DNA of 64,000 nt from Nitrosopumilus ureiphilus (lineage in GTDB: Archaea > Thermoproteota > Nitrososphaeria > Nitrososphaerales > Nitrosopumilaceae), in the NCBI RefSeq assembly GCF_013407185.1, contig NZ_CP026995.1:2024954-2088953 (forward strand), in the 5' to 3' direction. The notes under the pieces were generated by a model. The model was not told where the DNA came from. It searched no databases and saw nothing but the letters and a program-made list of their open reading frames with translations. Positions 1-64,000 of this stretch are shown here, in pieces (position 1 is the first letter of the stretch; every line of letters begins with the position of its first letter). The translations under genes were made by a program, and so were the position numbers.

Positions 1-287
1 ACATTACAGAAGATGATTTACCAACTGTAAAGAAAGTAGTATTGTCTAGTGCTCCAAAAGAAAGAGTGGAATTACTCAAACTTTTAGTTGAGAACAATGG
101 TGAACTGACCTCAACCAAATTCATGGAAGTGAAGAAGGTAACAAGAATGACTGCACTAAAGACCATGAAGCAGTTGGAGATACTTGACCTTGTAGACGAA
201 GTAAAGATTTCAACTGTGACAAAGCCATGCACTGCGATACGATTGAAAGAGCACTTCATGTGGCTGGTTGAAGAAGGGATACAATAG
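1..287 (+). CDS. C-terminal part of an unidentified protein with a winged-helix end (truncated by window edge)
   Basis: The reading frame is open from the first bases of the window and ends at TAG 285-287, so this is the 3' part of a longer gene. A TTG at 42 could act as a start, but the frame continues upstream without a stop. The visible residues (ITEDDLPTVKKVVLSSAPKE, then a helix-rich stretch with KKVTRMTALKTMKQLEILDL) look like a helix-turn-helix or winged-helix domain. Such domains often end replication helicases/primases of archaeal mobile elements, but that is only a guess. It lies next to a restriction-modification island. Confidence 0.5.
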   Translation, partial: ITEDDLPTVKKVVLSSAPKERVELLKLLVENNGELTSTKFMEVKKVTRMTALKTMKQLEILDLVDEVKISTVTKPCTAIRLKEHFMWLVEEGIQ

Positions 288-302
288 GCGCCTCTCTCAG
301 GC

Positions 303-333
303 CCTATTTTTTTATATTTTTTAAAAATATAGA
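303..333 (+). terminator. T-rich putative terminator after the partial gene
   Basis: Two T-runs (about 307-313 and 317-322) follow the stop at 287, and the second is complementary to the adjacent A-run, so a weak hairpin is possible. Archaeal termination at T-tracts is established. The convergent vsr gene ends at 358. Confidence 0.4.
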
Positions 334-357
334 AAATTACCCCCTGTGTGATATTTT

Positions 358-762
358 TTATTTTTCTAAAACTTTTCTTATGATCCTATCAATGCATATT
401 CCTGTTCTTTTCTCAATATCGTGCTCCCAGAATCGGAGAACCGACCATCCGTCTCTTCTGAGTTTTCTAGCAATCTTGGCATCACGTCTCATATTTCGTT
501 CAATCTTATCTATCCAGAACTTCTGCCTAGGTTTTTTCTTCTTGTGATAATTGTATCCGTGCCAGAAATCTCCGTCGCAGAAGATTATGATCCTTTCTTC
601 TTCTAGGACAAAGTCAGGATTCCCAAACATCTTTGGATACATCTTGTATGAAAAGCCCAGTCCTTTGAGAATCTCGTTCATCTGCAAGTCTATCTTTGTG
701 TTGGTTCCCCTGATCCGGGACATTACCCATGATCTCTTTTCAGGAGTAAAGATGTCAGTCAT
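358..762 (-). CDS. vsr: Very-short-patch mismatch repair endonuclease (Vsr)
   Basis: The 134-aa protein matches the Vsr family in length and motifs: N-terminal RSWVMSRIRGTNTK, central PDFVLEEERIIIFCDGDFWHG with the active-site Asp and FWHG element, and C-terminal KIERNMRRD plus GWSVLRFWEHDI. Vsr nicks beside T:G mismatches that arise when 5-methylcytosine deaminates, so it normally accompanies a Dcm-type methylase. Here the methyltransferase lies at 2102-3124 and a cognate-type endonuclease at 1434-2105. The ATG at 762 lies about 23 bases from a TATA-like element shared with the divergent atpK copy, which suggests a leaderless mRNA. The set was probably acquired by transfer. Confidence 0.93.
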   Translation of the reverse strand: MTDIFTPEKRSWVMSRIRGTNTKIDLQMNEILKGLGFSYKMYPKMFGNPDFVLEEERIIIFCDGDFWHGYNYHKKKKPRQKFWIDKIERNMRRDAKIARKLRRDGWSVLRFWEHDIEKRTGICIDRIIRKVLEK

Positions 763-778
763 GGTTTTCTAATGAAGT

Positions 779-791
779 TGAGTTAAATAGT
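779..791. promoter_or_regulatory. Possible bidirectional TATA element between vsr and the atpK copy
   Basis: The sequence GTTAAATAG reads as a TATA-like box on both strands (CTATTTAAC on the other). It is centred about 23 bases from the vsr ATG (762) and about 27 bases from the atpK-copy ATG (813), both suitable for leaderless archaeal transcription. Confidence 0.5.
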
Positions 792-812
792 GTAAAAAAT
801 CTTCGAGATCAG

Positions 813-1118
813 ATGAAAACTATCGTCATGTTACTTTTGGCAGCATCAGCAATTTCAATTCTAGGTTCGACTGGGGTTGCATTTGCTCAAGAAGATGGTG
901 CATCTAGTGGTGACTCTATGAAACTACTCGGTGCGGGCTTGGCATTTGGTATTGCAGCAGGCGGGGCAGGAATAGGTCTTGGCCAAGTAGGTGCAGCAGG
1001 TCTTGCAGTAATCAGTGAGAACCCAGCTTTACAATCTAAGGTGTTCATCTTCGTAGGTATGGTCGAATCAATCGCAATCTACGGCATTGTCATGATGTTT
1101 ATTATTCTAGGACAGTAG
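813..1118 (+). CDS. atpK: A-type ATP synthase c/K subunit (proteolipid), second copy
   Basis: The 101-aa product is identical in every residue to the chromosomal c subunit at 44181-44486 (minus strand). It has a signal-like N-terminus ending near AFAQ, a Gly-rich first hairpin helix (GGAGIGLGQVG) and a second helix with the ion-carrying Glu in VGMVESIAIYG. The two genes differ at 21 bases, all synonymous by my alignment, and similarity stops at the start and stop codons; upstream and downstream DNA is unrelated. This copy has more G/C at third positions. It sits between vsr and a small wHTH gene inside a restriction-modification island and has its own TATA-like box. Strong selection on the protein implies that it is, or recently was, expressed; it may come from a related strain. 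Confidence 0.95.
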   Translation: MKTIVMLLLAASAISILGSTGVAFAQEDGASSGDSMKLLGAGLAFGIAAGGAGIGLGQVGAAGLAVISENPALQSKVFIFVGMVESIAIYGIVMMFIILGQ

Positions 1119-1128
1119 CAGTTAATCC

Positions 1129-1371
1129 ATGAGAAAACCTCCAAAGGGGAGCAGTGAGTCGCTTTCATCTGAAAAATTATTTGGTGTTCTTAAGACAAAG
1201 GATCAGTGGGATAACTCAGAACTGCTGGAGTTTCTGATGCCATTGTATACCGCTTATGACAAGGAGGGTTTGGGGCACAGAATGCGGCAAATACTTTCGG
1301 AATACACGAAAAAAGGGCTGCTCAAAAAGATGGGAAGAGGCACATATTCTGTAATGTCAAAGACATGTTAA
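1129..1371 (+). CDS. Small putative winged-helix protein
   Basis: This is an 80-aa basic protein that begins 10 bases after the atpK copy, so the two may be cotranscribed. The C-terminal part (MRQILSEYTKKGLLKKMGRGTYSV) has the form of a winged-helix recognition helix and wing: a helix, GLLKK, then a Gly-turn strand. I do not recognise a named family. It lies directly upstream of the restriction endonuclease gene, where controller (C) proteins of R-M systems often lie, so a regulatory role is possible. Alternatively it is an ordinary hypothetical protein of the island. Confidence 0.6.
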   Translation: MRKPPKGSSESLSSEKLFGVLKTKDQWDNSELLEFLMPLYTAYDKEGLGHRMRQILSEYTKKGLLKKMGRGTYSVMSKTC

Positions 1372-1433
1372 CTCAGATAGTTAATTAGAAAAACAGCCGA
1401 ATTACTTTTAGGCTTTATTGGTACATAGATTTC

Positions 1434-2105
1434 ATGCCAAACAATTATGTCGATTTTGTTTCAGATGACGATTTTGAGTCCTGCGTCAGCTGGGTAGTAA
1501 GTGGGTATCAACAAAACGGCAACAGCGAGAGAAATGGAATCGATCCATTCAAAACTGTGTTTGACATGTACAATAAGGATATGTCATTTGCATCTTGGAA
1601 GAAGGCGGAAGAGGTTAGGCAAAATGACAAGACGGTAAACAACAAGGTAGGGGAATTCCACCAAAAACTTCTTGGCAGTGTTGATGGTTGGAGAGATCTT
1701 CAGACAGGGGATGTTGCAGATATTTGCAATGATGCTGAAACAATTTTTGTAGAGTTAAAGAATAGATGGAATACTGTAAAGGGATCAAATATGATTGACA
1801 TGTGGAAAGATCTTCATGACATAGTTACTAACTCACACAGAGGATCTACAGCGTATTGGGGATTCATTAACGCAAAAAATGGCAGCAGTGGCGAAAGTGC
1901 GTGGACAATTCAAGGAAAAACACATCCCAATGTGAAAAAGATTTGGGGGAAGAGTATTTACAAAATGATAACAGGGAAAGATGCAGCATTGGAAGAAGTG
2001 TGGGCCGCACTTCCAAAAGTTCTGGACAAAGTGTTGCAAAAGACAACCACAGTTGATCAAGGAGACAAAGACAATCTTATTGCATGGTTCCAAACTGGGT
2101 ACTAG
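1434..2105 (+). CDS. Type II restriction endonuclease, Eco47II/Sau96I family (predicted GGNCC)
   Basis: The 223-aa protein follows the Eco47II-type layout: an N-terminal FVSDDDFESCVSWVV segment, IDPFKTVFDM, then FHQKLLGSVDGWRDL and the presumed catalytic region ELKNRWNTVKGSN, which matches the E(V/I)KNK.NTVKGS block that I associate with Eco47II and Sau96I. From memory of those enzymes the predicted target is GGNCC (inference). It is convergent with the cytosine methyltransferase, overlapping by 4 bases (2102-2105), and shares the island with vsr. It appears full length. Confirmation would need a profile search against the Eco47II restriction enzyme family. Confidence 0.85.
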   Translation: MPNNYVDFVSDDDFESCVSWVVSGYQQNGNSERNGIDPFKTVFDMYNKDMSFASWKKAEEVRQNDKTVNNKVGEFHQKLLGSVDGWRDLQTGDVADICNDAETIFVELKNRWNTVKGSNMIDMWKDLHDIVTNSHRGSTAYWGFINAKNGSSGESAWTIQGKTHPNVKKIWGKSIYKMITGKDAALEEVWAALPKVLDKVLQKTTTVDQGDKDNLIAWFQTGY

Positions 2106-3124
2106 AAATTTTTGATTTTCAATTGGACAGGTATCTTTGCAACAAGTTCAGGATGAACTAATGATTTGTAAACTTCCTTTGCAACAGCCGTTGCAAGTTT
2201 TACTGGTACTGCATTTCCGATCTGTTTGTATTGTGATGAAAGACTTCCAACAAATTTCCAGGAATCAGGAAACGACTGTATTCTTGCATACTCTCTAACA
2301 GTAAAAGGCCTCACTTCTTCTGGATGGCATCGTTCAGTCATCTTCTGACCTGGTGAGCATGTCAGTGTAAGACAAGGTTCGTCCCATGCAATTCTTCTGC
2401 CCATCCCACGCCTGCCTCCAGTGGAATAGAAGCTCTTTCCCATGTATTTTTTCTGAACTTCAATAGGCATGTTCACCCAAGAGCCGCCAGGAGGCACATG
2501 TTTTAACAGTTTTATTTTTTCATCAGAATATTTTTGTCCGATAGATTCAGGTACGTTTTTGAGAGCATCGCCAAGTGTAATTGGGTTCTTGTTTGGTTTT
2601 GGATACTGGAACTTTATCCCCTTCTTTGTCCCGATAAAGATCACACGTTTTCTTTTCTGTGCTACGCCATAGTTTACTGCATTTAGGATATCATATCTTA
2701 CATCATAGCCAAAAGATGACAGTACTTCCATTATAGTTTGGATTGTCTTGCCATCTTGGTTGCGCAGGATGGCCTCAACGTTTTCTGCAAGGAATATTTT
2801 TGGCCTTATTTCCTTTACGGCTCTTGCAAACTCGTAAAACAGTGTTCCCCTTGTATCTTCAAATCCAAGTTTGTTTCCTGCATGGCTGAATGCCTGGCAT
2901 GGGAAACCGCCTGTAACAACATCTACGTTCATTCCCTTGAAGTCTACTTGTTGAATGTCATCATGGATCACATCCCATTTTGGCCTGTTCTTGCGGAGTG
3001 TTGCAACGCAGTCCTTGTCATATTCCACAAGCATCTTTGTCTCAAACCCTGCCTTTTCAAGTCCAAGTGCCATTCCGCCGGCTCCTGCAAAAAGTTCAAT
3101 GACTGTTGGCTTTTTTCCCTTCAA
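2102..3124 (-). CDS. DNA (cytosine-5-)methyltransferase (type II R-M modification enzyme)
   Basis: The 340-aa protein has the ordered C5-methyltransferase motifs: motif I VIELFAGAGGMALGLEKAGF (AdoMet binding) near the N-terminus, the motif IV catalytic Cys in GGFPCQAFSHAG, motif VI in FLAENVEAIL, motif VIII in YGVAQKRKRVIFIG, a short target-recognition region around residues 205-260, then motif IX RPFTVREYARIQSFP and motif X QIGNAVPVKLA. It would methylate cytosine in the same site that the neighbouring endonuclease cuts, protecting host DNA. Deamination of its product explains the nearby vsr. It ends tail-to-tail against the endonuclease. The length is normal and no motif is missing. Confidence 0.95.
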   Translation of the reverse strand: MKGKKPTVIELFAGAGGMALGLEKAGFETKMLVEYDKDCVATLRKNRPKWDVIHDDIQQVDFKGMNVDVVTGGFPCQAFSHAGNKLGFEDTRGTLFYEFARAVKEIRPKIFLAENVEAILRNQDGKTIQTIMEVLSSFGYDVRYDILNAVNYGVAQKRKRVIFIGTKKGIKFQYPKPNKNPITLGDALKNVPESIGQKYSDEKIKLLKHVPPGGSWVNMPIEVQKKYMGKSFYSTGGRRGMGRRIAWDEPCLTLTCSPGQKMTERCHPEEVRPFTVREYARIQSFPDSWKFVGSLSSQYKQIGNAVPVKLATAVAKEVYKSLVHPELVAKIPVQLKIKNF

Positions 3125-3234
3125 TCTATCTTGATCAGGATCCTATTCCATTTAATTTTTGTCTGCAAAAAGTTTGGACTAAAGGTAGTCTGTTTTTCTA
3201 AACTGTAAATATTGCATGAAGTTTAAATTTGTGT

Positions 3235-3308
3235 GGGCCGGTAGTCTAGCTGGTTAGGATACCGCCTCGACACGGCGGTGATCGTGAGTTCGAATCTCTC
3301 TCGGCCCA
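3235..3308 (+). tRNA. tRNA-Val (GAC), with C at position 33
   Basis: A cloverleaf fits: acceptor 3235-3241 with 3301-3307, discriminator A3308, anticodon stem CCGCC/GGCGG closing the loop TCGACAC, and T loop TTCGAAT. The anticodon reads GAC (Val). Position 33, almost always U, is C here, and the T stem has one T-T mismatch. CCA is not encoded. A TATA-like TTTAAATT lies just upstream. The gene bounds the R-M island on the right. Confidence 0.88.
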
Positions 3309-3361
3309 CTTTTAAAATAAAAATCTGATGAGTATTTACTACAGACACATCTATATTTTCT

Positions 3362-3436
3362 GGGCCTATAGCTCAGCATGGATAGAGTGTTGGACTTCTA
3401 ATCCAATGGTCAAGGGATCGAAGCCCTTTGGGCTCA
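3362..3436 (+). tRNA. tRNA-Arg (TCT)
   Basis: The acceptor GGGCCTA pairs with TGGGCTC with two G-U pairs, the anticodon stem is TTGGA/TCCAA, the loop CTTCTAA gives anticodon TCT, and the T stem is AAGGG/CCCTT. The T loop ATCGAAG departs from the usual TTCGAAT. The discriminator is A3436 and CCA is not encoded. It follows tRNA-Val by 53 bases and ends 2 bases before the stop of a convergent CDS. Confidence 0.88.
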
Positions 3437-3438
3437 GA

Positions 3439-4203
3439 TTAATCTTTTTTGAATCCACCGATTAACAAGGTAATACCTGAAAAAAATATACTTATTGCAA
3501 TTCCATAATATGCCACTCCAATTGATAAAATAGTATCTGCTTTTTGTTCTTCTGCCACATCAATGAGATTTTCAAGAGTTGATTTCATCCAAATCTCATT
3601 TGGATCAGTGATTTCTAAAACTGATGTTTTACTTTTATAATGATCAATTATATTTTTATTTGTTTTAACAGAAACACTTGCAAAATAGGTTCCAGGTTTT
3701 TTAAATTCTATAGATTCAAAACCATTTAGTGAAGATGTTTCTTGACCTTCACCGATATCATTTTCCAAGAAATGTATATTGAACATATCACCATATTGTA
3801 AACCAGGTACTCTATCAAGATCATTAGATAATTGTTTGAAGCTGGATTTTTCATCACTTACAAAAAAATCAGTCATATCTTCATGGAAAATATGTACCAC
3901 GATTTCAGTAGGTAATTCTTTGACTTCAATCAATGCTTGAATTCCTATTGTTTCACCGATTTCAAGTGGTTTAGAATTAGTTTGTGAAATTTCAATTGAT
4001 TCCATCCATTCAACCCATGGTTCTGAGTCACGGAAATCTATTTCGTTATGTATTTCAAAAGGTTCCTGTATTTCATAAGCTTCACGAAAGATATTTGATA
4101 ATTCTACTTGTTTTGCCGCTTCTGTTGCAAAGATTAACGCAACTGCAAACATCACTATTGCCAAACCTATTTTGATAGAATACACTTGATTTTTTTTCAA
4201 CAT
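3439..4203 (-). CDS. Hypothetical protein with N- and C-terminal membrane segments
   Basis: This is a 254-aa protein with a hydrophobic helix near residues 10-28 (IKIGLAIVMFAVALIFATEA) and a second near 228-248 (GVAYYGIAISIFFSGITLLIG) followed by KKD. The roughly 200 residues between are acidic, with beta-rich segments such as PLEIGETIGIQALIEVKE and KPGTYFASVSVKTN, typical of extracytoplasmic beta-sandwich domains in thaumarchaeal surface proteins. No enzyme motif is visible. The stop codon lies 2 bases from the 3' end of tRNA-Arg on the opposite strand. Confidence 0.7.
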   Translation of the reverse strand: MLKKNQVYSIKIGLAIVMFAVALIFATEAAKQVELSNIFREAYEIQEPFEIHNEIDFRDSEPWVEWMESIEISQTNSKPLEIGETIGIQALIEVKELPTEIVVHIFHEDMTDFFVSDEKSSFKQLSNDLDRVPGLQYGDMFNIHFLENDIGEGQETSSLNGFESIEFKKPGTYFASVSVKTNKNIIDHYKSKTSVLEITDPNEIWMKSTLENLIDVAEEQKADTILSIGVAYYGIAISIFFSGITLLIGGFKKD

Positions 4204-4226
4204 ATTTAGATTTCTCCACAGCTATT

Positions 4227-4364
4227 TCAAATCTTTTTCACATTATTACAATTTTCAAATATTTCCTTAAATACACGGAGATCCTGTTCTAATTTTTCAT
4301 GTTGTGTTGTCAGTAATTTATTATTCCCATCTCTTTCTTCATCAAAAGAACTTTCCCAAAACAA
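4227..4364 (-). CDS. Possible 45-aa coiled-coil microprotein
   Basis: An open frame starting at TTG (4362-4364) encodes a charged, helix-forming peptide (FDEERDGNNKLL, HEKLEQDLRVFKEIFE) ending in NVKKI. The composition looks coding, but the start is weak and no clear promoter is visible, so it could also be the tail of a decayed gene. It occupies most of the gap between two hypothetical genes. Confidence 0.3.
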   Translation of the reverse strand: MFWESSFDEERDGNNKLLTTQHEKLEQDLRVFKEIFENCNNVKKI

Positions 4365-4440
4365 TTAGATTGTATGTTATGTGTCTCATAATTCTAAAAA
4401 CCAATTATAAAGTAGGATGAGATATATCATTTCCATATAA

Positions 4441-4764
4441 TTATTTTTTACGATTATCTTCTGCTCTTCCTAATTTTTCACGTAACAAATGAACAGCAAA
4501 TTTTCGTTCCGTAGTTAAATTTAGAGAAAGTTTTTGAATCTTATCTAATTTTATACTAATATTGGATGCAGGATAAATCAGCGTTCCTAAATCAGAAATG
4601 ATTTTTCCCAGTCTTCCAGCATGAAAAGATAATTCTATGAGACTAATCCAGACAAATGTCAGGTCTTTTGAAGGCAATGTCAACGTATTTTCTTCAAAAT
4701 CACTCTGAATGTTTAACGATAATGGTGTTGGATGGGATGCAATTTCAGTGTCCTGCATAATCAT
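4441..4764 (-). pseudogene. Second part of a probably frameshifted gene
   Basis: The 107-aa frame overlaps the end of the upstream frame (4745-5200) by 20 bases. Its first residues (MIMQDTEIASHPTPLSLNI) resemble the internal SHPTPLSL region of proteins that follow a helical FLRDLVEIEFLL region, which is what the upstream frame encodes. I therefore read 4441-5200 as one gene of about 250 codons split by a one-base frameshift near 4745-4764, either a real mutation or a sequence error. The remainder is helical with no catalytic motif. Confidence 0.5.
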
Positions 4765-5200
4765 CTTCCATAGACTTTTTCATTTCAGGGTATTTTTTTG
4801 CAATTCCATTTCTAAGATGGACTGGGGAAAAGTTTTGGATTCTTGTTTTTTTATCAGCTTTCCACCATGTTGTTATTTTTTCAGGATAAATCGTAAAAAA
4901 CAGTAAAAGAAATTCAATTTCAACTAAATCACGTAAAAATGATAAAGTTTGAATTTCAAGGCCAGAGGTTGCAATCAATGTGACAGATTGTAAAGTTTTA
5001 TGAGATCTAATTACAAGTTCACGAAAAGCATTAACAGTAATTTCATTTTTATTAAAAGGTATTTTTAAAAAATCTTCAAGTATTTCGAATGAGAGTTCAA
5101 TAATTTGAAATCTTTCTTCCATTCCGTTTATTTTTCCGTATTCTGAATAGATCTTTTGTTGTGCTTTGAATGCATTATTTTGGAATTCTAAAATTTTCAC
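4745..5200 (-). CDS. Hypothetical helical protein, first part of a probable split gene
   Basis: The 151-aa frame starts at GTG 5200, about 25-30 bases from a TATA-like TTTATTAC, so it is a likely leaderless gene. The content is helical: FQNNAFKAQQKIYSEYG, then a hydrophobic block IQTLSFLRDLVEIEFLLLFF, then PEKITTWWKADKK. Proteins with this layout often continue with a Y..LS..SHP.P segment, which is found in the overlapping frame 4441-4764. A single indel would join the two. The function is unknown. Confidence 0.55.
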   Translation of the reverse strand: MKILEFQNNAFKAQQKIYSEYGKINGMEERFQIIELSFEILEDFLKIPFNKNEITVNAFRELVIRSHKTLQSVTLIATSGLEIQTLSFLRDLVEIEFLLLFFTIYPEKITTWWKADKKTRIQNFSPVHLRNGIAKKYPEMKKSMEDDYAGH

Positions 5201-5279
5201 AATATTACTTTGAGGGATAAGTAATAAAGATATGATGAAAGAAAATTGCTACCAGTATTATTAGTTCATATTAAAAAAA

Positions 5280-6392
5280 TTAAAGATTTGGAACTTCAAT
5301 CTTGTTTGTTCTCAAATATTGTAACAAATCATTGAATTTTTCTTCCATCTGAGTATTCTTCGCAGATAACATCTTGATATTTTTCTCAACTGTCTCAAAG
5401 TCAGAAATTGTAAGCTGTGGTTCAGCATCAAGATACATCTGTTTTTTCTTCTCTTCAGGTAACTGATAGTACGTATCCATGTAAAATCCATGACCCATTA
5501 ATGCTTCTGCATAGTCACGTCCGCAGACATTGCCCAAAATGGTTCGAAAGTATTTCCGAAATGCGTGAAAGTGGATTGCTCTTCTGCCATTCTCATTTCT
5601 CACAGATAATTCTGGAATCTTTGCTATTTCTCTTCTCAGTCCTGCCTGAAGTCCTTGCTTGGCTGATTGTGCGGGATTCTTTGCCTTGGAGTTGATGTTG
5701 TTCAGAGACAGCCTGCCAAAGATCATGATTTCCTGCAGATCCCAGTTTTGTTTCCCTTCGTGCCATCCAAAGTTCTTCTTGAGATAATCTTTGAGGGTAT
5801 TTGCGGTTTCAGTTGTAATGAAGGTCTCACGAGATGAGCCTCCTTTTGCAATTTCTGCCCTTACATTGATCTTTACGGGTTTGGAATCAAAGTCAACATC
5901 AGACAGTTTTAGTTGGGTAATCTCACCAATTCTCAAGCCACTTGAACATGAGATTAGGATTGTTGTCTGCAGTTTTGAAGAAGAATTGCGCAGAATTCTA
6001 AGAATCATTTCTTTTGTTAATGCAACTTCTCTTGTACGGACAATCTTTGGAACTTTGATTAGTTGCTTGTAGTCATCAGAGTTTATCCGGATTCCCCAAT
6101 GACGTAGATACCCTTTCAGACCACTAAGGTATGTTCTGAGACCTTGCGCTTTGATGTTTTTCTTGTCAAGATAGATTACAAAGTTTCGTATTACCTGATA
6201 GAGATCAAGTTCTTCTGATTTTATCTTTGATACGACTTGTGCCTCATCTGTGTCATAGTAAGATTGTGAAAACTTTCTGAAGTGATTCAATGCAGTACGA
6301 TAAGTGATTCTTGTCTTCTCGCTGTGTGAAATAAGATATACAGAGTCTAGGAATTCAGTTGCTACTTGTTGTGGTGTAAGTTGTGTTGTCAC
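5280..6392 (-). CDS. Tyrosine recombinase / site-specific integrase
   Basis: The C-terminal catalytic domain of the phage-integrase family is clear: Arg in SSGLRIGEITQLKLSDV, HxxR in FHAFRKYFR, His in ALMGHGFYMDTYY, and a downstream Tyr (KKQMYLDAEP) as nucleophile candidate. The N-terminal SAM-like core-binding domain spans roughly residues 10-110 (TEFLDSVYLISHSEKTRITYRTALNHF). The longest frame begins at 6476, but its first 28 residues look non-coding. I choose GTG 6390-6392 because a TTTAAATA box lies 23-32 bases upstream. It ends in a short coiled segment. It could serve an integrated element or be a resident recombinase; I found no flanking att repeats. Confidence 0.88.
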   Translation of the reverse strand: MTTQLTPQQVATEFLDSVYLISHSEKTRITYRTALNHFRKFSQSYYDTDEAQVVSKIKSEELDLYQVIRNFVIYLDKKNIKAQGLRTYLSGLKGYLRHWGIRINSDDYKQLIKVPKIVRTREVALTKEMILRILRNSSSKLQTTILISCSSGLRIGEITQLKLSDVDFDSKPVKINVRAEIAKGGSSRETFITTETANTLKDYLKKNFGWHEGKQNWDLQEIMIFGRLSLNNINSKAKNPAQSAKQGLQAGLRREIAKIPELSVRNENGRRAIHFHAFRKYFRTILGNVCGRDYAEALMGHGFYMDTYYQLPEEKKKQMYLDAEPQLTISDFETVEKNIKMLSAKNTQMEEKFNDLLQYLRTNKIEVPNL

Positions 6393-6414
6393 GAGAATTA
6401 GAATGTGTAAACTG

Positions 6415-6424
6415 TTATTTAAAG
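6415..6424 (-). promoter_or_regulatory. TATA box of the integrase gene
   Basis: The minus strand reads CTTTAAATAA, ending 23 bases upstream of GTG 6392. This is the usual distance for a leaderless archaeal transcript and argues against the longer frame that starts at 6476. Confidence 0.55.
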
Positions 6425-6485
6425 TTATATAGTTTATATATTTCATATACAGGATATATAATGATTTAGATAACAATTATAGAAA

Positions 6486-7190
6486 TTATTTAGAATTGTA
6501 TTCTTTAAATTCATTTTCACAAAATTGATGAAATACAGTAGATCTATTTTCTTTAGCATCATTTTTGATTTTTTCCATATCTTTGTTCAAAACTCCTTGT
6601 GCAGCTAAAAATGCATCATCTTCCATTCCTAATTTTTCAAATAATCTTGATTTAGCATGAGGAATTTCTTTAAGGCTTGAATCAATTGTTTGAGCTTTAT
6701 CATAATATTCAATTGCATCTTTGTAGTTACCAAGATGACTAAGGGAAATAGCTTTATTCATCAAGGCTGTCACGTCATTTGGATCTATTAAAAGTGAGGT
6801 TTCATAACATTCAAGTGCGTTTTGATGACGATTTAGTTCATTGAAGGATAATCCCATGCTGTTAAGGGCCCATATATCCTTGGAATTTGTAGAAAGAAGT
6901 TGTTTGCATAATTCTAAAACTTGTTCATATTGTTTTAAATTTTCAAGAGCATAGATCTTATTTTTTAATGCATAAGTATCTGAATTTTTTATTTGTAAAA
7001 CTTTATCGCAATACACTATTGCTTTCTCGTATTTTTTTAGATAAATCAAAGATAATGAAATATTCTGAAGTGCGACCATGTCATTAGGGATTTTTTCTAA
7101 TAAATTTTTACAATAATTGTACATTTCCTCATATTTTCCGGCATTAAACATCCTAGTAATCACATTTGTAGGATCTAGAAGATCAATCAT
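6486..7190 (-). CDS. TPR-repeat protein
   Basis: The 234-aa protein is built of tetratricopeptide repeats, about 34 residues each, from roughly residue 15 to 190. Examples are MVALQNISLSLIYLKKYEKA, DIWALNSMGLSFNELNRHQN and VTALMNKAISLSHLGNYKDA. There is no signal peptide, so it is a cytoplasmic scaffold or protein-protein adaptor. The last 45 residues are charged and non-repetitive. It lies between the recombinase and a small RHH-like gene and has no obvious operon partner. TPR proteins are common in thaumarchaea, and the partner cannot be read from the sequence. Confidence 0.85.
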   Translation of the reverse strand: MIDLLDPTNVITRMFNAGKYEEMYNYCKNLLEKIPNDMVALQNISLSLIYLKKYEKAIVYCDKVLQIKNSDTYALKNKIYALENLKQYEQVLELCKQLLSTNSKDIWALNSMGLSFNELNRHQNALECYETSLLIDPNDVTALMNKAISLSHLGNYKDAIEYYDKAQTIDSSLKEIPHAKSRLFEKLGMEDDAFLAAQGVLNKDMEKIKNDAKENRSTVFHQFCENEFKEYNSK

Positions 7191-7270
7191 ATTACTATAA
7201 TATAATGAAGATTCATTATCTTTAACCTATTCTCACAAGTAAAATTGAATCTAGTAAAGTTAGACTTGAA

Positions 7271-7414
7271 TTATTTTAGAACTTTACGTAGTGTTTCATT
7301 CAATACTTTGGAATAACTGTAAGATGATTGTTCCTGTTGAATCAATTTTGCTTGACGAAGTCGTAATTTTTTATCAAGATCTTCATCAATCATTATTGTT
7401 ACTCGTTTACTCAT
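7271..7414 (-). CDS. Small ribbon-helix-helix-like protein (47 aa)
   Basis: A 47-codon gene runs from ATG 7412-7414 to TAA 7271-7273. It starts MSKRVTIMIDEDLDKKLRLR, the typical beta-strand (KRVTIMID) followed by DLDKKLR helix of CopG/Arc-type ribbon-helix-helix DNA-binding proteins, and the second helix is YSKVLNETLRKVLK. Such proteins bind DNA as dimers. It lies between the TPR gene and a response regulator. It is short but complete for this fold. Confidence 0.7.
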   Translation of the reverse strand: MSKRVTIMIDEDLDKKLRLRQAKLIQQEQSSYSYSKVLNETLRKVLK

Positions 7415-7478
7415 TTGTATCGAATATTTTTTATGAGTTTTATAATATAAGACTATATGAAATGTTCCAAAAGTGGGA

Positions 7479-7829
7479 TCAGCCTTGGATTATAGAAATT
7501 ATTTTATCCATTTTGAATGGTTTCTGAATAAGAGGTATGTTGAGCTTTCCTAGTTTTTCCTCAGTAGAATAATCACTATCTGCAGAAACCGCAATAATCC
7601 GTACCTTGGGGTCAATATCTTGAATTTTTTTTATTGCATAGAACCCACTGCCATTAGGCATGTTAAGATCGATTAGAACAACATCGGGTTTAGTTTCTTT
7701 GAATAGTTTAACGGCTGTACTTCCATTAAATCCATTTCCAATTACATCAATACCATTTTCTTCAAGAAATTCACTGAATAGTCTAACAGTATCTTCATCA
7801 TCATCAATTACAATCACTGATTTTGACAT
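7479..7829 (-). CDS. Single-domain response regulator (CheY-like receiver)
   Basis: This 116-aa protein is a complete receiver domain: acidic pocket IDDDED at residues 8-13, phospho-acceptor Asp54 in VVLIDLNMPNG, a Ser/Thr switch region in IIAVSADSDYS, and the conserved Lys in LIQKPFKMDKI. No output domain is attached, so it must act on a partner protein. It is divergent (55 bases) from a wHTH-like gene at 7885, which is a candidate partner. Confidence 0.92.
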   Translation of the reverse strand: MSKSVIVIDDDEDTVRLFSEFLEENGIDVIGNGFNGSTAVKLFKETKPDVVLIDLNMPNGSGFYAIKKIQDIDPKVRIIAVSADSDYSTEEKLGKLNIPLIQKPFKMDKIISIIQG

Positions 7830-7884
7830 CTATGATAGTAAAAAAAGGAGTGCTTTAATATTTTCCATAATGTAGAATTCATGT

Positions 7885-8496
7885 ATGGGTGGAATTGACA
7901 GATTAATTTCTAATGCATTAACATCTAAAATTAAGAAAGAGATAGATTTGGATCTTCTAAACAAAGTAGAACGTGAGTTATTTTTAGAACATGGAATGTC
8001 AATAAAGCTTTCAATTGAACATTTTCAAAAATTTACAAGTATTCTCAAGAAAAATTCTAATCTTGATGTTTGTAAATTTCAAAGAAATTGTCTTAACAAA
8101 ATTCTCAAAATAAAAAAAACAGATGGAAAGTATTTTGTAACCATAGTTGATTCAAATCTATCAGATTTAATCTTAGGATTTTTTGGAGAAAATGATTCGA
8201 GATGTATTATTACAACCCTTTTAGAAAAAGAATATACAATTCCTCAAATCCTTAAGGAATCTAAAGCGCCTAAAACTTCAGGATACAGAAAGATTGAAAA
8301 TATGATAATTAATGGATTAATAATTGAAACTGGAAAAATACTTAGTGAAAGTAAAAAAATATCCAAACTCCAATGTGTTTTTCAAGAAATCAATCTAGAG
8401 ATTAAAAAAGGGAAAACTATCGTTAATGGAATTGTATCCCAGAAAATGATGGAAAAAAGTACTAGTATGAAGTCAATACTTGAAACATTAAGATAG
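7885..8496 (+). CDS. Putative transcriptional regulator with winged helix
   Basis: The 203-aa protein has an N-terminal helical part (residues 1-90) and a C-terminal winged-helix-like part around residues 105-150 (RCIITTLLEKEYTIPQILKESK, then KTSGYRKIENMIINGLI), which resembles archaeal HTH domains that follow a small sensor region. It is divergently transcribed from the receiver at 7479-7829, separated by 55 bases. Divergence from a receiver suggests a common signalling module, but this is inference. The exact family is not recognised. Confidence 0.65.
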   Translation: MGGIDRLISNALTSKIKKEIDLDLLNKVERELFLEHGMSIKLSIEHFQKFTSILKKNSNLDVCKFQRNCLNKILKIKKTDGKYFVTIVDSNLSDLILGFFGENDSRCIITTLLEKEYTIPQILKESKAPKTSGYRKIENMIINGLIIETGKILSESKKISKLQCVFQEINLEIKKGKTIVNGIVSQKMMEKSTSMKSILETLR

Positions 8497-8507
8497 ATTG
8501 AAAGTAA

Positions 8508-9362
8508 TTACTTTACTAATTCAAGAATAGATTTTGCTTGTTTGAAATGAACCTCATCTATCATTTTTCCATCAACAGTGGTAGCCCCTTTACCTTTCTT
8601 CGTTGATTCAAGATAGACTTTACAGACTTTTTCAGCCCATAAAATTTCACTTTTATTTGGATGAAATAATTTGTGCACCACAGAAATTTGATCTGGATGT
8701 ATGATACTTTTTCCTGAATAACCCAAGCTTTTGCCAAGTTTGCAATCTTTTTCAAATCCTTTAGAATCTTTTAGGTCTTGCCAAATCGCATCTATTGCTG
8801 CAACTCCTGATGCATGTGCATCTACTGGAATCTTTGTTCTAGAATATGTAGTTCCTTCAGATTCTTTTGTATATTCAACTCCTAGATCATTTAGAAGATC
8901 AAAAACTCCAAAGACTATAGCAGAAACTCTTTTTCCAAAAGATGCAATGTTATACGTGTTAACTACACCTTCTGCAGATTCAATAGAAGGGATTATTTGA
9001 ATTGGTTTTAGTTTTCGGGATTTTTCCAATTTGGATAGTATTTTTTCAATTTTTTGCATCTCTTTTACATTATTTACCTTAGGAATTACAATTCCATCAA
9101 TTCCTTTTTGAACCACTTTTTTGAGGTCAGATGGAACTTTTCCTGAGGTGGGAGAATTTGTACGTACAAAAATTGAAGAGTTGTATGATTTTCTAGATTT
9201 TAGTGCAGATTTAATAAGATTTCTTGCATTAGTTTTTTCATTATCTGGAACTGAATCTTCAAGATCAAAGCATACAATATCAGCTTGTAGTTTTTTTGCT
9301 TTTTCAAGAAATCTAGGATTATTCCCTGGAACAAAAATGAGGCTTCTGAAAAGCTGTGTCAT
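8508..9362 (-). CDS. CitE/HpcH-family lyase (malyl- or citramalyl-CoA lyase-like)
   Basis: The 284-aa TIM-barrel protein has the HpcH/HpaI-CitE signatures: RSLIFVPGNNPRFLEKA at the N-terminus, the metal-linked FDLEDSVPDNEK, the substrate-binding Arg in IFVRTNSP, a Glu in IPSIESAEGV, and an Asp in FGVFDLLNDLG. These enzymes cleave or form C-C bonds in acyl-CoA thioesters such as malyl-CoA or citramalyl-CoA with Mg2+. The MDR reductase gene starts 87 codons of context upstream in the sense that it ends at 9370, 7 bases from this start, so the two are likely one operon. The precise substrate cannot be read from sequence. Confidence 0.85.
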   Translation of the reverse strand: MTQLFRSLIFVPGNNPRFLEKAKKLQADIVCFDLEDSVPDNEKTNARNLIKSALKSRKSYNSSIFVRTNSPTSGKVPSDLKKVVQKGIDGIVIPKVNNVKEMQKIEKILSKLEKSRKLKPIQIIPSIESAEGVVNTYNIASFGKRVSAIVFGVFDLLNDLGVEYTKESEGTTYSRTKIPVDAHASGVAAIDAIWQDLKDSKGFEKDCKLGKSLGYSGKSIIHPDQISVVHKLFHPNKSEILWAEKVCKVYLESTKKGKGATTVDGKMIDEVHFKQAKSILELVK

Positions 9363-9369
9363 TAAATGA

Positions 9370-10449
9370 TTAAGCGCTCTCTGGCTTCATTAAGATTTTG
9401 CCAAAGAGACCTTTTCCAGTTAACATCTTTGTGTGAGCCTCTGCTGCTTGCTCAAAGGAATATGTTGAATCAATTGCTGCTTTAATTTTGCCTTGACCCA
9501 TCCAGTAAAGACCTTGATCTAACTCAGCTTTGGTTCCTTGTGTTGAACCTAAGATGTTAGTTCCTTTAAAGAAAACATGTCTTAGATCAGTTTTTGCATC
9601 ATATCCTGTTGTTGCGCCACATGAAACCAGAGTTGCACCATACTTTAGCAAAGTAAGTTGCTTGTTCCAGTGTGTTTCACCAATATGATCAAAGGAAACA
9701 TCAATTCCTGGTGCTTCACCTTTTTTCTTTGCAAGTTCTTTTGAGATTGCTCTTACTTCTTTATGCCAGTCTTCTTTTCTATGATCAACTGCATAATCTG
9801 CTCCAAGTTCCAGACATTTGTCTAATTTATCAGGACTTGCAGTTGCAATCACATCACAATTGTATAATTTTGCAATCTGAATTCCAAAGCTTCCTACTCC
9901 AGAACCACCACCCATAATCAAGATAGTTTGGCCTGGCACAATTTTTGCCCTACCAACTAACATGTGCCATGATGTAAGTAAGGTCATTGATGCAGCTGCT
10001 GCTTCATCATATGATACGCCTTCTGGAATAACTGAAATATTAACTTCTGGAAGATGTGTTATTTCAGAGAATGCGCCCCATGTTGGACCAGTTTGGAATC
10101 CCCAAATGATTCTCTGAGTACAATCAAATTCTCGTCCATCAGTACATGCTTTACAAACTCTGCAAGACATGTTTGAGTGAGATACTACTCTATCTCCAAC
10201 TTTGATATTTTTAACATCCTCTCCAACTGCGATTACATCTCCAGCTGCATCAGAGCCCGATACGTGTGGCAATGGGACAGGAACTGGTTGTCCACGCATT
10301 CCCCAAATATCATTATAATTAAGAGCTGCAGATTTGACTTTGAAGACTACTTCATCTGCTTTTGGTTTTGGATCATCTATATCCTGGACTTTGAGGATTT
10401 TAGCAAAATTATCATCTGGTGCATATTCATTGTATACAACTGCTTTCAT
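9370..10449 (-). CDS. Zinc-type medium-chain dehydrogenase/reductase (acryloyl/crotonyl-CoA reductase-like)
   Basis: This 359-aa MDR protein has a GroES-like N-terminal domain (GSDAAGDVIAVGEDVKNIKVGDRV), a Cys cluster (CRVCKACTDGREFDC) that would hold a structural zinc, and a Rossmann domain with GGGSGVGSFGIQIAKL for NADP(H). The general look, including NYNDIWGMRGQP and SFDHIGETHW, resembles crotonyl-CoA carboxylase/reductases and archaeal acryloyl-CoA reductases, so a role in the 3-hydroxypropionate branch of carbon fixation is possible. A generic quinone reductase or alcohol dehydrogenase is the alternative. It probably forms an operon with the CitE-like gene. Confidence 0.85.
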   Translation of the reverse strand: MKAVVYNEYAPDDNFAKILKVQDIDDPKPKADEVVFKVKSAALNYNDIWGMRGQPVPVPLPHVSGSDAAGDVIAVGEDVKNIKVGDRVVSHSNMSCRVCKACTDGREFDCTQRIIWGFQTGPTWGAFSEITHLPEVNISVIPEGVSYDEAAAASMTLLTSWHMLVGRAKIVPGQTILIMGGGSGVGSFGIQIAKLYNCDVIATASPDKLDKCLELGADYAVDHRKEDWHKEVRAISKELAKKKGEAPGIDVSFDHIGETHWNKQLTLLKYGATLVSCGATTGYDAKTDLRHVFFKGTNILGSTQGTKAELDQGLYWMGQGKIKAAIDSTYSFEQAAEAHTKMLTGKGLFGKILMKPESA

Positions 10450-10490
10450 GAATTAATCGACTTGCTACCCATAATTATATTTTTTCGGGA

Positions 10491-10772
10491 TTAGACTCGA
10501 TTTATCTTAAAATCACGTTTTGGTTGCTGAATGGAGAGCAGTATTTGCTTGAGTTGATCATCAGATATTTGGCCAGGAAGTTTCCCTTGAGTTGCCATTC
10601 CGATCAAATATTGCTCAACTAGTTCAGATAATTCGGATTTTACCATTTTGATATTGTTTAGTCTCAGTCTGGCTTCTGGTGAAAGAATTTGTTTTAGAAT
10701 CTGTTCTTTTTGTGCAGATAATTCATTGTTCTTATTATCGTAAGGAGGTTCATTGGATTCTGGAAAACTCAT
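10491..10772 (-). CDS. DNA-binding protein of the TFAR19/PDCD5 family
   Basis: The 93-aa protein has the core of the archaeal/eukaryal PDCD5 family: KEQILKQILSPEARLRLNNIKMVKSELSELVEQYL, then GQISDDQLKQILLSI. The family forms a small helical bundle thought to bind DNA. It lies 7 bases after rps19e, a pairing common in archaea that supports the assignment. Confidence 0.92.
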   Translation of the reverse strand: MSFPESNEPPYDNKNNELSAQKEQILKQILSPEARLRLNNIKMVKSELSELVEQYLIGMATQGKLPGQISDDQLKQILLSIQQPKRDFKINRV

Positions 10773-10779
10773 TTTGAAT

Positions 10780-11232
10780 CTATGTGTAAACTTTCAATTG
10801 AGGATTTTCAACAATTAGTTCTTTGAGAATTTCAGTAGCTAATCTATCTAGTTTTTGCATTCCATGTTTAGAGATGATTCTACCTTTCTTCTCAACTTTT
10901 TCTAAATAACCAAGTTTTTCTAATCCTTGAATAGCATGTCGAATAATTGCACCGCCAGCATCTTTGTGATGAGCAGCTCCATATCCAGATGGTTTGCCAC
11001 CACCATAATCTTTTCTTAATTCATTAATTCCAATTGGACCATGAAAGTAAATTTTTCTCATAATTGATGCGCATCTAGTATACCACCAGTCTCGTTCTTG
11101 TGGGGGTTTATCCGCATGAGCTCCAGTTTTTACAAATGGAATCCAAGAAGGTGCAGGAATATCTTCATTCTTTAGAATATCTGCGAGTCTTTTTATTAAC
11201 ACATCTGCTGGTACATCATATACCTTTGCCAT
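10780..11232 (-). CDS. rps19e: 30S ribosomal protein S19e
   Basis: The 150-aa protein matches S19e throughout: N-terminal VYDVPADVLIKRLADIL, the characteristic PPQERDWWYTRCASIMRKIYFHGPIGI, GGGKPSGYGAAHHKDAGG, and LEKLGYLEKVEKKGRIIS near the end. S19e is an archaeal/eukaryal small-subunit protein of the head region. It is the first gene of a two-gene unit with the PDCD5 homologue. Full length. Confidence 0.97.
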   Translation of the reverse strand: MAKVYDVPADVLIKRLADILKNEDIPAPSWIPFVKTGAHADKPPQERDWWYTRCASIMRKIYFHGPIGINELRKDYGGGKPSGYGAAHHKDAGGAIIRHAIQGLEKLGYLEKVEKKGRIISKHGMQKLDRLATEILKELIVENPQLKVYT

Positions 11233-11313
11233 AAAGTGAAAAAATTGATAATCGTCTTATAAATCATTGAGGTATTGTGTCTAGTTTGTTAAACATAATT
11301 TAGCACAAAATTC

Positions 11314-11661
11314 TCAGATCGGCACCATAACTTTCAAAACTTCATTAAAATCTACAGGCTTGTATTGTACTGACAATATTGGAAATTTGTTTAATTGATT
11401 CAAAATGTTTTCTTCAATTAATCCAGTTGTGATAATTATCTTTGTAGATGTATTTTGTAATTTTTCAAGGGCATAAAATCCATCAAATTCAGGCATTGAC
11501 AAATCTAATAGAAGATAATCGGGGTTATACTTTGAACACAATTCCACTGCCTGTTTTCCATCATATCCTACTCCAACTACATCAATTTTTTCCATTTCAA
11601 ACAGATCAGTGAACAATTCAGTTAATGCAATTTCATCATCAACTATTGCTACTGTTATCAT
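11314..11661 (-). CDS. Single-domain response regulator, partner of the adjacent histidine kinase
   Basis: This 115-aa receiver domain has the acidic pocket VDDE (residues 7-10), phospho-acceptor Asp53 in LLLDLSMPEFDG, Thr in IIITTGLIEE and the conserved Lys in VQYKPVDF. It starts inside the end of the histidine-kinase gene (23-base overlap), so the two are translated from one message and form a cognate pair. It has no output domain. Confidence 0.92.
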   Translation of the reverse strand: MITVAIVDDEIALTELFTDLFEMEKIDVVGVGYDGKQAVELCSKYNPDYLLLDLSMPEFDGFYALEKLQNTSTKIIITTGLIEENILNQLNKFPILSVQYKPVDFNEVLKVMVPI

Positions 11662-13879
11662 GTTCTTCTTTTTGTGGAATTTTTATTATAAATGTAGTAG
11701 GATTGTTTTTTACAGAAATGATTCCATTATGCTGAGTTATGATATTTTTCACACTTGCAAGTCCTAATCCTGTCCCTTTTTGCTTTGATGTCATTAAAGG
11801 ATCAAATATTTTTTCAAGTGGCTTAATAAAAATTCCTGTCCCAGAGTCTTTGACTTGAATTATTACTTCCTTGTTAGTTTTTGATAAAGAAACATCTATT
11901 TCGCCACCTTCTTCAACAGCTTGAATAGCATTAAAAATCAGATTGATCATAACAATATTCATTTTACTTTCATCACCAATCATAAAAATTTCATCACCTG
12001 AAGTGTTAATTTTTACTCCAGAAGGTACATACAGTGAAGTTAAAACTCTACTTAAAAGATCAGAAAGATTGAATCTTTTTGATTCTAGGGGAGTGTCCCT
12101 TAGATAATCCAATACATCATTGAGTTGATGAGTTATTCTGCTTACTGCACTAGTAACTCGTTCTACTTGCTTTTCATCAAGAATATTTTTGCGTTTTAAA
12201 AGTTCGAATTCACTTTGTATTATTGAAAGAGGATTTCTAATATCATGAGACATTCTAGAAGATAATTCTCCTATGGCACTAAATCTTTCAGCATGAATCA
12301 ATTTTTGAGTGAGATTTTTTTGTTCAGTTATATCATTTCTAACTGAAACATATTCAGATATTTTTCCATCTTTGTCTAAAAATGGAATGACAGTTGTATC
12401 ATTCCAAAACAAAGTTCCATCTTTTGCTGTGTTACAAATTTCACCATGCCAAATTTTCCCTTTTGAGATTACTCTCCACAAATCTGCATAGAAACTAGGA
12501 GGATGAATTTTATTAGATCTTAGAATATCTTGTCGATTACCAATAAGTTCTTCTTTTGAATATTTTGAAACTTTACAGAATTTATCGTTAGCATATGTGA
12601 TTTTTCCATTTTTATCAATTATGCTTACTATGGATGATTCGTCAAGTGCTTTTCTTAAATTTTGTTGTATTGAGAGTTGTTCTTTGATGTCAGTCATTTC
12701 CTTTAGATTTTCAATCATAAACTCAAAATTTCGAGATAATTCACCGATATCATCTTTAGAATCTACAGCAGTCTTGATATCTAAATTTCCCTTGATGATT
12801 TGTTCAGTTGCTTTTTGGAGATTTTTGATAGGTGCTGTAAAACTTGATGTAAAATAAAATGCCAATCCAATCATGCATATCAAAACAATACCAATAATTG
12901 AGAATATCAGAATTTGAATTGATGTAATTTCAGAAAATGCCTCATTCTTTTCAATTTCAGTGATATAACTCCAATTAGTTCCTTTTACTGGAGAAATGGA
13001 ACCAACCACGACATTTCCTAGATAACTAGTATAACCATTCAAGTTTAGTACAGTGTTTTCACTATTTGATGACTTGAAAATTTCTGTAAACTGATTTGAA
13101 TCTGGATTAATTATTTGAAGATCTAATTCAGGTCTTGTTTTAATCAAATTAGATTTTAATACATCACCAATAAATTTTGGTTTTGAAAGAAAATAGCCTT
13201 CAGAATTTACTAGGTATGAATCTGCAGTGTAAAAATTATCTGGTTGCTCTATAGAATTAATTTCAAAAAGATTAATTCCAACTGTAAGTATTCCTTCTAT
13301 TCCTACTTCACCTTGAATTGGAGCAGAGATAAAAAAAGTTGGGACATTTATTTCAAAATCCCCAAATTCATTTGGTAGTGGTGTAGAAGATAAAAATATC
13401 TCACCAAGTTCCACATTTCCTTTAATTGCTTCTTGAAAATGTCTTTGGTTTTTTAGATCTTCTTTTGGTGGGAATATATCTGAATAAAATAAGATTTCTC
13501 CTGTTTTTGCATTGCTAATAATGAAACATTGTAATTCTGGAAAAGTATTAAAAAAAACACTAAATTGATTCTCTAATTCATATCGATTTTTAAAATATTC
13601 ATCTTTTCCAATATCTGAATTTGATAATATCTTAGTAGCTGTTACTATAGTGTCAATTTGTGCCATAGACATAACATTACTTTTTTGTTTTAGTATACGC
13701 TCAGAGATTGTTTCTGAGCCAGTTTCTGAAATAGAATTTAATTGATTTTTTAAAATATTTGATTCTGTTTCAGTTTTATCAACATAAAGAATTGTACTCA
13801 ATGAAACTAGAGGAACCAAGCTTACAACTAATAATAAGAAAAGTAGTTTTTTGGAATAATTTAGTCGTATGTTTGTCAT
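11639..13879 (-). CDS. Membrane sensor histidine kinase (Cache-HAMP-PAS-HisKA-HATPase)
   Basis: The 746-aa protein has TM1 near residues 11-32, an extracytoplasmic double-Cache-like region to about 315, TM2 near 322-345, a HAMP segment (PIKNLQKATEQIIKGNLDI), a PAS domain about 405-520, HisKA with phospho-acceptor His545 in SSRMSHDIRNPLS, and HATPase with N box NLIFNAIQAVEEGG, DSGTGIF and KGTGLGLASVKN. It overlaps the upstream binding-protein gene by 4 bases and the downstream receiver by 23, so binding protein, kinase and receiver form one operon. I infer that ligand binding by the upstream protein is relayed through this kinase. Confidence 0.94.
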   Translation of the reverse strand: MTNIRLNYSKKLLFLLLVVSLVPLVSLSTILYVDKTETESNILKNQLNSISETGSETISERILKQKSNVMSMAQIDTIVTATKILSNSDIGKDEYFKNRYELENQFSVFFNTFPELQCFIISNAKTGEILFYSDIFPPKEDLKNQRHFQEAIKGNVELGEIFLSSTPLPNEFGDFEINVPTFFISAPIQGEVGIEGILTVGINLFEINSIEQPDNFYTADSYLVNSEGYFLSKPKFIGDVLKSNLIKTRPELDLQIINPDSNQFTEIFKSSNSENTVLNLNGYTSYLGNVVVGSISPVKGTNWSYITEIEKNEAFSEITSIQILIFSIIGIVLICMIGLAFYFTSSFTAPIKNLQKATEQIIKGNLDIKTAVDSKDDIGELSRNFEFMIENLKEMTDIKEQLSIQQNLRKALDESSIVSIIDKNGKITYANDKFCKVSKYSKEELIGNRQDILRSNKIHPPSFYADLWRVISKGKIWHGEICNTAKDGTLFWNDTTVIPFLDKDGKISEYVSVRNDITEQKNLTQKLIHAERFSAIGELSSRMSHDIRNPLSIIQSEFELLKRKNILDEKQVERVTSAVSRITHQLNDVLDYLRDTPLESKRFNLSDLLSRVLTSLYVPSGVKINTSGDEIFMIGDESKMNIVMINLIFNAIQAVEEGGEIDVSLSKTNKEVIIQVKDSGTGIFIKPLEKIFDPLMTSKQKGTGLGLASVKNIITQHNGIISVKNNPTTFIIKIPQKEEHDNSSNS

Positions 13880-15219
13880 TTTTGAACTCCTTGAGAAATT
13901 TTAGGATTAGCCCAATTTTCATCCCATCCTACATAGAGGTCTTCAAGAAATGAATTCCATTGTTCTTCTGTTTTGTATTCAGGGAAAGGCTCTGGCTTGA
14001 TTGGTTTTTCTGAACTTGAAACTATTTTGAATTGACCATCAGGAAGAATTTTGCCTATTCTTACAACTTTTGAGAGGTGTTGGTTATGAGGATCTATGCC
14101 AACTGGGCCTTCAGGTGCATGAAATGTCATTCCTCTCAATGCTTCTCTTACAACTGGGATATCATCTGTTCCTACAGATTCTACTGCTTTTGCATACAGA
14201 TAGACTCCGATATATCCTGCTTCCATAGGATCATCAACGACACGATCTAGACCATATTTTTTCTGAAAATTATTTACAAATTGTCTATTTTTTTCATTTG
14301 TAAGACTTTGAAAGTAATTCCAAGAAGCATAATCTCCTTGCATGTAATTTACACCAAAGTGTCTAATTTCATCTTCTGCAATACTAAATGAGATGGTAGG
14401 AATTTGTTCTGAAGAAATTCCTTTTTCCCTTAATTGTTTGAAAAATGCAAGATTGCTATCTCCATTAACAGTATTTAGTATCACATCGGGTTTAGATTCA
14501 GAAATTTTATCTACAACATCATCAAAATTTGTATCTCCAAGTAGCCTATATTCTTCTCCCATTATAGTTCCTCCTAGCTCATTAATTTTGTCTTTAATGA
14601 TTTCATTTGCACTTCTTGGAAAAACATAATCAGAACCAATTAAGAAAAATTTTGTTCCCAAGTTATCATATGCCCACTTTACTGCAGGCAAAACTTGTTG
14701 GTTAGGAGACGCTCCCGTGTAAATTATGTTTGGAGATTTTTCTAATCCTTCGTATTGAACTGGATAAAATAATAAATGATCATATTTTTCAAAAATTGGT
14801 TTCATAGTTTTTCTACTAGCAGATGTCCATCCTCCAAAGACAACGCTTACATTTTCATCTACTATCAGATTTTCAGCCTCTTCTGCAAAAGTATCCCAAT
14901 TTGAACTACCATCTTTTACTATAGGTACTACTTCTCTACCAAGTATTCCTCCTTTTTCATTAATTTCTTCAATAGCCATCAGGGTTGAATCAACAACAGC
15001 AATCTCACTAATTGCCATAGTTCCAGAAAGGGAATGAAGAATACCTATTTTGATGGGATTATTTCTATCTAGAGGAATAACAGGACGTTCAAAAACTAAA
15101 TCATTGTTATTTGAAACATGGTTGGTATAGTCATTTTGTAGATTGTGGATTGTAAATCCAATTACCATAACGGAAATTATTCCAATAACAGAAAAAATGA
15201 GAATTTTATTCATATACAC
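13876..15219 (-). CDS. Membrane-anchored periplasmic-type binding protein, UrtA/AmiC (urea/short-chain amide) family
   Basis: This 447-aa protein carries an N-terminal membrane anchor (residues 5-25) and a type I periplasmic-binding fold: IKIGILHSLSGTMAISE, then FGGWTSASRKTMKPIFEK, LLFYPVQYEGLE and IIYTGASPNQQVLPAVKWA, blocks typical of urea and short-chain amide receptors (UrtA, AmiC/FmdD). No permease or ATPase gene is nearby. Instead it overlaps a histidine kinase gene by 4 bases, so it probably serves as a sensor rather than a transporter subunit. Urea is a relevant substrate for ammonia oxidisers, but the actual ligand is unproven. Confidence 0.87.
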   Translation of the reverse strand: MYMNKILIFSVIGIISVMVIGFTIHNLQNDYTNHVSNNNDLVFERPVIPLDRNNPIKIGILHSLSGTMAISEIAVVDSTLMAIEEINEKGGILGREVVPIVKDGSSNWDTFAEEAENLIVDENVSVVFGGWTSASRKTMKPIFEKYDHLLFYPVQYEGLEKSPNIIYTGASPNQQVLPAVKWAYDNLGTKFFLIGSDYVFPRSANEIIKDKINELGGTIMGEEYRLLGDTNFDDVVDKISESKPDVILNTVNGDSNLAFFKQLREKGISSEQIPTISFSIAEDEIRHFGVNYMQGDYASWNYFQSLTNEKNRQFVNNFQKKYGLDRVVDDPMEAGYIGVYLYAKAVESVGTDDIPVVREALRGMTFHAPEGPVGIDPHNQHLSKVVRIGKILPDGQFKIVSSSEKPIKPEPFPEYKTEEQWNSFLEDLYVGWDENWANPKISQGVQK

Positions 15220-15317
15220 GATCCAATTTTTTTCTATCTAAAAGATTGTCCGTTTATATTAAAAAATGTCATATTGAACATAATATTTTGTTAATGAAAT
15301 ATAATATTATTAGTACT

Positions 15318-15440
15318 TTAGCTGTAAAAATTTACCATAATTATGTTCGACTTTACATGGGACTAGATGGAAAGACTCCTGCTGAGGCTTGTGGGATTGA
15401 GACAAAGAAAAGACAAATGGAAAACTCTGATTTAGACGCT
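15318..15440 (+). pseudogene. Remnant of an IS transposase (DDE type)
   Basis: The residues KIYHNYVRLYMGLDGKTPAEA followed by CGI match the C-terminal YHNFVRPHxxLxGKTPAEAAGI block of DDE insertion-sequence transposases. The rest of the transposase is absent and the surrounding frame (15246-15515) is otherwise unrelated, so this is a decayed fragment. No terminal inverted repeats are seen. It lies next to a broken response regulator, marking this gap as a site of past insertion and loss. Confidence 0.7.
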
Positions 15441-15511
15441 AGTGTTCAATCCCAATGTCTGATCAATGGTTACATACAGATCTATCTATGTTCTGATGTA
15501 TCTATGAAATT

Positions 15512-15767
15512 ATGAGTAATGGTTTTTTGAAGATTCTTGTTGTTGAAGATTCTGAGGCATTGGCAGAACACTACAAATATGTTTTAGAAGAAAAAGGACA
15601 CAAGGTCTTTGTTACTCTTACCTAATCAAAAATTCTTTTTTGTAATTGCTGACAAATACACTATTTTGGATTCATTTGATGTAGATGGGAAAAATATTGA
15701 TGTTGAAGAAAAGCCTCTCAAAATAGAGTTATTTTTGAAGAAAGTTGATCTGTTAACTCAAAACTAA
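15512..15767 (+). pseudogene. Broken response-regulator receiver gene
   Basis: ATG 15512 begins MSNGFLKILVVEDSEALAEH, the start of a receiver domain with its acidic pair, but the frame ends at TAA 15623-15625 after 37 residues. A second frame then reads LPNQKFFFVIADKYTILDS and ends EEKPLKIELFLKKVDLLTQN (stop 15767), like the KP Lys and last helix of a receiver. The middle, including the phospho-acceptor Asp, is missing. An internal deletion with a frame change explains it. It lies upstream of and divergent from the binding-protein/kinase/receiver operon, so it may have been part of that system. Confidence 0.65.
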
Positions 15768-15798
15768 TATCTTTATTTTGTTCATAATTATTTTCATA

Positions 15799-15912
15799 TC
15801 ATAATATTGCCCATTCAAGTTTTTGTGCGTAATTAAGACCGCGACCACAAACTGGACAATGATTTCTATTATTACTCAAATGAATATGAAATGTACTTCC
15901 ACATAGACTCAT
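15799..15912 (-). CDS. Possible 37-aa zinc-finger microprotein
   Basis: A small frame from ATG 15910-15912 to TGA 15799-15801 encodes a Cys/His-rich peptide: MSLCGSTFHIHLSNNRNHCP, then VCGRGLNYAQ. The CPVCG knuckle plus C4, H9, H11 and H18 could bind one zinc. It sits just upstream of a break-prone region and downstream of nothing obvious. It was not assigned by length alone; the CPVCG knuckle is the support. Confidence 0.45.
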   Translation of the reverse strand: MSLCGSTFHIHLSNNRNHCPVCGRGLNYAQKLEWAIL

Positions 15913-15954
15913 AGATTTGTCTTATTGAAATCACATATTAGATAAGTTGTAACA

Positions 15955-16257
15955 TCATGGAGGTATTATTTTGCGATAAGTATGCCCACACAAGTTACAA
16001 GAAATTCTGATCGACTTGATAGATGCTCTGCCTAGACGAATTCTAGAATTTATTCCAGGAGCAATAAATGACTTGCATTTTTTGCAGAAAACCATCCTAA
16101 GATCATAAGGCATTCGGATTTTGTGTCTTGTACTAATTCTTCTAGCAAGATAAGCCTGACGTTGAGAAAGTTCAGGATTTGTTTTTGCATTAGTTATTGC
16201 ATTTTCAATAAGAATTTGCATTCGCTCCATTGCAATTTTTCTTACTGCAGTTTTCAC
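15955..16257 (-). CDS. rnp4: Ribonuclease P protein component 4 (Rpp21)
   Basis: The 100-aa protein has the Rpp21/Rnp4 layout: basic N-terminal helices (RMQILIENAITNAKTNPELSQRQAYLARRISTRHKIRMP), then a zinc ribbon with Cys pairs CKKCKSFIAPG and CNLCGHTYR. Archaeal Rnp4 binds the RNase P RNA specificity region with Rnp1 and helps mature tRNA 5' ends. Length and zinc ligands are normal. It lies 51 bases from a tRNA-Gly gene on the same strand. Confidence 0.93.
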   Translation of the reverse strand: MKTAVRKIAMERMQILIENAITNAKTNPELSQRQAYLARRISTRHKIRMPYDLRMVFCKKCKSFIAPGINSRIRLGRASIKSIRISCNLCGHTYRKIIPP

Positions 16258-16308
16258 ATTATTTTCTTAAATTGCACCTAAAAATTAGTTCTCATTATAA
16301 TGTAAAAA

Positions 16309-16382
16309 TGCAGTCAGCGGGATTCGAACCCGCGTCACAGGGTTGGAAACCCCGAATACTAACCAGGCTATACTATGACTGC
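16309..16382 (-). tRNA. tRNA-Gly (TCC)
   Basis: On the minus strand the acceptor GCAGTCA pairs perfectly with TGACTGC, the anticodon stem CGGGG/CCCTG closes loop TTTCCAA (anticodon TCC), and the T arm is GCGGG-TTCGAAT-CCCGC. The discriminator is A and CCA is not encoded. No intron is seen. Confidence 0.93.
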
Positions 16383-16404
16383 AACAGAATGCAAATTTCA
16401 GTTC

Positions 16405-17073
16405 CTACATAAAAATGGTTTTTTCGCATTCATAGAGTAATCTGGCAACTACAACATGACCCTCAAATGATTCATCGCCAATAGAATACAAATTAGTAAT
16501 TTTGTTTTCAATAAAATCTGAAAAATGCCCCTTTTGAAATCCACCGATTGCAATACATGTATTATCTGAAATCTCAGCTGCAATTTTTTCATATGAACTA
16601 GATTTACCTTTTGTAGAAAAACCAATTACTTTGGATGGGTTAATTTCGTCAAGAAGTTCTGAAAATGTTTTTTCTTTAATCTCTAATAATACTTTATTAT
16701 TTGCTATAATTTTTTTTTCGCAGTAGAGTTTTTCAATTACTCCTTCAAATCTATGATAAGATTTCGGAATGAGAACATTTTGACCAAAGTAAATTACTTT
16801 ATCATCAATTGTGTGAATGTAAATTTTTATTTTATTTTGAAGATATAATGGAATTGTAGTAGCTTCAAGTATTGAAAAGTGTACTAAATCTGGTCTTCCT
16901 CTTTTCATTTCATTTTCAATTCCTTTCATAGCTGCAAAATGCCATGAATTATCTAGTAAAATTTCTGATGGATGTTTTCCAAGTTTTCTTGCATGAGAAA
17001 TTACTGATGGATGATCTTGTAGTTCATATGGTACAAGTTCTAACGAGGATTCAGATAAAACTAAAGAAATCAT
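16405..17073 (-). CDS. nep1: rRNA small-subunit pseudouridine methyltransferase Nep1
   Basis: The 222-aa SPOUT-type protein has the Nep1 blocks: MISLVLSESSLELVPYEL, EILLDNSWHFAAMKGIENEM, KRGRPDLVHFSILEATTIPLY, and the C-terminal knot region with CIAIGGFQKGHFSD and ESFEGHVVVARLLYECE. Nep1 methylates N1 of a pseudouridine in helix 35 of 16S rRNA and aids small-subunit assembly. It starts 2 bases after the stop of the secreted TIM-barrel gene, so the two are probably cotranscribed. Confidence 0.93.
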   Translation of the reverse strand: MISLVLSESSLELVPYELQDHPSVISHARKLGKHPSEILLDNSWHFAAMKGIENEMKRGRPDLVHFSILEATTIPLYLQNKIKIYIHTIDDKVIYFGQNVLIPKSYHRFEGVIEKLYCEKKIIANNKVLLEIKEKTFSELLDEINPSKVIGFSTKGKSSSYEKIAAEISDNTCIAIGGFQKGHFSDFIENKITNLYSIGDESFEGHVVVARLLYECEKTIFM

Positions 17074-17074
17074 T

Positions 17075-18190
17075 TTAGTTAGTCATTTCAATTTGTTTTT
17101 TAAATTCATTCCAACCAGATTTTGGAGTACCATCACTATTGATCAATCCTGCACTGCAAACATACTGATTTAATCTCTCAATCACGTGTTCACTGCTTCC
17201 AAAACCAGAACCTCCAACTGTTAATGTATCCTCACCAATTTCCTGTTCTTCAAATACGCATGTTCCTGCAGGTTTATCATATTGCCTGTACCATGTAAAA
17301 AATTCCAAGTTAGATTCATTTTCAGTGTAAAATTCAAAGGATTTTTCTAAAAACTCTGTTTGTGCAGAGTCACTCCCCCCAACAAAATCAGAAGTACTCC
17401 AGCTAAGTTCAAAAATTCCAACTTTTTTATCTCCTACTAAATCAAATACCTGCTGCAAATCTTCTTTTGCTTGCTGGGGTGTTTTAACAATATCATTTAG
17501 AGTATCAACTGGAGAATAAGAAAATGCAACAAAATCACCAATCGCTAAATCAGTCACAACATACCGCAGATTTTTGTTTAGTACTTGATGTAATGCAAAT
17601 GCATTACCAATCTTAACATCAGGATGTTTTTCTTTAGTTTTTTCATAAACTCCATTGAATAGATCCTTGTATACAGGAATATTCTGTTCATTAAATCTAA
17701 ATTGAGATTCTGTTTCTCCTGAAAGAATTACAGTATCAATAATGTCATATCTTGATAATATTGCATCAAGTACACTAACAACTCGATCTTCCCCAATTGA
17801 AATTATTGATGGTTTTCCAATCCAATTTGGGAAAGGTCCAAGTGTTTCACCATTAATAACAGAAAAGTAAAGAGTTACTTTGAGATTATTTTTTTTATTA
17901 AAACTCATTAATGGATCAGATTGTTGCCAATCAAATTCTCCACGTACTGGTTCAACTAAATTCCAAAAAAGATACACGTTACTTCTTCCAATTCCAGAGC
18001 TTGCAGCTTCGGAGTAAATTTGATCCAAGTTTTGTAGAGTAACAGATTGACTTGGGGAATTAATTACAAGGCCAATTTTTTCATTAGTTTTTTGAGTAAT
18101 AATTTCTGAATTTGGTATGGCTAAAACTACTGATGCTATTGCAATTATTACTGCTATGCCTGTAATTATGCCTAGGATTTTTTTGTCCAC
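17075..18190 (-). CDS. Secreted/anchored TIM-barrel protein, glycosidase-like
   Basis: The 371-aa protein starts with an uncleaved or cleaved signal segment (ILGIITGIAVIIAIASVVLA). The rest reads like a (beta/alpha)8 barrel of the glycoside hydrolase clan: SNVYLFWNLVEPVRGEFDWQ early on is the W..vEP..G.fdW pattern, and ILSGETESQ and FELSWST could place acidic residues on strands 4 and 7. If catalytic, it would act on an extracellular glycan or S-layer sugar, but the acids do not match a family I can name. It precedes nep1 in the same orientation. Confidence 0.65.
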   Translation of the reverse strand: MDKKILGIITGIAVIIAIASVVLAIPNSEIITQKTNEKIGLVINSPSQSVTLQNLDQIYSEAASSGIGRSNVYLFWNLVEPVRGEFDWQQSDPLMSFNKKNNLKVTLYFSVINGETLGPFPNWIGKPSIISIGEDRVVSVLDAILSRYDIIDTVILSGETESQFRFNEQNIPVYKDLFNGVYEKTKEKHPDVKIGNAFALHQVLNKNLRYVVTDLAIGDFVAFSYSPVDTLNDIVKTPQQAKEDLQQVFDLVGDKKVGIFELSWSTSDFVGGSDSAQTEFLEKSFEFYTENESNLEFFTWYRQYDKPAGTCVFEEQEIGEDTLTVGGSGFGSSEHVIERLNQYVCSAGLINSDGTPKSGWNEFKKQIEMTN

Positions 18191-18236
18191 ATAGATTCAA
18201 AATGAAAAGGAAGTAAAAAAGTTGTGATTCTGTTAT

Positions 18237-21200
18237 TTAACCAGAAGTACAACCACTGTAACCGCATTCAATGCAAATACTACAACCTTCTACAAAGATT
18301 AGATTGTTTTTGCATGTTGGACATAGACGATCTTCTGAAACCTCTTCATGTTTTTGGGATTCTATTTTGATTTCTTCGTCATGAACTTTTAATGCAAGTG
18401 AAGCATTGACTTGGGATTTGATGTAAGGATTTGTGATGTTTTCAGTGACAAAAGCAGTCATGTACTGACTTGGCGATACTTCAAATATCTTTGTTGCATT
18501 TTCACTGGTCATATGAAGGACTTGTTTGTGTCTAGAACCGTCACGATAAACAGTCATTCCTTTTAGTCCTATTTCATGTGCAAGCAGATATGCAGATTTC
18601 ACATCTTCTACTGTTACATCATATGGCATGTTGATTGTTTTTGCAATTGCATTTCCAATCCAGTCTTGCCATACACCTTGAGCCATAAGATGATCAGCCC
18701 AGTGAATATCCATTGCAGTAACAAATACATCTTGCATCCATTGAGGAATTTCGTCTAATCCTTTCAATGAACCATAATTGTCTGCAATCTTTTCAAGAAT
18801 TTTATCAGTGTAAAGACCTTCTTCTTTGAGAGCTTCTTCTAGAATCTTGTTTGTATAGAAGAATCTTCCAACAGTTACTCTCTTCTCAAATACAAGAGCA
18901 AATGCAGGTTCCATTCCATTTGAACAGTCTGCAATCATTGAGAGTGTACCAGTTGGAGCTACCGTAGTAGTTAAGACATTTCTGATACCATGTTTTTTGA
19001 TTTTATCAATGAGTGGATCCCATTCATAAGAATGAGATTTTTTTGGTTTCTCATAGTATCCTGAAATTGGAATCTTACCTTCTGGGTATTCTGTGTTAGA
19101 ACAGAGTGGAAACTCACCACGAGATTTAGCAAGTGCTACACTTTCTTCCATTGAATAGTATGATAGGGCTTCAGACAGTTTTGATTGTAGTTCATATCCT
19201 TCTTGAGAATTGTATGGGATTTTTAGTTTGTATAAGAGATCAGCTACTCCCATCACTCCAAGTCCAATACGTCTAGATTCTTTTGATGCTACACTAATTT
19301 CTGGTACTGGATATGTATTGACATCAATGATGTTATCCAAGAATCTTGTTGTCTTTCTGATTGTTTCTTCATATCTTTGCCAATCAAACTCGTAAGTTCC
19401 ATCTGCTTGTCTCTTGACGAGATTCACCAAGTTGATAGAACCTAGATTACATGATTCGTATGGATAGAGACTTTGTTCACCACAGTTGTGGGCAATGATA
19501 CCGTTTGCATCAAAGGCATTCACTTGAGGTACTTGAACATCATATACCTCTTCAATCCCTTCATCCACAAGGCTTACAACCGTTGCTACAAACCTCTCTC
19601 TGTTGAGATTTCTCTTGTAATCTCCAAGTAACACACCTAGTTTTTCCATTTTTGAAGAATCTGCAAAGCCGATTACATTGTGGAAACGTAAGAGGTTCTC
19701 TTCAGATATGACAAGTTCATGTTGAGATTTGATATGATATGCCTTCATTCCGCCCTTACCGTCTGGCAGCAGTTTCTCTTGCTCTCTCCTTCTGTTTGTA
19801 TATATCTTTGATGCAATACCGAGTCGCAGTAGCATACGTTGGACAGCTTGTAGTACTTTTAGATCACTTTGTGCTAGACGTACAGATACGCCTTTTTGTT
19901 GGCTACCTATTACAGTTCCATCTGCATCAAATAAACCTCTCAGAAATCCTTTGTAGAATGCTGATGATGTTTTCTCCATACTTTCAGTTATTGTTTTGTT
20001 CTTGTATCCTAATCCTAATGATTTGGCAAGATCCCTTATTGATGCCAGTGATAGTCGGTATTCATCACGTCCTTTGATCTTTGTCCAACCTCTAAAGTCA
20101 GATCTATGTGGCATTTGTTGGGCATATTGTAGTATCTGGTTTCTTACAGCAACGTTTCCAGTACTTTCCCCCCATGAAGAAATAACCACATTGTCTTTTT
20201 TAATGTGACCATCGCCTACCGTTAGCCCCAACATATATCCTTCATCTTCACCAAACCTTCCATCCCATTCATAGTATCTACAGTCATCAAGAACAATATG
20301 TTCACCTTGTTTTAGATCTCTTGCTTGTTTCCATTCTGACTTTAGTGTGTATCTATTCATGTGTTTAACAGCCAGAATTTTATGATCTTCTGTTAGATGT
20401 AGTTCGTAGCCCTCTTTTGTTTTTAGTTTGAATATCTTCTTGGTGCCGGTAGAAAAGAAGCCTTTTGTATTCCATGTCTTCCCATTCAGATAAGACTTGA
20501 ATGGAACTCCTACAAGTTCCCTGACCTTTCTTGGACCATCTGCTGTTGCTACCCATGTATCTGCAGTTACGCATGGATTTGTGGCTCTTAGGGGTGCTTT
20601 TCGGGCTTTTGCAAATACATTGTATTTGTTAATTTGATCAAAGAAGATCAATCCAGGTTCTGCACTCTTCCATGCAGAAAGTGCAATCAGATCAATTAGT
20701 TGATGTGCATTGATTTCTTTAACTGGTTTTTTGTCACGTGGACTACGTAAGACATAGTTACCATCAGTAGTATTTACTAGTGCATGCCAAAAGTCTTCCC
20801 AGATACCAACACTTACGTTAAAGTTTTCTAAAACGCCTGGTTCTGTTTTGTTTGTAATGAATTTTTCAACATCAGGATGCCATGCTTCAATAATTCCCAT
20901 GTTTGCACCACGTCTTTTTCCTCCTTGTTTGACTACTTCAGTCACGGTATTGATGATATTCATGAAAGATACTGGTCCAGATGCAACACCTGAAGTGGAT
21001 GCTACAATGTCGCCTTCCTCACGAAGATTAGAATAGTTGATTCCAACACCACCACCAGACTTGAAGATTAATGCTGCATCAGAGGTAGATTTCATGATTT
21101 GCTCCATGCCATCTTCCATTCCAAGTACAAAGCATGCAGATAGTTGTCCTAATCTTCCACCTGCGTTCATCATAGTTGGTGAATTTGGTAGAAAGTCTTG

Positions 21201-21977
21201 TGCAGTCATCAGCTCAAAGTATTCAGCGATTTTGTCTGCATAACTATCAAGTTTCTTTCCTGCAAGTAATGTCAAGAGATCTTTGAAGCTTACTTTCATT
21301 TGACCTTTGTTTGCAAGAGTCACGTAGTGGTTGATTAAAGATCTAAAATGCCATTTATTGAAGAAATAATCTCCTACTTTGAATTTATAATCAAAGGCAT
21401 CTAGCTTTTCAAGATAAGATTTTGCTTCTTCTACGTCTTGTTTGATATTTCCTGATTTGTCAAAGACTTGTGAATCATATAGAATATCACCAATTCCTAC
21501 CAGAATTGCAACACGCTCAAACATTTGAGTTGGAGATTCAATAATCTCATTTTTTGCATTTCTGAAAAGATATCTTGATGCTAGAACCCTAAGACAATTC
21601 AGATCAAACTTTTTGGAAACTGGGTCAAGGGTCTTTAGATTCAAGACCTTCATTTTCTCTTCTCTTAGTTTTCTTCTCTCATGTCTGTAAACGATGTATG
21701 CTTTTGCAATATCGCTATTTCCACTATCAATTAAAGTAGATTCTACAATATCCTGGATATCTTCAACAGTAGGCGTTCTACTGCTGGTAAATCCTTGCTC
21801 AACTAGTTTGTTTACTACATTCTCTGCTAGTTGATCGGCCAGGCCACGATCGGCTTTGGAGGTGGCGGCCAATGCCCGAAATATGGCATTTGAAATTTTA
21901 TTTTTATTGAAAGCCGTGACTGCGCCACTGCGCTTACGGATCTCACTGATCGTATTTTCAATTTGTGTATTGTCCAT
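18237..21977 (-). CDS. nrdJ: Adenosylcobalamin-dependent (class II) ribonucleotide reductase with intein
   Basis: This 1246-aa precursor makes deoxyribonucleotides from ribonucleotides using a cobalamin-generated thiyl radical, with no need for oxygen. Residues 12-105 form an ATP-cone regulatory domain. The catalytic barrel shows LPNSPTMMNAGGRLGQLSAC, FKSGGGVGINYSNLR, KRRGANMG and, split by an intein, NP/CGEQSLYPYESCNLGSINL. Later come APTGTLSMIADCSNGMEPAF and KGMTVYRDGSR. The C-terminus ends in a zinc-ribbon-like CPTC...CIECGYSGC. The intein (residues 469-831) interrupts the NPCGEQ active-site loop. The ATG has a strong Shine-Dalgarno sequence, unlike many leaderless neighbours. An HTH/ATP-cone/NrdD-like gene lies 213 bases upstream. 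Confidence 0.96.
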   Translation of the reverse strand: MDNTQIENTISEIRKRSGAVTAFNKNKISNAIFRALAATSKADRGLADQLAENVVNKLVEQGFTSSRTPTVEDIQDIVESTLIDSGNSDIAKAYIVYRHERRKLREEKMKVLNLKTLDPVSKKFDLNCLRVLASRYLFRNAKNEIIESPTQMFERVAILVGIGDILYDSQVFDKSGNIKQDVEEAKSYLEKLDAFDYKFKVGDYFFNKWHFRSLINHYVTLANKGQMKVSFKDLLTLLAGKKLDSYADKIAEYFELMTAQDFLPNSPTMMNAGGRLGQLSACFVLGMEDGMEQIMKSTSDAALIFKSGGGVGINYSNLREEGDIVASTSGVASGPVSFMNIINTVTEVVKQGGKRRGANMGIIEAWHPDVEKFITNKTEPGVLENFNVSVGIWEDFWHALVNTTDGNYVLRSPRDKKPVKEINAHQLIDLIALSAWKSAEPGLIFFDQINKYNVFAKARKAPLRATNPCVTADTWVATADGPRKVRELVGVPFKSYLNGKTWNTKGFFSTGTKKIFKLKTKEGYELHLTEDHKILAVKHMNRYTLKSEWKQARDLKQGEHIVLDDCRYYEWDGRFGEDEGYMLGLTVGDGHIKKDNVVISSWGESTGNVAVRNQILQYAQQMPHRSDFRGWTKIKGRDEYRLSLASIRDLAKSLGLGYKNKTITESMEKTSSAFYKGFLRGLFDADGTVIGSQQKGVSVRLAQSDLKVLQAVQRMLLRLGIASKIYTNRRREQEKLLPDGKGGMKAYHIKSQHELVISEENLLRFHNVIGFADSSKMEKLGVLLGDYKRNLNRERFVATVVSLVDEGIEEVYDVQVPQVNAFDANGIIAHNCGEQSLYPYESCNLGSINLVNLVKRQADGTYEFDWQRYEETIRKTTRFLDNIIDVNTYPVPEISVASKESRRIGLGVMGVADLLYKLKIPYNSQEGYELQSKLSEALSYYSMEESVALAKSRGEFPLCSNTEYPEGKIPISGYYEKPKKSHSYEWDPLIDKIKKHGIRNVLTTTVAPTGTLSMIADCSNGMEPAFALVFEKRVTVGRFFYTNKILEEALKEEGLYTDKILEKIADNYGSLKGLDEIPQWMQDVFVTAMDIHWADHLMAQGVWQDWIGNAIAKTINMPYDVTVEDVKSAYLLAHEIGLKGMTVYRDGSRHKQVLHMTSENATKIFEVSPSQYMTAFVTENITNPYIKSQVNASLALKVHDEEIKIESQKHEEVSEDRLCPTCKNNLIFVEGCSICIECGYSGCTSG
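19485..20573 (-). mobile_element. Intein with LAGLIDADG-type homing endonuclease in nrdJ
   Basis: Residues 469-831 of the precursor (363 aa) form an in-frame intein. It begins at Cys in NP|CVTADTWVATADG (block A) with EDHKILA as block B, carries two dodecapeptide-like endonuclease motifs (YMLGLTVGDG and FLRGLFDADG), and ends with block F/G VYDVQVPQVNAF and NGIIAHN before the +1 Cys of CGEQ. All splice-junction residues (Cys1, penultimate His, terminal Asn, +1 Cys) are present, so splicing looks intact, and the two aspartates of the endonuclease are present. Insertion in the catalytic NPCGEQ loop makes splicing essential for enzyme function. Confidence 0.94.
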
Positions 21978-21982
21978 TATAA

Positions 21983-21992
21983 TCTCCCCTCC
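21983..21992 (-). promoter_or_regulatory. Strong Shine-Dalgarno sequence of nrdJ
   Basis: The minus strand reads GGAGGGGAGA, 5 bases before ATG 21977. A TATA-like element (AAGTTATATC, 22011-22020) predicts a short leader. Most genes in this window lack such a site, so it fixes this start codon. Confidence 0.75.
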
Positions 21993-22138
21993 ATGCTTAG
22001 AACCAATGTGGATATAACTTATGTGCTCGAAAAGTTTTGATCTTGTCCCGTCAATGAGTCAATTTTTTTAACACCGCTACTATGAATTTCATACTGGCAT
22101 AACTTTGACGATAGTAAGGAAGATCGCCTCATCTGATT

Positions 22139-22165
22139 CTGATCAAAAATTTTTGAAAAATGATC
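22139..22165. promoter_or_regulatory. GATC-spaced motif upstream of nrdJ
   Basis: On the minus strand: GATC, a 17-base A/T spacer, then GATCAG, with CTAG just before it. The same arrangement (GATC-N16-GATCAG preceded by CTAG) occurs at 24395-24420 in front of the upstream regulator-like gene. It is a candidate operator. Confidence 0.45.
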
Positions 22166-22190
22166 GTAACTAGTTTTTCATTTACGAATA

Positions 22191-24353
22191 TCAGACAACA
22201 TATGGAGACTTGCACTTTGGACATTTATCCTCAAATGGTTCATCCTTAAATCCACATTCGCCACATATCGCAATTTTTCTTACAGGCTTGAAAGAAGTTG
22301 TAAGTTCTGATGCTTTCTCTAATGATTTTTTGATATCTGCAATTTTTGCATCATTATCAATTTGCAAAGTCACGAGTAATCCTCCACTTAGAATTTTTGA
22401 GAGCTTGTTAGCCTCTACTATAGACTCGCTTTTGTTAGTATAATTGGAAATTTCAGAGGCATTGATGACTATTCCCTGAGAATAAGAGTCACCCTCCATT
22501 GAATTTAAGGAAGAATTTTTGCCATATTTTTCGCCATCCAGAGTAGCAAAACGAGCAGATGCTTCAGTTTCAGTCATACAAATTGCAACAGTATCACCTA
22601 ATTCTTTGCCTTTTTTGACTCCAACATCAACTGCAGTTTCAATTACCTTATGAAGAATATCACGTCCTTCTTTATTATCTTGGAATCCAAGGATGTTAAA
22701 CACAGACTCTTTGAGTCCTACCAAATTTACAACAAGTGAAACAGAACTTCTTTGCATATATTGTGTATTCTTTGCAAGAATTGGGTTTAGTCCTCTTCTT
22801 GTAAGATCTGAGATCTCTTTCTTTCTTAATGCCATAGATGATAGTGCAGGTTTCATTAGTAATGCAAGTCTTGCCCTAAAGTAAGTTTCATCTTTGTTTG
22901 ATTCAAATGCAAGTCTTGGAAGATTTATTGAAACAGATTCCAAGTTTATCGAAAGTGGAGTTGTGATCTTTGTAGATCCATTTGTAACACCAGAGCTAGA
23001 AGTTTGACCTTTAGCAAACATTACATGTCCACCAATGGAAATTATTTCAGCTATTGATTCTGAAACATCAGTAATTTTTCCTTTGTCAACATCTACTATC
23101 AGGCCAATTTTTGGAATTGGTGTAATTTTTGTGTAATTTTTGTATGCATTGATAATTGAATTAATTATTTTTGTATCAGTTCCTAATTGTAATCTAATTG
23201 ATACCTTTGTACTTGTTTTGTTGTATTTTGCAGTTGTAGATGCAGTTGCAAATGCATCTGTGAGTTTTTGTTCAAGTTCTGTAAGAGACTTTGAATGCTT
23301 TGTAAATAATTGTACCAGTCCATCAATTACAACTTCTTGTGAAGCTTCTTTTGAAAGAAGAGCAATAACAATAGATAATGAACTTGTAATGTCATCAAGT
23401 TGTTTTGATGCAGGAATTCTTGATACATCAAGATATTTTCCACCAAGATTAATTCCATCCTCGATTAATTCTTTGACATTTACAAATATTGTATCAGGAA
23501 TCATAGACCAAATTCCAGGATTAGTGATATGCAAGTCTCCAGAAAGATGAGAATCTGCTACATCTTTTGGCAAGATATTTGTAAGTAGGTGTTCAGCAAA
23601 CACTCTTTGTCCTGTGTTAAAGAGGAGGCCTTCAGCACCATTATCGACATTATCTAAATTAGAAATCATCTCTTGAACGTCATAAACAGGCAGGCCTAGG
23701 CGTGCAAGTTTGTTCCTGTATTCCTCATGGCCATGCTCAAGGAGAACAGAATTTACCATTTCTCTGATAAGTGAGCCAGTAAGATAGGTAGTCTGATATT
23801 TGTAAATTCTATTTTCAACCTCTTCAGTGATTTTTTGTGCAAGCTCCAATGGAAGACTTCCTTCACGAACTAATGATTGAATAATTTTATGTGAATTAAA
23901 TTCCTCAATTGATTGATGAGATGTTCTAACATACATTTTTCCACTTTCAATAATTGATCTTTCCTCGATTTGTCTTGCCAAACTTAAAACTAGTTTTCCA
24001 AGATTTGTAATTGTGTATCGTCTTTCAGATTTGTTTAGTGCAACAAGTGATTGTCTGAGTAATTTTCTCAAGTGATATGCAAATTTTCCACTTTCCTTTT
24101 TTGACTTGAATCCTGCCAGAGATTTTAACTCAGAATAGGTCAAAGGTCCTTTAGAATTTAAGATTCTAAGAATATCGATTCTGTTCGGACTTGCCATTAC
24201 AGAGAAGATCATCCTTACACGTTTTGATGTAGATTGTAAAATTCCACTTCTCTTTGGTGATGAATCAGAGTCCAGGTCAGATTCTAAATCTAAATCGTCA
24301 TCATCTAAGTTAGCATCCATATCTAATTCTAAATCTTCATCACTCATTTTCAT
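22191..24353 (-). CDS. HTH + ATP-cone + NrdD-like protein, probably a dNTP-sensing regulator
   Basis: Residues here are counted from ATG 24353, 19 residues inside the longest frame (start 24410). An acidic tail is followed by an ArsR-like winged helix (about 43-130: IFSVMASPNRIDILRIL, FAYHLRKLLRQS), an ATP-cone (about 140-225: EEFNSHKIIQSLVREGSLP, TYLTGSLIREMVN), then about 480 residues resembling class III ribonucleotide reductase (GDLHITNPGIW, SINLPRLAF, TETEASARFATLDGEKYG) and a four-Cys zinc site CGECG...CPKC. The protein stops five residues later, with no glycyl-radical motif, so it is unlikely to be a working NrdD. It lies directly upstream of nrdJ on the same strand. I infer a DNA-binding sensor of nucleotide pools. 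The start choice rests on a TATA box at 24371-24385. Confidence 0.85.
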   Translation of the reverse strand: MKMSDEDLELDMDANLDDDDLDLESDLDSDSSPKRSGILQSTSKRVRMIFSVMASPNRIDILRILNSKGPLTYSELKSLAGFKSKKESGKFAYHLRKLLRQSLVALNKSERRYTITNLGKLVLSLARQIEERSIIESGKMYVRTSHQSIEEFNSHKIIQSLVREGSLPLELAQKITEEVENRIYKYQTTYLTGSLIREMVNSVLLEHGHEEYRNKLARLGLPVYDVQEMISNLDNVDNGAEGLLFNTGQRVFAEHLLTNILPKDVADSHLSGDLHITNPGIWSMIPDTIFVNVKELIEDGINLGGKYLDVSRIPASKQLDDITSSLSIVIALLSKEASQEVVIDGLVQLFTKHSKSLTELEQKLTDAFATASTTAKYNKTSTKVSIRLQLGTDTKIINSIINAYKNYTKITPIPKIGLIVDVDKGKITDVSESIAEIISIGGHVMFAKGQTSSSGVTNGSTKITTPLSINLESVSINLPRLAFESNKDETYFRARLALLMKPALSSMALRKKEISDLTRRGLNPILAKNTQYMQRSSVSLVVNLVGLKESVFNILGFQDNKEGRDILHKVIETAVDVGVKKGKELGDTVAICMTETEASARFATLDGEKYGKNSSLNSMEGDSYSQGIVINASEISNYTNKSESIVEANKLSKILSGGLLVTLQIDNDAKIADIKKSLEKASELTTSFKPVRKIAICGECGFKDEPFEDKCPKCKSPYVV

Positions 24354-24370
24354 GTTTTTTTTCTTGACTA

Positions 24371-24385
24371 AGGAGTAAATAAGAC
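24371..24385 (-). promoter_or_regulatory. TATA box of the HTH/ATP-cone/NrdD-like gene
   Basis: The minus strand reads CTTATTTACTCC, centred about 24 bases upstream of ATG 24353, which supports that start as leaderless. A GATC-spaced motif lies immediately upstream. Confidence 0.5.
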
Positions 24386-24394
24386 TTGTGACTA

Positions 24395-24420
24395 GATCAT
24401 TTCTGAACAATTTTGATCAG
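24395..24420. promoter_or_regulatory. GATC-spaced motif upstream of the HTH/ATP-cone gene
   Basis: The plus strand reads GATC-N16-GATCAG with CTA just before it, matching the motif at 22139-22165 in sequence and spacing. It ends 13 bases from the TATA box, where an activator or repressor could act, so autoregulation is plausible. Confidence 0.45.
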
Positions 24421-24486
24421 ATTTGTAGTTTACCAATAAAAAATTTGAAACTCTAATGATTGTTTTCTTAAAGAAATCTAAAAAAT

Positions 24487-24514
24487 GATCCGCTTTGAGA
24501 TCTTTTTTGATCAG
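24487..24514. promoter_or_regulatory. Third GATC/TTTTTTGATCAG motif
   Basis: Three GATC tetramers occur in 28 bases, the last in TTTTTTGATCAG, the same half-site as at 24411-24420 and 22139-22149. It overlaps the stop codon of the zinc-ribbon gene, so coding constraint on the last few bases cannot be excluded. Confidence 0.35.
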
Positions 24515-24672
24515 TTTTCTTGAACATCAAGCGAAAATTCTGATGTTGAAAGTTTCTGTCCACATGAAGGACATTTCCCATTAGTTGGATTCATAACATC
24601 TTTTAGAGATTTTAGCATTTTCATATTTGTGATCTTCTCTCCACATTTACCACATGTAATTTCTACAGACAT
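24511..24672 (-). CDS. Small zinc-ribbon protein (53 aa)
   Basis: ATG 24670-24672 to TGA 24511-24513 encodes a peptide with two Cys pairs, ITCGKCGEKI and GKCPSCGQKL, separated by about 24 residues: a complete zinc ribbon. The ends are charged and soluble. It lies between the DUF35 gene and the HTH/ATP-cone gene, all on the minus strand. The function is unknown; such ribbons usually bind nucleic acid or protein. Confidence 0.7.
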   Translation of the reverse strand: MSVEITCGKCGEKITNMKMLKSLKDVMNPTNGKCPSCGQKLSTSEFSLDVQEN

Positions 24673-24742
24673 GAAGAATATCAGCTATACAAAATTATTA
24701 AGAATCGATTTTGATTTTTTTTAATAATTCAAACAAATTATT

Positions 24743-25111
24743 TTACTGCTTTTTGATGATGATTCCACAACCGTCTTCAAAACCAGTTATTTTGGCTCTA
24801 GTTCCAACTGGAAGATCTTCGGGGGTAGCAATTCCTGCCATAAATCCAGAAATTCTCAAATTAGTATTGTCTAGTTGAAGTACAACAAAGGCATACGGGG
24901 TATATTTTTCAAAGCCTGCAGGGGCGACAGTAATTATGGTATATGTGGCAACTGAGCCTACACCATCTAAAACAACATCCTCAAATCCCTGACTGCCACA
25001 TTTTAGGCAATAATATGCAGTAGACAAATGAAGATAACCACATTTAGTGCATTTGTGAGTTAGGAGCTTGCCTTGTTTGGCATATTCAATTAGTTGTTCT
25101 TCAATAGTCAT
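24743..25111 (-). CDS. DUF35 OB-fold protein with zinc ribbon (thiolase partner)
   Basis: I choose ATG 25111 (MTIEEQLIEYAKQGK), one base after the thiolase stop, rather than the longer frame. The 122-aa protein has a rubredoxin-like ribbon, CTKCGYLHLSTAYYCLKCGS, and an OB fold (GSVATYTIITVAPAGFEKYTPYAFVVLQLD, GTRAKITGFEDG). DUF35 proteins hold archaeal thiolases (and HMG-CoA synthase) together in complexes that pass acetoacetyl-CoA, which fits the neighbour. It also lowers free CoA exchange in those complexes (family knowledge). Confidence 0.92.
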   Translation of the reverse strand: MTIEEQLIEYAKQGKLLTHKCTKCGYLHLSTAYYCLKCGSQGFEDVVLDGVGSVATYTIITVAPAGFEKYTPYAFVVLQLDNTNLRISGFMAGIATPEDLPVGTRAKITGFEDGCGIIIKKQ

Positions 25112-25112
25112 T

Positions 25113-26276
25113 TTATACACTTTGGAATACGTGAACAGCACAACTTGCGCCAGTTGCACCAAAGTTATGAGTTAAACCAATTTTTGCATCTTTAACAGTT
25201 CTTTCACCAGCTTTTCCAGTGAGTTGATCAAATACTTCTACTACTTGCCCAACACCTGTTGCTCCGATTGGATGTCCCTTTGATTTAAGACCACCTGATG
25301 GATTAATAGAAATGTCAGAATTTAATTTTGTTCTGCCTTCACGAACAGCTTGAACACCCTTTCCTTTCTCAAAGAATCCCAAGTCTTCAGTGTCAACTAC
25401 TTCTGCAATGGTAAAACAATCATGTACTTCTGCAAAGTCAATATCTTTTGCAGTTATTCCTGCCATTTTGTATGCATCTGCTGCTGCAATCTTTGTACTA
25501 GGAATTGTTGTCATGTGTTCACGTCCTTGCAATGCAGCAGGTGAGCCACCTCTGCCAGAACCAATTACTTCAATATAGTCACCACCATGTTCTTTTGCAA
25601 ACTTTTCAGAACAAAGAATAACAGAACTTGCACCATCAGAGAATGGACAGCAATCATAAAGTTTTAGAGGACTTGCAACTACTGCAGAGTTCATTACATC
25701 ATCAATTGTAATTTTCTTTTGCATGTGAGCTTTTGGATTAAGGAAACCATTGTCATGATTCTTTACTGCGACTCTTGCAAAGTCTTCTTCAGTTGCATCA
25801 AACTCATTCAAGTAAGCTCTTGCCATAGACGCAAACAATCCAGGAAATGATGCACCAGCTTGACCTTCATAGAAAAAGTCAGAACAATATGCAAAGTAAG
25901 TTGTTGTCCATTCAGTTCCTGTATGAGTTACTTTTTCAACTCCAGTAACTAGTAGGCAATCATAAAATCCAGCTGCAACATTTGCATATGCTTCTCTAAA
26001 AGATACAGAGCCACTTCCACATGCAGACTCTATTGTTAATGATGGTTTATCTGGAATTCCCAATCTGCTCATTAAGACAGGACCGATATGGACCTGTTTA
26101 TCAGCAACACCAAAGACGTTTGAAATGTAAGATGCCTTGATGTCTTTTGGAGAAATACCTGCACTTTCTATGGCTGCAACTGATGCCTGGGTGGTGATAT
26201 CAGCAATACTTTCACTTAATTTTCCATATTTGGTACTACCAGCACCAAGAACGCAAACCTTTTCCACAAATGTCAC
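25113..26276 (-). CDS. Thiolase (acetyl-CoA C-acetyltransferase, SCP-x type)
   Basis: The 387-aa protein has the thiolase catalytic set: nucleophile Cys in TIESACGSGSVSFREA, a His in EVHDCFTIAE, and the GGLKSKGHPIGATGVGQ block. The C-terminal second Cys is in GATGASCAVHVF. In thaumarchaea thiolases of this class are candidates for the final step of the 3-hydroxypropionate/4-hydroxybutyrate cycle (acetoacetyl-CoA to two acetyl-CoA) and for the mevalonate pathway. It is followed after 1 base by DUF35, so they form an operon. The start is GTG with a TATA-like TTTTTATAG about 20-25 bases upstream, inside the divergent gene. Confidence 0.93.
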   Translation of the reverse strand: MTFVEKVCVLGAGSTKYGKLSESIADITTQASVAAIESAGISPKDIKASYISNVFGVADKQVHIGPVLMSRLGIPDKPSLTIESACGSGSVSFREAYANVAAGFYDCLLVTGVEKVTHTGTEWTTTYFAYCSDFFYEGQAGASFPGLFASMARAYLNEFDATEEDFARVAVKNHDNGFLNPKAHMQKKITIDDVMNSAVVASPLKLYDCCPFSDGASSVILCSEKFAKEHGGDYIEVIGSGRGGSPAALQGREHMTTIPSTKIAAADAYKMAGITAKDIDFAEVHDCFTIAEVVDTEDLGFFEKGKGVQAVREGRTKLNSDISINPSGGLKSKGHPIGATGVGQVVEVFDQLTGKAGERTVKDAKIGLTHNFGATGASCAVHVFQSV

Positions 26277-26317
26277 TGACCCAAGTCCCTATAAAAATTG
26301 TTTTAGTAAATTCATCA

Positions 26318-26791
26318 TTGAAGAAGCCATCAAAGAGATCATCACTTCAAACTGTTCAGGTCAAAAAGCCTATTGTAAGACACATAGCAAAAACTACAAA
26401 GTCAAAAACTAGCATCTTCAAAAAAGAGATTATTCAATACTTGGATTCAAACGGGTATCTTTCTTGGTCATCAAAAGAGAAAAAATACATCATTCTTGGA
26501 ACAAATTCTCCAAAAAATGGACTAGTAGAATGTCCACAGTGTAAGCTAGGGGAATTAATGATAATTAGATCAAGAACTACAAGAAAACGATTCATGGGTT
26601 GCTCAAACTTTTATGGTGGATGCAAAGCCTCTTCGCCATTATTACAAAAAGCAAGACTTCGCGCAACAAAAAATCCATGTGATGTTTGTAGATGGCCAAT
26701 GATAATTTTTCGTTATTCAAGAAATCAAAAATGGACTAAACAGTGTTCAAACTTTAATTGTGAAAGCAGAGAAATCAAGCCTTCAAAGTAG
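26318..26791 (+). CDS. Topoisomerase-type zinc-finger protein
   Basis: This is a basic protein with two C4 zinc modules. The first, CPQCKLGELMIIRSRTTRKR followed by FMGCSNFYGGC, is the zf-C4_Topoisom signature; the second is CDVCRWPMIIFRY...CSNFNCES. The N-terminal 60 residues are Lys/Ser-rich with a small helix. The longest frame starts at ATG 26270 and would overlap the divergent thiolase start. A TATA-like TATAAAAA at 26292-26298 instead favours TTG 26318. It is a putative single-strand nucleic-acid binder. The last 17 bases overlap the convergent amidase gene. Confidence 0.75.
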   Translation: MKKPSKRSSLQTVQVKKPIVRHIAKTTKSKTSIFKKEIIQYLDSNGYLSWSSKEKKYIILGTNSPKNGLVECPQCKLGELMIIRSRTTRKRFMGCSNFYGGCKASSPLLQKARLRATKNPCDVCRWPMIIFRYSRNQKWTKQCSNFNCESREIKPSK

Positions 26792-27581
26792 GATAAACAT
26801 CAGTTCTTCTGTTTTTGAGTAATGGTAAAACTTTTCGTGTTTGTTTAACTTTATTCAAGTCAATATTTACAAAACCTATTCCTTGTTTCTTTTTCATGTC
26901 AAGTAGAATTTTTCCGTACGGATCAACGACTAAACTTCTTCCACAGTAAATATTTCCAACTTGATCAGGTGCAATGACATAACATCCATTTTCAATTGCG
27001 CGGGTTTTGTTAATTGTAATCCAATGTTCCTCTTTCATGTTTCCTTTTACCCAAGCAGAAGGTACAACTAACACTTCAGAGCCTGCAACTGCCAAAGATC
27101 TTGACATCTCTGGAAACCGTAAATCATAACATATCATCATGCCAATTTTTCCAATAGATGTTTTTACAGGCTTTGCAATTTTAGATCCTGAGGCCATTTT
27201 ATCTGATTCTCTAAATCCTAATGCATCATAGAGATGAATTTTTCTATATGTGGAGATTACTTTGCCTGATTTGTCAATTACAAACGAAGTATCGTATACA
27301 CGGTCTTTCTTTCTGCTTTTTTCATAAAATGAGCCTACAACTTGGATGTGATTCTCTTTTGCAGATTTTGCAATAGTTGTTACAAAATCTCCAGCAATTG
27401 TCTCAGATAAACTTGCAAGTTGTTTTGGAGTTTGAGAAGAGTTTGTGTAAAACATCATAAATTCTGGAAATGCGCATAGTGTTGCATTTTTTACAGCTGC
27501 CTTTGAAATGAATGAAATAATTTTTTTTAAATTATCTTCTTTTTTAGTTGATGCTTTAAATTGAACAATTGCAGCTTTCAT
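26775..27581 (-). CDS. Carbon-nitrogen hydrolase (nitrilase superfamily, Nit1/Nit2-like)
   Basis: I choose ATG 27581 (MKAAIVQFKASTKKEDNL), the usual beginning of the family. The catalytic triad is visible: Glu in FPEFMMFY, Lys in YRKIHLYD and Cys in MICYDLRFPEMSR. Length (268 aa) and motifs resemble Nit-type amidases, which deaminate alpha-keto-amides or deaminated glutathione as repair enzymes, rather than true nitrilases. It stands alone between a zinc-finger gene and a tautomerase gene. Confidence 0.9.
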   Translation of the reverse strand: MKAAIVQFKASTKKEDNLKKIISFISKAAVKNATLCAFPEFMMFYTNSSQTPKQLASLSETIAGDFVTTIAKSAKENHIQVVGSFYEKSRKKDRVYDTSFVIDKSGKVISTYRKIHLYDALGFRESDKMASGSKIAKPVKTSIGKIGMMICYDLRFPEMSRSLAVAGSEVLVVPSAWVKGNMKEEHWITINKTRAIENGCYVIAPDQVGNIYCGRSLVVDPYGKILLDMKKKQGIGFVNIDLNKVKQTRKVLPLLKNRRTDVYPTLKA

Positions 27582-27747
27582 GGAATTGATTAATTGAATC
27601 ACAATAAAAGGATAAACTCTTGATACAAACGCAAAATGCACCATTTTCTTATTATGCTAATTTGATTAATACAAATTGAACCGATTATAGTGCGTATGTC
27701 AATCCTTGACTGAGAGAAATTTTCCAGTCTACTATTTTTAAAAATAA

Positions 27748-27924
27748 TTAAAGTTGGTTTCCTGCTAAAAACCAATTTTCTTTAGGATTGTCTTCAAAAA
27801 CAACAATTACGTGATTTTCTTTTGTTTTTAGAATCTCTACTGCAGATTTTGTTATTGCTTTTGCATACTCATCTTTTTGTTCCTGTGTTCTACCAGGATA
27901 CATTGATACTGTAATCAACGGCAT
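27748..27924 (-). CDS. 4-oxalocrotonate tautomerase family protein (58 aa)
   Basis: ATG 27922-27924 to TAA 27748-27750 encodes MPLITVSMYPGRTQEQKDEY, with Pro directly after Met as the catalytic base of the family, then the helix YAKAITKSAVEIL, a strand HVIVVFED and PKENWFLAGNQL. Length and layout fit small tautomerases, which act as hexamers or trimers on keto-enol isomerisation. The substrate cannot be inferred. Confidence 0.88.
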   Translation of the reverse strand: MPLITVSMYPGRTQEQKDEYAKAITKSAVEILKTKENHVIVVFEDNPKENWFLAGNQL

Positions 27925-27957
27925 GAAAATTCTTTATTGATTCGGAGATTTATTCGT

Positions 27958-28734
27958 TCAATAATCTGGTCTGTAACCGTATCTTGTGCCATATGTAAAC
28001 TCTGAACTGTGAGTTTTTTTGTAGAGATATCCAGTTGCTAGTCCCACTACAAATCCACCTATGTGAGCAAGATATGCTACGCTATCACCTGCAATACCAA
28101 AGCCCCCAATGAAAAATGGAAGAAGATTTTGAAAAATTAGCCAAAAAGGTAAGAACCATTTTGCCTTTATGTGCATCATTCTCCAAAAGAAACCCATCAT
28201 TAGGAATGTCTGGATTCTAGCTTTTGGGAAAATTACCAAGTATGCTCCTAGTACCCCAGAGATTGCACCTGATGCGCCAACTGCAGGAATTACACTGCTA
28301 GTGTCACCTGCAATATGGATTAATCCGGCAGCAACTCCCCACATTAGATAAATTCCTAGATATTTTATTTTTCCAAATTTGTATTCGATGTTATCGCCGA
28401 ATATCCATAGAAACAACATGTTTCCTCCAAGATGCATCAAACCACCGTGCAAGAAGGTAGAACTGAGCAAAGAGAAATATGGTTCTTGAGGACAAGAAAT
28501 TCTTAGTGGTCCTGAACCAAAATCGATGTTTAGTACACTTGCGCCAGTGACACAGTTAGGAACAGCTCCCCAATTATAAAATAAATTAAATGCATTTTGA
28601 TTTGTAAAGTCAAAGAATTGGCCAGTGTAGGCAACTTCGATAAAAAATACAATAACATTGATTATGATTAATCCATATGTTACTGTTGGTCTAAATCCAG
28701 GAGCTGTAGGATTCTCATCTCTTAATGGAAGCAT
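27958..28734 (-). CDS. Rhomboid family intramembrane serine protease
   Basis: This is a 258-aa membrane protein with six or seven hydrophobic helices. It has the rhomboid features: the FLHGGLMHLGGNMLFLWIFG helix, the catalytic Ser in VGASGAISGVLGAY, and the partner His in AYLAHIGGFVVG. Rhomboids cut membrane-anchored proteins within the bilayer. The context of many anchored surface proteins nearby is suggestive, but no specific substrate is visible. Confidence 0.94.
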   Translation of the reverse strand: MLPLRDENPTAPGFRPTVTYGLIIINVIVFFIEVAYTGQFFDFTNQNAFNLFYNWGAVPNCVTGASVLNIDFGSGPLRISCPQEPYFSLLSSTFLHGGLMHLGGNMLFLWIFGDNIEYKFGKIKYLGIYLMWGVAAGLIHIAGDTSSVIPAVGASGAISGVLGAYLVIFPKARIQTFLMMGFFWRMMHIKAKWFLPFWLIFQNLLPFFIGGFGIAGDSVAYLAHIGGFVVGLATGYLYKKTHSSEFTYGTRYGYRPDY

Positions 28735-28774
28735 TTGTAATTTTGTTTGATAAAAATTTGTATAATAACATTAT

Positions 28775-30337
28775 TCAGCTTGAAATTTGTAAAATACCTT
28801 CTTTTATGAGAAATTGAATACCCTGGATAAAGGAATCATCATCAATAATACCATCGGACCACCATGCAGCATTATTTCTAATCCATGGAGGAATTTCCTG
28901 AGATGTTGATGATTCTTGTTGTGTTTGTGGAATGACAATAATTTTATTTTTTATTAAATATTGAATTCCTTGAATGAAAGTATTATCATCTATTTGTTGT
29001 TCAGACCACCATAATGCATTATTTCTAATCCAATCAGGAATTGAAATTTCATCTTCATTAGTTATTCTATCAATTATTATTGGAATTGTTGATTTTGCTA
29101 GATTGTTATTATCTAAATTTTTGAAATTCAAATATGCAATTTCTGTAACATCTTGAGGAATCTTAAATTCTGCAACATTGTGTTTTTCCTTTGAATCACT
29201 ACTAATTCCACTTTGCTCAAAAATAATTTTGTCATTTTGAGTCATTGAAAATTCATAGTGTGTTGCAACAGGTCTATTCTTTAAGAAAATATCAGTAATA
29301 TCAAAAATTATTTTTGCATTAGAGTTGGATTTTAGATTCTCCGGCTCCCAAGAAACTAAAACTCTAAACTGTCCATTTTCAGTAACTGAGCTTAAATGAG
29401 TGTAATTACGGTCTGGTTTTATTGTAAAATCCATTCCATTTTGATTTGGATTATTTGCAAATACATTCAGTAGTTCTCTCTGATATATGATAAAGTGTAC
29501 TACACGTCCATCAGAAAAAAAATCATCAATGTTTACAACATCCTCAGAAATCTTAACATCATTAATGTACATTTCAAATCCTGATACTAGTAAATCACCA
29601 AAGTTTTTTGGAATTACAAGCTCCTCATGGACTACAGATGTTTGATTAATGTTAGATTGGCTCCATTCAAAAGGCATAGAGAATCTAATTTCCCTTGAAT
29701 TGGAATCATATTGAAAATTTGAAATTTCATCATAATATGAAATTACCTGGATGAATTGCTCACCAAAGTTTTGATCAACAAAATCAAATTGAGTCGTTTG
29801 TGCAATGGAGATTCCTGCATTGAAAACTAGAGGTTCTGCTAATTTTTTAGAATACCCATCGGTGGTAAGTATTGTAATATCAAATTTGTATAGGCCACCT
29901 TCACTAAGTTTTGGTCCTTTAACATGAACCATTCTACTTTCAAGACCCAATAATGAACCAAACAGATTTCCTCCGTTATCTTCTTCAATTATTATAGAAT
30001 CACGTTCTTCTGATACAAAATTAAAAACTAAGAATCCATTATCAGCTTTGAATTCTTGTTCAAACAGAAATTGTTCACCACGTTGCGATTTTATCAAAAA
30101 AGTAACATCTCTAAGTGTGATTTTTGAATCAAAGTCAATTAGTGAAATTGATATTTGTTGATCACCATTTGTATTGGGATCACTTTTTGAAGATGAAATC
30201 TCCAAAGTAACAAGTCGACCATCTAGTTCTACAGGAGGAAAAGTTTCACTTCCAACTCCATGACCGTACACATTATCAAATGTTAATGAAAGCAGAGCTG
30301 GAAACATTAGAATTAAAATTAATAATAAATTTTTCAA
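28775..30337 (-). CDS. Surface protein with two C-terminal WW-type repeats
   Basis: I choose TTG 30337, which follows the upstream stop (30339) by one base and puts the signal peptide (LKNLLLILILMFPALLSLTF) at the N-terminus; the longest frame (30385) adds 16 polar residues. A beta-sandwich-rich ectodomain of about 420 residues beginning HGVGSETFPPVEL is followed by two repeats of the form IPxWIRNNAxWWSxxxIDDxxFIQGIQ(F/Y)LIKxxI at the end. The same repeats occur at 30579-32288 and singly at 51298-52029. It forms part of a run of related surface genes and is paralogous to the 30579 gene. Confidence 0.75.
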   Translation of the reverse strand: MKNLLLILILMFPALLSLTFDNVYGHGVGSETFPPVELDGRLVTLEISSSKSDPNTNGDQQISISLIDFDSKITLRDVTFLIKSQRGEQFLFEQEFKADNGFLVFNFVSEERDSIIIEEDNGGNLFGSLLGLESRMVHVKGPKLSEGGLYKFDITILTTDGYSKKLAEPLVFNAGISIAQTTQFDFVDQNFGEQFIQVISYYDEISNFQYDSNSREIRFSMPFEWSQSNINQTSVVHEELVIPKNFGDLLVSGFEMYINDVKISEDVVNIDDFFSDGRVVHFIIYQRELLNVFANNPNQNGMDFTIKPDRNYTHLSSVTENGQFRVLVSWEPENLKSNSNAKIIFDITDIFLKNRPVATHYEFSMTQNDKIIFEQSGISSDSKEKHNVAEFKIPQDVTEIAYLNFKNLDNNNLAKSTIPIIIDRITNEDEISIPDWIRNNALWWSEQQIDDNTFIQGIQYLIKNKIIVIPQTQQESSTSQEIPPWIRNNAAWWSDGIIDDDSFIQGIQFLIKEGILQISS

Positions 30338-30338
30338 A

Positions 30339-30545
30339 CTATGTCCACTTGTTTGGATCTTTTTTACGAATTTCTTTTCCGTCAATTGTAATTAGATCGT
30401 TTTCTTCAAAGACAGTATGCCATTTACCATTACGTGGGAAAATTTTGTTCATCTCTTCAACTTTGTCATTTGTTGGTGGTGTGTTCATCAAAGCTCCCCA
30501 TTTCATGTTTGGAATTTTGGGCATTATATCATTGATGTCTTTCAT
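30339..30545 (-). CDS. Small conserved-looking hypothetical protein (68 aa)
   Basis: This soluble 68-aa protein (MKDINDIMPKIPNMKWGALM, GKWHTVFEENDLITIDGKEI) has no membrane segment and no motif I recognise. A TTTTTAAATA box about 25-30 bases upstream of ATG 30545 supports a leaderless gene. The stop is followed after one base by the TTG start of the surface-protein gene, so both are probably cotranscribed. Confidence 0.65.
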   Translation of the reverse strand: MKDINDIMPKIPNMKWGALMNTPPTNDKVEEMNKIFPRNGKWHTVFEENDLITIDGKEIRKKDPNKWT

Positions 30546-30578
30546 AGTAATATCACTTAACAGAATTTATTTAAAAAC

Positions 30579-32288
30579 CTATGATTGAATTCTCATAATT
30601 CCTTCTTTAATTAAAAATTGAATTCCTTGAATGAAAGAATCATCATCTATTTGTCCTGCTGCCCACCATTCTGCATTGTTTTTAATCCATGCCGGAATTT
30701 CATTTGAATCAGAATCAGTACCTTGTGTTGTTGGGGGAATTTTTAGAACATTCTCTTTAATTAAAAATTGAATTCCTTGAATGAAAGAATCATCATCTAT
30801 TTGTCCTGCTGCCCACCATTCTGCATTGTTTTTAATCCAATCAGGTATTGCTGCTTTCTCAGGTACAGATGATGTTGTAGATACAAGAGCGCCAGGACCT
30901 ATTTCAATTATTGCCGAACCAATTCCTGCATATTTTGGATTATAATCTAATCCAGTTCCTAAAACTTTGACATCAACTCTAATTTGTCCTTGAGATGGAA
31001 CAAAAATTCTTTGAACATCAATTCCTTCAGAAGAAGTAATTCCAAGACTAGCAGAGCTATCACCAACATTGCTAGCTATTTCTTTATCAAATTCATCAAA
31101 AACAAAGTATGCATACTTGACATCTTTGATAAGTTCTCTGTTTTCATTAAAGAATGTAAACTCAAATGGAATTTCCTGATTAGAACCGTATTTTCCATCC
31201 CACGAAATATTTACAGTGGTTGGAACTTTTTCATAGTTTTTAGTATCTACAAGATAAAATTCTGTAGAACTTTTTGAAGCTTCAGATAATGGAACAAGTT
31301 TCAAATCCATCTTAGGATTGTCATAATTATCTGCTCCTAGTTTTTCGTTAATTTTTTGCAACTCATTTTTTGTAATTAGAAAATGGACAATGTTGGTATC
31401 TTCATATGAATAGGGATCATTTAGTAATGCTCTCTGATCAATTTCTACACCATTAACAAATCCTTTGAATTGTTTTCCTTCTGCATAAGGAGCAAATGTT
31501 TTTGGAACTCGTACTTCTTCATGTACTACTTGAACTAAATCAACATATGATGGATTCCAATTAAATGGCATATCAAATGAAATTGATTTATTAGATGTAT
31601 CAAATTTAAAGTTGTCAACATCATCATAGTATGTTTTTACAATTACTGGAATTTCTTCAGCATTTGCAGTCTTGATGAAAAAGTCTTGTTCTTGAGCAAC
31701 ACTAACAAATGTTTCATAACTTAGTAAATTAGCTAGTACAGTTCTTGGACTGGTAGCAGCCTCAATATCAACCCTAATTTTGTATAATCCACCTTTTACA
31801 AAAATTGGACCTGTAATTGAGGGTCTTCCACAAATATCTAAATTCTCATCTGTACATGGTGCACCTTGAACAAATAATGCACCAGGAGCACTAGCATGTT
31901 CAGAACCGCCATAAATTGAACATTCTTCGAGAGTATTTTTATTACAATTAGGTTCTGGTTTAATTTTAACATCTAATCTTCCGTCTACATCATAAAACAG
32001 ATTTCTAGCTAATAGTTCACCGCTCTGCCAAACTTCTACCCTGTATGTTACTTTGTCAAGATTCTTATCAGTTAATGTATCAAAAAAGCGTACTTGCATA
32101 TTTGCAGAATCAACTTCCCCAACTGTAATATCAGATGGACTTAGTTGTGTACGGACAGTAACTTGCATATCACCAAAACTAAGTGGTGGTGCTTGATCTC
32201 CTCCAAGTCCATGTGCAAAGGCATCAGGAAGAACAACAGGAATTGTAAAAATACCAATGATTGTGATTAATAATGCAAACTTATACAA
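30579..32288 (-). CDS. Surface protein with two C-terminal WW-type repeats, paralogue
   Basis: The 569-aa protein has a signal peptide ([24 protein letters not shown]) and a long beta-rich ectodomain (about residues 25-480) that begins [20 protein letters not shown], the same layout as 28775-30337 and 40582-41943. Two copies of [19 protein letters not shown] plus [12 protein letters not shown] follow near residues 480-565. At DNA level the repeats contain an identical 86-base block (30604-30689 and 30754-30839). The role is unknown; attachment to the S-layer or peptide binding are possibilities. Confidence 0.8.
30604..30839. repeat. Pair of identical 86-bp direct repeats
   Basis: 30604-30689 and 30754-30839 are identical over 86 bases, spaced 150 bases start to start, inside the 3' end of the surface-protein gene. 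They encode two copies of the WW-type repeat. Perfect identity at synonymous sites suggests recent duplication or gene conversion. Confidence 0.9.
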
Positions 32289-32399
32289 TACAAAAATTGT
32301 GTTAATTCCATATTTAAAGATGGTACAGGATTTCTATGCGTGAGAATTTTTATAGATAAATTTAGTACAACTTTTATTCATGATTATTAGAAGATAAAT

Positions 32400-33224
32400 A
32401 TGAAAATTCTATTTGCATTATTTTTAATTCCTTTGTTAGTTATTCCAGCATTTGCAGAATCTCAAACACTTCCAACTGAGAAAGGAACGCTTGATGTCAA
32501 ATTAACATATGATGAAATAATTCCAAACATTCAAACTAAAATAAATATTGATTTTATCAACCCTCAAACACAAAAAATCCAAGAGCATATTGATTATACA
32601 GTATCAGTTTCTAAAGATGGGGAAACGGTATTTGGACCAATTCCATTAACTCATACATCAGTAGGTTCTGTAAAGATTCCAATTGAATTCAATCTTGGTG
32701 AAGGAGTATATTCTATGGGCTTTAAAGTAGAAGGAATTTTGTTTCAACCAATTCCACCAGAAACAGTATCTTTTGATATTTCAGTAGGAGAGGCTCAAGC
32801 TCAACCAACAATAACACCTGAGAACGAAGTAACTGTTAATGGTGAAAACGGCGGTTGTCTAATTGCAACTGCAACATATGGTTCTGAACTTGCACCACAA
32901 GTTCAACAACTAAGAGAACTTAGAGATAACACTATTTTGCCAACAAATTCTGGAACAGCATTTATGAGTATATTCAATCAATTTTATTATTCATTTTCAC
33001 CAACAGTTGCAGACTTTGAGCGAGATCAGCCAATTTTCAAAGGAATTATGAAAATCACACTGACCCCAATGCTAACATCATTATCATTGTTGAATCATGT
33101 GAATATTGATTCAGAAGAAGAAATGTTAGGTTATGGGATCTCTATAGTTTTACTAAATATTGGAATGTACGTAGGAGTTCCAGTATTTGGAATTCTAAAG
33201 TTGTACCAGTTTAAAAAAGACTAA
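32400..33224 (+). CDS. Secreted protein with CFI/CLIATA-type C-terminal domain
   Basis: The 274-aa protein has a signal peptide (ILFALFLIPLLVIPAFAES), a beta-sandwich domain (about residues 25-140: GTLDVKLTYDEIIPNIQTKI), then the motif GGCLIATATYGSELAPQVQQ and LRELRDN, known from CFI-box domains, which precede a hydrophobic region that here ends in MYVGVPVFGILKLYQFKKD. A C-terminal membrane helix would anchor it. The Cys may serve processing or lipidation. It has its own promoter and stands between surface-protein genes. Confidence 0.75.
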   Translation: MKILFALFLIPLLVIPAFAESQTLPTEKGTLDVKLTYDEIIPNIQTKINIDFINPQTQKIQEHIDYTVSVSKDGETVFGPIPLTHTSVGSVKIPIEFNLGEGVYSMGFKVEGILFQPIPPETVSFDISVGEAQAQPTITPENEVTVNGENGGCLIATATYGSELAPQVQQLRELRDNTILPTNSGTAFMSIFNQFYYSFSPTVADFERDQPIFKGIMKITLTPMLTSLSLLNHVNIDSEEEMLGYGISIVLLNIGMYVGVPVFGILKLYQFKKD

Positions 33225-33281
33225 TACTACTTTTGGAAATTCCAGTGAGGTTTTTATGTATCCGAACAAGTATTCAATCTA

Positions 33282-34154
33282 ATGAAGACTAAAGCAATTT
33301 GCTCTTTCTTCGTACTATTTGCTATTGTAGCTGGAATCATTGCAACAACACCAGCTGCATTTGCAGATCACTCAGAAGTCACAATTGAGACAGCATCAGG
33401 TTCTGGAGCTCCAGGATGTGAAGACACTGCAGAGGGATGTTATATTCCAAATACTGCAACTATTGATGTCGGTGGTAAAGTAATATTTTCAAATACGGAT
33501 ACCGCAGCACATACATTCACATCAGGAGATCCAACAATTCCAGAAACAGTTCAGGTACTATTTGATTCCAGCCTAGTAATGGCAGGAAATACATATGAAT
33601 GGTCTCCAACTGAAGCAGGTGATGTTCCTTACTTCTGTATGGTCCATCCTTGGATGCAAGGATTGATTGTAGTACAAGAAGCAGAAGCTGAAGAAGCTAT
33701 GGATGAGCATGATGGCGAGATGATGGACATGGAAGGTGCAGCAACTGCAACCGGCATGTTATCAGATGGTACAATGGTTTCAATTTGGACTACTACACCA
33801 ACAAAAGGTGAAATGATGGAGATCAATGTTGAATTCGATGATGCCGAACATGTTAATCATGACCTCAAAGTTACACAAAATGGCAATACAGTGCTAGATG
33901 ATAAAGGAGCACATCACCACGATGGAAAAGGAGCACATACAACAAAAGCTCTTAGCACATCTGATCCAGTAAACATTACCATCACCTTCCAAGGTTATGG
34001 GGTAGATGATCCAAAGACTGGACCAATTGGTGAACAAGTAGTATTCTCAAACGTTGTACCAGAATTTGGTACAATCGCAATGATGGTACTAGCTGTTGCA
34101 ATCATAAGCATCGTTGCAGTAACTGCAAAATCTAGAGTCATTCCAAGATTTTAG
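33282..34154 (+). CDS. Blue-copper (plastocyanin-like) protein with PEFG-CTERM sorting signal
   Basis: The 290-aa exported protein (signal peptide ending TTPAAFADHS) has a cupredoxin domain, about residues 30-130, with type 1 copper ligands: His in DTAAHTFTSGDP and Cys-His-Met in YFCMVHPWMQGLIVV. A Met/Asp/His-rich linker (MDEHDGEMMDMEG) and a second beta-rich domain follow. The C-terminus has VPEFGTIAMMVLAV...AKSRVIPRF, the PEFG-CTERM sorting signal for surface anchoring. Such proteins carry electrons or copper outside the membrane in ammonia oxidisers, whose respiration is copper-based. It has its own promoter. Confidence 0.92.
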   Translation: MKTKAICSFFVLFAIVAGIIATTPAAFADHSEVTIETASGSGAPGCEDTAEGCYIPNTATIDVGGKVIFSNTDTAAHTFTSGDPTIPETVQVLFDSSLVMAGNTYEWSPTEAGDVPYFCMVHPWMQGLIVVQEAEAEEAMDEHDGEMMDMEGAATATGMLSDGTMVSIWTTTPTKGEMMEINVEFDDAEHVNHDLKVTQNGNTVLDDKGAHHHDGKGAHTTKALSTSDPVNITITFQGYGVDDPKTGPIGEQVVFSNVVPEFGTIAMMVLAVAIISIVAVTAKSRVIPRF

Positions 34155-34167
34155 GAATCCTCTTTTT

Positions 34168-34806
34168 CTATTTTCTTTTTATTAAAGCAATAATTGCCAG
34201 GATAATAGCTGCTGCTGCAATTGACAACCCAAATATTGCAAAGTCATAAGATGCTCCACCATCAGAGGATACAGACGTTTCACCAGACTTTAGTTTAGAA
34301 ACATCTTGTTGAAGAGATGAGATTGCATTTTTTAGTGCAGCAATGTCAGCAGTTCCCTCACTATTTGAAGGAGGAAAATCTAAAACTGCAGTAGGTTCTA
34401 CGTCTTCAACTGGAATTTTAATATCAATTATAGTACCACGGACGTCTCCTTTCAAATTCATAATGTAACTGCCAGTTTTAGTTGGAATTATTGGTGAAAA
34501 ATAGTATCCGGGTCTAGGATCAGAATTTATATCAATTTTTTTGGTTGCTCCACCATACATGGCTGTAGCTTCAACATTCTTGAAGACGTTAGTTACTCCC
34601 TTGAATGAACCTTCAGTTTCTCCAGGCTCAGTTATTTTAAAGACAATATCATTTCTGATCCCTACAACAGGAGGTTCAATTCCCCATCCTACTTCTATTT
34701 TGTATTGATCAACTTCTACAGTAGTATGTGCAAAAGAAGGGGAAATCATTCCAATGCTAATCAATAATGCAATAAATCCAAAAATTGCTAAGTTCACAGA
34801 TATCAT
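34168..34806 (-). CDS. Hypothetical exported protein with C-terminal membrane anchor
   Basis: I choose ATG 34806 (MISVNLAIFGFIALLISIGM), which places the signal peptide at the N-terminus; the longest frame starts at 34860. After signal cleavage (SFAHTTVEVDQ) comes a beta-rich domain of about 110 residues (IEVGWGIEPPVVGIRNDIVF), a helical linker (AALKNAISSLQQDVSKLKSG) and a final TM helix with KRK. The mature N-terminus starting with His is a pattern seen in copper-binding periplasmic proteins, and the neighbours are a blue-copper protein and CopC-CopD. A role in copper handling is inference. Confidence 0.65.
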   Translation of the reverse strand: MISVNLAIFGFIALLISIGMISPSFAHTTVEVDQYKIEVGWGIEPPVVGIRNDIVFKITEPGETEGSFKGVTNVFKNVEATAMYGGATKKIDINSDPRPGYYFSPIIPTKTGSYIMNLKGDVRGTIIDIKIPVEDVEPTAVLDFPPSNSEGTADIAALKNAISSLQQDVSKLKSGETSVSSDGGASYDFAIFGLSIAAAAIILAIIALIKRK

Positions 34807-34899
34807 ATGACTATTACACATTATTATCTTTACGTGAATTGGTACAAAGGACGAACACATGAAAACTGTTTAAATTATCAACAATGTTTTTAGGATTAA

Positions 34900-37680
34900 A
34901 TGAAAAAATTTCTAATCCTTTTACTAATTTTGTCATCTGCATCCATTCCATTTGTATCAGCACATCCATTTACAGAAGAAACTATTCCTAGCTTGACATC
35001 AAATGCGCCTACAGGAATTACAGAAGTAATTGTATTTTATTCAGAACCAGTTGATATTGATTTTAGTGAAATCAAAGTGTTTGATAGTGATGGGAATCAA
35101 ATTGACAAAAAAGATACTACTTACTATGAAGGAGAAACATCACTTATCGTCACAACCCCACCATTAGAAGATGGAATCTTTACAGCATCTACCAAAGTTC
35201 TATCCAAAGTTGACGGACATCTAGTTCCAAGTGCATTCTTGTTTGCAGTTGGAAATGTTGTAATTGATCCTTCTTTGTTTAATCAAGAAAGACCATCAGA
35301 GATTGTATTTTTGCCCGAAGCTGGTGCAAGATTTCCAGGAATTCTAGGACAAACTATTGTTTTAGGTGCAGTTATTGCATCACTAATAATTTGGGGAACA
35401 CAAAACAAACAACTAATCAAAGAAGAATTTGAAAAGATTGAAAATTTCCATCATGGAAAATTCATGTCAATTACTGGGATTGGATTGGTACTAATTTTTA
35501 TCTCAAATATTTTGATGATTGCAGTACAAAGTGTTAGATTGGAAGTGTCACCAATAGATGCGATTCAGACTGATTTTGGTTCTACATGGGTTATCAGAAT
35601 GATCATTACTATAATTTCATTAGGAATTTGGTTTAGTATGGATAGAAGGAAAATTCTATCAAAGAAAAATCAGATTCCATTACTTGCATCTATGTTGGCA
35701 TTAATTTCTACTTCAAGTTTAATTGGACACGGTGCAGCTAGTGGAGAAACTCCTGCTCTAGTTTTAGATTACATCCATAATCTTGTTTCAGCAATATGGA
35801 TAGGTGGAATATTCTATTTTGTTTTTGTTTTACTTCCAACATTTTCACAATTAAAAGAACCAAAACGAGAGAAGATGAGTTTGTTATTAATTCCTAGATT
35901 TTCAATTGCCTTCATTATTGCTTTAGGAGTTGTAATAATTACAGGACCAACTCTTATGTGGTTCTTAGAAAGTGATGTAGGATTAATCACTCAATCAGTT
36001 TATGGTCAATTAATTATTCTGAAAATTGTTATTGCCGCAATTATAATCGGATTTGGTGGATTTTTCCAGTTTAAAGTTCAAAAAAATGCTGAAAAGGATT
36101 TCCTATCAGGAAAGATTTCAGTTCACAAAAAACTAAAGAGATCACTCAAAGTGGATGCTGCATTAGGAATTGTTCTTCTTGGAGTAGTTGCCCTTTTAAC
36201 TAATGGAACATTACCTGCTGGCGAAATTCAAAAAGTTGATGCTCAAGAAATAATTTATGGGTTTAAAACAATAGAATTTACAGAGAATGCAAAATTCGAT
36301 ATTAATATTTCGCCATTTTCTAGTGGAACAAATACAATTCTAGTTAAAGTTAGTGACTTTGAAGGAAACCAGATACATGACTCAAATCAAGTCAAAGTAA
36401 AGATATCAAATCCATCAAAGAATATTTCACCAATTGAAGTCTCTATGGAATTAACTAAACAAGATGAAGATAGACCCATAGAATTCCAAGGAGAATTAAC
36501 ATTTGGATTTTCAGGAGAATGGCTAGTAGAGATTGAAGCTCAGAGAACAGAGAATGCAAATGAATCCAAGCTTTTGAATTTACTTGTAAAACCAAGATTG
36601 GGAGACATTCAAACGCAAGTAATAGAGTACGAATTACCAGAAGATGCAAAACCACTCTATCCATTGTATGACGGAAGTAATTCTATTTGGATTAGTGATG
36701 CATCAGCTCCAAGATTGTGGCAATTTTCACTTGAAACTCAAGAATTTACATCATATTCCTTTGATGGGTTAACTACAACATTTCTAACACAAGACAACAA
36801 AGGAAATATTTGGTTTACAGATACTCCAAGAAATCAAATTGGATTTCTAGATCCTAATACAAAAAAAATCACAACAAAATCTATTCCTAAATTAGATCCG
36901 GTAATTTCAGAAAACACTCCACTTGTAATTCAGTCAGACTTTGATGGTAATATTTGGATTACAATAGTCAACAAAGACAGAATTGTAAAATATTCACCAG
37001 AGATAGATAAGTTTGAAGAGATTGTCTTATCGCAAAAAGAATCATTGCCATTTGCTCTAGCAATTGATGATGATGGAAAAATATGGTATTCAACAACTGG
37101 TGCAGGAAAAATTGGTTACATTGATTCTGAAGATAACAAAATGAGAGAATTCTCAGCTGAGCCTCCATTACAGGGTCCTGAGGCTCTACTCTTTGATGAT
37201 GATGGAAATCTTTGGATTGCAGAGCATACAGGCTTGGGAATTGCCAGATTTAATCCAGTTTTAGAAACATTTGACAGAATTTCTATTTTAGATGATGAGG
37301 CATTACCATTTGGAATGACATTTGACAAATATGGAAATGTGTGGTTTGCACAGCATACAGTAGACAACATTGGAGTATATGATCCAGATAACAATAACTT
37401 GATTGAAGTTCCAATTCCAACTGAAACATCATTTGTTCAATTCATGACATCAGATGGAAATGATAATGTGTGGTTTGTCGAACAACAATCAAACAAAATT
37501 GGAACAATAAAAATTACAGAAATTCCTATCATTCCATCACAAATACAAACAAATGGATTTGAATTAAAATATACAGAAATTGTATCACCACTCATTGCAC
37601 TAGGAATTATTGCAACATCTCTATTTTATGTAAAAAGCATACAAGATAAAAGAAGATTAAATTCTTTGATTAATTCTTAG
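34900..37680 (+). CDS. CopC-CopD copper protein fused to a lyase-type beta-propeller
   Basis: The 926-aa protein joins three parts. Residues 1-120 are a CopC domain after a signal peptide; the mature N-terminus HPFTEETIPS starts with His, a likely copper ligand, and DGHLVPSAFLFAVG is typical of the family. Residues about 145-430 are a CopD-like multi-helix region (SSLIGHGAASGETPALVLDY, HNLVSAIWIGGIFYFVFVLLP with His and Trp). About 445-560 is a beta linker; 575-880 is a seven-blade-like propeller with repeated GNIWFTDTP, GNLWIAEHTG and GNVWFAQHT units as in virginiamycin B lyase/NHL proteins. A last TM helix follows. Copper import or delivery is likely; the propeller role is unknown. TATA about 27 bases upstream. 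Confidence 0.85.
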   Translation: MKKFLILLLILSSASIPFVSAHPFTEETIPSLTSNAPTGITEVIVFYSEPVDIDFSEIKVFDSDGNQIDKKDTTYYEGETSLIVTTPPLEDGIFTASTKVLSKVDGHLVPSAFLFAVGNVVIDPSLFNQERPSEIVFLPEAGARFPGILGQTIVLGAVIASLIIWGTQNKQLIKEEFEKIENFHHGKFMSITGIGLVLIFISNILMIAVQSVRLEVSPIDAIQTDFGSTWVIRMIITIISLGIWFSMDRRKILSKKNQIPLLASMLALISTSSLIGHGAASGETPALVLDYIHNLVSAIWIGGIFYFVFVLLPTFSQLKEPKREKMSLLLIPRFSIAFIIALGVVIITGPTLMWFLESDVGLITQSVYGQLIILKIVIAAIIIGFGGFFQFKVQKNAEKDFLSGKISVHKKLKRSLKVDAALGIVLLGVVALLTNGTLPAGEIQKVDAQEIIYGFKTIEFTENAKFDINISPFSSGTNTILVKVSDFEGNQIHDSNQVKVKISNPSKNISPIEVSMELTKQDEDRPIEFQGELTFGFSGEWLVEIEAQRTENANESKLLNLLVKPRLGDIQTQVIEYELPEDAKPLYPLYDGSNSIWISDASAPRLWQFSLETQEFTSYSFDGLTTTFLTQDNKGNIWFTDTPRNQIGFLDPNTKKITTKSIPKLDPVISENTPLVIQSDFDGNIWITIVNKDRIVKYSPEIDKFEEIVLSQKESLPFALAIDDDGKIWYSTTGAGKIGYIDSEDNKMREFSAEPPLQGPEALLFDDDGNLWIAEHTGLGIARFNPVLETFDRISILDDEALPFGMTFDKYGNVWFAQHTVDNIGVYDPDNNNLIEVPIPTETSFVQFMTSDGNDNVWFVEQQSNKIGTIKITEIPIIPSQIQTNGFELKYTEIVSPLIALGIIATSLFYVKSIQDKRRLNSLINS

Positions 37681-38488
37681 ATAATAATCCAGATGATTTT
37701 ATTCCCATAGTTCCCGCAAGTAAGATAATTGCCAATAAAACAATAGTTCCTGCAGGAGTAATATCAAATATGTAAGAGATTAAAATTCCTACAACTACAG
37801 AAAATATAGAAAAACTCATAGAGATTATTGCAGTTTGCTTGAATCCCTTGCCATACATTATTGCAGTAACATTAGGAATTACAAACAAGGCAGAAATTAA
37901 CAATACACCTACAAGTTGTATTGATGTAACTACAGTAATTCCTGCCATAAACACAATCAAATAATTTATTTTCTCAACAGGAATTCCACTTACTTTGGCC
38001 TGCTCTTCATTAAATGTTGAATAAAGAATTTGACGATATAGTAATAAAATTACAATTAGAATTCCACCAGTTAATGACAAAATTAGAACAGTGTCATCTA
38101 CACTAACAAGAAGAATACTTCCAAACAGAAAACTAAAGATATCAATCGTAAAACCACCTGATAATCCAATAATTACGAGCCCAACTGCAATGCCTGAGGA
38201 TAATAGCACTGCAATTGATGCATCACCAGAGATATTGTATTTGTCTTTAATTTTTGTAATAATTAATGCACTTGCAATTGAAACACCATATGCTGTCCAC
38301 AATGGATAAACTCCAGCTAACAAACCTAATGCAATTCCACCAAATGATGAATGTGCAATTGCATCACCAAACAATGAATAACGCCTCAAAACTAGGAATA
38401 ATCCAACAACAGAACAAAGGATAGCTATTGCAATGCCAGAGATTAATGCTCTATGCATAAAACTGAAGGTTAGAATTTCTAGAGACAT
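37670..38488 (-). CDS. Metal ABC transporter permease (ZnuB/MntB-like)
   Basis: The 272-aa polytopic protein has about eight hydrophobic helices and the ABC-3 permease blocks: MHRALISGIAIAILCSVVGL, RYSLFGDAIAHSSFGGIALG and LLVSVDDTVLI near the ATPase-contact loop, and VVTSIQLVGVLLISALFVIPN. It forms the membrane channel of a Zn2+/Mn2+/Fe2+ importer with the two genes upstream (38490, 39206). It ends convergent with the CopC-CopD gene, overlapping by 11 bases. Metal specificity cannot be read here. Confidence 0.93.
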   Translation of the reverse strand: MSLEILTFSFMHRALISGIAIAILCSVVGLFLVLRRYSLFGDAIAHSSFGGIALGLLAGVYPLWTAYGVSIASALIITKIKDKYNISGDASIAVLLSSGIAVGLVIIGLSGGFTIDIFSFLFGSILLVSVDDTVLILSLTGGILIVILLLYRQILYSTFNEEQAKVSGIPVEKINYLIVFMAGITVVTSIQLVGVLLISALFVIPNVTAIMYGKGFKQTAIISMSFSIFSVVVGILISYIFDITPAGTIVLLAIILLAGTMGIKSSGLLSKN

Positions 38489-38489
38489 G

Positions 38490-39212
38490 TCAGTGATGAT
38501 GCATGTGTTCCTGCATTGAGGCTTCAGAATATTGTTTTACTAGTTCATCATTTGAAAAGAATTTTTCAGATTCGCCATGGAAAAATAGTGTTCTGTTTAG
38601 ACATGCCACATGATTTGCTAATTGGTTTACTGCATCCAAATCATGAGATGACCAGATTATAGTAATTTTTTGTTTAGAATTTAATTCACGTAAAATACTG
38701 TAAAACAAATCTATGCTTTGTTGATCAATTCCGGTTACAGGTTCGTCTAGTATCAGAATTTTTGGATTTGTAATCAGAGCTTTTGCAATAAAAACACGTT
38801 GTTGTTGACCTCCAGATAATTCACCAATTCTTCTATTTCTTAATTCATGTATCCATAATTGCTGTAAAATTTCATCAATTTTATTTTCATTGGATTCATT
38901 TCTTAGTCCCATTCTTATAACATCAGTTACGGTAACCGGGAAATTTTTTTCAAAGATTGGTTTTTGTGGAACATATCCGATTTCCTTAAGATAGTTTTTT
39001 GATTTTCTGATATCCTCACCAAAAAATTTGATAGTTCCTTTGTACTTTGTGTTTAGCCCAAGCATCGAGTCAAAAAGAGTAGATTTGCCTGCGCCGTTAG
39101 GACCAATTATGCCTAGAAAATCACCCTGATTAATCTCAAAACTAACATCATCTAGTGCTTTAACATCAGGATATTGAACAGTTAGATTTTCAATCTCAAC
39201 TATTTTCAACAT
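38490..39212 (-). CDS. Metal ABC transporter ATP-binding protein (ZnuC-like)
   Basis: The 240-aa ATPase has Walker A GPNGAGKST, signature LSGGQQQRVFIAKAL, Walker B ILILDEPVTGID, and the switch His in WSSHDLDAV. A His-rich C-terminus (MQEHMHHH) could bind metal. It is 1 base from the permease gene and overlaps the binding-protein gene by 7 bases, so the three form one operon. Confidence 0.95.
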   Translation of the reverse strand: MLKIVEIENLTVQYPDVKALDDVSFEINQGDFLGIIGPNGAGKSTLFDSMLGLNTKYKGTIKFFGEDIRKSKNYLKEIGYVPQKPIFEKNFPVTVTDVIRMGLRNESNENKIDEILQQLWIHELRNRRIGELSGGQQQRVFIAKALITNPKILILDEPVTGIDQQSIDLFYSILRELNSKQKITIIWSSHDLDAVNQLANHVACLNRTLFFHGESEKFFSNDELVKQYSEASMQEHMHHH

Positions 39213-40111
39213 AATGCCTCCTTTAGATTTTCAAGATTTTGATTCATCTTAGAAATGTAAGTACCATCAGATGCTACTTCTAATGGAGACAAAACTAAGA
39301 CTTTACCACCCATCTCGTTTGCAATTATTTCAGATGTTCTAGTACTGTCACTTTCTTCAGCAAAAATTACTTTAATGTTTAATTTTTTAGCAGTAGAAAT
39401 AATATTTTCTAATGTTTTTGCAGTAACTTCTCCATGGGAATCATTTGACAAAATTATTGTATGTTGATTTAGATTGTATTCTTTTGCAAAATATGAAAAT
39501 GTATCATGAAAAGCCACAAAATCATTACTACAATTAGAGAGATCATTTCGAATTTTTGAATCAAGGAGATCTAATTGTTTAATATATGCTGCAGTATTTG
39601 ATTGATAATACTTCTCATTGACAGGATCAGAATTTGAAAATGCATTTGCAATATTTTGTACTTGAATTTTTGCATAAACAGGATTTAGCCAAATGTGTGG
39701 ATCTCCATAGTCCTTAGAAATTTCATCATTAGAATTCTTAGTTAAAATTCCATAACTTGTATCAATTATCTTACCAGAGTAACCAGTCTCTTCTAAATTA
39801 TCAACCCAGTTTTCAAAACCAATTCCATTGATAATGATTAGATCTGCCTTTTGCATTATTTGTACATCTTTAACAGTTGGTTCCCAATCATGAGGTTCAA
39901 CTCCAACAGGAACAAGTAAGACAACATCTATTTTTTCTTGTCCTATATTTTGTGAAAATTCATGTAATGGATTAAATGATGAAATGACTTGCAGTTTTGA
40001 ATTATCACTACTTGTGAATTGCTGATTCATATTAGTTCCATAAACAGCAATTGAGCTTAATGGAATTACTATTGTAATTGCAATTATTGCCATCTTTATC
40101 TGAATATTCAC
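39206..40111 (-). CDS. Metal ABC transporter substrate-binding protein (ZnuA/TroA type)
   Basis: The 301-aa cluster A-I binding protein has an N-terminal anchor/signal (IQIKMAIIAITIVIPLSSIAVYG) and the metal ligands typical of the family: His in GVEPHDWEPTV, His in DPHIWLNPV, His in VAFHDTFSYFAKEYNL, and an acidic residue in FAEESDSTRT. It captures divalent metal and delivers it to the permease. It is the first gene of the operon. The promoter overlaps palindromic DNA shared with a divergent NikR-like gene. Confidence 0.94.
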   Translation of the reverse strand: MNIQIKMAIIAITIVIPLSSIAVYGTNMNQQFTSSDNSKLQVISSFNPLHEFSQNIGQEKIDVVLLVPVGVEPHDWEPTVKDVQIMQKADLIIINGIGFENWVDNLEETGYSGKIIDTSYGILTKNSNDEISKDYGDPHIWLNPVYAKIQVQNIANAFSNSDPVNEKYYQSNTAAYIKQLDLLDSKIRNDLSNCSNDFVAFHDTFSYFAKEYNLNQHTIILSNDSHGEVTAKTLENIISTAKKLNIKVIFAEESDSTRTSEIIANEMGGKVLVLSPLEVASDGTYISKMNQNLENLKEALC

Positions 40112-40147
40112 ACAAAAGTTCTTTACAGATTATTAATAAATCTATAA

Positions 40148-40162
40148 AATCTTAATAAGATT
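40148..40162. promoter_or_regulatory. Candidate operator: 15-bp palindrome between znuA-like and nikR-like genes
   Basis: AATCTTAATAAGATT is a perfect inverted repeat around one central base. CTTATAAG, a second short palindrome, lies at about 40172-40179, next to the nikR-like start. The 90-bp intergenic region serves two divergent genes, the arrangement expected for a metal-responsive RHH repressor. Confidence 0.5.
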
Positions 40163-40201
40163 AATTGCTAAACTTATAAGATAATTAATAACATTAGACA
40201 T

Positions 40202-40585
40202 ATGCCAATAGTCTCAATTTCGTTAAATGATGAAATTCTCTCAGAATTAGACAAGTTGCAAACAACTATGGGATTTTCAGGAAGGTCTGAGGCAATCAGA
40301 GCAGGAATCAGATCATTTATTTCTGAAGAAAAACAAAAGGCAGATTTATCTGGAAATATTCACGCAATTCTTTTGGTTGTACATAATGATGAATTTGATC
40401 ATGTGGTTTCAGGAATCACACATAATTTTGAGGATCTAATCACAACACATCTTCATAGCAAAATTGAGAAGGAAAAATGTATGGAGCTATTTTTGATTAA
40501 TGGTGATGCAGAAAAAGTATCAACAATTACAAAAGATTTTCAGACAAACAAAAACATGGACACTGTAAAGCTAGTTGCTCTTTAG
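40202..40585 (+). CDS. NikR-like ribbon-helix-helix metal-responsive regulator
   Basis: The 127-aa protein has an N-terminal RHH DNA-binding domain (VSISLNDEILSELDKLQTTM, SGRSEAIRAGIRSFI) and a C-terminal ACT-like domain (HAILLVVHNDEFDHVVSGI, MELFLINGDAEKVSTI) as in NikR. Putative metal ligands are His74, His83, His85 and Cys93, close to the NikR His-His-His-Cys set but with slightly different spacing. It is divergent from the metal importer operon across 90 bases and probably represses it when metal is plentiful. The metal, Ni, Zn or Mn, is not determined. Confidence 0.87.
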   Translation: MPIVSISLNDEILSELDKLQTTMGFSGRSEAIRAGIRSFISEEKQKADLSGNIHAILLVVHNDEFDHVVSGITHNFEDLITTHLHSKIEKEKCMELFLINGDAEKVSTITKDFQTNKNMDTVKLVAL

Positions 40586-41943
40586 GTATTTAGTGGATTT
40601 CTTTTAGTTACAAAAATAATACTCGTAATTGAAATTACTAAAATTAACAATGCAATAGTTCCAAATTCTGGTACAACAACTAGTGCAAATTCAGTTTCTT
40701 GTCCTGTATTTCTAATATTTTCAAATTTGATAATTGTTGGACCCGTTTGATCTTCAGCAAATGTAAATTTCTCAAATTCTCCACCAACTTGTGCAATACC
40801 GGATACACGATGAATTTCTTTTCCATTTTGGATAAGTACAAATGTATAATCAGAATTTCTTAAAGGATCATTAGTTCTTCCATCTCTAATTGTAAAAATA
40901 AAATTGGTATCAATTCCAGGTTCAACTTCTAGTGGATCCCATGAAAGATTTACTTTAAAGTCATCACTTTTTGTATACGCTTCTAAGGGAAATGCTTTAT
41001 CATTACTAGTAGATATTGTAAATAACATATTTTCTGGTAATGGTTCATCGGATTTTTTCATTTCGTTTTTCAAATATCGTAAATGATCTTGTAATAAAAC
41101 AAGATGAATTATTCTTTCATCATCTTCTGTATAATCATCAACAGAAATTGAGGATTTGAATAATTCAATACCATTTACATATGCAGAATAGCTCGGAGAC
41201 AAGAATTCTACAAAATCTTTTGGCAAATGAGTTTCTACATGAACAACTGATACATGAGATAATTGTTTTTCACTCCAATCAAATGGCATTTCAAATGCAA
41301 CCTGTTTAGCCTCAAAATCATACTTGAAATTAGAAATTGAATCAAAATAAGATTTTGAACGAAATTCTACATCATTATTTTCAGAATCCTTTTGTATGAA
41401 AGAGACAGTCTCAATTAAGCTCAAATCAGCATTATAGACACCAGAATTCTCTATGATGTTTGTGGGTTCATCAATAGTTCTTATCTCAATCTCAAAATTA
41501 TACAAACCAGATGAAGTAAACAATGGACCTGTAATTTCTATAGGACTTGATTCTGTTCCATGCCATGCTCCAAGTAGTGAGTCTTGTTCACCATGAATTG
41601 TTATTTTTTCTTCTTGTGTTGGTGTTACCTTAATTTGTAAAACTCCATCCTCAGCAAAAAAATAATTTCTAAAAATCATTTCATTTTCATGAAATAATCC
41701 AATGAGAAATGTCACATTTTTTGCATTTTCTTTTGTTTCATCTTCAGTTGCAGTAATTGTGATTTGCTCTTGAGCATTTTCAAAATACATCGGCATCTCT
41801 ACTGAAATTGATAACTCTTTTCCTTGGATATCGATTGAAGATATTGTATCAATTCCAAAACCATGTCCATAAACATTGCTTGCTGGAAATAACAAGCATG
41901 CAACAAGAGCAAAGATACCATATTTTTTCAGAGACAATATCAT
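40582..41943 (-). CDS. Surface protein with PEFG-CTERM sorting signal
   Basis: The 453-aa protein has a signal peptide (IFALVACLLFPASNVYGHGFG) and a beta-rich ectodomain with the same opening (HGFGIDTISSIDIQGKELSI) and inner blocks (FDYNFKYDFEAKQVAFEMPF-like region, DDYTEDDERIIHLVLLQ) as the proteins at 28775 and 30579. Instead of WW-type repeats it ends in VVPEFGTIALLILVISI...TKRNPLNT, a PEFG-CTERM anchor. It is thus the third member of a local family. Its stop overlaps the nikR-like gene by 4 bases. Confidence 0.82.
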   Translation of the reverse strand: MILSLKKYGIFALVACLLFPASNVYGHGFGIDTISSIDIQGKELSISVEMPMYFENAQEQITITATEDETKENAKNVTFLIGLFHENEMIFRNYFFAEDGVLQIKVTPTQEEKITIHGEQDSLLGAWHGTESSPIEITGPLFTSSGLYNFEIEIRTIDEPTNIIENSGVYNADLSLIETVSFIQKDSENNDVEFRSKSYFDSISNFKYDFEAKQVAFEMPFDWSEKQLSHVSVVHVETHLPKDFVEFLSPSYSAYVNGIELFKSSISVDDYTEDDERIIHLVLLQDHLRYLKNEMKKSDEPLPENMLFTISTSNDKAFPLEAYTKSDDFKVNLSWDPLEVEPGIDTNFIFTIRDGRTNDPLRNSDYTFVLIQNGKEIHRVSGIAQVGGEFEKFTFAEDQTGPTIIKFENIRNTGQETEFALVVVPEFGTIALLILVISITSIIFVTKRNPLNT

Positions 41944-41959
41944 TTTAGTTCATCAAGGG

Positions 41960-42667
41960 TTATTTTACTGTCAGTAATTCTTCTACTCTTTGAATTAAAT
42001 CATCCATTGTTGTGGCCTCTAAAATTGGTTGAAGTTCATTTGGATCTTTTGCACCAAGTGCAGATAATGAGTAGATGTAATCAACTGTTGGCGTATCAGT
42101 AGTCAGATAGTATTGCTCCAATACATGATCTAAAGCATGTGGTTCAACAACTTGAGGCAATGCCTGTGTCATAATTTTCTTTTTCCACAATTCAACTAAT
42201 CGCTCCCATTTTTCTAGTGAAATGTTTTCATCAATTTCTGGAATCATTTCAACTTCTGCTTGAATGTACATTTTTTCTTCTGTTCCAATTTTTTCATGCA
42301 TGTCAGATATTTCTTGATGGCCTTCAACTGAAAGTGGATCATAATTTGCAGGTTGGGAAATTGATGGAGGAATAATTTTTTTGATTTCAAATGAATTTCT
42401 TCCTATAGTTTCAATGTGGAGTTGCAATCCATCAAGCTCAACGTCTTCACATTTAGTAATTTTAGCAATTGTCCCAACTAATTTAGGGGAATTCCAACCA
42501 TTTACAGTATTATTTTCATCAAGTAAACAAACTCCAAACTGACCATCACCTATCATACAATCATCAACTAATTGCTTGTATCGTGGCTCAAAAATTCGAA
42601 GAGGAAGTTCTTGTCTTGGAAACAGAACTAAATCTAATGGAAAGATAGGAATTATTTTTTGTGTCAA
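41960..42667 (-). CDS. LON substrate-binding domain protein
   Basis: The 235-aa protein resembles the N-terminal (substrate-binding) domain of Lon without ATPase or protease parts: IPIFPLDLVLFPRQELPLRI, FEPRYKQLVDDCMIGDGQFG and VGTIAKITKCEDVELDGLQL, then a helical second half (WERLVELWKKKIMTQALPQV). Single LON-domain proteins occur widely; their clients are unknown. It stands alone next to pyrB. Confidence 0.88.
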   Translation of the reverse strand: MTQKIIPIFPLDLVLFPRQELPLRIFEPRYKQLVDDCMIGDGQFGVCLLDENNTVNGWNSPKLVGTIAKITKCEDVELDGLQLHIETIGRNSFEIKKIIPPSISQPANYDPLSVEGHQEISDMHEKIGTEEKMYIQAEVEMIPEIDENISLEKWERLVELWKKKIMTQALPQVVEPHALDHVLEQYYLTTDTPTVDYIYSLSALGAKDPNELQPILEATTMDDLIQRVEELLTVK

Positions 42668-42718
42668 TAGTTCTATTGAAATGTCTCTAGATATATGGAA
42701 TACGGATTTTAAAATAAA

Positions 42719-43648
42719 TTAAAATCCATTTTCGTTAAGTATCAGGCCCAAAATGGCAGCACGTGTATATTTTCCATATTCAGCCTGCTCAAAGTATTTT
42801 GCATTTTTTGTCTTATCAACATCAGATGAAATTTCATCTATTCTTGGAAGAGGATGTAAAACTATTGAATCATTTTTCATCTGTTTAATCAAATCTAATC
42901 CTACAACATAGCTTCCTTTGACCTTGAGATATTCTTCTTCATCAGGAAATCTCTCCTTTTGAATTCTTGTAACATAAAGAACATCAAGTTCGTCTATTGT
43001 TTCTGTAATGTCAGTTGATTCAGTAAAATCTAATCTCTTTTTAATTTCATAGACGGAATCAGATCTAATTTTTAATGATTCAGGAGAAATTAAGCGCACG
43101 TCTACATCATAATTTCCAAGTCCATACAGCAAAGAGTAAACTGTTCGTCCATATTTTAGATCACCTACAATTCCAATCGTTAGACCATCAATCTTTTTCT
43201 TTTCTTTTTTGATTGTAAACAAATCTTGAATTGCTTGAGTTGGATGCTCTTCTGTACCACTACCTGCGTTGATTACAGGCTTATCAGAAACTTCAGCTGC
43301 AAATCTGCTTGAGCCATCCAGAGTATGTCTCAACACTAGAACATCAGAATAAATCGACATTATTCGTACAGTATCAGCAAGACTTTCACCTTTTTGAGTG
43401 GAAGACGAGGACACATTTGAGATTCCCAACGAATTTCCACCAATAGATGCCATAGCAGCATCAAAACTGAGTCGGGTTCTAGTACTAGGTTCATAAAACA
43501 AATATCCCAATGTTTTTCCTTTGCAGATTTCCCTTCTATCAGAAGGATCTAGTTGCATTATTTTGTCAGTTGAGGTGAAGATTTTTTCAAGTTTATCTTT
43601 ATCATAGTCCTTAATTGAGATGATATCTTTTTGGTAGAACTGGTTCAT
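42719..43648 (-). CDS. pyrB: Aspartate carbamoyltransferase, catalytic chain
   Basis: The 309-aa enzyme joins carbamoyl phosphate and aspartate in pyrimidine synthesis. It has the carbamoyl-phosphate motif FYEPSTRTRLSFDAAM, the Lys loop STQKGESLADT, HPTQAIQDLFTI, and the HPLPRIDEIS aspartate-side motif. It is divergent from pyrI with a shared 41-base region before the pyrI start, unlike the usual pyrBI operon. Full length. Confidence 0.97.
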   Translation of the reverse strand: MNQFYQKDIISIKDYDKDKLEKIFTSTDKIMQLDPSDRREICKGKTLGYLFYEPSTRTRLSFDAAMASIGGNSLGISNVSSSSTQKGESLADTVRIMSIYSDVLVLRHTLDGSSRFAAEVSDKPVINAGSGTEEHPTQAIQDLFTIKKEKKKIDGLTIGIVGDLKYGRTVYSLLYGLGNYDVDVRLISPESLKIRSDSVYEIKKRLDFTESTDITETIDELDVLYVTRIQKERFPDEEEYLKVKGSYVVGLDLIKQMKNDSIVLHPLPRIDEISSDVDKTKNAKYFEQAEYGKYTRAAILGLILNENGF

Positions 43649-43689
43649 TCTTTCAATAATATATACAGGTGACTATACAAAGTATTCTG

Positions 43690-44151
43690 ATGGAACAGTC
43701 CGAACTTATGGTTCGACGAATCAAAGAAGGCACTGTAATTGACCATATTGATGGAGGTAAGGGCCTTCAGGTGCTCAGTGCATTAAGAATTGATGGTAGA
43801 GATGGCGAATTAATTACTATAGCACTAAATGTTCCGAGTGGTAAATTTAAGAAAAAAGACATCATAAAAATTGAAAATAAGTTCCTAAAGGATGATGATA
43901 CAAACAAGCTTGCAGTAATTGCTCCAAAAGCTACTATCAACATGATAAAGGATTTCAAGCTTGTAGAGAAAAGAAGAGTCTCACTTCCAAATGAGATTGA
44001 TAGGATATTTCGTTGCTCAAATCCTGACTGCATTACAAACAGTACAGAACACATTGAATCTATAATGGATGTAATTGACAAAGAAGGAATGGTACTCAAA
44101 TGCAGATACTGTGCAAGAGTTTTAGATGTAAATAAGCTAAAATACAATTAA
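43690..44151 (+). CDS. pyrI: Aspartate carbamoyltransferase, regulatory chain
   Basis: I choose ATG 43690 (MEQSELMVRRIKEGTVIDHI), about 28 bases from the TATATAC element; the longer GTG frame at 43669 starts too close to it. The 153-aa chain has the allosteric nucleotide-binding domain (GTVIDHIDGGKGLQVLSAL) and a C-terminal zinc domain with four Cys: FRCSNPDCITN and LKCRYCARV. It binds PyrB trimers and transmits CTP/ATP control. It is divergent from pyrB. Confidence 0.94.
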   Translation: MEQSELMVRRIKEGTVIDHIDGGKGLQVLSALRIDGRDGELITIALNVPSGKFKKKDIIKIENKFLKDDDTNKLAVIAPKATINMIKDFKLVEKRRVSLPNEIDRIFRCSNPDCITNSTEHIESIMDVIDKEGMVLKCRYCARVLDVNKLKYN

Positions 44152-44180
44152 TTTAAAAATTTGAAAAAGATGTTGTAGGA

Positions 44181-44486
44181 CTATTGTCCTAAGATGATAA
44201 ACATCATAACTATACCGTAGATTGCGATTGATTCGACCATACCTACGAAGATGAACACCTTAGATTGTAAAGCTGGGTTCTCACTAATGACTGCAAGACC
44301 TGCTGCACCTACTTGGCCAAGACCTATTCCTGCTCCACCTGCTGCAATACCAAATGCTAAACCAGCACCAAGGAGTTTCATAGAGTCGCCACTGGATGCA
44401 CCATCTTCTTGAGCAAATGCAACTCCAGTTGATCCTAGAATTGAAATTGCTGATGCTGCCAAAAGTAACATGACGATAGTTTTCAT
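44181..44486 (-). CDS. atpK: A-type ATP synthase c/K subunit (proteolipid), main copy
   Basis: The 101-aa product is identical to that of 813-1118. It lies on the minus strand downstream of atpD and the 43-aa frame, consistent with the ATP synthase locus, but 52 bases separate it from the small frame and a TTTAAATA box about 30 bases upstream of its ATG suggests its own promoter. The mature protein is a two-helix hairpin; Gln in GLGQVG and Glu-Ser in MVESIAIY are candidate ion-site residues. Own promotion would fit the high copy number of c subunits in the ring. Confidence 0.96.
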   Translation of the reverse strand: MKTIVMLLLAASAISILGSTGVAFAQEDGASSGDSMKLLGAGLAFGIAAGGAGIGLGQVGAAGLAVISENPALQSKVFIFVGMVESIAIYGIVMMFIILGQ

Positions 44487-44538
44487 TTATGTTGTGGCTC
44501 CTTTAGGTCCATATTTAAATCATGATGGGATATTTGAC

Positions 44539-44670
44539 TCAAATTCGATCTAGTGTTTTCTTTTTGAAAGAGTTCAGGTCGTCTTTGATAGATGTTACAA
44601 ATTTATCATAATCTGCATCTAATTCCTTTTTCGAATTTTCAAGTAATTTTTTTATTTCTTCTTTTGTCAT
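44539..44670 (-). CDS. 43-aa microprotein coupled to atpD
   Basis: ATG 44668-44670 overlaps the TAA of atpD by one base (TAATG), a classic coupling arrangement. The frame ends at TGA 44539-44541. The peptide is charged and helical (MTKEEIKKLLENSKKELDAD, YDKFVTSIKDDLN) and ends KKKTLDRI. It could be a short coiled-coil subunit or assembly factor of the ATP synthase, by analogy with the stalk subunits G/H, but it is much shorter than those. Confidence 0.65.
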   Translation of the reverse strand: MTKEEIKKLLENSKKELDADYDKFVTSIKDDLNSFKKKTLDRI

Positions 44671-45302
44671 TATTTTCTACTTTCCATCTTTGCCTTGACT
44701 TTTTTTAACTTTGCGAATTCTTCTCTTTCTCTTTCCTCAAGAGTAGAGAGAATAAATCTAATTTTTTGTTGATATTGTGGAATAATTACATTTTCAAGCG
44801 CATTTAGCAATTTTTGTGTCTTTTCTAATGCTTTTGCAAGACTAAAGATAGAATTCTCATATTCTGCAGCTTTGCAAATTTTTGGTAATAGTTCTTTGAT
44901 TTGTTTGGCTGCCCTATCAATAGATGAGTTTGTATCTGCAAATCCATAAGGCATTGATTTTGTATCTTTTTCTGTAACTGATAATGCTGGAATTTTTACA
45001 TCTACAACTCTACGTACGTGAACTTCAACTTCCATTACCGGTGGCGTAGATTCTGCAACAGAGTCAACAGTGTTAGTACCCAAGGCCAAGTATGCTTCAT
45101 TAACTGATTTGTAGATATCTTGTAATGGTTCCCAAATTCCCCCTCTTGCTTTAGATGCTTCTTGAATCATCTCTTCAATATTTTTTAAAAGGACTTTACG
45201 TTTATCATCTAAAATTTGCTGAACCATTACGGCAACTTGTGTAGATTTTTTATATTTTAAAAGCTCAATTTTTGTTGCTGCAACGTTTTGTCCAAATGAC
45301 AT
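44670..45302 (-). CDS. atpD: A-type ATP synthase subunit D
   Basis: The 210-aa coiled-coil subunit has the family start (ATKIELLKYKKSTQVAVMVQ, ILDDKRKVLLKNIEEMI) and end (YQQKIRFILSTLEEREREEF AKLKKVK). It forms the central rotor stalk with F. It lies 4 bases from atpB. No gene for subunit F could be recognised in the window. Confidence 0.95.
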   Translation of the reverse strand: MSFGQNVAATKIELLKYKKSTQVAVMVQQILDDKRKVLLKNIEEMIQEASKARGGIWEPLQDIYKSVNEAYLALGTNTVDSVAESTPPVMEVEVHVRRVVDVKIPALSVTEKDTKSMPYGFADTNSSIDRAAKQIKELLPKICKAAEYENSIFSLAKALEKTQKLLNALENVIIPQYQQKIRFILSTLEEREREEFAKLKKVKAKMESRK

Positions 45303-45306
45303 TTAG

Positions 45307-46692
45307 TTACTCTTCCTTGTAATATTGATCAACGAATTTATCTTTGATTTTAGTAATCTCATTCTTTGGTAATTTTGATACAATCTTCCATAGAAGACCA
45401 AGTGTTTCTTCAATGGTTCTATTCTCATCAGTTGCCTGTGTAAGAAATTCTTTTTCAAATGTATCACCAACATCCATGTATTTGAGGTCAATTTCAGTTA
45501 GTCCTGCTTTACCTACAATACCTGCCAATGCTCTTACTTCTTGTGATCTGGAATATGCATCATAAACTTGATTAGCAACTTCACTATGATCATCTCTAGT
45601 ACTTCCTTCACCAATTCCGTCTTTCATCAATCTACTAAGACTCATCAAAATATTGATTGGAGGGTAAATTCCTTGTCTAAACAAATCTCTTCCAACTACT
45701 ATTTGTCCCTCAGTAATGTAACCAGTAAGGTCAGGTATTGGGTGAGTAATATCATCAGATGGCATTGATAGAATTGGAACTTGTGTAACACTTCCTTTTC
45801 TTCCATTAAGTTTGCCTGCTCTTTCATAAATTGTTGAAAGGTCAGTGTAAAGATAACCAGGGTATCCTTTTCTTCCAGGAACCTCTTCTCTTGCTGCACT
45901 AATTTCTCTTAATGCCTCTGCATAGTTTGTCATGTCAGTCATTACAACTAGAACATGCATTCCTAAATCAAATGCCAAATATTCAGCCACAGTTAATGCT
46001 ACACGAGGAGTGATAATTCTTTCAATTGCAGGATCATCTGCTGTATTTAGAAATAGAACACTTCTCTTTAATGCACCAGATTCTTCAAGACTTCGTCTAA
46101 AATATTCTGCTTCGCTATATTGCACACCAATTGCTGCAAATACTACGGCAAAGTCATCTTGGGTTCCAACAACACTTGCTTGTCTTGCAATTTGTGCTGC
46201 CAAAAGATTATGAGACATGCCAGAACCTGAAAAAATTGGAAGTTTTTGTCCTCTAACTAGAGTCATCAATCCATCAATTACAGATACACCAGTTTGAATG
46301 AAATCCTTTGGATATTCACGTTGTTCTGGATTCATTGGTTCACCATTAATGTCAATAAATTTATCAGCAATTGGATCTGGTAGTCCATCTTTTGGTCTTC
46401 CTAATCCATCAAATACTCTACCAAGCACCTCTTTTGATACTGGCATTTCCATAACTTTACCTACAAATTTTGCTTTAGTTCCAGAAATTGATAATCCAGT
46501 TGTTCCCTCAAAGACTTGGACAATTGCTTTACCGTTTCCTACTTCGAGAACTTTACCTAGTCTTCTTTCACCTTCGGTAGTTTCAATTTCAACTAGTTCA
46601 TCAAATGCTGCATTTTCAACATCATCTACTACAACTAGAGGACCTTTGATTTCTGCAATCTTACTATATTGAACTCCTCCTTCTGTTGTCAA
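45307..46692 (-). CDS. atpB: A-type ATP synthase subunit B
   Basis: The 461-aa non-catalytic subunit has the V/A-type B features: [20 protein letters not shown], a degenerate P-loop region [17 protein letters not shown] with no Lys-Thr/Ser, and [20 protein letters not shown]. It alternates with A in the headpiece and binds nucleotide without hydrolysing it. It overlaps atpA by 4 bases. Confidence 0.97.
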
Positions 46693-48467
46693 TTTGATAC
46701 CTTTACTCCTGTAATTGATTTGAATTGTTCTTGCATGTCTTTCTCTAATTGATTAAGTTTTGGCATCTCGTCATCTTTAACATCCATTCGTGCTTTGAGT
46801 AAACTGCTTACTATAGATAATCCACGTATGTCAGCTAATGCTGCACCTTCTTTGAGTGCTTGTTGGCCCCTCTTGTAAAAGTCAACTAGTAATTTCAATA
46901 ATTGATATTGTTTTTCTGGACTACAATAAGTGTCGACATCATCAAATGAGTTTTGTTGTAAGAGACCAATCTTTACCATTCTTGCAACTTCAAGAATTAG
47001 TTTTTCTTCATCAGGTAATGCTTCAGGACCTAAGAGTCTAACAATTTCTTTTAGTGTATCTTCTCTTTGTAAAATTCCATATGCTTCACTTCTAAGACTT
47101 AGCCAATCTTCATTGATGTTTTCACCCCACCACTTTGCAATATCTGCAAGATAACCAGAATAGCTGTTCATCCAGTTAATTGATGGATAATGTCTAGAGT
47201 ATGCAAGTTTTGCATCCAAAGCCCAAAAAGTTTTGATAAATCTCATTGTGTGAGTTGTAACTGGTTCTGTAAAGTCACCACCAGATGGAGATACAGCGCC
47301 AATCAAAGTAACTGAACCATCACGGTCTGGACTTCCAGAAGCTCTAACACGACCTGCTCTTTCATAAAATTCTGCTAATCTTGATGCAAGATATGAAGGA
47401 TAACCTTCTTCTGCTGGCATCTCTTCTAATCTACCACTCATTTCTCTGAGTGATTCAGCCCATCTACTTGTTGAATCTGCTACAAGTACAACGTCTTTAC
47501 CCATATCTCTGTAATATTCTGCAATTGTTACGCCAGTGTAGATACTTGCCTCTCTTGCTGCTACTGGCATGTTACTTGTATTTGCAACAAGAACAGTTCT
47601 GTCCATAAGTGGTTTTCCACTACGTGGATCTTTGAGGTGTGGGAATTCTACTAACACTTCAGTCATTTCATTTCCTCTTTCACCACAACCAATGTAGACT
47701 ACAACTTGAGAATCAGCCCATTTTGCAATTTGGTGTAATGTGACAGTCTTTCCTGTTCCAAATGCACCTGGAATTGAACCAGTTCCTCCTTTTGCAATTG
47801 GGAAGAATGTATCAATAACACGTTGTCCAGTAAGTAATGGAACTGTAGGATCGTATCTCTTTTGATATGGACGTGGTTTTCTTACAGGCCATCTGTGATA
47901 CATCTTGATTGGAACATTTTGACCATCTTTCTCAGCAGAAGCTAATTCAGTTTCTAAATCATAATCTCCTTCTGATACTAAGTTTGAGATAACACCACCT
48001 GGATGATCTGGTGGAACCATAATAGAGTGTTCAATAAGATCAGTTTCTTGAACAGTACCAATAATAAATCCTGGATGAATTACATCGCCATTAGAAACAG
48101 TTGGAACAAAGTGATATTTTTTTGTCATGTCAACTGCGGTAGTTGTAATACCTCTGCCAATGAATGAACCAGAAGCTTTTGATAATTCTCTTAGCGGTCT
48201 TTGAATTCCATCATAAAGTTGTCCAATAATTCCAGGACCTAATAATACACTGAGTGGGTTTCCAGTACCAATAACAGGCTCACCTGGTTTTAATCCACTT
48301 GTTGACTCATAAACTTGAATAAATGCTACATCTCCGGTTAAACGAATTACTTCACCTACTAATTTTGAATTACCAACAGTTACAGTCTCATACATTTTTG
48401 CATCCGACATACCGTCTGCTCTGACAGCTGGGCCACTTACCCAAACAATTCTACCTTGAGCTGCCAT
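46689..48467 (-). CDS. atpA: A-type ATP synthase catalytic subunit A
   Basis: The 592-aa subunit has Walker [12 protein letters not shown], the non-homologous insert of A subunits (around [18 protein letters not shown]), [32 protein letters not shown] with the arginine-finger environment, and [13 protein letters not shown]. It makes or hydrolyses ATP. It follows atpE directly (1 base). Confidence 0.98.
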
Positions 48468-49085
48468 CTAATTTCCTACTCCGAATTTTGATGCAATGTC
48501 CTTCCTTATTAAAGGCTTCAGGCGTTCAATTCTGGCATCAATTGTATTATCAAATGTCATTGCACCATCTTTTGATTTTACTATAATTCCACCAAGACAA
48601 TCAATTGTGTCAGGGGATAATTCAGCTCCTGAGAATTGAGATAATGCAGATTGTACTACATCTCTATCTTTAGCATTTGTAAAAACCGTAATTTCAGAAG
48701 TATCTAAGATTTGAGTAGATTCATCTAACAAGGTCTTAATCAAATTTGAATAGTCACCACTTTTATCAGCATTTGCAATTTGATCGAGTGCTTTTGTAAA
48801 GACCCTATTAACTGCCTCTTCTAAGATCATAAGTTGTTTATTTCTGGCCTCAATGTCTGAGCTTCCAATTATCTGTTTTTCGATCTTATCTGCCTCTTTT
48901 TTGCCGTCTGAAATAATTTTATCGTATTCACTTTCTAATTTTGGGATAGAATCTTCTAGTTTTTGTTGAGATTCACCAAGTGCTAATTTAATGTTGGAAA
49001 GAATATCTTTTTCAGTATTATTTAGAATTTTGTCAATCGTAGTTTCTAATGCCGAATTAGATGTCAATGGGTGCCGTTGACCCAT
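48468..49085 (-). CDS. atpE: A-type ATP synthase subunit E
   Basis: I choose ATG 49085 (MGQRHPLTSNSALETTIDKI) over the frame at 49115. The 205-aa stator-stalk protein has a long helix (NTEKDILSNIKLALGESQQKLEDSIPK) and a mixed C-terminal domain with TIDCLGGIIVKSKDGAMTFD and NTIDARIERLKPLIR, as expected for E. It is divergent from atpI (72 bases between these starts) and leads the E-A-B-D unit. Confidence 0.93.
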   Translation of the reverse strand: MGQRHPLTSNSALETTIDKILNNTEKDILSNIKLALGESQQKLEDSIPKLESEYDKIISDGKKEADKIEKQIIGSSDIEARNKQLMILEEAVNRVFTKALDQIANADKSGDYSNLIKTLLDESTQILDTSEITVFTNAKDRDVVQSALSQFSGAELSPDTIDCLGGIIVKSKDGAMTFDNTIDARIERLKPLIRKDIASKFGVGN

Positions 49086-49157
49086 AATGGATTTTAATGT
49101 TTGGGAGGGAAGCAATCAGAAAGATATTAAACTCAATGAAAATACCCAAAATTTGTC

Positions 49158-51257
49158 TTGGGAACAGCCGATCTAAAACTAGGAACAGTAATTTTGCCAA
49201 GAAGTGAATCTCCTAAAGCGATTTCAAGATTAACGGAGTTTGAGTGGTATCACAAAATTGATTCTGCTAGTGATTTGGTAACTCCTGAAATTGATGATCT
49301 CCTACTAAAGGCTCAACAAACTTACCAATCAATTGACGATGTTATCAAAGGAATGGGAATTCCTCTAACTGTAGGAATTATGGAGATATTGTTCAAGGGT
49401 ACTGTTATCAAGAAAAAAGACTATGAGATTAATGAAATTGAAGAGATGGTAGAGGAATTGAGCAAAGAGGCACCATCCATAATTGATGAACCAGCAAAGT
49501 TGTTAGAAGATGCTGCAAACACTAGACTTTCAATTGAAGAGTACAAGTCACTCAAAGATACCTTAGAAGTAATCAGAAAGATGAAGATGGATCTTTCAGG
49601 ATTTGGTTTAATGAAATACTTTTTCACAAATTTGTTTGTCATAAATTCTGCTGATTTTGATGAGATTAGTCGCTCACTTGAGGGAATTACAATTTACAAG
49701 TATGACTTGGAAAGCAAAGAAAAATCTGCCATTTTAGTAATTTCAGATACTGCAGATTCTGAGAAAGTCCTAAAGGTATTAAGAAGTTTCAATTCCAATA
49801 CTTTTAAAATTCCAGAGGGTTTTCCTCAGATCCCTAGTGAGGCATACGAACTTGCAGAATCAAAGATTAAGGAATTAACGGCAAAACAAGCATCAATCAA
49901 AAAACAATTAGCCGGATTAACAAAGAAAGTACGACGCGACATTCTATCCCTTCATGAAAAAGCACTAGTTGCAAAAGATGTACTTGAGACTTTGAGAAAA
50001 CCAGGTGGAACAAAACACTTTGCAGTAATTCAAGGCTTTATTCCAAAGAGAATGGAAGCAAAATTCACAGAGTCAACAAAACAGTGGATGTCAGTTGTAG
50101 AAGATATTTCCGATCCTAAACTAAGAGAAGAAATTCCCACACTATTTGATAATAAAAAATTCGTTAAAACTTTTGAAGTAATTACAAAAAGTCAGGGCAT
50201 TCCAAAGGCTGGAGAGCCAGATCCAACACCAATGATTGCTCTAATGTGGCCAATTTTCTATGGACTGATGTTTGCAGATATGGGTCACGGATTGCTACTT
50301 ATGGCACTTGGTTTATTATTCAAGTTCAAGGGACAAGGAGAACTTTCTAGATGGGGAATGCTTATTGCAATTTCTGGTGCTTCAGCTGCCATAGCGGGTG
50401 TTGGTGCAGGAGAGGCGTTTGGATATCACCTTGATCATATGGGTCCATTTGAAGGATTATTAGAAGGAGGAGGGGCATTACATTCTGTTAGTTGGATAGT
50501 GGGTATTCTCAGTGTTGCTGAATTAACATTTGAACAAGTAATCAATATTCTCAAAGTTTCATTATTCATCGGAATTGTCCATTTAGTTTGGGCAATGACA
50601 TTACGTGTTATCAGATTAATGAAAGAAGGACACAAACTAGTAGTGTTTACTGAAGCAATTCCAAACATAACACTCTATGGAGGAATTGTAGTTGTTATGA
50701 TGTGTGCGATTGGTTCACAGTACGATGTAATGAACATGTACTCCAAAGTACACACAGAAGCAGTTCCTTGGGTAACAATGTTCCTTGGTGATTGGGCAGA
50801 AGTTTGGATTATTACAAGAATTGCAGTAGTCATTGTAATTGCATCAATGGTCATCATGATGGTTGGAGGCGTAATGCATGCAAAGAAGCATCCAGAAGAT
50901 GGAGCAGATCCTGCAAGTGTCATCATGGAAGTACTCTTAGGAAAAACAGTTGAGAGTTTAGCTCATACAATTAGTTATGCTCGACTTGGAATTATGTTAT
51001 TGGTACATGCGGCTTTGTTGTTGACAGTAAATAATGCATTTTCATCTTTGGGTGGTGCTGCGTCAGGTGGAGCAATGGCAATGATCATTGGAGGTAACTT
51101 GGGAATTATGATGATTGAAGGATTGATTGTGTATATCCAGTCTCTCAGATTGCACTTGTATGAATTCTTTACAAAATGGTATGTTGGCGGTTCACAACCA
51201 TTTAGACAGATTAGACCAGAGTTGATTTACAATCAATTTATCTGGAAAAGAAAATAA
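49158..51257 (+). CDS. atpI: A-type ATP synthase subunit I (membrane stator, a-like)
   Basis: The 699-aa protein has a soluble half (residues 1-340: AVIQGFIPKRMEAKFTEST) and a membrane half with about eight helices (PTPMIALMWPIFYGLMFADM, GHGLLLMALGLLFKFK) carrying the Arg-containing ion-channel helix (VESLAHTISYARLGIMLLVH) and LRLHLYEFFTKWYVG at the end. It is on the plus strand, divergent from the E-A-B-D genes, and starts at TTG 49158. An AT-rich GATATTAAAC about 30 bases upstream is a possible shared promoter. Confidence 0.95.
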   Translation: MGTADLKLGTVILPRSESPKAISRLTEFEWYHKIDSASDLVTPEIDDLLLKAQQTYQSIDDVIKGMGIPLTVGIMEILFKGTVIKKKDYEINEIEEMVEELSKEAPSIIDEPAKLLEDAANTRLSIEEYKSLKDTLEVIRKMKMDLSGFGLMKYFFTNLFVINSADFDEISRSLEGITIYKYDLESKEKSAILVISDTADSEKVLKVLRSFNSNTFKIPEGFPQIPSEAYELAESKIKELTAKQASIKKQLAGLTKKVRRDILSLHEKALVAKDVLETLRKPGGTKHFAVIQGFIPKRMEAKFTESTKQWMSVVEDISDPKLREEIPTLFDNKKFVKTFEVITKSQGIPKAGEPDPTPMIALMWPIFYGLMFADMGHGLLLMALGLLFKFKGQGELSRWGMLIAISGASAAIAGVGAGEAFGYHLDHMGPFEGLLEGGGALHSVSWIVGILSVAELTFEQVINILKVSLFIGIVHLVWAMTLRVIRLMKEGHKLVVFTEAIPNITLYGGIVVVMMCAIGSQYDVMNMYSKVHTEAVPWVTMFLGDWAEVWIITRIAVVIVIASMVIMMVGGVMHAKKHPEDGADPASVIMEVLLGKTVESLAHTISYARLGIMLLVHAALLLTVNNAFSSLGGAASGGAMAMIIGGNLGIMMIEGLIVYIQSLRLHLYEFFTKWYVGGSQPFRQIRPELIYNQFIWKRK

Positions 51258-51297
51258 GATATTTAACAAAAATTCTAATTTCAATTTAATGTTTTGA

Positions 51298-52029
51298 CTA
51301 TTCTAAAATTTGCTCCAATATTGTAATTTGTATATTTGCAATATTGTTTGCATGAATTTGGGTTACATACGTTCTACATACATTTTCAGGAATGTCTTTG
51401 TTAGTACCTATTTGGATTGACTCTATTGCAGATTTTACTAGAACTTTTGCCTTGTCAATTTTTTTATCTCCAGCACATACATTAAATTTTACATCAAACT
51501 TTCCCTCGCCAATCTTTGTCGTAGATAGTATCTTTACACTTGGTTCATAAGATAATTTTGGCTTTGTCTCTTTAATTTTCTGTTCAAATTCAAGGAACTT
51601 TTCATTTAACTTTTCTATTCTGTCATCACCTTGATAATTCCATACTGGATCTTGGTAAAGTTTGATACATGTATTGATGTAATTGACATGCTGGAATTTT
51701 GAGAGAAATTGAGGTTTTCCAATATTTTTGTATGATTGGTATAATATTGAACATTGATTAATTCGAGGTTTTGTTACACTTACATCATTTGTTGTAATTG
51801 TAGGATCAAGAATTTTGTTTTTTTCTTGTTCATCTAAAAATATGATTTTGTTGTTAATTAAATATCGAAGAGACTCTAGATATTCTTGTTCGGAAATTTT
51901 GTTTTGACCGTACCATAAAGCAGTGTTTTTTATCCAATCTGGAATTAGTGATTCAGCATATATGAAAGACACACCTAACGTTAAGAGAAACAATAAAGGG
52001 ATTGCAAAAAATAATTTATTCATCGCCAT
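51298..52029 (-). CDS. Exported protein with one WW-type repeat
   Basis: The 243-aa protein has a signal peptide (FFAIPLLFLLTLGVSFIYAE) followed directly by one repeat of the WIKNNAxWW kind (IPDWIKNTALWYGQNKISEQ, EYLESLRYLINNKIIFL), here with WY in place of WW, and then a mixed domain (KVLVKSAIESIQIGTNKDIP) that resembles part of the 53556 protein (VFDVCA.../FNVCAGDK). It has no transmembrane end. It is a likely secreted binding protein of unknown function, convergent with atpI. Confidence 0.7.
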   Translation of the reverse strand: MAMNKLFFAIPLLFLLTLGVSFIYAESLIPDWIKNTALWYGQNKISEQEYLESLRYLINNKIIFLDEQEKNKILDPTITTNDVSVTKPRINQCSILYQSYKNIGKPQFLSKFQHVNYINTCIKLYQDPVWNYQGDDRIEKLNEKFLEFEQKIKETKPKLSYEPSVKILSTTKIGEGKFDVKFNVCAGDKKIDKAKVLVKSAIESIQIGTNKDIPENVCRTYVTQIHANNIANIQITILEQILE

Positions 52030-52072
52030 GGTAAAGAATCTTAATTAAATAAACATAATCCAGAAATCAAAG

Positions 52073-53107
52073 TCATTGTCCTACTGCCACAGAATAACTT
52101 ACTGTAAATGGAGTGTCATTCATGGTGTGAAGAGCTATTGCATTTGCAGTAACCTGCCAAGTACCCATTGAACTCTCTAGATTCATTAAGCTTAATGCAT
52201 ACACTGTTTTTCCATCAGGAGACCATGTATCTAGTCCACGTTGTACTTGTCCTGGTTGTAACGGACCATGTAATGCTACTAATTGTACATTTTCAGATGC
52301 CGAGAATCCCAAAGTTCCAAAATATGCTGGAATTCGTGGAGGCAATATCATAACTAATTGATGATTTTCATGTCCTAATCCTGGATCTTGGGTGGAAGTA
52401 ATGGTTTGACTTTTTACAATATCAGAAAGCGTTCTCTCTCTATATGCAACTGAATACGATACTGTGAATGGATCTTCGTTCATTGTATGTACTGCCAATG
52501 CATTTCCAGCAAAATGCCAAGTTCCTGCAGTAGTATTTAGCGGAACAAAAGTCAAAGCATATTTTGTTTTTCCATCAGGCGACCAAATAACTTGTCCTTT
52601 ATCTTCTCCTGACTTTAAAGGTCCATGAAGAGCCACTAACTGAACTTTTTCTGATGATGTAAATGTCAACATTCCACGATATATTTTCTCAGAGGGTGGG
52701 AGAATTATAGCTAATTGATGATTTTCATGTCCTAATCCTGGATCTTGGGTGGAAGTAATGGTTCCAGTCTTTATTGTTCGTGGAGGTAATGATAATTCAT
52801 CATATCTTGATTTTTCAGAAATTGCTTTATCTTTTATTTTCTTTTTTTCAGACTCTTTTTTTTCTATCTTAACTTGTTCTTTCTTTTCTTCTTTAGTTTC
52901 TTCTTTCTTCTTTACTTCTGTTTTTATTTCAGAACATAGTTTGTCTCCACATACAATTCCCTTTGTACCTGATCCGTATTGTGTCGTTGGCACTCCTTGA
53001 CCCTTTAACGCATCAACAGATTGAATTATGTTCAATGGTCCTGCCATTGCACTCAGTAATAATATAGAGACAATGAAAAATGCTGTAAAAATTGTTTTGT
53101 TTGGCAT
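52073..53107 (-). CDS. Exported protein with tandem repeat domain
   Basis: I choose ATG 53107 (MPNKTIFTAFFIVSILLLSA), giving a proper signal peptide; the longest frame begins at 53158. A Lys/Glu-rich segment (KKKEETKEEKKEQVKIEKK) precedes two tandem copies of about 110 residues, each beginning TITSTQDPGLGHENHQL and containing VQLVALHGPL, WSPDGKT.YAL and TMN(E/D).PFTVSYSVA. The copies share an identical 53-base stretch (52354-52406 and 52711-52763). Cys in GIVCGDKLCSE precede the repeats. Function unknown. Confidence 0.72.
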   Translation of the reverse strand: MPNKTIFTAFFIVSILLLSAMAGPLNIIQSVDALKGQGVPTTQYGSGTKGIVCGDKLCSEIKTEVKKKEETKEEKKEQVKIEKKESEKKKIKDKAISEKSRYDELSLPPRTIKTGTITSTQDPGLGHENHQLAIILPPSEKIYRGMLTFTSSEKVQLVALHGPLKSGEDKGQVIWSPDGKTKYALTFVPLNTTAGTWHFAGNALAVHTMNEDPFTVSYSVAYRERTLSDIVKSQTITSTQDPGLGHENHQLVMILPPRIPAYFGTLGFSASENVQLVALHGPLQPGQVQRGLDTWSPDGKTVYALSLMNLESSMGTWQVTANAIALHTMNDTPFTVSYSVAVGQ

Positions 53108-53157
53108 TATTATTTTCCTGTAATTATGATACTTAAGAGATCTCAATGAATTGGTCA

Positions 53158-53295
53158 TTATTTGTTTATACCCTGTAACTCTTGTTGATCAAAAGCTGCA
53201 GTCTTCTTTTTTCTAATACGACTTAGTTTTGACATGTATGGATATAATCTGTATTCCAAAGTAGTTAATACTGGTTCAATAATTTCAAACATCAT
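53158..53295 (-). CDS. 45-aa basic microprotein, coupled to the upstream microprotein gene
   Basis: ATG 53293-53295 overlaps the TGA of the preceding 48-aa gene (ATGA), and the frame ends at TAA 53158-53160. The peptide (MMFEIIEPVLTTLEYRLYPY, then MSKLSRIRKKKTAAF) has a short hydrophobic start and a basic middle. No family is recognised. Coupling to a gene with the shared promoter element makes real expression likely. Confidence 0.5.
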   Translation of the reverse strand: MMFEIIEPVLTTLEYRLYPYMSKLSRIRKKKTAAFDQQELQGINK

Positions 53296-53438
53296 TCATC
53301 ATCTTGAAAAATCCAAGTTAACCCCATCATATCCAATGCAGAAACACTGATTGAAACCGGGTTTTTGGCCTCACGTTCAACCAGGGAAACTGACTTGCTT
53401 GGGGTCTGGTCATATTTGTATTGAATTACAGTTGACAT
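53292..53438 (-). CDS. 48-aa microprotein with MGLTWIF motif
   Basis: ATG 53436-53438 to TGA 53292-53294. The peptide ends SALDMMGLTWIFQDDE, which matches CAMDVMGLSWIFVGDN of the gene at 54953-55123, so they form a small paralogous family, with variable Lys/Glu-rich N-termini (QTPSKSVSLVEREAKNP versus PEPTKILVGTPVKEREK). A GGCATGCCACAA element ends 43 bases upstream of the ATG. The next microprotein overlaps its stop. Function unknown. Confidence 0.65.
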   Translation of the reverse strand: MSTVIQYKYDQTPSKSVSLVEREAKNPVSISVSALDMMGLTWIFQDDE

Positions 53439-53480
53439 GACATACATTATGTTGAGAAGTATATCTTAATACCCGTTGAT

Positions 53481-53492
53481 TTGTGGCATGCC
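53481..53492 (-). promoter_or_regulatory. Conserved promoter element, copy 1 (GGCATGCCACAA)
   Basis: The minus strand reads GGCATGCCACAA, with its last base 43 bases upstream of ATG 53438 and a GGTATTAAGATATAC element between, probably BRE/TATA. GGCATGCC is a perfect 8-bp palindrome. Matching copies occur at 55168-55179 and 55333-55344. Confidence 0.6.
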
Positions 53493-53555
53493 ATTTTTTG
53501 ATTCAAATCAATAATTTTAATCTTAAGAACCAAGCGATAATTGTTGATGATAAAA

Positions 53556-54836
53556 TTATCTATAAGTCAAATACAGAATTTTACTTAATTCAGATTTTGC
53601 AGAAATTACATCATTTCTTAATGTAGTAATTTTCTCTACATGTAAGGTTAATTGTTCTTCAAAGTTCTCAGGTCGATTAGGATTATGGATGAGTATCTTT
53701 AAAAGTTCTTTCTCAGATGTTAATTGTTTTTGAAGATCATTTATCTTCACTTCTAGTTCATCTACCTGAATGGAAGAATCAGCATTACCTGCAGGATTTA
53801 CAGATATGCTTTCAGGATCAGTTGCAATAATTTTTGCTGAGCTCATTTGACAGGTATTTGGAGATATTTTTTCACCCATCTTGACATCAATACTTTCAAA
53901 ATCAGATGAGATAGATATTACAGGCAATCTAACTTGTTTCATTCCTGCACATGCCTCAAAAAATACATTGTAGGAATTAAGAGAAGCCACAGATGGGCTT
54001 ACAGATATTTTAACTGCAGATTCACCCTCTATTGGAGTTCCCAAGAAAGATAGTTTTTGAGGAACAAATTTTGCTTTATCAGGTGTGTAAAGGGCAAAAT
54101 ATATTCTTTGAAGATCTTCTCTTGTATCATTAAGCTGTTTTCTCAAATCAATAATTTTTGTTCCAATCATTTTATTTTCTTCAGTATTTTCTTTTCCAAA
54201 TGATTTTTTGGCGTCTTGGAGTTGTAGTTTAAGAGATTCTACTTTTTCTGAAAGTGATAAAATAGTTTGAGAGATGTCACCCTTATTTTGTAAGATTGCA
54301 TTAATAGAATCAGGATTTGAAGCTTTTATGATAACCGCACTAGTTACACATGAATTTGGAGATACTGTTTCAGATAACTCATAATGTTTTGTTTCACTAT
54401 CAGAACGAATGAGTATGGATGGAGAGACAATTGTTTGAGTAGAAGCACATACATCAAATACAAAATCATAACTGCCAACAGACACTTTAGAAATTTGTTT
54501 ACCAAAATCAGATGATATTGGAATTAGGATTAATTGGTTAATTGTTCCTGTAGATAGAGTCAGTTTTGCAATGGCATCGTTTAATTTAGTTTCATCTACA
54601 GGTTTTGCCCATCCAAGTGAAACTAGTTTTGAAACAGTTTTGACATTTACACAAGATACAGAATTTGTTCTGTCTTTGATAACTTTGAACATTCCACTTT
54701 CACAAACAACATCATCGCCAGATATACCAAAATTGATTTGTTTTTTTGGAGGTAAAACATCAGCACTGACAGGAGATATAATTACTGTCAGAAATAGTAT
54801 GGATAATGAAAATAAGAGTAAAATGGGTTTATTCAT
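53556..54836 (-). CDS. Exported coiled-coil protein with two repeated domains
   Basis: I choose ATG 54836 (MNKPILLLFSLSILFLTVII), giving a signal peptide that ends near PVSADVLPPKK; the longest frame starts at 54884. Two related domains of about 110 residues (one with SVGSYDFVFDVCASTQTIVS, one with SLNSYNVFFEACAGMKQVRL) are each followed by a coiled coil (KVESLKLQLQDAKKSFGK; LEVKINDLQKQLTSEKELLK). The mature start has Cys pairs (VVCESG, VSCVNV). It resembles the 51298 protein in its VxACAG-type block. A structural or surface role is likely; exact function unknown. Confidence 0.68.
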   Translation of the reverse strand: MNKPILLLFSLSILFLTVIISPVSADVLPPKKQINFGISGDDVVCESGMFKVIKDRTNSVSCVNVKTVSKLVSLGWAKPVDETKLNDAIAKLTLSTGTINQLILIPISSDFGKQISKVSVGSYDFVFDVCASTQTIVSPSILIRSDSETKHYELSETVSPNSCVTSAVIIKASNPDSINAILQNKGDISQTILSLSEKVESLKLQLQDAKKSFGKENTEENKMIGTKIIDLRKQLNDTREDLQRIYFALYTPDKAKFVPQKLSFLGTPIEGESAVKISVSPSVASLNSYNVFFEACAGMKQVRLPVISISSDFESIDVKMGEKISPNTCQMSSAKIIATDPESISVNPAGNADSSIQVDELEVKINDLQKQLTSEKELLKILIHNPNRPENFEEQLTLHVEKITTLRNDVISAKSELSKILYLTYR

Positions 54837-54952
54837 AATCATCGTTTTTTCTAATTGCATATAGGTTCTTCTTATAATGTTCATTTTACAAGTTGGTTAG
54901 TTTTGATTATTCCTTAGTTGATCATATCTTTATTTTTTCAACATATTCTGAA

Positions 54953-55123
54953 TCAAGAGAAATTATCACCTACAAATATCCAAGATAATCCCATTACATC
55001 CATTGCACAAGTATTTTGTCTAGATACTATTTCAGGGCGAATTTTTTCCCTTTCTTTTACTGGTGTTCCTACCAGAATTTTTGTAGGCTCAGGTTGCCTT
55101 TGTTTTAAAGTTAAACTTTGCAT
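54953..55123 (-). CDS. 56-aa microprotein with MGLSWIF motif
   Basis: ATG 55121-55123 to TGA 54953-54955. Basic N-terminus (MQSLTLKQRQPEPTKILVGT, PVKEREK) and C-terminal CAMDVMGLSWIFVGDNFS, paralogous to the 48-aa protein at 53292-53438. GGCATACCACAA ends 45 bases upstream of the ATG. The shared element and shared C-terminus in two unlinked small genes argue for a real, co-regulated family. It lies downstream of and divergent in position from the 60-aa gene at 55387. Confidence 0.65.
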   Translation of the reverse strand: MQSLTLKQRQPEPTKILVGTPVKEREKIRPEIVSRQNTCAMDVMGLSWIFVGDNFS

Positions 55124-55167
55124 GATATCGAATTAAAGATTATCATTATTTGATTATGCCCGACAAA

Positions 55168-55179
55168 TTGTGGTATGCC
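55168..55179 (-). promoter_or_regulatory. Conserved promoter element, copy 2 (GGCATACCACAA)
   Basis: Minus strand, one base different from copies 1 and 3, ending 45 bases from ATG 55123. It is followed by GGGCATAATCAAATAATG, which copy 3 repeats nearly exactly as GACATAATCAAATAATTT. Confidence 0.6.
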
Positions 55180-55332
55180 TTTTTTCAAAGTTTGATTGAA
55201 GATTTTTCTTTCCGTATGGATTCATCCAATTAGGTTTTGTCTACAAACCTTGCTAACGGCAAAATTGGGTTTTAATTTTTTAATTTAAATTTGTCCAATA
55301 ATTCATCTTTTGTGAATTGTTAGAATCAATTA

Positions 55333-55344
55333 GGCATGCCACAA
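55333..55344 (+). promoter_or_regulatory. Conserved promoter element, copy 3 (GGCATGCCACAA)
   Basis: Plus strand, ending 43 bases before GTG 55387, the same spacing as copy 1. The element CATAATCAAATAAT that follows is shared with copy 2, so both the palindrome and the likely TATA region are conserved. Confidence 0.6.
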
Positions 55345-55386
55345 AATCTTAGACATAATCAAATAATTTAATCACTATGACATATC

Positions 55387-55569
55387 GTGCAAACTGCCGC
55401 TCATCACAAATCTGCCCAAAATGATTTATCAACCATAGTTCGAAGAGGTACTAAATCTTCTCTTCCTACTAGAGAACAACAAAGTCGGTATGACGTCTAT
55501 GATTTTTCTGGAATCATTAATGATTCTATGAGAAAATATAATCATCAAACTAAAAGGAGGTGTATTTGA
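55387..55569 (+). CDS. 60-aa basic microprotein under the shared promoter element
   Basis: GTG 55387 to TGA 55569 encodes a Ser/Arg-rich peptide (QTAAHHKSAQNDLSTIVRRG, then TKSSLPTREQQSRYDVYDFS) ending KYNHQTKRRCI. It lacks the MGL(S/T)WIF motif but lies 43 bases downstream of GGCATGCCACAA, and a CAAATAATTTAATC box is positioned for a leaderless transcript at the GTG. The family is unknown. Confidence 0.5.
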   Translation: MQTAAHHKSAQNDLSTIVRRGTKSSLPTREQQSRYDVYDFSGIINDSMRKYNHQTKRRCI

Positions 55570-55739
55570 AAGTGAAGAGTAATCTGTTAAAGACAAGATA
55601 TGGTTATTGGCCAAAGGTATCATTTGAAAAATCTAAATAATTAATAATAGAACGTACTTTCTGCCATTATTACTTTTTTAAGTCGTTTTTAATTAATTAA
55701 AATTATATTTCTTAGATGCCTGAACCATTTTTAGGAAGT

Positions 55740-56516
55740 TTACTTTTCTACAGGTAATTCAAGCTTGTTTCCCCATTCTCCCCAAGAACCAAGATATACT
55801 CGGACATTTTTGAATCCCAGTTTTTTCAAAACCAGAAAGGAATTAGCGGCTCTATATGCTCCCTGACAATAAGTGACAATCTCAGAGTCTTTTGGATAAT
55901 CATACATTTTGGATATTTCTTCATTATTTTTGAAGGTTCCATCTTTATTGATATTTTGATTCCAATCAATATTGATTGCATTTGGGATGTGCCCAGATTT
56001 AGCAGCTCGAATAGTACTTCCGTTGTATTCCCCAGTTGAGCGGACATCAAGAATGGTGATTTTATCAAGATTATCTTTAATGTACTCAAATCCAGAAATT
56101 ATCTCTGGATTAATTTTTCCTTTAAACTTTGATGGTTTGAATCCATTAGGTTTTGTTTCAAGTGGAAGATTTTCTTTTTTCCATTTTGTTATTCCGCCAT
56201 CTAACATCGATGTATTGTCATGAGAAAAATACATCAGCATCCAAACACCTCTTGCTGCAAGCATTCCAGAAATAATATCATAAAAGACGACTTTTTTTTC
56301 TGCTGTTACTCCTAAAAATGAAAGAAGATTTTGGGTTTGATTGTTGAAATTTTCTATTCCTTGTTTTGTTGTATCAATCCAATGAAATGCAAATAAATCC
56401 AAATGAACAGCTCCTGGAATATGACCTTCGGAATATTCTTTGAAAGAACGAGTATCAGCTATAATGACATTAGAATTATTGAGAAGTGAATTTAGATCAG
56501 ATGTAGAAATTAACAT
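55740..56516 (-). CDS. Thiosulfate/3-mercaptopyruvate sulfurtransferase (two rhodanese domains)
   Basis: The 258-aa protein has two rhodanese folds: the N-terminal one (IIADTRSFKEYSEGHIPGAVHLD, without a Cys loop) and the catalytic C-terminal one (ITILDVRSTGEYNG, GHIPNAINIDW, and persulfide Cys in VTYCQGAYRAA). It transfers sulfane sulfur, probably for thiolation or detoxification. It is separate from the Amt gene that follows by 73 bases in the same orientation. Confidence 0.93.
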   Translation of the reverse strand: MLISTSDLNSLLNNSNVIIADTRSFKEYSEGHIPGAVHLDLFAFHWIDTTKQGIENFNNQTQNLLSFLGVTAEKKVVFYDIISGMLAARGVWMLMYFSHDNTSMLDGGITKWKKENLPLETKPNGFKPSKFKGKINPEIISGFEYIKDNLDKITILDVRSTGEYNGSTIRAAKSGHIPNAINIDWNQNINKDGTFKNNEEISKMYDYPKDSEIVTYCQGAYRAANSFLVLKKLGFKNVRVYLGSWGEWGNKLELPVEK

Positions 56517-56589
56517 GATTTGGATAAAATGATCAAATCTAAATTGATTTGGGTTGAATAATAAAAAGAAGAAAAGAAAAGGGTTTTTC

Positions 56590-58152
56590 TTATTCGTTTA
56601 CGTATGCTCTTTCTCCGTGCTGTGCTAAATCGAGACCAATCTCCTCTTCTTTTGGAGTGACTCTGATTCCGCCAGGCCATACGGCATCCATTACTTTGAG
56701 GATCACAATAGTAACACCAAAGGCATAGCCTACTGATATTGCAGCACCAATGATGCTGATTGCTTGCTGTTCCATTCCTTCTGCAGTTCCAGTCCATGCA
56801 CCAATACCGTCTCCAGTATCCCAGATGTGTGGACTAGCCAATGTACCAGTCAAAATTGCACCTGTAAGACCACCTATTCCGTGTACTCCCCATACATCTA
56901 ATGCGTCGTCCCATTTGCGTGCACTCTTGAATGCAATTGCTGCATAACAAACTGTACCAGCTGCAATACCGATTATAATCGCAGCCATTGGACCTACCCA
57001 ACCAGAGGCTGGTGTGATTGCTACCAATCCTGCTACTGCTCCTGATGCAGCTCCTACGACACTTGGTTTTCCTGTATGTGCCCAAGACATGAGCACCCAA
57101 GTGACTGCAGCCATACCAGTTGCTGTATTTGTAACAGTCCATGCGCTGACGGTAATGCCGTCTACCATAACTTCACTTCCTGCGTTGAAGCCAAACCATC
57201 CAAACCATAGAATTCCTGCGCCGAGGACTACCATTGGGATGTTGTGTGGCTCCATTGGAACTTTGCCATATCCAAGTCGTCTACCAAGGACTAAGGCACC
57301 TGCCAATGCAGAGAATCCTGAAGATATGTGTACTACAGTACCACCAGCAAAGTCTAATGCAAACGATGGAGACAAGTCCGGATCAAGGTCTATTGCACCT
57401 CCTCCTATGTAACCGCCTCCCCAGACCCAGTGTGCTATTGGATCATAAACGAAGGTTCCCCATAAGAGTACGAATATGACTAATGCGCTGAATTTGATTC
57501 TGTCAATCAATCCACCAATAATTAGAACTGGTGTAATTATTGCAAATGTTGCTTGGAACATTGCAAATAGTTGGTGAGGTACAGTACCAGGCCAACCTTG
57601 ACTACAAACATCTCCTTCAACCATTGCATTCATCTGGTAAGCTGCTGACCACGTATCTGCACATGGACCTGCTTCTCCTAATGGTGCGTATGGTGAAACC
57701 ATGTTAAATCCGGCATAATCAAGATTTCCCATGAACATGTTTGCATCTGAATCAATTCCGCCAAATGCTAGTGAGTATCCCCATAGAACCCATTGTACTG
57801 ACATTAGACCCATTACAATTATGGTCATACCAAGTACATTGACGATGTTCTTTGATCTGGCTAATCCGCCATAAAAGAAACCGACACCTGGGGACATGAA
57901 GAGTACTAATGAAGTTGCAGTTAGCATCCATGCTGTATCACCTGTATCGATTTTACAAGGTAGCATGTTGCCTTCGCCATCATCATACCAACATTCGTTT
58001 AGGTTACCAGTGTAAATTCCACTGGTTCCCTTTACATATCCGTCCATACCATCCTCAACACTTTGTGCATATGCCTGTGACATAGCGCCAGTTGCTGTGA
58101 TGGATACTGCGGCTACAAGTAATAGAGCATACTTGTAGTTCCTAGAATTCAT
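56590..58152 (-). CDS. amt: Ammonium transporter (Amt family)
   Basis: The 520-aa protein has an unusually visible signal peptide (ALLLVAAVSITATGAMSQAYAQS), an extra N-terminal loop with Cys (NECWYDDGEGNMLPCK), then the eleven-helix Amt core with FMSPGVGFFYGGLARSKNIV, DFAGGTVVHISSGFSALAGA (first pore His) and WGVHGIGGLTGAILTGTLA (second pore His). It takes up ammonium for assimilation or for ammonia oxidation supply. The ATG is about 25 bases from a CGCTTAAATAAT box, so it is leaderless. A GC-richer codon use than many neighbours fits high expression. No GlnK gene is adjacent. Confidence 0.97.
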   Translation of the reverse strand: MNSRNYKYALLLVAAVSITATGAMSQAYAQSVEDGMDGYVKGTSGIYTGNLNECWYDDGEGNMLPCKIDTGDTAWMLTATSLVLFMSPGVGFFYGGLARSKNIVNVLGMTIIVMGLMSVQWVLWGYSLAFGGIDSDANMFMGNLDYAGFNMVSPYAPLGEAGPCADTWSAAYQMNAMVEGDVCSQGWPGTVPHQLFAMFQATFAIITPVLIIGGLIDRIKFSALVIFVLLWGTFVYDPIAHWVWGGGYIGGGAIDLDPDLSPSFALDFAGGTVVHISSGFSALAGALVLGRRLGYGKVPMEPHNIPMVVLGAGILWFGWFGFNAGSEVMVDGITVSAWTVTNTATGMAAVTWVLMSWAHTGKPSVVGAASGAVAGLVAITPASGWVGPMAAIIIGIAAGTVCYAAIAFKSARKWDDALDVWGVHGIGGLTGAILTGTLASPHIWDTGDGIGAWTGTAEGMEQQAISIIGAAISVGYAFGVTIVILKVMDAVWPGGIRVTPKEEEIGLDLAQHGERAYVNE

Positions 58153-58170
58153 TAAATTTATCGAAATTGA

Positions 58171-58184
58171 AAATTATTTAAGCG
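58171..58184 (-). promoter_or_regulatory. BRE/TATA element of amt
   Basis: The minus strand reads CGCTTAAATAATTT, centred about 25 bases before ATG 58152. The CGC could be part of a BRE-like site. The position predicts initiation at or near the start codon. Confidence 0.6.
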
Positions 58185-58279
58185 TTGGAGACTCGAAAGC
58201 CTGCAAAAAAGTAAATTATTATATTTTAGTATATTCTGATAGTAACATAAAATATGAAAATTATGTTAAGTGGAAGTAA

Positions 58280-58948
58280 ATGAAGATAAAATCGAACACA
58301 AAACTAGCAATTTTTGACACATTCAAGACAAAGGGTGACGATTTAACAGGAGAAGCAAATAGACAGAGAGCGATCATCACAATACTTGGAAGCAATGTAA
58401 ATCCTGCCGAAAGAACACGTACAGGAATTTCTCAAAGAATAGCAAAAAAACACGGAATAGCTTGGAAGAATATCTATTCAGGAATATTTCGAGATCTGGA
58501 TGAAATTTTGCTTCCGATGGATATTGCAGAAGAAGATGGCAGATTGCCTCTAAAAAGAGGCCCAAAGGCACTCCAAGAAAAAGGAATTCCATATTATCAT
58601 TTAACAAAAAAAGGAATTTTGATAGCACTGTCAATTAGTGAAATAAAGAATAGAGAGGATTTACTAAAACAGTTTTTTTCAAAGTCCGAATCTTCGGAAA
58701 AGGAGTTTGAGAAGATTTTGAGTAATCTTGTACAGACTAGTCCAAATTTTACTTACTCAATTTTTCAAAAATATGTCAAGGCATTTTGTGATAATAGAAT
58801 TGATGAATTGCTCCCATTTGACCTCTCAAAATTAAGGAGTATTTCAGATCAATCGCTAGTAATTCAAAAAGAGATTCTTTTAGCCTTTTCAAAACTATCA
58901 AAACAAGAAAAAGATGAGGCCATAATATTTTTAGATAAAATAACCTAG
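58280..58948 (+). CDS. Putative winged-helix protein, divergent from amt
   Basis: The 222-aa protein has a helical N-terminal half (residues about 1-130) in which AIITILGSNVNPAERTRTGI, SQRIAKKHGIAWKNIYSGIF and RGPKALQEKGIPYYHLTKKGILIALS look like a winged helix that recognises an operator, and a second helical half ending DEAIIFLDKIT. It is divergent from amt across 127 bases, so regulation of amt is possible but unproven. It is followed by the ATP synthase C gene after 62 bases. Confidence 0.6.
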   Translation: MKIKSNTKLAIFDTFKTKGDDLTGEANRQRAIITILGSNVNPAERTRTGISQRIAKKHGIAWKNIYSGIFRDLDEILLPMDIAEEDGRLPLKRGPKALQEKGIPYYHLTKKGILIALSISEIKNREDLLKQFFSKSESSEKEFEKILSNLVQTSPNFTYSIFQKYVKAFCDNRIDELLPFDLSKLRSISDQSLVIQKEILLAFSKLSKQEKDEAIIFLDKIT

Positions 58949-59010
58949 GATTCATTCCAAGGAATAGATCGCCAAACATTAAAATCAGTTGCCTATTGAG
59001 ATTGAACGAA

Positions 59011-60048
59011 ATGGGCGGTTCAAAGAATGTCTATGCCTCCGTTAAAGCATACAGTAAAAGAGGCAAATTACTGACAAAGGCTGATTTTCAAACACTAGCA
59101 GAATCAAGAGATTTAGAAGAATTAATGACTAGAATCAAAAACACTGTATATGCTGATTCTGTAGCAGATGTTCAAAAACCATATACTTCACAAAGTATTG
59201 AATCATCACTCAGAAGTAAATTAGCAGATATTCATTATTCCATTGCAAAGACATCAGGAAACTCAGGTATATTGGATGCATATTATATGAAATTCATCAT
59301 ATCAAATCTAAAATTAATTCTCAAAGGCAAAGTCCTAGGCAAGTCTCAAGAAGAGATTGAAACTCACGTAAATCTTCATGCTGAAGAATTAATCAAACAA
59401 AGAGACATTGTGATTAAAGCATTAGTTTCAAAAGATCTTGAAGAAGCTGTAGCAAGCTTGAATTCAGTTCAATTTGGAGAAGAGATTGCAAAGGCTGCAG
59501 CATTATACAATGAAAAAAAGAATGTACAAATCTTTGATACATATTTTGATAAAATATTATATCAACATCTTGCTGGTGCAATGAAAAATTATTCTGATAA
59601 AGAGGCAACAAAACTGGTTTCAATGGATATTGACTTTTACAATATTTTGAGTGTAATTAGAGGAAAGTTCTGGGGATTGCAAGAAGAGCAAATCCAAGAT
59701 CTAATTATTGGTACTAGTCCACCTGCAAGAGAATTGCTAGGTAGAATGATGGCAGTAGCTACAGTAAGAGATGCATTTAACGAATTATCTAGTACAAAAT
59801 ACAAGGATTTAGTTCCACAAGTAGAAAATGAATTAGATGCTATCGCGGAATTTGAAAGAGCGTTTGAGATGGCAATATACAGTTCATCACTTAGGTCTTT
59901 CACAAAGATGTTTAGTTTTGCAACAATTGTTGGAATTACCAAATTGACTTCATTTGAAGTTAGAAATCTAGCAGCTATTGCTTTTGCTGTTGAACAAAAA
60001 ATACCAACTGAGATTACCATGTCAAAGTTAATCCTAGAAGAAGAGTAG
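59011..60048 (+). CDS. atpC: A-type ATP synthase subunit C
   Basis: I choose ATG 59011 (MGGSKNVYASVKAYSKRGKL), about 27 bases from a CATTAAAATCAG element; the longer frame starts at 58996. The 345-aa helical protein has the V/A-type C subunit features: KLLTKADFQTLAESRDLEEL, SSLRSKLADIHYSIAKTSGN and a C-terminal NILSVIRGKFWGLQEEQI, EITMSKLILEEE. It forms the socket between rotor stalk and c ring. It lies about 10 kb from the E-A-B-D genes and on the other strand, with the 78-aa membrane gene following after 10 bases. Confidence 0.93.
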   Translation: MGGSKNVYASVKAYSKRGKLLTKADFQTLAESRDLEELMTRIKNTVYADSVADVQKPYTSQSIESSLRSKLADIHYSIAKTSGNSGILDAYYMKFIISNLKLILKGKVLGKSQEEIETHVNLHAEELIKQRDIVIKALVSKDLEEAVASLNSVQFGEEIAKAAALYNEKKNVQIFDTYFDKILYQHLAGAMKNYSDKEATKLVSMDIDFYNILSVIRGKFWGLQEEQIQDLIIGTSPPARELLGRMMAVATVRDAFNELSSTKYKDLVPQVENELDAIAEFERAFEMAIYSSSLRSFTKMFSFATIVGITKLTSFEVRNLAAIAFAVEQKIPTEITMSKLILEEE

Positions 60049-60058
60049 GAATTCTAAC

Positions 60059-60295
60059 ATGTTTAATTTTCCAAAGAAAAAAACCGAAGTTTCTACAGAA
60101 GTTTTAATCAGATTCATTTGGGTTAGTTCATTTTTAGCAATGATTTTCACATTGCCACCATTAGCATTATTCTTGGGCATTTACTTTTTGACAGGTGAGC
60201 TTATCATAGGAGCAGTAATTGGTTTTGGAGTTCATTTTGTGATATTAGCTTTTTCGGGAAGGATTTCAAAAATCATAACCAAGATTATGAGCTAA
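60059..60295 (+). CDS. Small two-helix membrane protein (78 aa)
   Basis: The protein has a short basic start (FNFPKKKTEVSTEV), two hydrophobic helices (FIWVSSFLAMIFTLPPLALFLG and GELIIGAVIGFGVHFVILAF) and a basic tail (SKIITKIMS). It begins 10 bases after atpC and precedes a Cas4-like nuclease gene by 33 bases, all on the plus strand. I do not recognise a family; a role with the ATP synthase is only suggested by position. Confidence 0.65.
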   Translation: MFNFPKKKTEVSTEVLIRFIWVSSFLAMIFTLPPLALFLGIYFLTGELIIGAVIGFGVHFVILAFSGRISKIITKIMS

Positions 60296-60328
60296 ACTAA
60301 AAGGGATCATACAAGAAGGTAAAGTATC

Positions 60329-60976
60329 ATGATGGGAGATAGAGATTTTCGAAAGATCATTAAAAGTGCTGTTGAATCTATTGGAAAAGAGTTAGAGATT
60401 CAGATTGATTCAAAGGATATACAGACTATTCATCTTCATGAAATAGTTCAATGTCTTAGACGTTCCTATTATGACAGGGTAGATCCTCAAGAGATTGAAA
60501 GGAGAGGATTCAATGAACTTCTATCAGGATTACTAAGGAAATTAGAGTATGGTAGTGAGCCTAAAGAATTTGCCATAGAAGATATCAGGCTTAAAGGACA
60601 AGTCGATATGATAGTGGAGGATACCATTCTTTTATTCAGACCAGCAGCAACTGAGTTGGAAAATCCTCTGGCAAATGATGTTTTGTATCTTAATGCATGT
60701 ATGTGGATATATGATAAAGATGATGGAATTGTAGTGTATATTTCAGGAGATAAAAAAGAGACAACATTCTCATTAACTCGAAATAAAAAAATGTTTGAGG
60801 AAATAATTAGAAGAGTAAGAGTTCTAAATGATCTTCTAAAAGAGCAAAAATTGCCAATCTTGGAGCCATCTACTGAATGCTCTGAATGCCAATATTATGA
60901 AAGATGTTTCATGAAAAAGAAGAATTCCAAACAGATATCTCTAGCTGAGATGTTAGGAATGGGCGACAAAGATTAG
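60329..60976 (+). CDS. Cas4/Dna2-like PD-(D/E)XK nuclease
   Basis: The 215-aa protein has the RecB-type nuclease order: Cys in VQCLRRSYYDRVD, acidic GQVDMIV with Asp, a helical region with DVLYLNACMWIYD and GIVVYISGDKK, and three Cys in CSECQYYERCFMKKK that with the first Cys would bind an iron-sulfur cluster, as in Cas4 and Dna2. No cas gene or repeat array is visible around it, so it is more likely a DNA repair or replication nuclease than a CRISPR adaptation factor. Confidence 0.85.
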   Translation: MMGDRDFRKIIKSAVESIGKELEIQIDSKDIQTIHLHEIVQCLRRSYYDRVDPQEIERRGFNELLSGLLRKLEYGSEPKEFAIEDIRLKGQVDMIVEDTILLFRPAATELENPLANDVLYLNACMWIYDKDDGIVVYISGDKKETTFSLTRNKKMFEEIIRRVRVLNDLLKEQKLPILEPSTECSECQYYERCFMKKKNSKQISLAEMLGMGDKD

Positions 60977-61018
60977 TTAGATAAATGAAAAATATTGTAA
61001 AGGAAAAATTCCTTTTGG

Positions 61019-61129
61019 TTAATCGAGTGGTTCTGGATGTCCTTTACCACGAAGAGCGAAACACACTACTGCTAGTGCAATTGCGACTCCTGCTGCTGCG
61101 CCAAATGCGGCCATACCTGCTTCTGCCAT
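61019..61129 (-). CDS. 36-aa Ala-rich single-helix membrane microprotein
   Basis: ATG 61127-61129 to TAA 61019-61021 encodes MAEAGMAAFGAAAGVAIALA, then VVCFALRGKGHPEPLD: one Ala/Gly-rich membrane helix with a Cys, and a charged tail. A TATAAAAG box lies 24-31 bases upstream, as for a leaderless gene with a strong promoter. The codon use is biased to common codons. Function unknown; a subunit of a membrane complex is plausible. Confidence 0.65.
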   Translation of the reverse strand: MAEAGMAAFGAAAGVAIALAVVCFALRGKGHPEPLD

Positions 61130-61152
61130 TTGATAAAAACCCACTTAACGGG

Positions 61153-61160
61153 CTTTTATA
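61153..61160 (-). promoter_or_regulatory. TATA box of the 36-aa membrane microprotein gene
   Basis: The minus strand reads TATAAAAG, 24-31 bases upstream of ATG 61129, near-consensus for archaeal TATA boxes. Confidence 0.65.
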
Positions 61161-61228
61161 ACTTTGCCAATATTTTTTCTCTAAAAACAAAATATCATAA
61201 TTTTTAAATTTTATGATACTATACAAGT

Positions 61229-61786
61229 CTACTTTGTAAATTCGAAGTGGAGTTCATTTTCTTGACCACTAGTCATTGAACTAAGATTGTAAAAGACATC
61301 GCCAGAAACTCGCCAAGTATTAGTCCCATCCTCAAAGTCATTCCATAATTCAGGAGTGTTGCCAGTATTTTTCAAGATTATTTTATCTCTAAGTACAATT
61401 GAGTTTTCACCTAGAAGAGTATAGTAATTTGATCCAAATTCTACCATTCCCTCAGGTCTACTACCAATTTCACCGCCTGAAATTTGCTCAGACTCAGAAT
61501 ATCCTGTTTCAAATAATTGATAATCCATGGTTTGAACTATCACAGAACGTGGATTAGGATTTGAAATTTTAAATGCAATCTCAATTGTTGCTGAACGTTC
61601 TGAAATTTTTGAAACTGAAATGTCTTCCAATTCTATTTCAAGAGGTTTTACCTGCTGAAGAATTTGAGTTTCAGGAGAAGATTTTTCAGAAGACGAAACT
61701 ACTATTGTAGGTCCTATCAAAAGAATACTACCCAATACCACAGCAAGTGCTGCAACGGCAATACCAACAAAAATTTTAGGGTTCAT
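61229..61786 (-). CDS. Anchored exported protein, LEA2-like
   Basis: The 185-aa protein has an N-terminal anchor helix (FVGIAVAALAVVLGSILLIG) and a beta-sandwich ectodomain with the LEA-14-like pattern: LEIELEDISVSKISERSATI and IEIAFKISNPNPRSVIVQTM (the N-P-N block), then KIILKNTGNTPELW and WRVSGDVFYN. Such domains occur in archaeal surface and stress proteins. No catalytic residues are seen. It stands alone. Confidence 0.78.
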   Translation of the reverse strand: MNPKIFVGIAVAALAVVLGSILLIGPTIVVSSSEKSSPETQILQQVKPLEIELEDISVSKISERSATIEIAFKISNPNPRSVIVQTMDYQLFETGYSESEQISGGEIGSRPEGMVEFGSNYYTLLGENSIVLRDKIILKNTGNTPELWNDFEDGTNTWRVSGDVFYNLSSMTSGQENELHFEFTK

Positions 61787-61857
61787 TATCTTTCTATTTC
61801 CTCTTCATATCTTAAATGTTGAGATAGTTATTATACCATTGGAGACAGAAAAAAATA

Positions 61858-62214
61858 GTGCAGTACTTTCAAGCAGTTCAACAAGGAAAACTAAGAGCAA
61901 GTAAATCACAAATGAAGATGTTTGATGTAGCTGGATTTGCAATGCTAACTTTAACGACCAAAAAAATTGATGGAAAATTTCATCCAGTAGGAGAAGAAGA
62001 ATTTACAGCAGTAATTAATTCTCCAGATGGATATATAGCAGTAATTGTAGATAAGGATGGATTTACAAAGGCTCAATCAAAGGCTGTTGAAAAAGAAGAA
62101 GCTATATCAATTTACAAAAAACTTCGAGATACTGGAATTGAAGAATATCCGGAAAAAGAGATTCAGATTTGGTCTGAAACAAGACCGACAATTCAAAACG
62201 AAATATCCGGATAA
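61858..62214 (+). CDS. Hypothetical soluble protein (118 aa)
   Basis: The GTG start at 61858 lies about 25 bases from a TTATTATACC box, so it is probably leaderless. The mixed alpha/beta protein has FDVAGFAMLTLTTKKIDGKF, FTAVINSPDGYIAVIVDKDG and a C-terminal helix EKEEAISIYKKLRDTG. No family recognised. Its stop adjoins the stop of the convergent UMP kinase gene (62215). Confidence 0.6.
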   Translation: MQYFQAVQQGKLRASKSQMKMFDVAGFAMLTLTTKKIDGKFHPVGEEEFTAVINSPDGYIAVIVDKDGFTKAQSKAVEKEEAISIYKKLRDTGIEEYPEKEIQIWSETRPTIQNEISG

Positions 62215-62898
62215 TTATTTTGAACTAAGAATGATTTCTGTACCTATATTATCACCTTTAATGGCACTTTCAATATTTTTTGGAGTGGCCTTTAGAATTC
62301 TTGTTTTAATTTTGGAACGCTCTATAATTTTTAGAGCTACAATATCCATCAAATCGTATCCTCCGGCAACGGAATCTTCATGAACAAGCATATTTTTTAA
62401 ATTCTTAAGTTCGATTCGTCTGAATTTTTTTGCATTTTTGAATTTATTTGGATCCTTATCATATACACCATCAACATCAGTTGCATTGAGAAATTGTTCA
62501 GCCTGTACTTTTTCAGCAATTAAAGCAGCAGTACCATTAGTGCTTTGACCAGGATGCAAACCTCCTGTAACTACAATTAATCCATCATCTACAGCATGTC
62601 TAACTTCTTGTAAAGTGGTTGGTGGATGAGAATATGCCTTATTTTTCAGAGCATAAATCAATAATTTTGCATTGAGTCTTGAAATTTCAATTCCCAATTC
62701 ATCAAGAGTTGATTCATCTGCACCTGAAGATCTAGCATGAGAAATATAGTGTCGTGCAATATTTCCACCTCCAGCAATAACTATTGGCTGACAAATCTTA
62801 CTAATTTTTACTAGAAACTCTGCATAGTCTTTTAGTACTTTGGCATTATCCATACCGAAAATCTTTCCAGATAATTTGATTACAATTCTTTTTTTCAC
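62215..62898 (-). CDS. pyrH: UMP kinase
   Basis: The 227-aa archaeal-type UMP kinase has the amino acid kinase fold: [11 protein letters not shown] at the start, [50 protein letters not shown] and the C-terminal IGTEIILS. It phosphorylates UMP to UDP, continuing from PyrB/PyrI elsewhere in the window. It overlaps the upstream HD gene by 4 bases (ATGA), so both are translated from one message. Confidence 0.95.
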
Positions 62899-64000
62899 TT
62901 TAGATCACCAATAATTGATTTTGCGGCAATTTCAACTTTCTTTCTGTTCTTTTCGTGAGTATAAATTCTAAGAATATTCATAAAGCCAGAAATCGCAGAA
63001 ACAACTGGAATTTCTGAAATCGGCATCTCTTTAGCAGATGATTTACCATTCTCATTTGAAATCAAAATTATAGATTTAGATTCATTTTTGGATGGTGCAA
63101 GTGGAATTGATGGAGTAACTGAACTATCCACAAAGATTTCATTTTCGTCCACTTTGGATTTTTTAGAAATTACTGCTCTAAGTTCATCAGTTCTTGGTTT
63201 TTTCAGATTTGTCTGACTGGTCAATATTCTCTCAAACACACATTTTAGCAGTTTTCTATTTTGGTAGTCTTGAGCAAATTGTCTAGCACGTTTTAACTTT
63301 GTAGATTTTGATGAAACTAGAGTGGATAAAACGTATTCATCAGTGAGTTTGACAAATTCATTTAGATTAAAAGTTGTAAAACCAAATTCGTCATCAGATA
63401 ATCTCAGTGCTTCAAGTAACATGACTTCTGCTGCTCTTACAGTTTTATGAAAATAAACAGCCTTGAACATTTGATATCTCGAATGCATCATAGATTCAAA
63501 GGAATACAATGCTGATCGTTCTAAAGCTAATTTTTTCTTATGTACATCAAGGGACTGTGTGATTCTTTTATGATCAATTTTTGCATGCTCAGCTCCCGTA
63601 AAATAACCATCTCTAAGTAGATAATCCATCATGTCTGCACTAAGTGTACCTGAAACAATTTCATTTAGATATTGAAATTTAGAATCTCCAAATGCAATTG
63701 TAGTAACAAGTTTTTTGTCATAACCATTTTTTGATAATATATCGCCAATTTCAGATTTTAGAATAATTTTTCTACCAAAATCTTCATGTGAGAACTTTCT
63801 TTTCTGAATTATTTCCTCAAAAAGATGAGAAAAGGGACCATGTCCTATATCATGCAAGAGTCCAGATAATCTTAGAATTTCAATGTCATCCGATTTCAAA
63901 ATCCCTTTTTCATTTAATGCATTACCTGCTTGATTTGCAATATGCATTACTCCCAATGAGTGCTCAAATCTTGTGTGCTGAGCTGCAGGATATGTCAAAT
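62895..64000 (-). CDS. HD-domain phosphohydrolase (dNTPase-like), 5' end cut by window edge
   Basis: The frame runs to the right edge without a start codon, so this is the C-terminal part (at least 368 codons) of a longer gene. It has the HD catalytic residues: His in [17 protein letters not shown], His-Asp in [16 protein letters not shown], and a later Asp ([17 protein letters not shown]). Archaeal proteins of this kind are dNTP or nucleotide phosphohydrolases. A Ser/Lys-rich region ([17 protein letters not shown]) precedes the end. It overlaps pyrH. Confidence 0.92.

Follow-up and report, generated by a model that had tools for sequence, protein, structure and literature searches.

The window, the 64,000-nucleotide stretch of Nitrosopumilus ureiphilus DNA analysed here, carries a 720-residue reading frame, hereafter the regulator, immediately upstream of nrdJ, which encodes a class II (adenosylcobalamin) ribonucleotide reductase and follows on the same strand after about 214 bp. 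We found no other active reductase gene, and no other class I/II-type gene, in this genome. The genome also yielded no true NrdD and no match to NrdR (TIGR00244), and no NrdR scored above the curated cut-off in Nitrosopumilaceae. An intein occupies residues ~470–831 of the nrdJ product and carries a LAGLIDADG endonuclease domain; most other NrdJ proteins in the order are ~880–930 residues long and seemingly intein-free.

Table 1. Genes, protein domains and candidate cis elements at the regulator–nrdJ locus (window positions).
Feature	Position	Strand	Remarks
nrdJ	18237..21977	(-)	class II (adenosylcobalamin) reductase with intein
TATA-like sequence of nrdJ	22010..22019	(-)	AGTTATATCC; conserved in most relatives
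nrdJ upstream element	22059..22080	(-)	GTAGCGGTGTTAAAAAAATTGA; best conserved noncoding element before nrdJ over Nitrosopumilaceae; alternative operator candidate
GATC-N17-GATCAG	22139..22165	(-)	26 bp past the regulator stop codon; at the same position in close relatives
Regulator gene	22194..24353	(-)	720 aa; winged helix-turn-helix, ATP-cone, NrdD body (predicted dead) and zinc site
Regulator start and stop	ATG at 24353, stop codon 22191-22193	(-)
Zinc site and C-terminus	22194..22286	(-)	C697/C700/C711/C714; no glycyl-radical loop
NrdD-like body, residues 240-690	22284..23636	(-)	T288, V456, H-I-T-N
ATP-cone, residues 141-215	23709..23933	(-)	V142, E150, K156 kept; Lys-Arg replaced by T144-S145
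Winged helix, residues 43-140	23934..24227	(-)	identical in 29 Nitrosopumilaceae genomes
Regulator promoter core (TATA-like)	24376..24394	(-)	TAGTCACAAGTCTTATTTA; conserved; ~22 bp before ATG; unique in genome
GATC-N16-GATCAG	24395..24420	(+)	abuts the conserved promoter core of the regulator

Pfam profiles placed an HTH_20/DUF7347 domain at residues 49–123 of the regulator (above cut-off), an ATP-cone at residues 140–212 (34 bits against a cut-off of 25.8 bits) and an NRDD match of 89 bits, also above cut-off, that extends to residue 716. The NCBIfam NrdD equivalog scored 83.5 bits against a cut-off of 326. By profile, the DNA-binding domain resembles the winged helix of ArsR/SmtB-type proteins, but it scored 23.5 against the cut-off of 55 for HTH_metalloreg, the metal-sensing NCBIfam model, and thus is not of the metalloregulator type. 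We also built a family profile from 53 members for structure matching. Its best match over the body among NrdDs of known structure was S. thermophilus NrdD (1.7e-38), and its N-terminal part matched the ArsR structure 6j05 at 0.004. A model of the regulator from the 53-member alignment had a mean pLDDT of 79, with values below 50 only at residues 1–39 and in two short turns, and its best 36 PDB matches were all class III reductases. Because profiles and structure matches lead to the same enzymes, the body is a genuine NrdD fold, more than a short-motif likeness. These results bear out the first-pass annotation, which had described an ArsR-like winged helix joined to an ATP-cone and a class III reductase body, with an NrdD-type zinc site, directly upstream of nrdJ.

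To compare residues, 132 family members were aligned with 17 true NrdDs, which came mostly from the same loci. T. maritima NrdD has its triphosphate site, HYHD, at 111–115 and its radical on Gly621, and its Cys125 is said to be conserved in every known reductase (PMC4493059). The Cys125 equivalent was found in none of the 132 members (T288 in the window protein) and in 17/17 NrdDs. The finger-loop thiyl Cys, at the GCR/CCR position, was present in 24 members (V456 in the window protein) versus all 17 NrdDs, and the C-terminal Gly in 18 members versus 16 of the 17. No member carried the full set of Cys125 equivalent, finger-loop Cys and Gly, which 16/17 NrdDs possess, yet the four zinc cysteines were present in 129/132 members. 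In the window protein the substrate-phosphate HxHD motif reads H-I-T-N. Besides the four zinc-site cysteines this protein has just one other, C592, and its chain ends 6 residues past the last zinc Cys, with the glycyl-radical loop gone. The earlier description of this end was correct in the missing radical motif and off by one in its count of five residues. Likewise, all 20 further members that we inspected in the order's other families have no finger-loop Cys and end within about a dozen residues of the zinc site. The annotation had asked whether the radical Gly and catalytic Cys are lost across thaumarchaea, and none of the 132 proteins retains a complete set. We rejected an active NrdD identity for the regulator on these residues; judged from the alignment, the catalytic fold appears to be dead across the whole order and beyond.

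Eight Bathyarchaeia members (L106, L112, L114, L118, L121, L124, L136 and L149) have both a finger-loop Cys and, close to the C-terminus, a Gly, and lack the Cys125 equivalent; they are possible intermediates in the loss of catalysis. At another locus (L047, 8889-10931), the NrdD that adjoins the regulator has no C-terminal Gly region in its frame, and a downstream ORF of 166 aa weakly matches NrdD, which is possibly a frameshift or a split gene.

The family was present in 147 of 200 genomes sampled from the phylum; a handful of the weakest hits counted here are possibly true NrdD. Within the order it was found in 111/121 genomes and in 84 of the 87 of good quality, and named relatives are mostly from Bathyarchaeota and Hecatellales. 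A tree that combined 34 members with 32 NrdDs, that of E. coli among them, placed all members together on the same side of a branch with full support. The tree was made by a quick method and has some long branches, and we read it with caution as pointing to one origin for the family, apart from catalytic NrdD. The ATP-cones of the family carry the motif VRTS and resemble those of one archaeal NrdD group (VRTS, VRGT), not the usual KRDG type; this likeness hints that the family may descend from that group. Decay of the body is stepwise across the family: the NRDD score is as high as 253 bits at one end and undetectable at the other, in shorter proteins with the winged helix retained. Four short relatives of 590–632 aa (L063, L064, L065 and L066) have the same winged helix, and the NrdD profile was undetectable in the two that were scanned (L063 and L066). 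One further protein (L062) likewise retains only the HTH and a weak ATP-cone.

We examined the genes next to the regulator in other genomes. nrdJ was the next gene in all 30 order loci of the first set (29 in Nitrosopumilaceae; L032 belongs to a sister family) and in all 20 further loci from other families of the order, giving 50/50. The NrdJ neighbours in the further loci are only 29–64% identical to the window NrdJ and match different NCBIfam subtypes, so the adjacent reductase is not a single orthologue throughout. Outside the order, 91 loci had room for a same-strand gene directly downstream, and this gene was nrdD in 15 and nrdJ in 2 (examples of reductase linkage are L033, L045, L053, L082, L099, L040 and L104). 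The order loci share ancestry, so their counts are not independent; what carries weight is the constancy of the regulator beside a reductase of changing class and subtype. Most Bathyarchaeia copies do not adjoin a reductase gene. Many Bathyarchaeia copies (L034, L037, L038, L042, L054, L073 and others) are convergent with a pyrB-like carbamoyltransferase gene, and in other lineages the convergent neighbour is ornithine carbamoyltransferase-like. We take this conserved neighbour of the Bathyarchaeia copies, named from its sequence, to be an aspartate/ornithine carbamoyltransferase; its opposite strand rules it out as an operon partner.

A feature that goes beyond the first-pass annotation is the conservation of the winged helix. 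All 98 residues from 43 to 140 are identical across 29 Nitrosopumilaceae genomes from some nine genera, although synonymous differences occur in 20–51% of the winged-helix codons in the 12 genomes checked. Across the same genomes the NrdD-like body differs at 4–45% of its residues, and identity falls to 71% in the part of nrdJ compared and to 55% in the regulator body. In further families of the ammonia-oxidiser type, the winged helix is 94–98% identical and the body 30–44%. The regulator as a whole is under purifying selection (dN/dS 0.05–0.11). Thus constraint at this locus is strongest on the DNA-binding part and weakest on the former enzyme. Such a pattern would be expected of a regulator whose sites are conserved and perhaps numerous, and not of an enzyme. 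Conservation this extreme suggests that the winged helix has more targets than nrdJ.

The annotation had also drawn attention to GATC-spaced motifs before both genes, and both copies are present, at 22139-22165 and 24395-24420, in opposite orientations relative to the genes. The spacing GATC-N16/17-GATC occurs three times in the window against 2.1 expected, which is not unusual; with the trailing AG it occurs twice against 0.30 expected (2 of 100 shuffles). Nine GATCs fall within ~390 bp of the two intergenic stretches, versus 35 in all 8.1 kb of intergenic window DNA, and GATC half-sites were the main non-A/T words common to both upstream regions in 18/29 genomes, in a search where controls came close behind for gapped words. 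The expected conservation in relatives was found in part: the nrdJ-side copy lies exactly 26 bp past the regulator stop in Nitrosopumilus-type genomes, but the motif is absent from other families of the order in which the winged helix is 94–98% identical. The motif is therefore more than chance in close relatives and not phylum-wide, and its absence beside a nearly identical winged helix rules it out as a phylum-wide operator and makes it a weak operator candidate.

Two other elements are candidates at the same promoters. The nrdJ element, GTARCGGTGTYAA(N)TTGA, lies ~40 bp upstream of the TATA-like sequence and is unique in the genome. The promoter core of the regulator, TAGTCAYAAGTCTTATTTA, is only ~22 bp from the ATG, which suggests a leaderless transcript. 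A genome-wide search with the best nrdJ element and the promoter core turned up no further clear site for either and hence no regulon, and no DNA motif was found that tracks the winged helix across the order. On present evidence the GTARCGG element (GTAGCGGTGT) is a doubtful operator, the GATC element is slightly more doubtful in that role, and the promoter core is unlikely to be one. A search of Rfam gave nothing near the gathering score between the regulator and nrdJ, and we discarded a riboswitch or other known RNA there.

The ATP-cone of the regulator keeps V142, E150 and K156, which correspond to V48, E56 and K62 of NrdR, and has Thr-Ser (T144-S145) in place of NrdR K50-R51, the pair that contacts the inner nucleotide. 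Catalytic archaeal NrdDs have the same Lys-Arg replacement. NrdR, which represses reductase genes in bacteria, and the regulator are both ATP-cone proteins tied to reductase genes, with nucleotide sensing and self-control presumed; however, NrdR is only ~150 aa long, lacks a reductase body and binds DNA through a zinc ribbon at its N-terminus, whereas the regulator would bind DNA through an ArsR-like winged helix and has a full NrdD fold attached. In common with NrdD, and by shared ancestry, it has an ATP-cone and, after it, the 10-stranded barrel and the zinc site, but it lacks the catalytic cysteines, HxHD and the glycyl-radical loop and has gained the winged helix. We would class it as neither protein, because it fails the catalytic tests for NrdD and the zinc-ribbon test for NrdR. 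Winged helices fused to enzyme folds are known from B. subtilis PurR, which has a phosphoribosyltransferase fold, and from GabR, which has an aminotransferase fold. Like these proteins, the regulator joins a winged helix to a repurposed metabolic enzyme fold that would sense metabolites of its pathway; it differs in that the fold is that of a ribonucleotide reductase and in having a second, dedicated nucleotide-sensing domain. We found no description of this domain architecture in the open-access literature, the part that we searched, which does not prove its absence.

In NrdR, oligomer changes driven by ATP and dATP through the ATP-cone gate DNA binding, and in Streptomyces the NrdR gene precedes nrdJ (nrdRJ) (PMC9110341). 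The ATP-cone of P. copri NrdD moves its enzyme between dimeric and tetrameric states (PMC11226230). We consider it probable that the window protein is an NrdR-like, nucleotide-sensing transcription regulator of reductase genes that arose from a dead class III reductase. Its DNA binding, ligand, target and sign of regulation are what we infer in the following scheme. The winged helix would bind DNA at the reductase operon, with other sites probable as well, and the ATP-cone would read the nucleotide pool, switching oligomeric state with ATP or dATP as in NrdD and NrdR. The dead NrdD body would serve as a dimerisation scaffold and relay that alters the presentation of two winged helices. Joining the gating known from NrdR to the dimer–tetramer shift of NrdD gives the simplest reading, in which the ATP-cone and NrdD dimer scaffold would set the spacing of the paired winged helices by ATP and dATP. 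The likely output would be control of nrdJ and of the regulator itself, with repression at high dATP as by NrdR. The first-pass annotation had likewise proposed that the catalytic fold was recruited as a sensor of nucleotide pools that controls nrdJ and itself. The regulatory side of this proposal is strengthened by the dead fold, the constrained DNA-binding fusion and the linkage to two reductase classes; the sensing of nucleotides is still putative, and the GATC operator that went with it fared less well.

The protein could instead be a global DNA-binding regulator that acts mainly elsewhere (on replication, on the cell cycle or at many promoters) and that has stayed linked to reductase genes because both serve the supply of DNA precursors. 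Conservation of the winged helix beyond that of nrdJ, over the 29 genomes and in the other ammonia-oxidiser-type families, argues for this, as do the many unlinked Bathyarchaeia copies. Against it stand the linkage, found in many lineages, to reductase genes of two classes and the uniqueness of the candidate motifs in the genome, although these candidates may not be the true motif; we regard a global role of this kind as possible but rather unlikely. Adjacent genes would also suit a post-translational regulator, whose NrdD-like body or ATP-cone binds NrdJ and modulates its activity and whose winged helix is mainly autoregulatory. Both proteins carry ATP-cones, and ATP-cones mediate oligomer contacts in reductases (PMC11226230). 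Such a partner is improbable, since the NrdD-like body is the least conserved part of the regulator and the same family stands beside distant reductase types, which argues against a specific protein contact.

Least probable by far is a divergent but active class III reductase with an acquired winged helix. Ammonia oxidisers are aerobic, no member of the family has the Cys125 equivalent, and the window protein has lost the Gly loop and HxHD as well. What speaks for activity is the NRDD score above the Pfam cut-off, the Gly and finger-loop Cys that 18 and 24 of the 132 members retain, and the absence of a finger-loop Cys from T. maritima NrdD itself (PMC4493059). Returning to the NrdR-like regulator, we tentatively propose a wider form that we hold with less than even confidence: a phylum-wide family, evolved once from a dead reductase, may do the job of bacterial NrdR through an allosteric domain that reads ATP and dATP, and in ammonia oxidisers its frozen winged helix may control nrdJ together with a wider DNA-replication regulon.

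NrdR passed the curated cut-off in only 13 of the 200 phylum genomes, all from one family, and the regulator may explain how DNA precursor supply is matched to demand in most of the phylum. If so, the allosteric machinery of an enzyme was copied and turned into a transcriptional switch for that enzyme. The assignment also corrects an annotation, since profile searches call the protein an anaerobic reductase, a name that would wrongly imply that aerobic ammonia oxidisers make DNA anaerobically. The protein, promoters and ligands are defined and now allow a direct test.

On one contig labelled Njordarchaeum guaymaensis (L074), the regulator shares 69% identity with its counterpart in a Bathyarchaeia genome, possibly through a binning error or mislabel. 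Viral contigs (IMG/VR) gave a sole, weak match, a distant NrdD relative of 34% identity (L236, 3001-5436). Stand-alone ATP-cone-like proteins of ~92–115 aa are encoded in several genomes of the phylum (G016, G024, G062, G069, G131, G161 and others).
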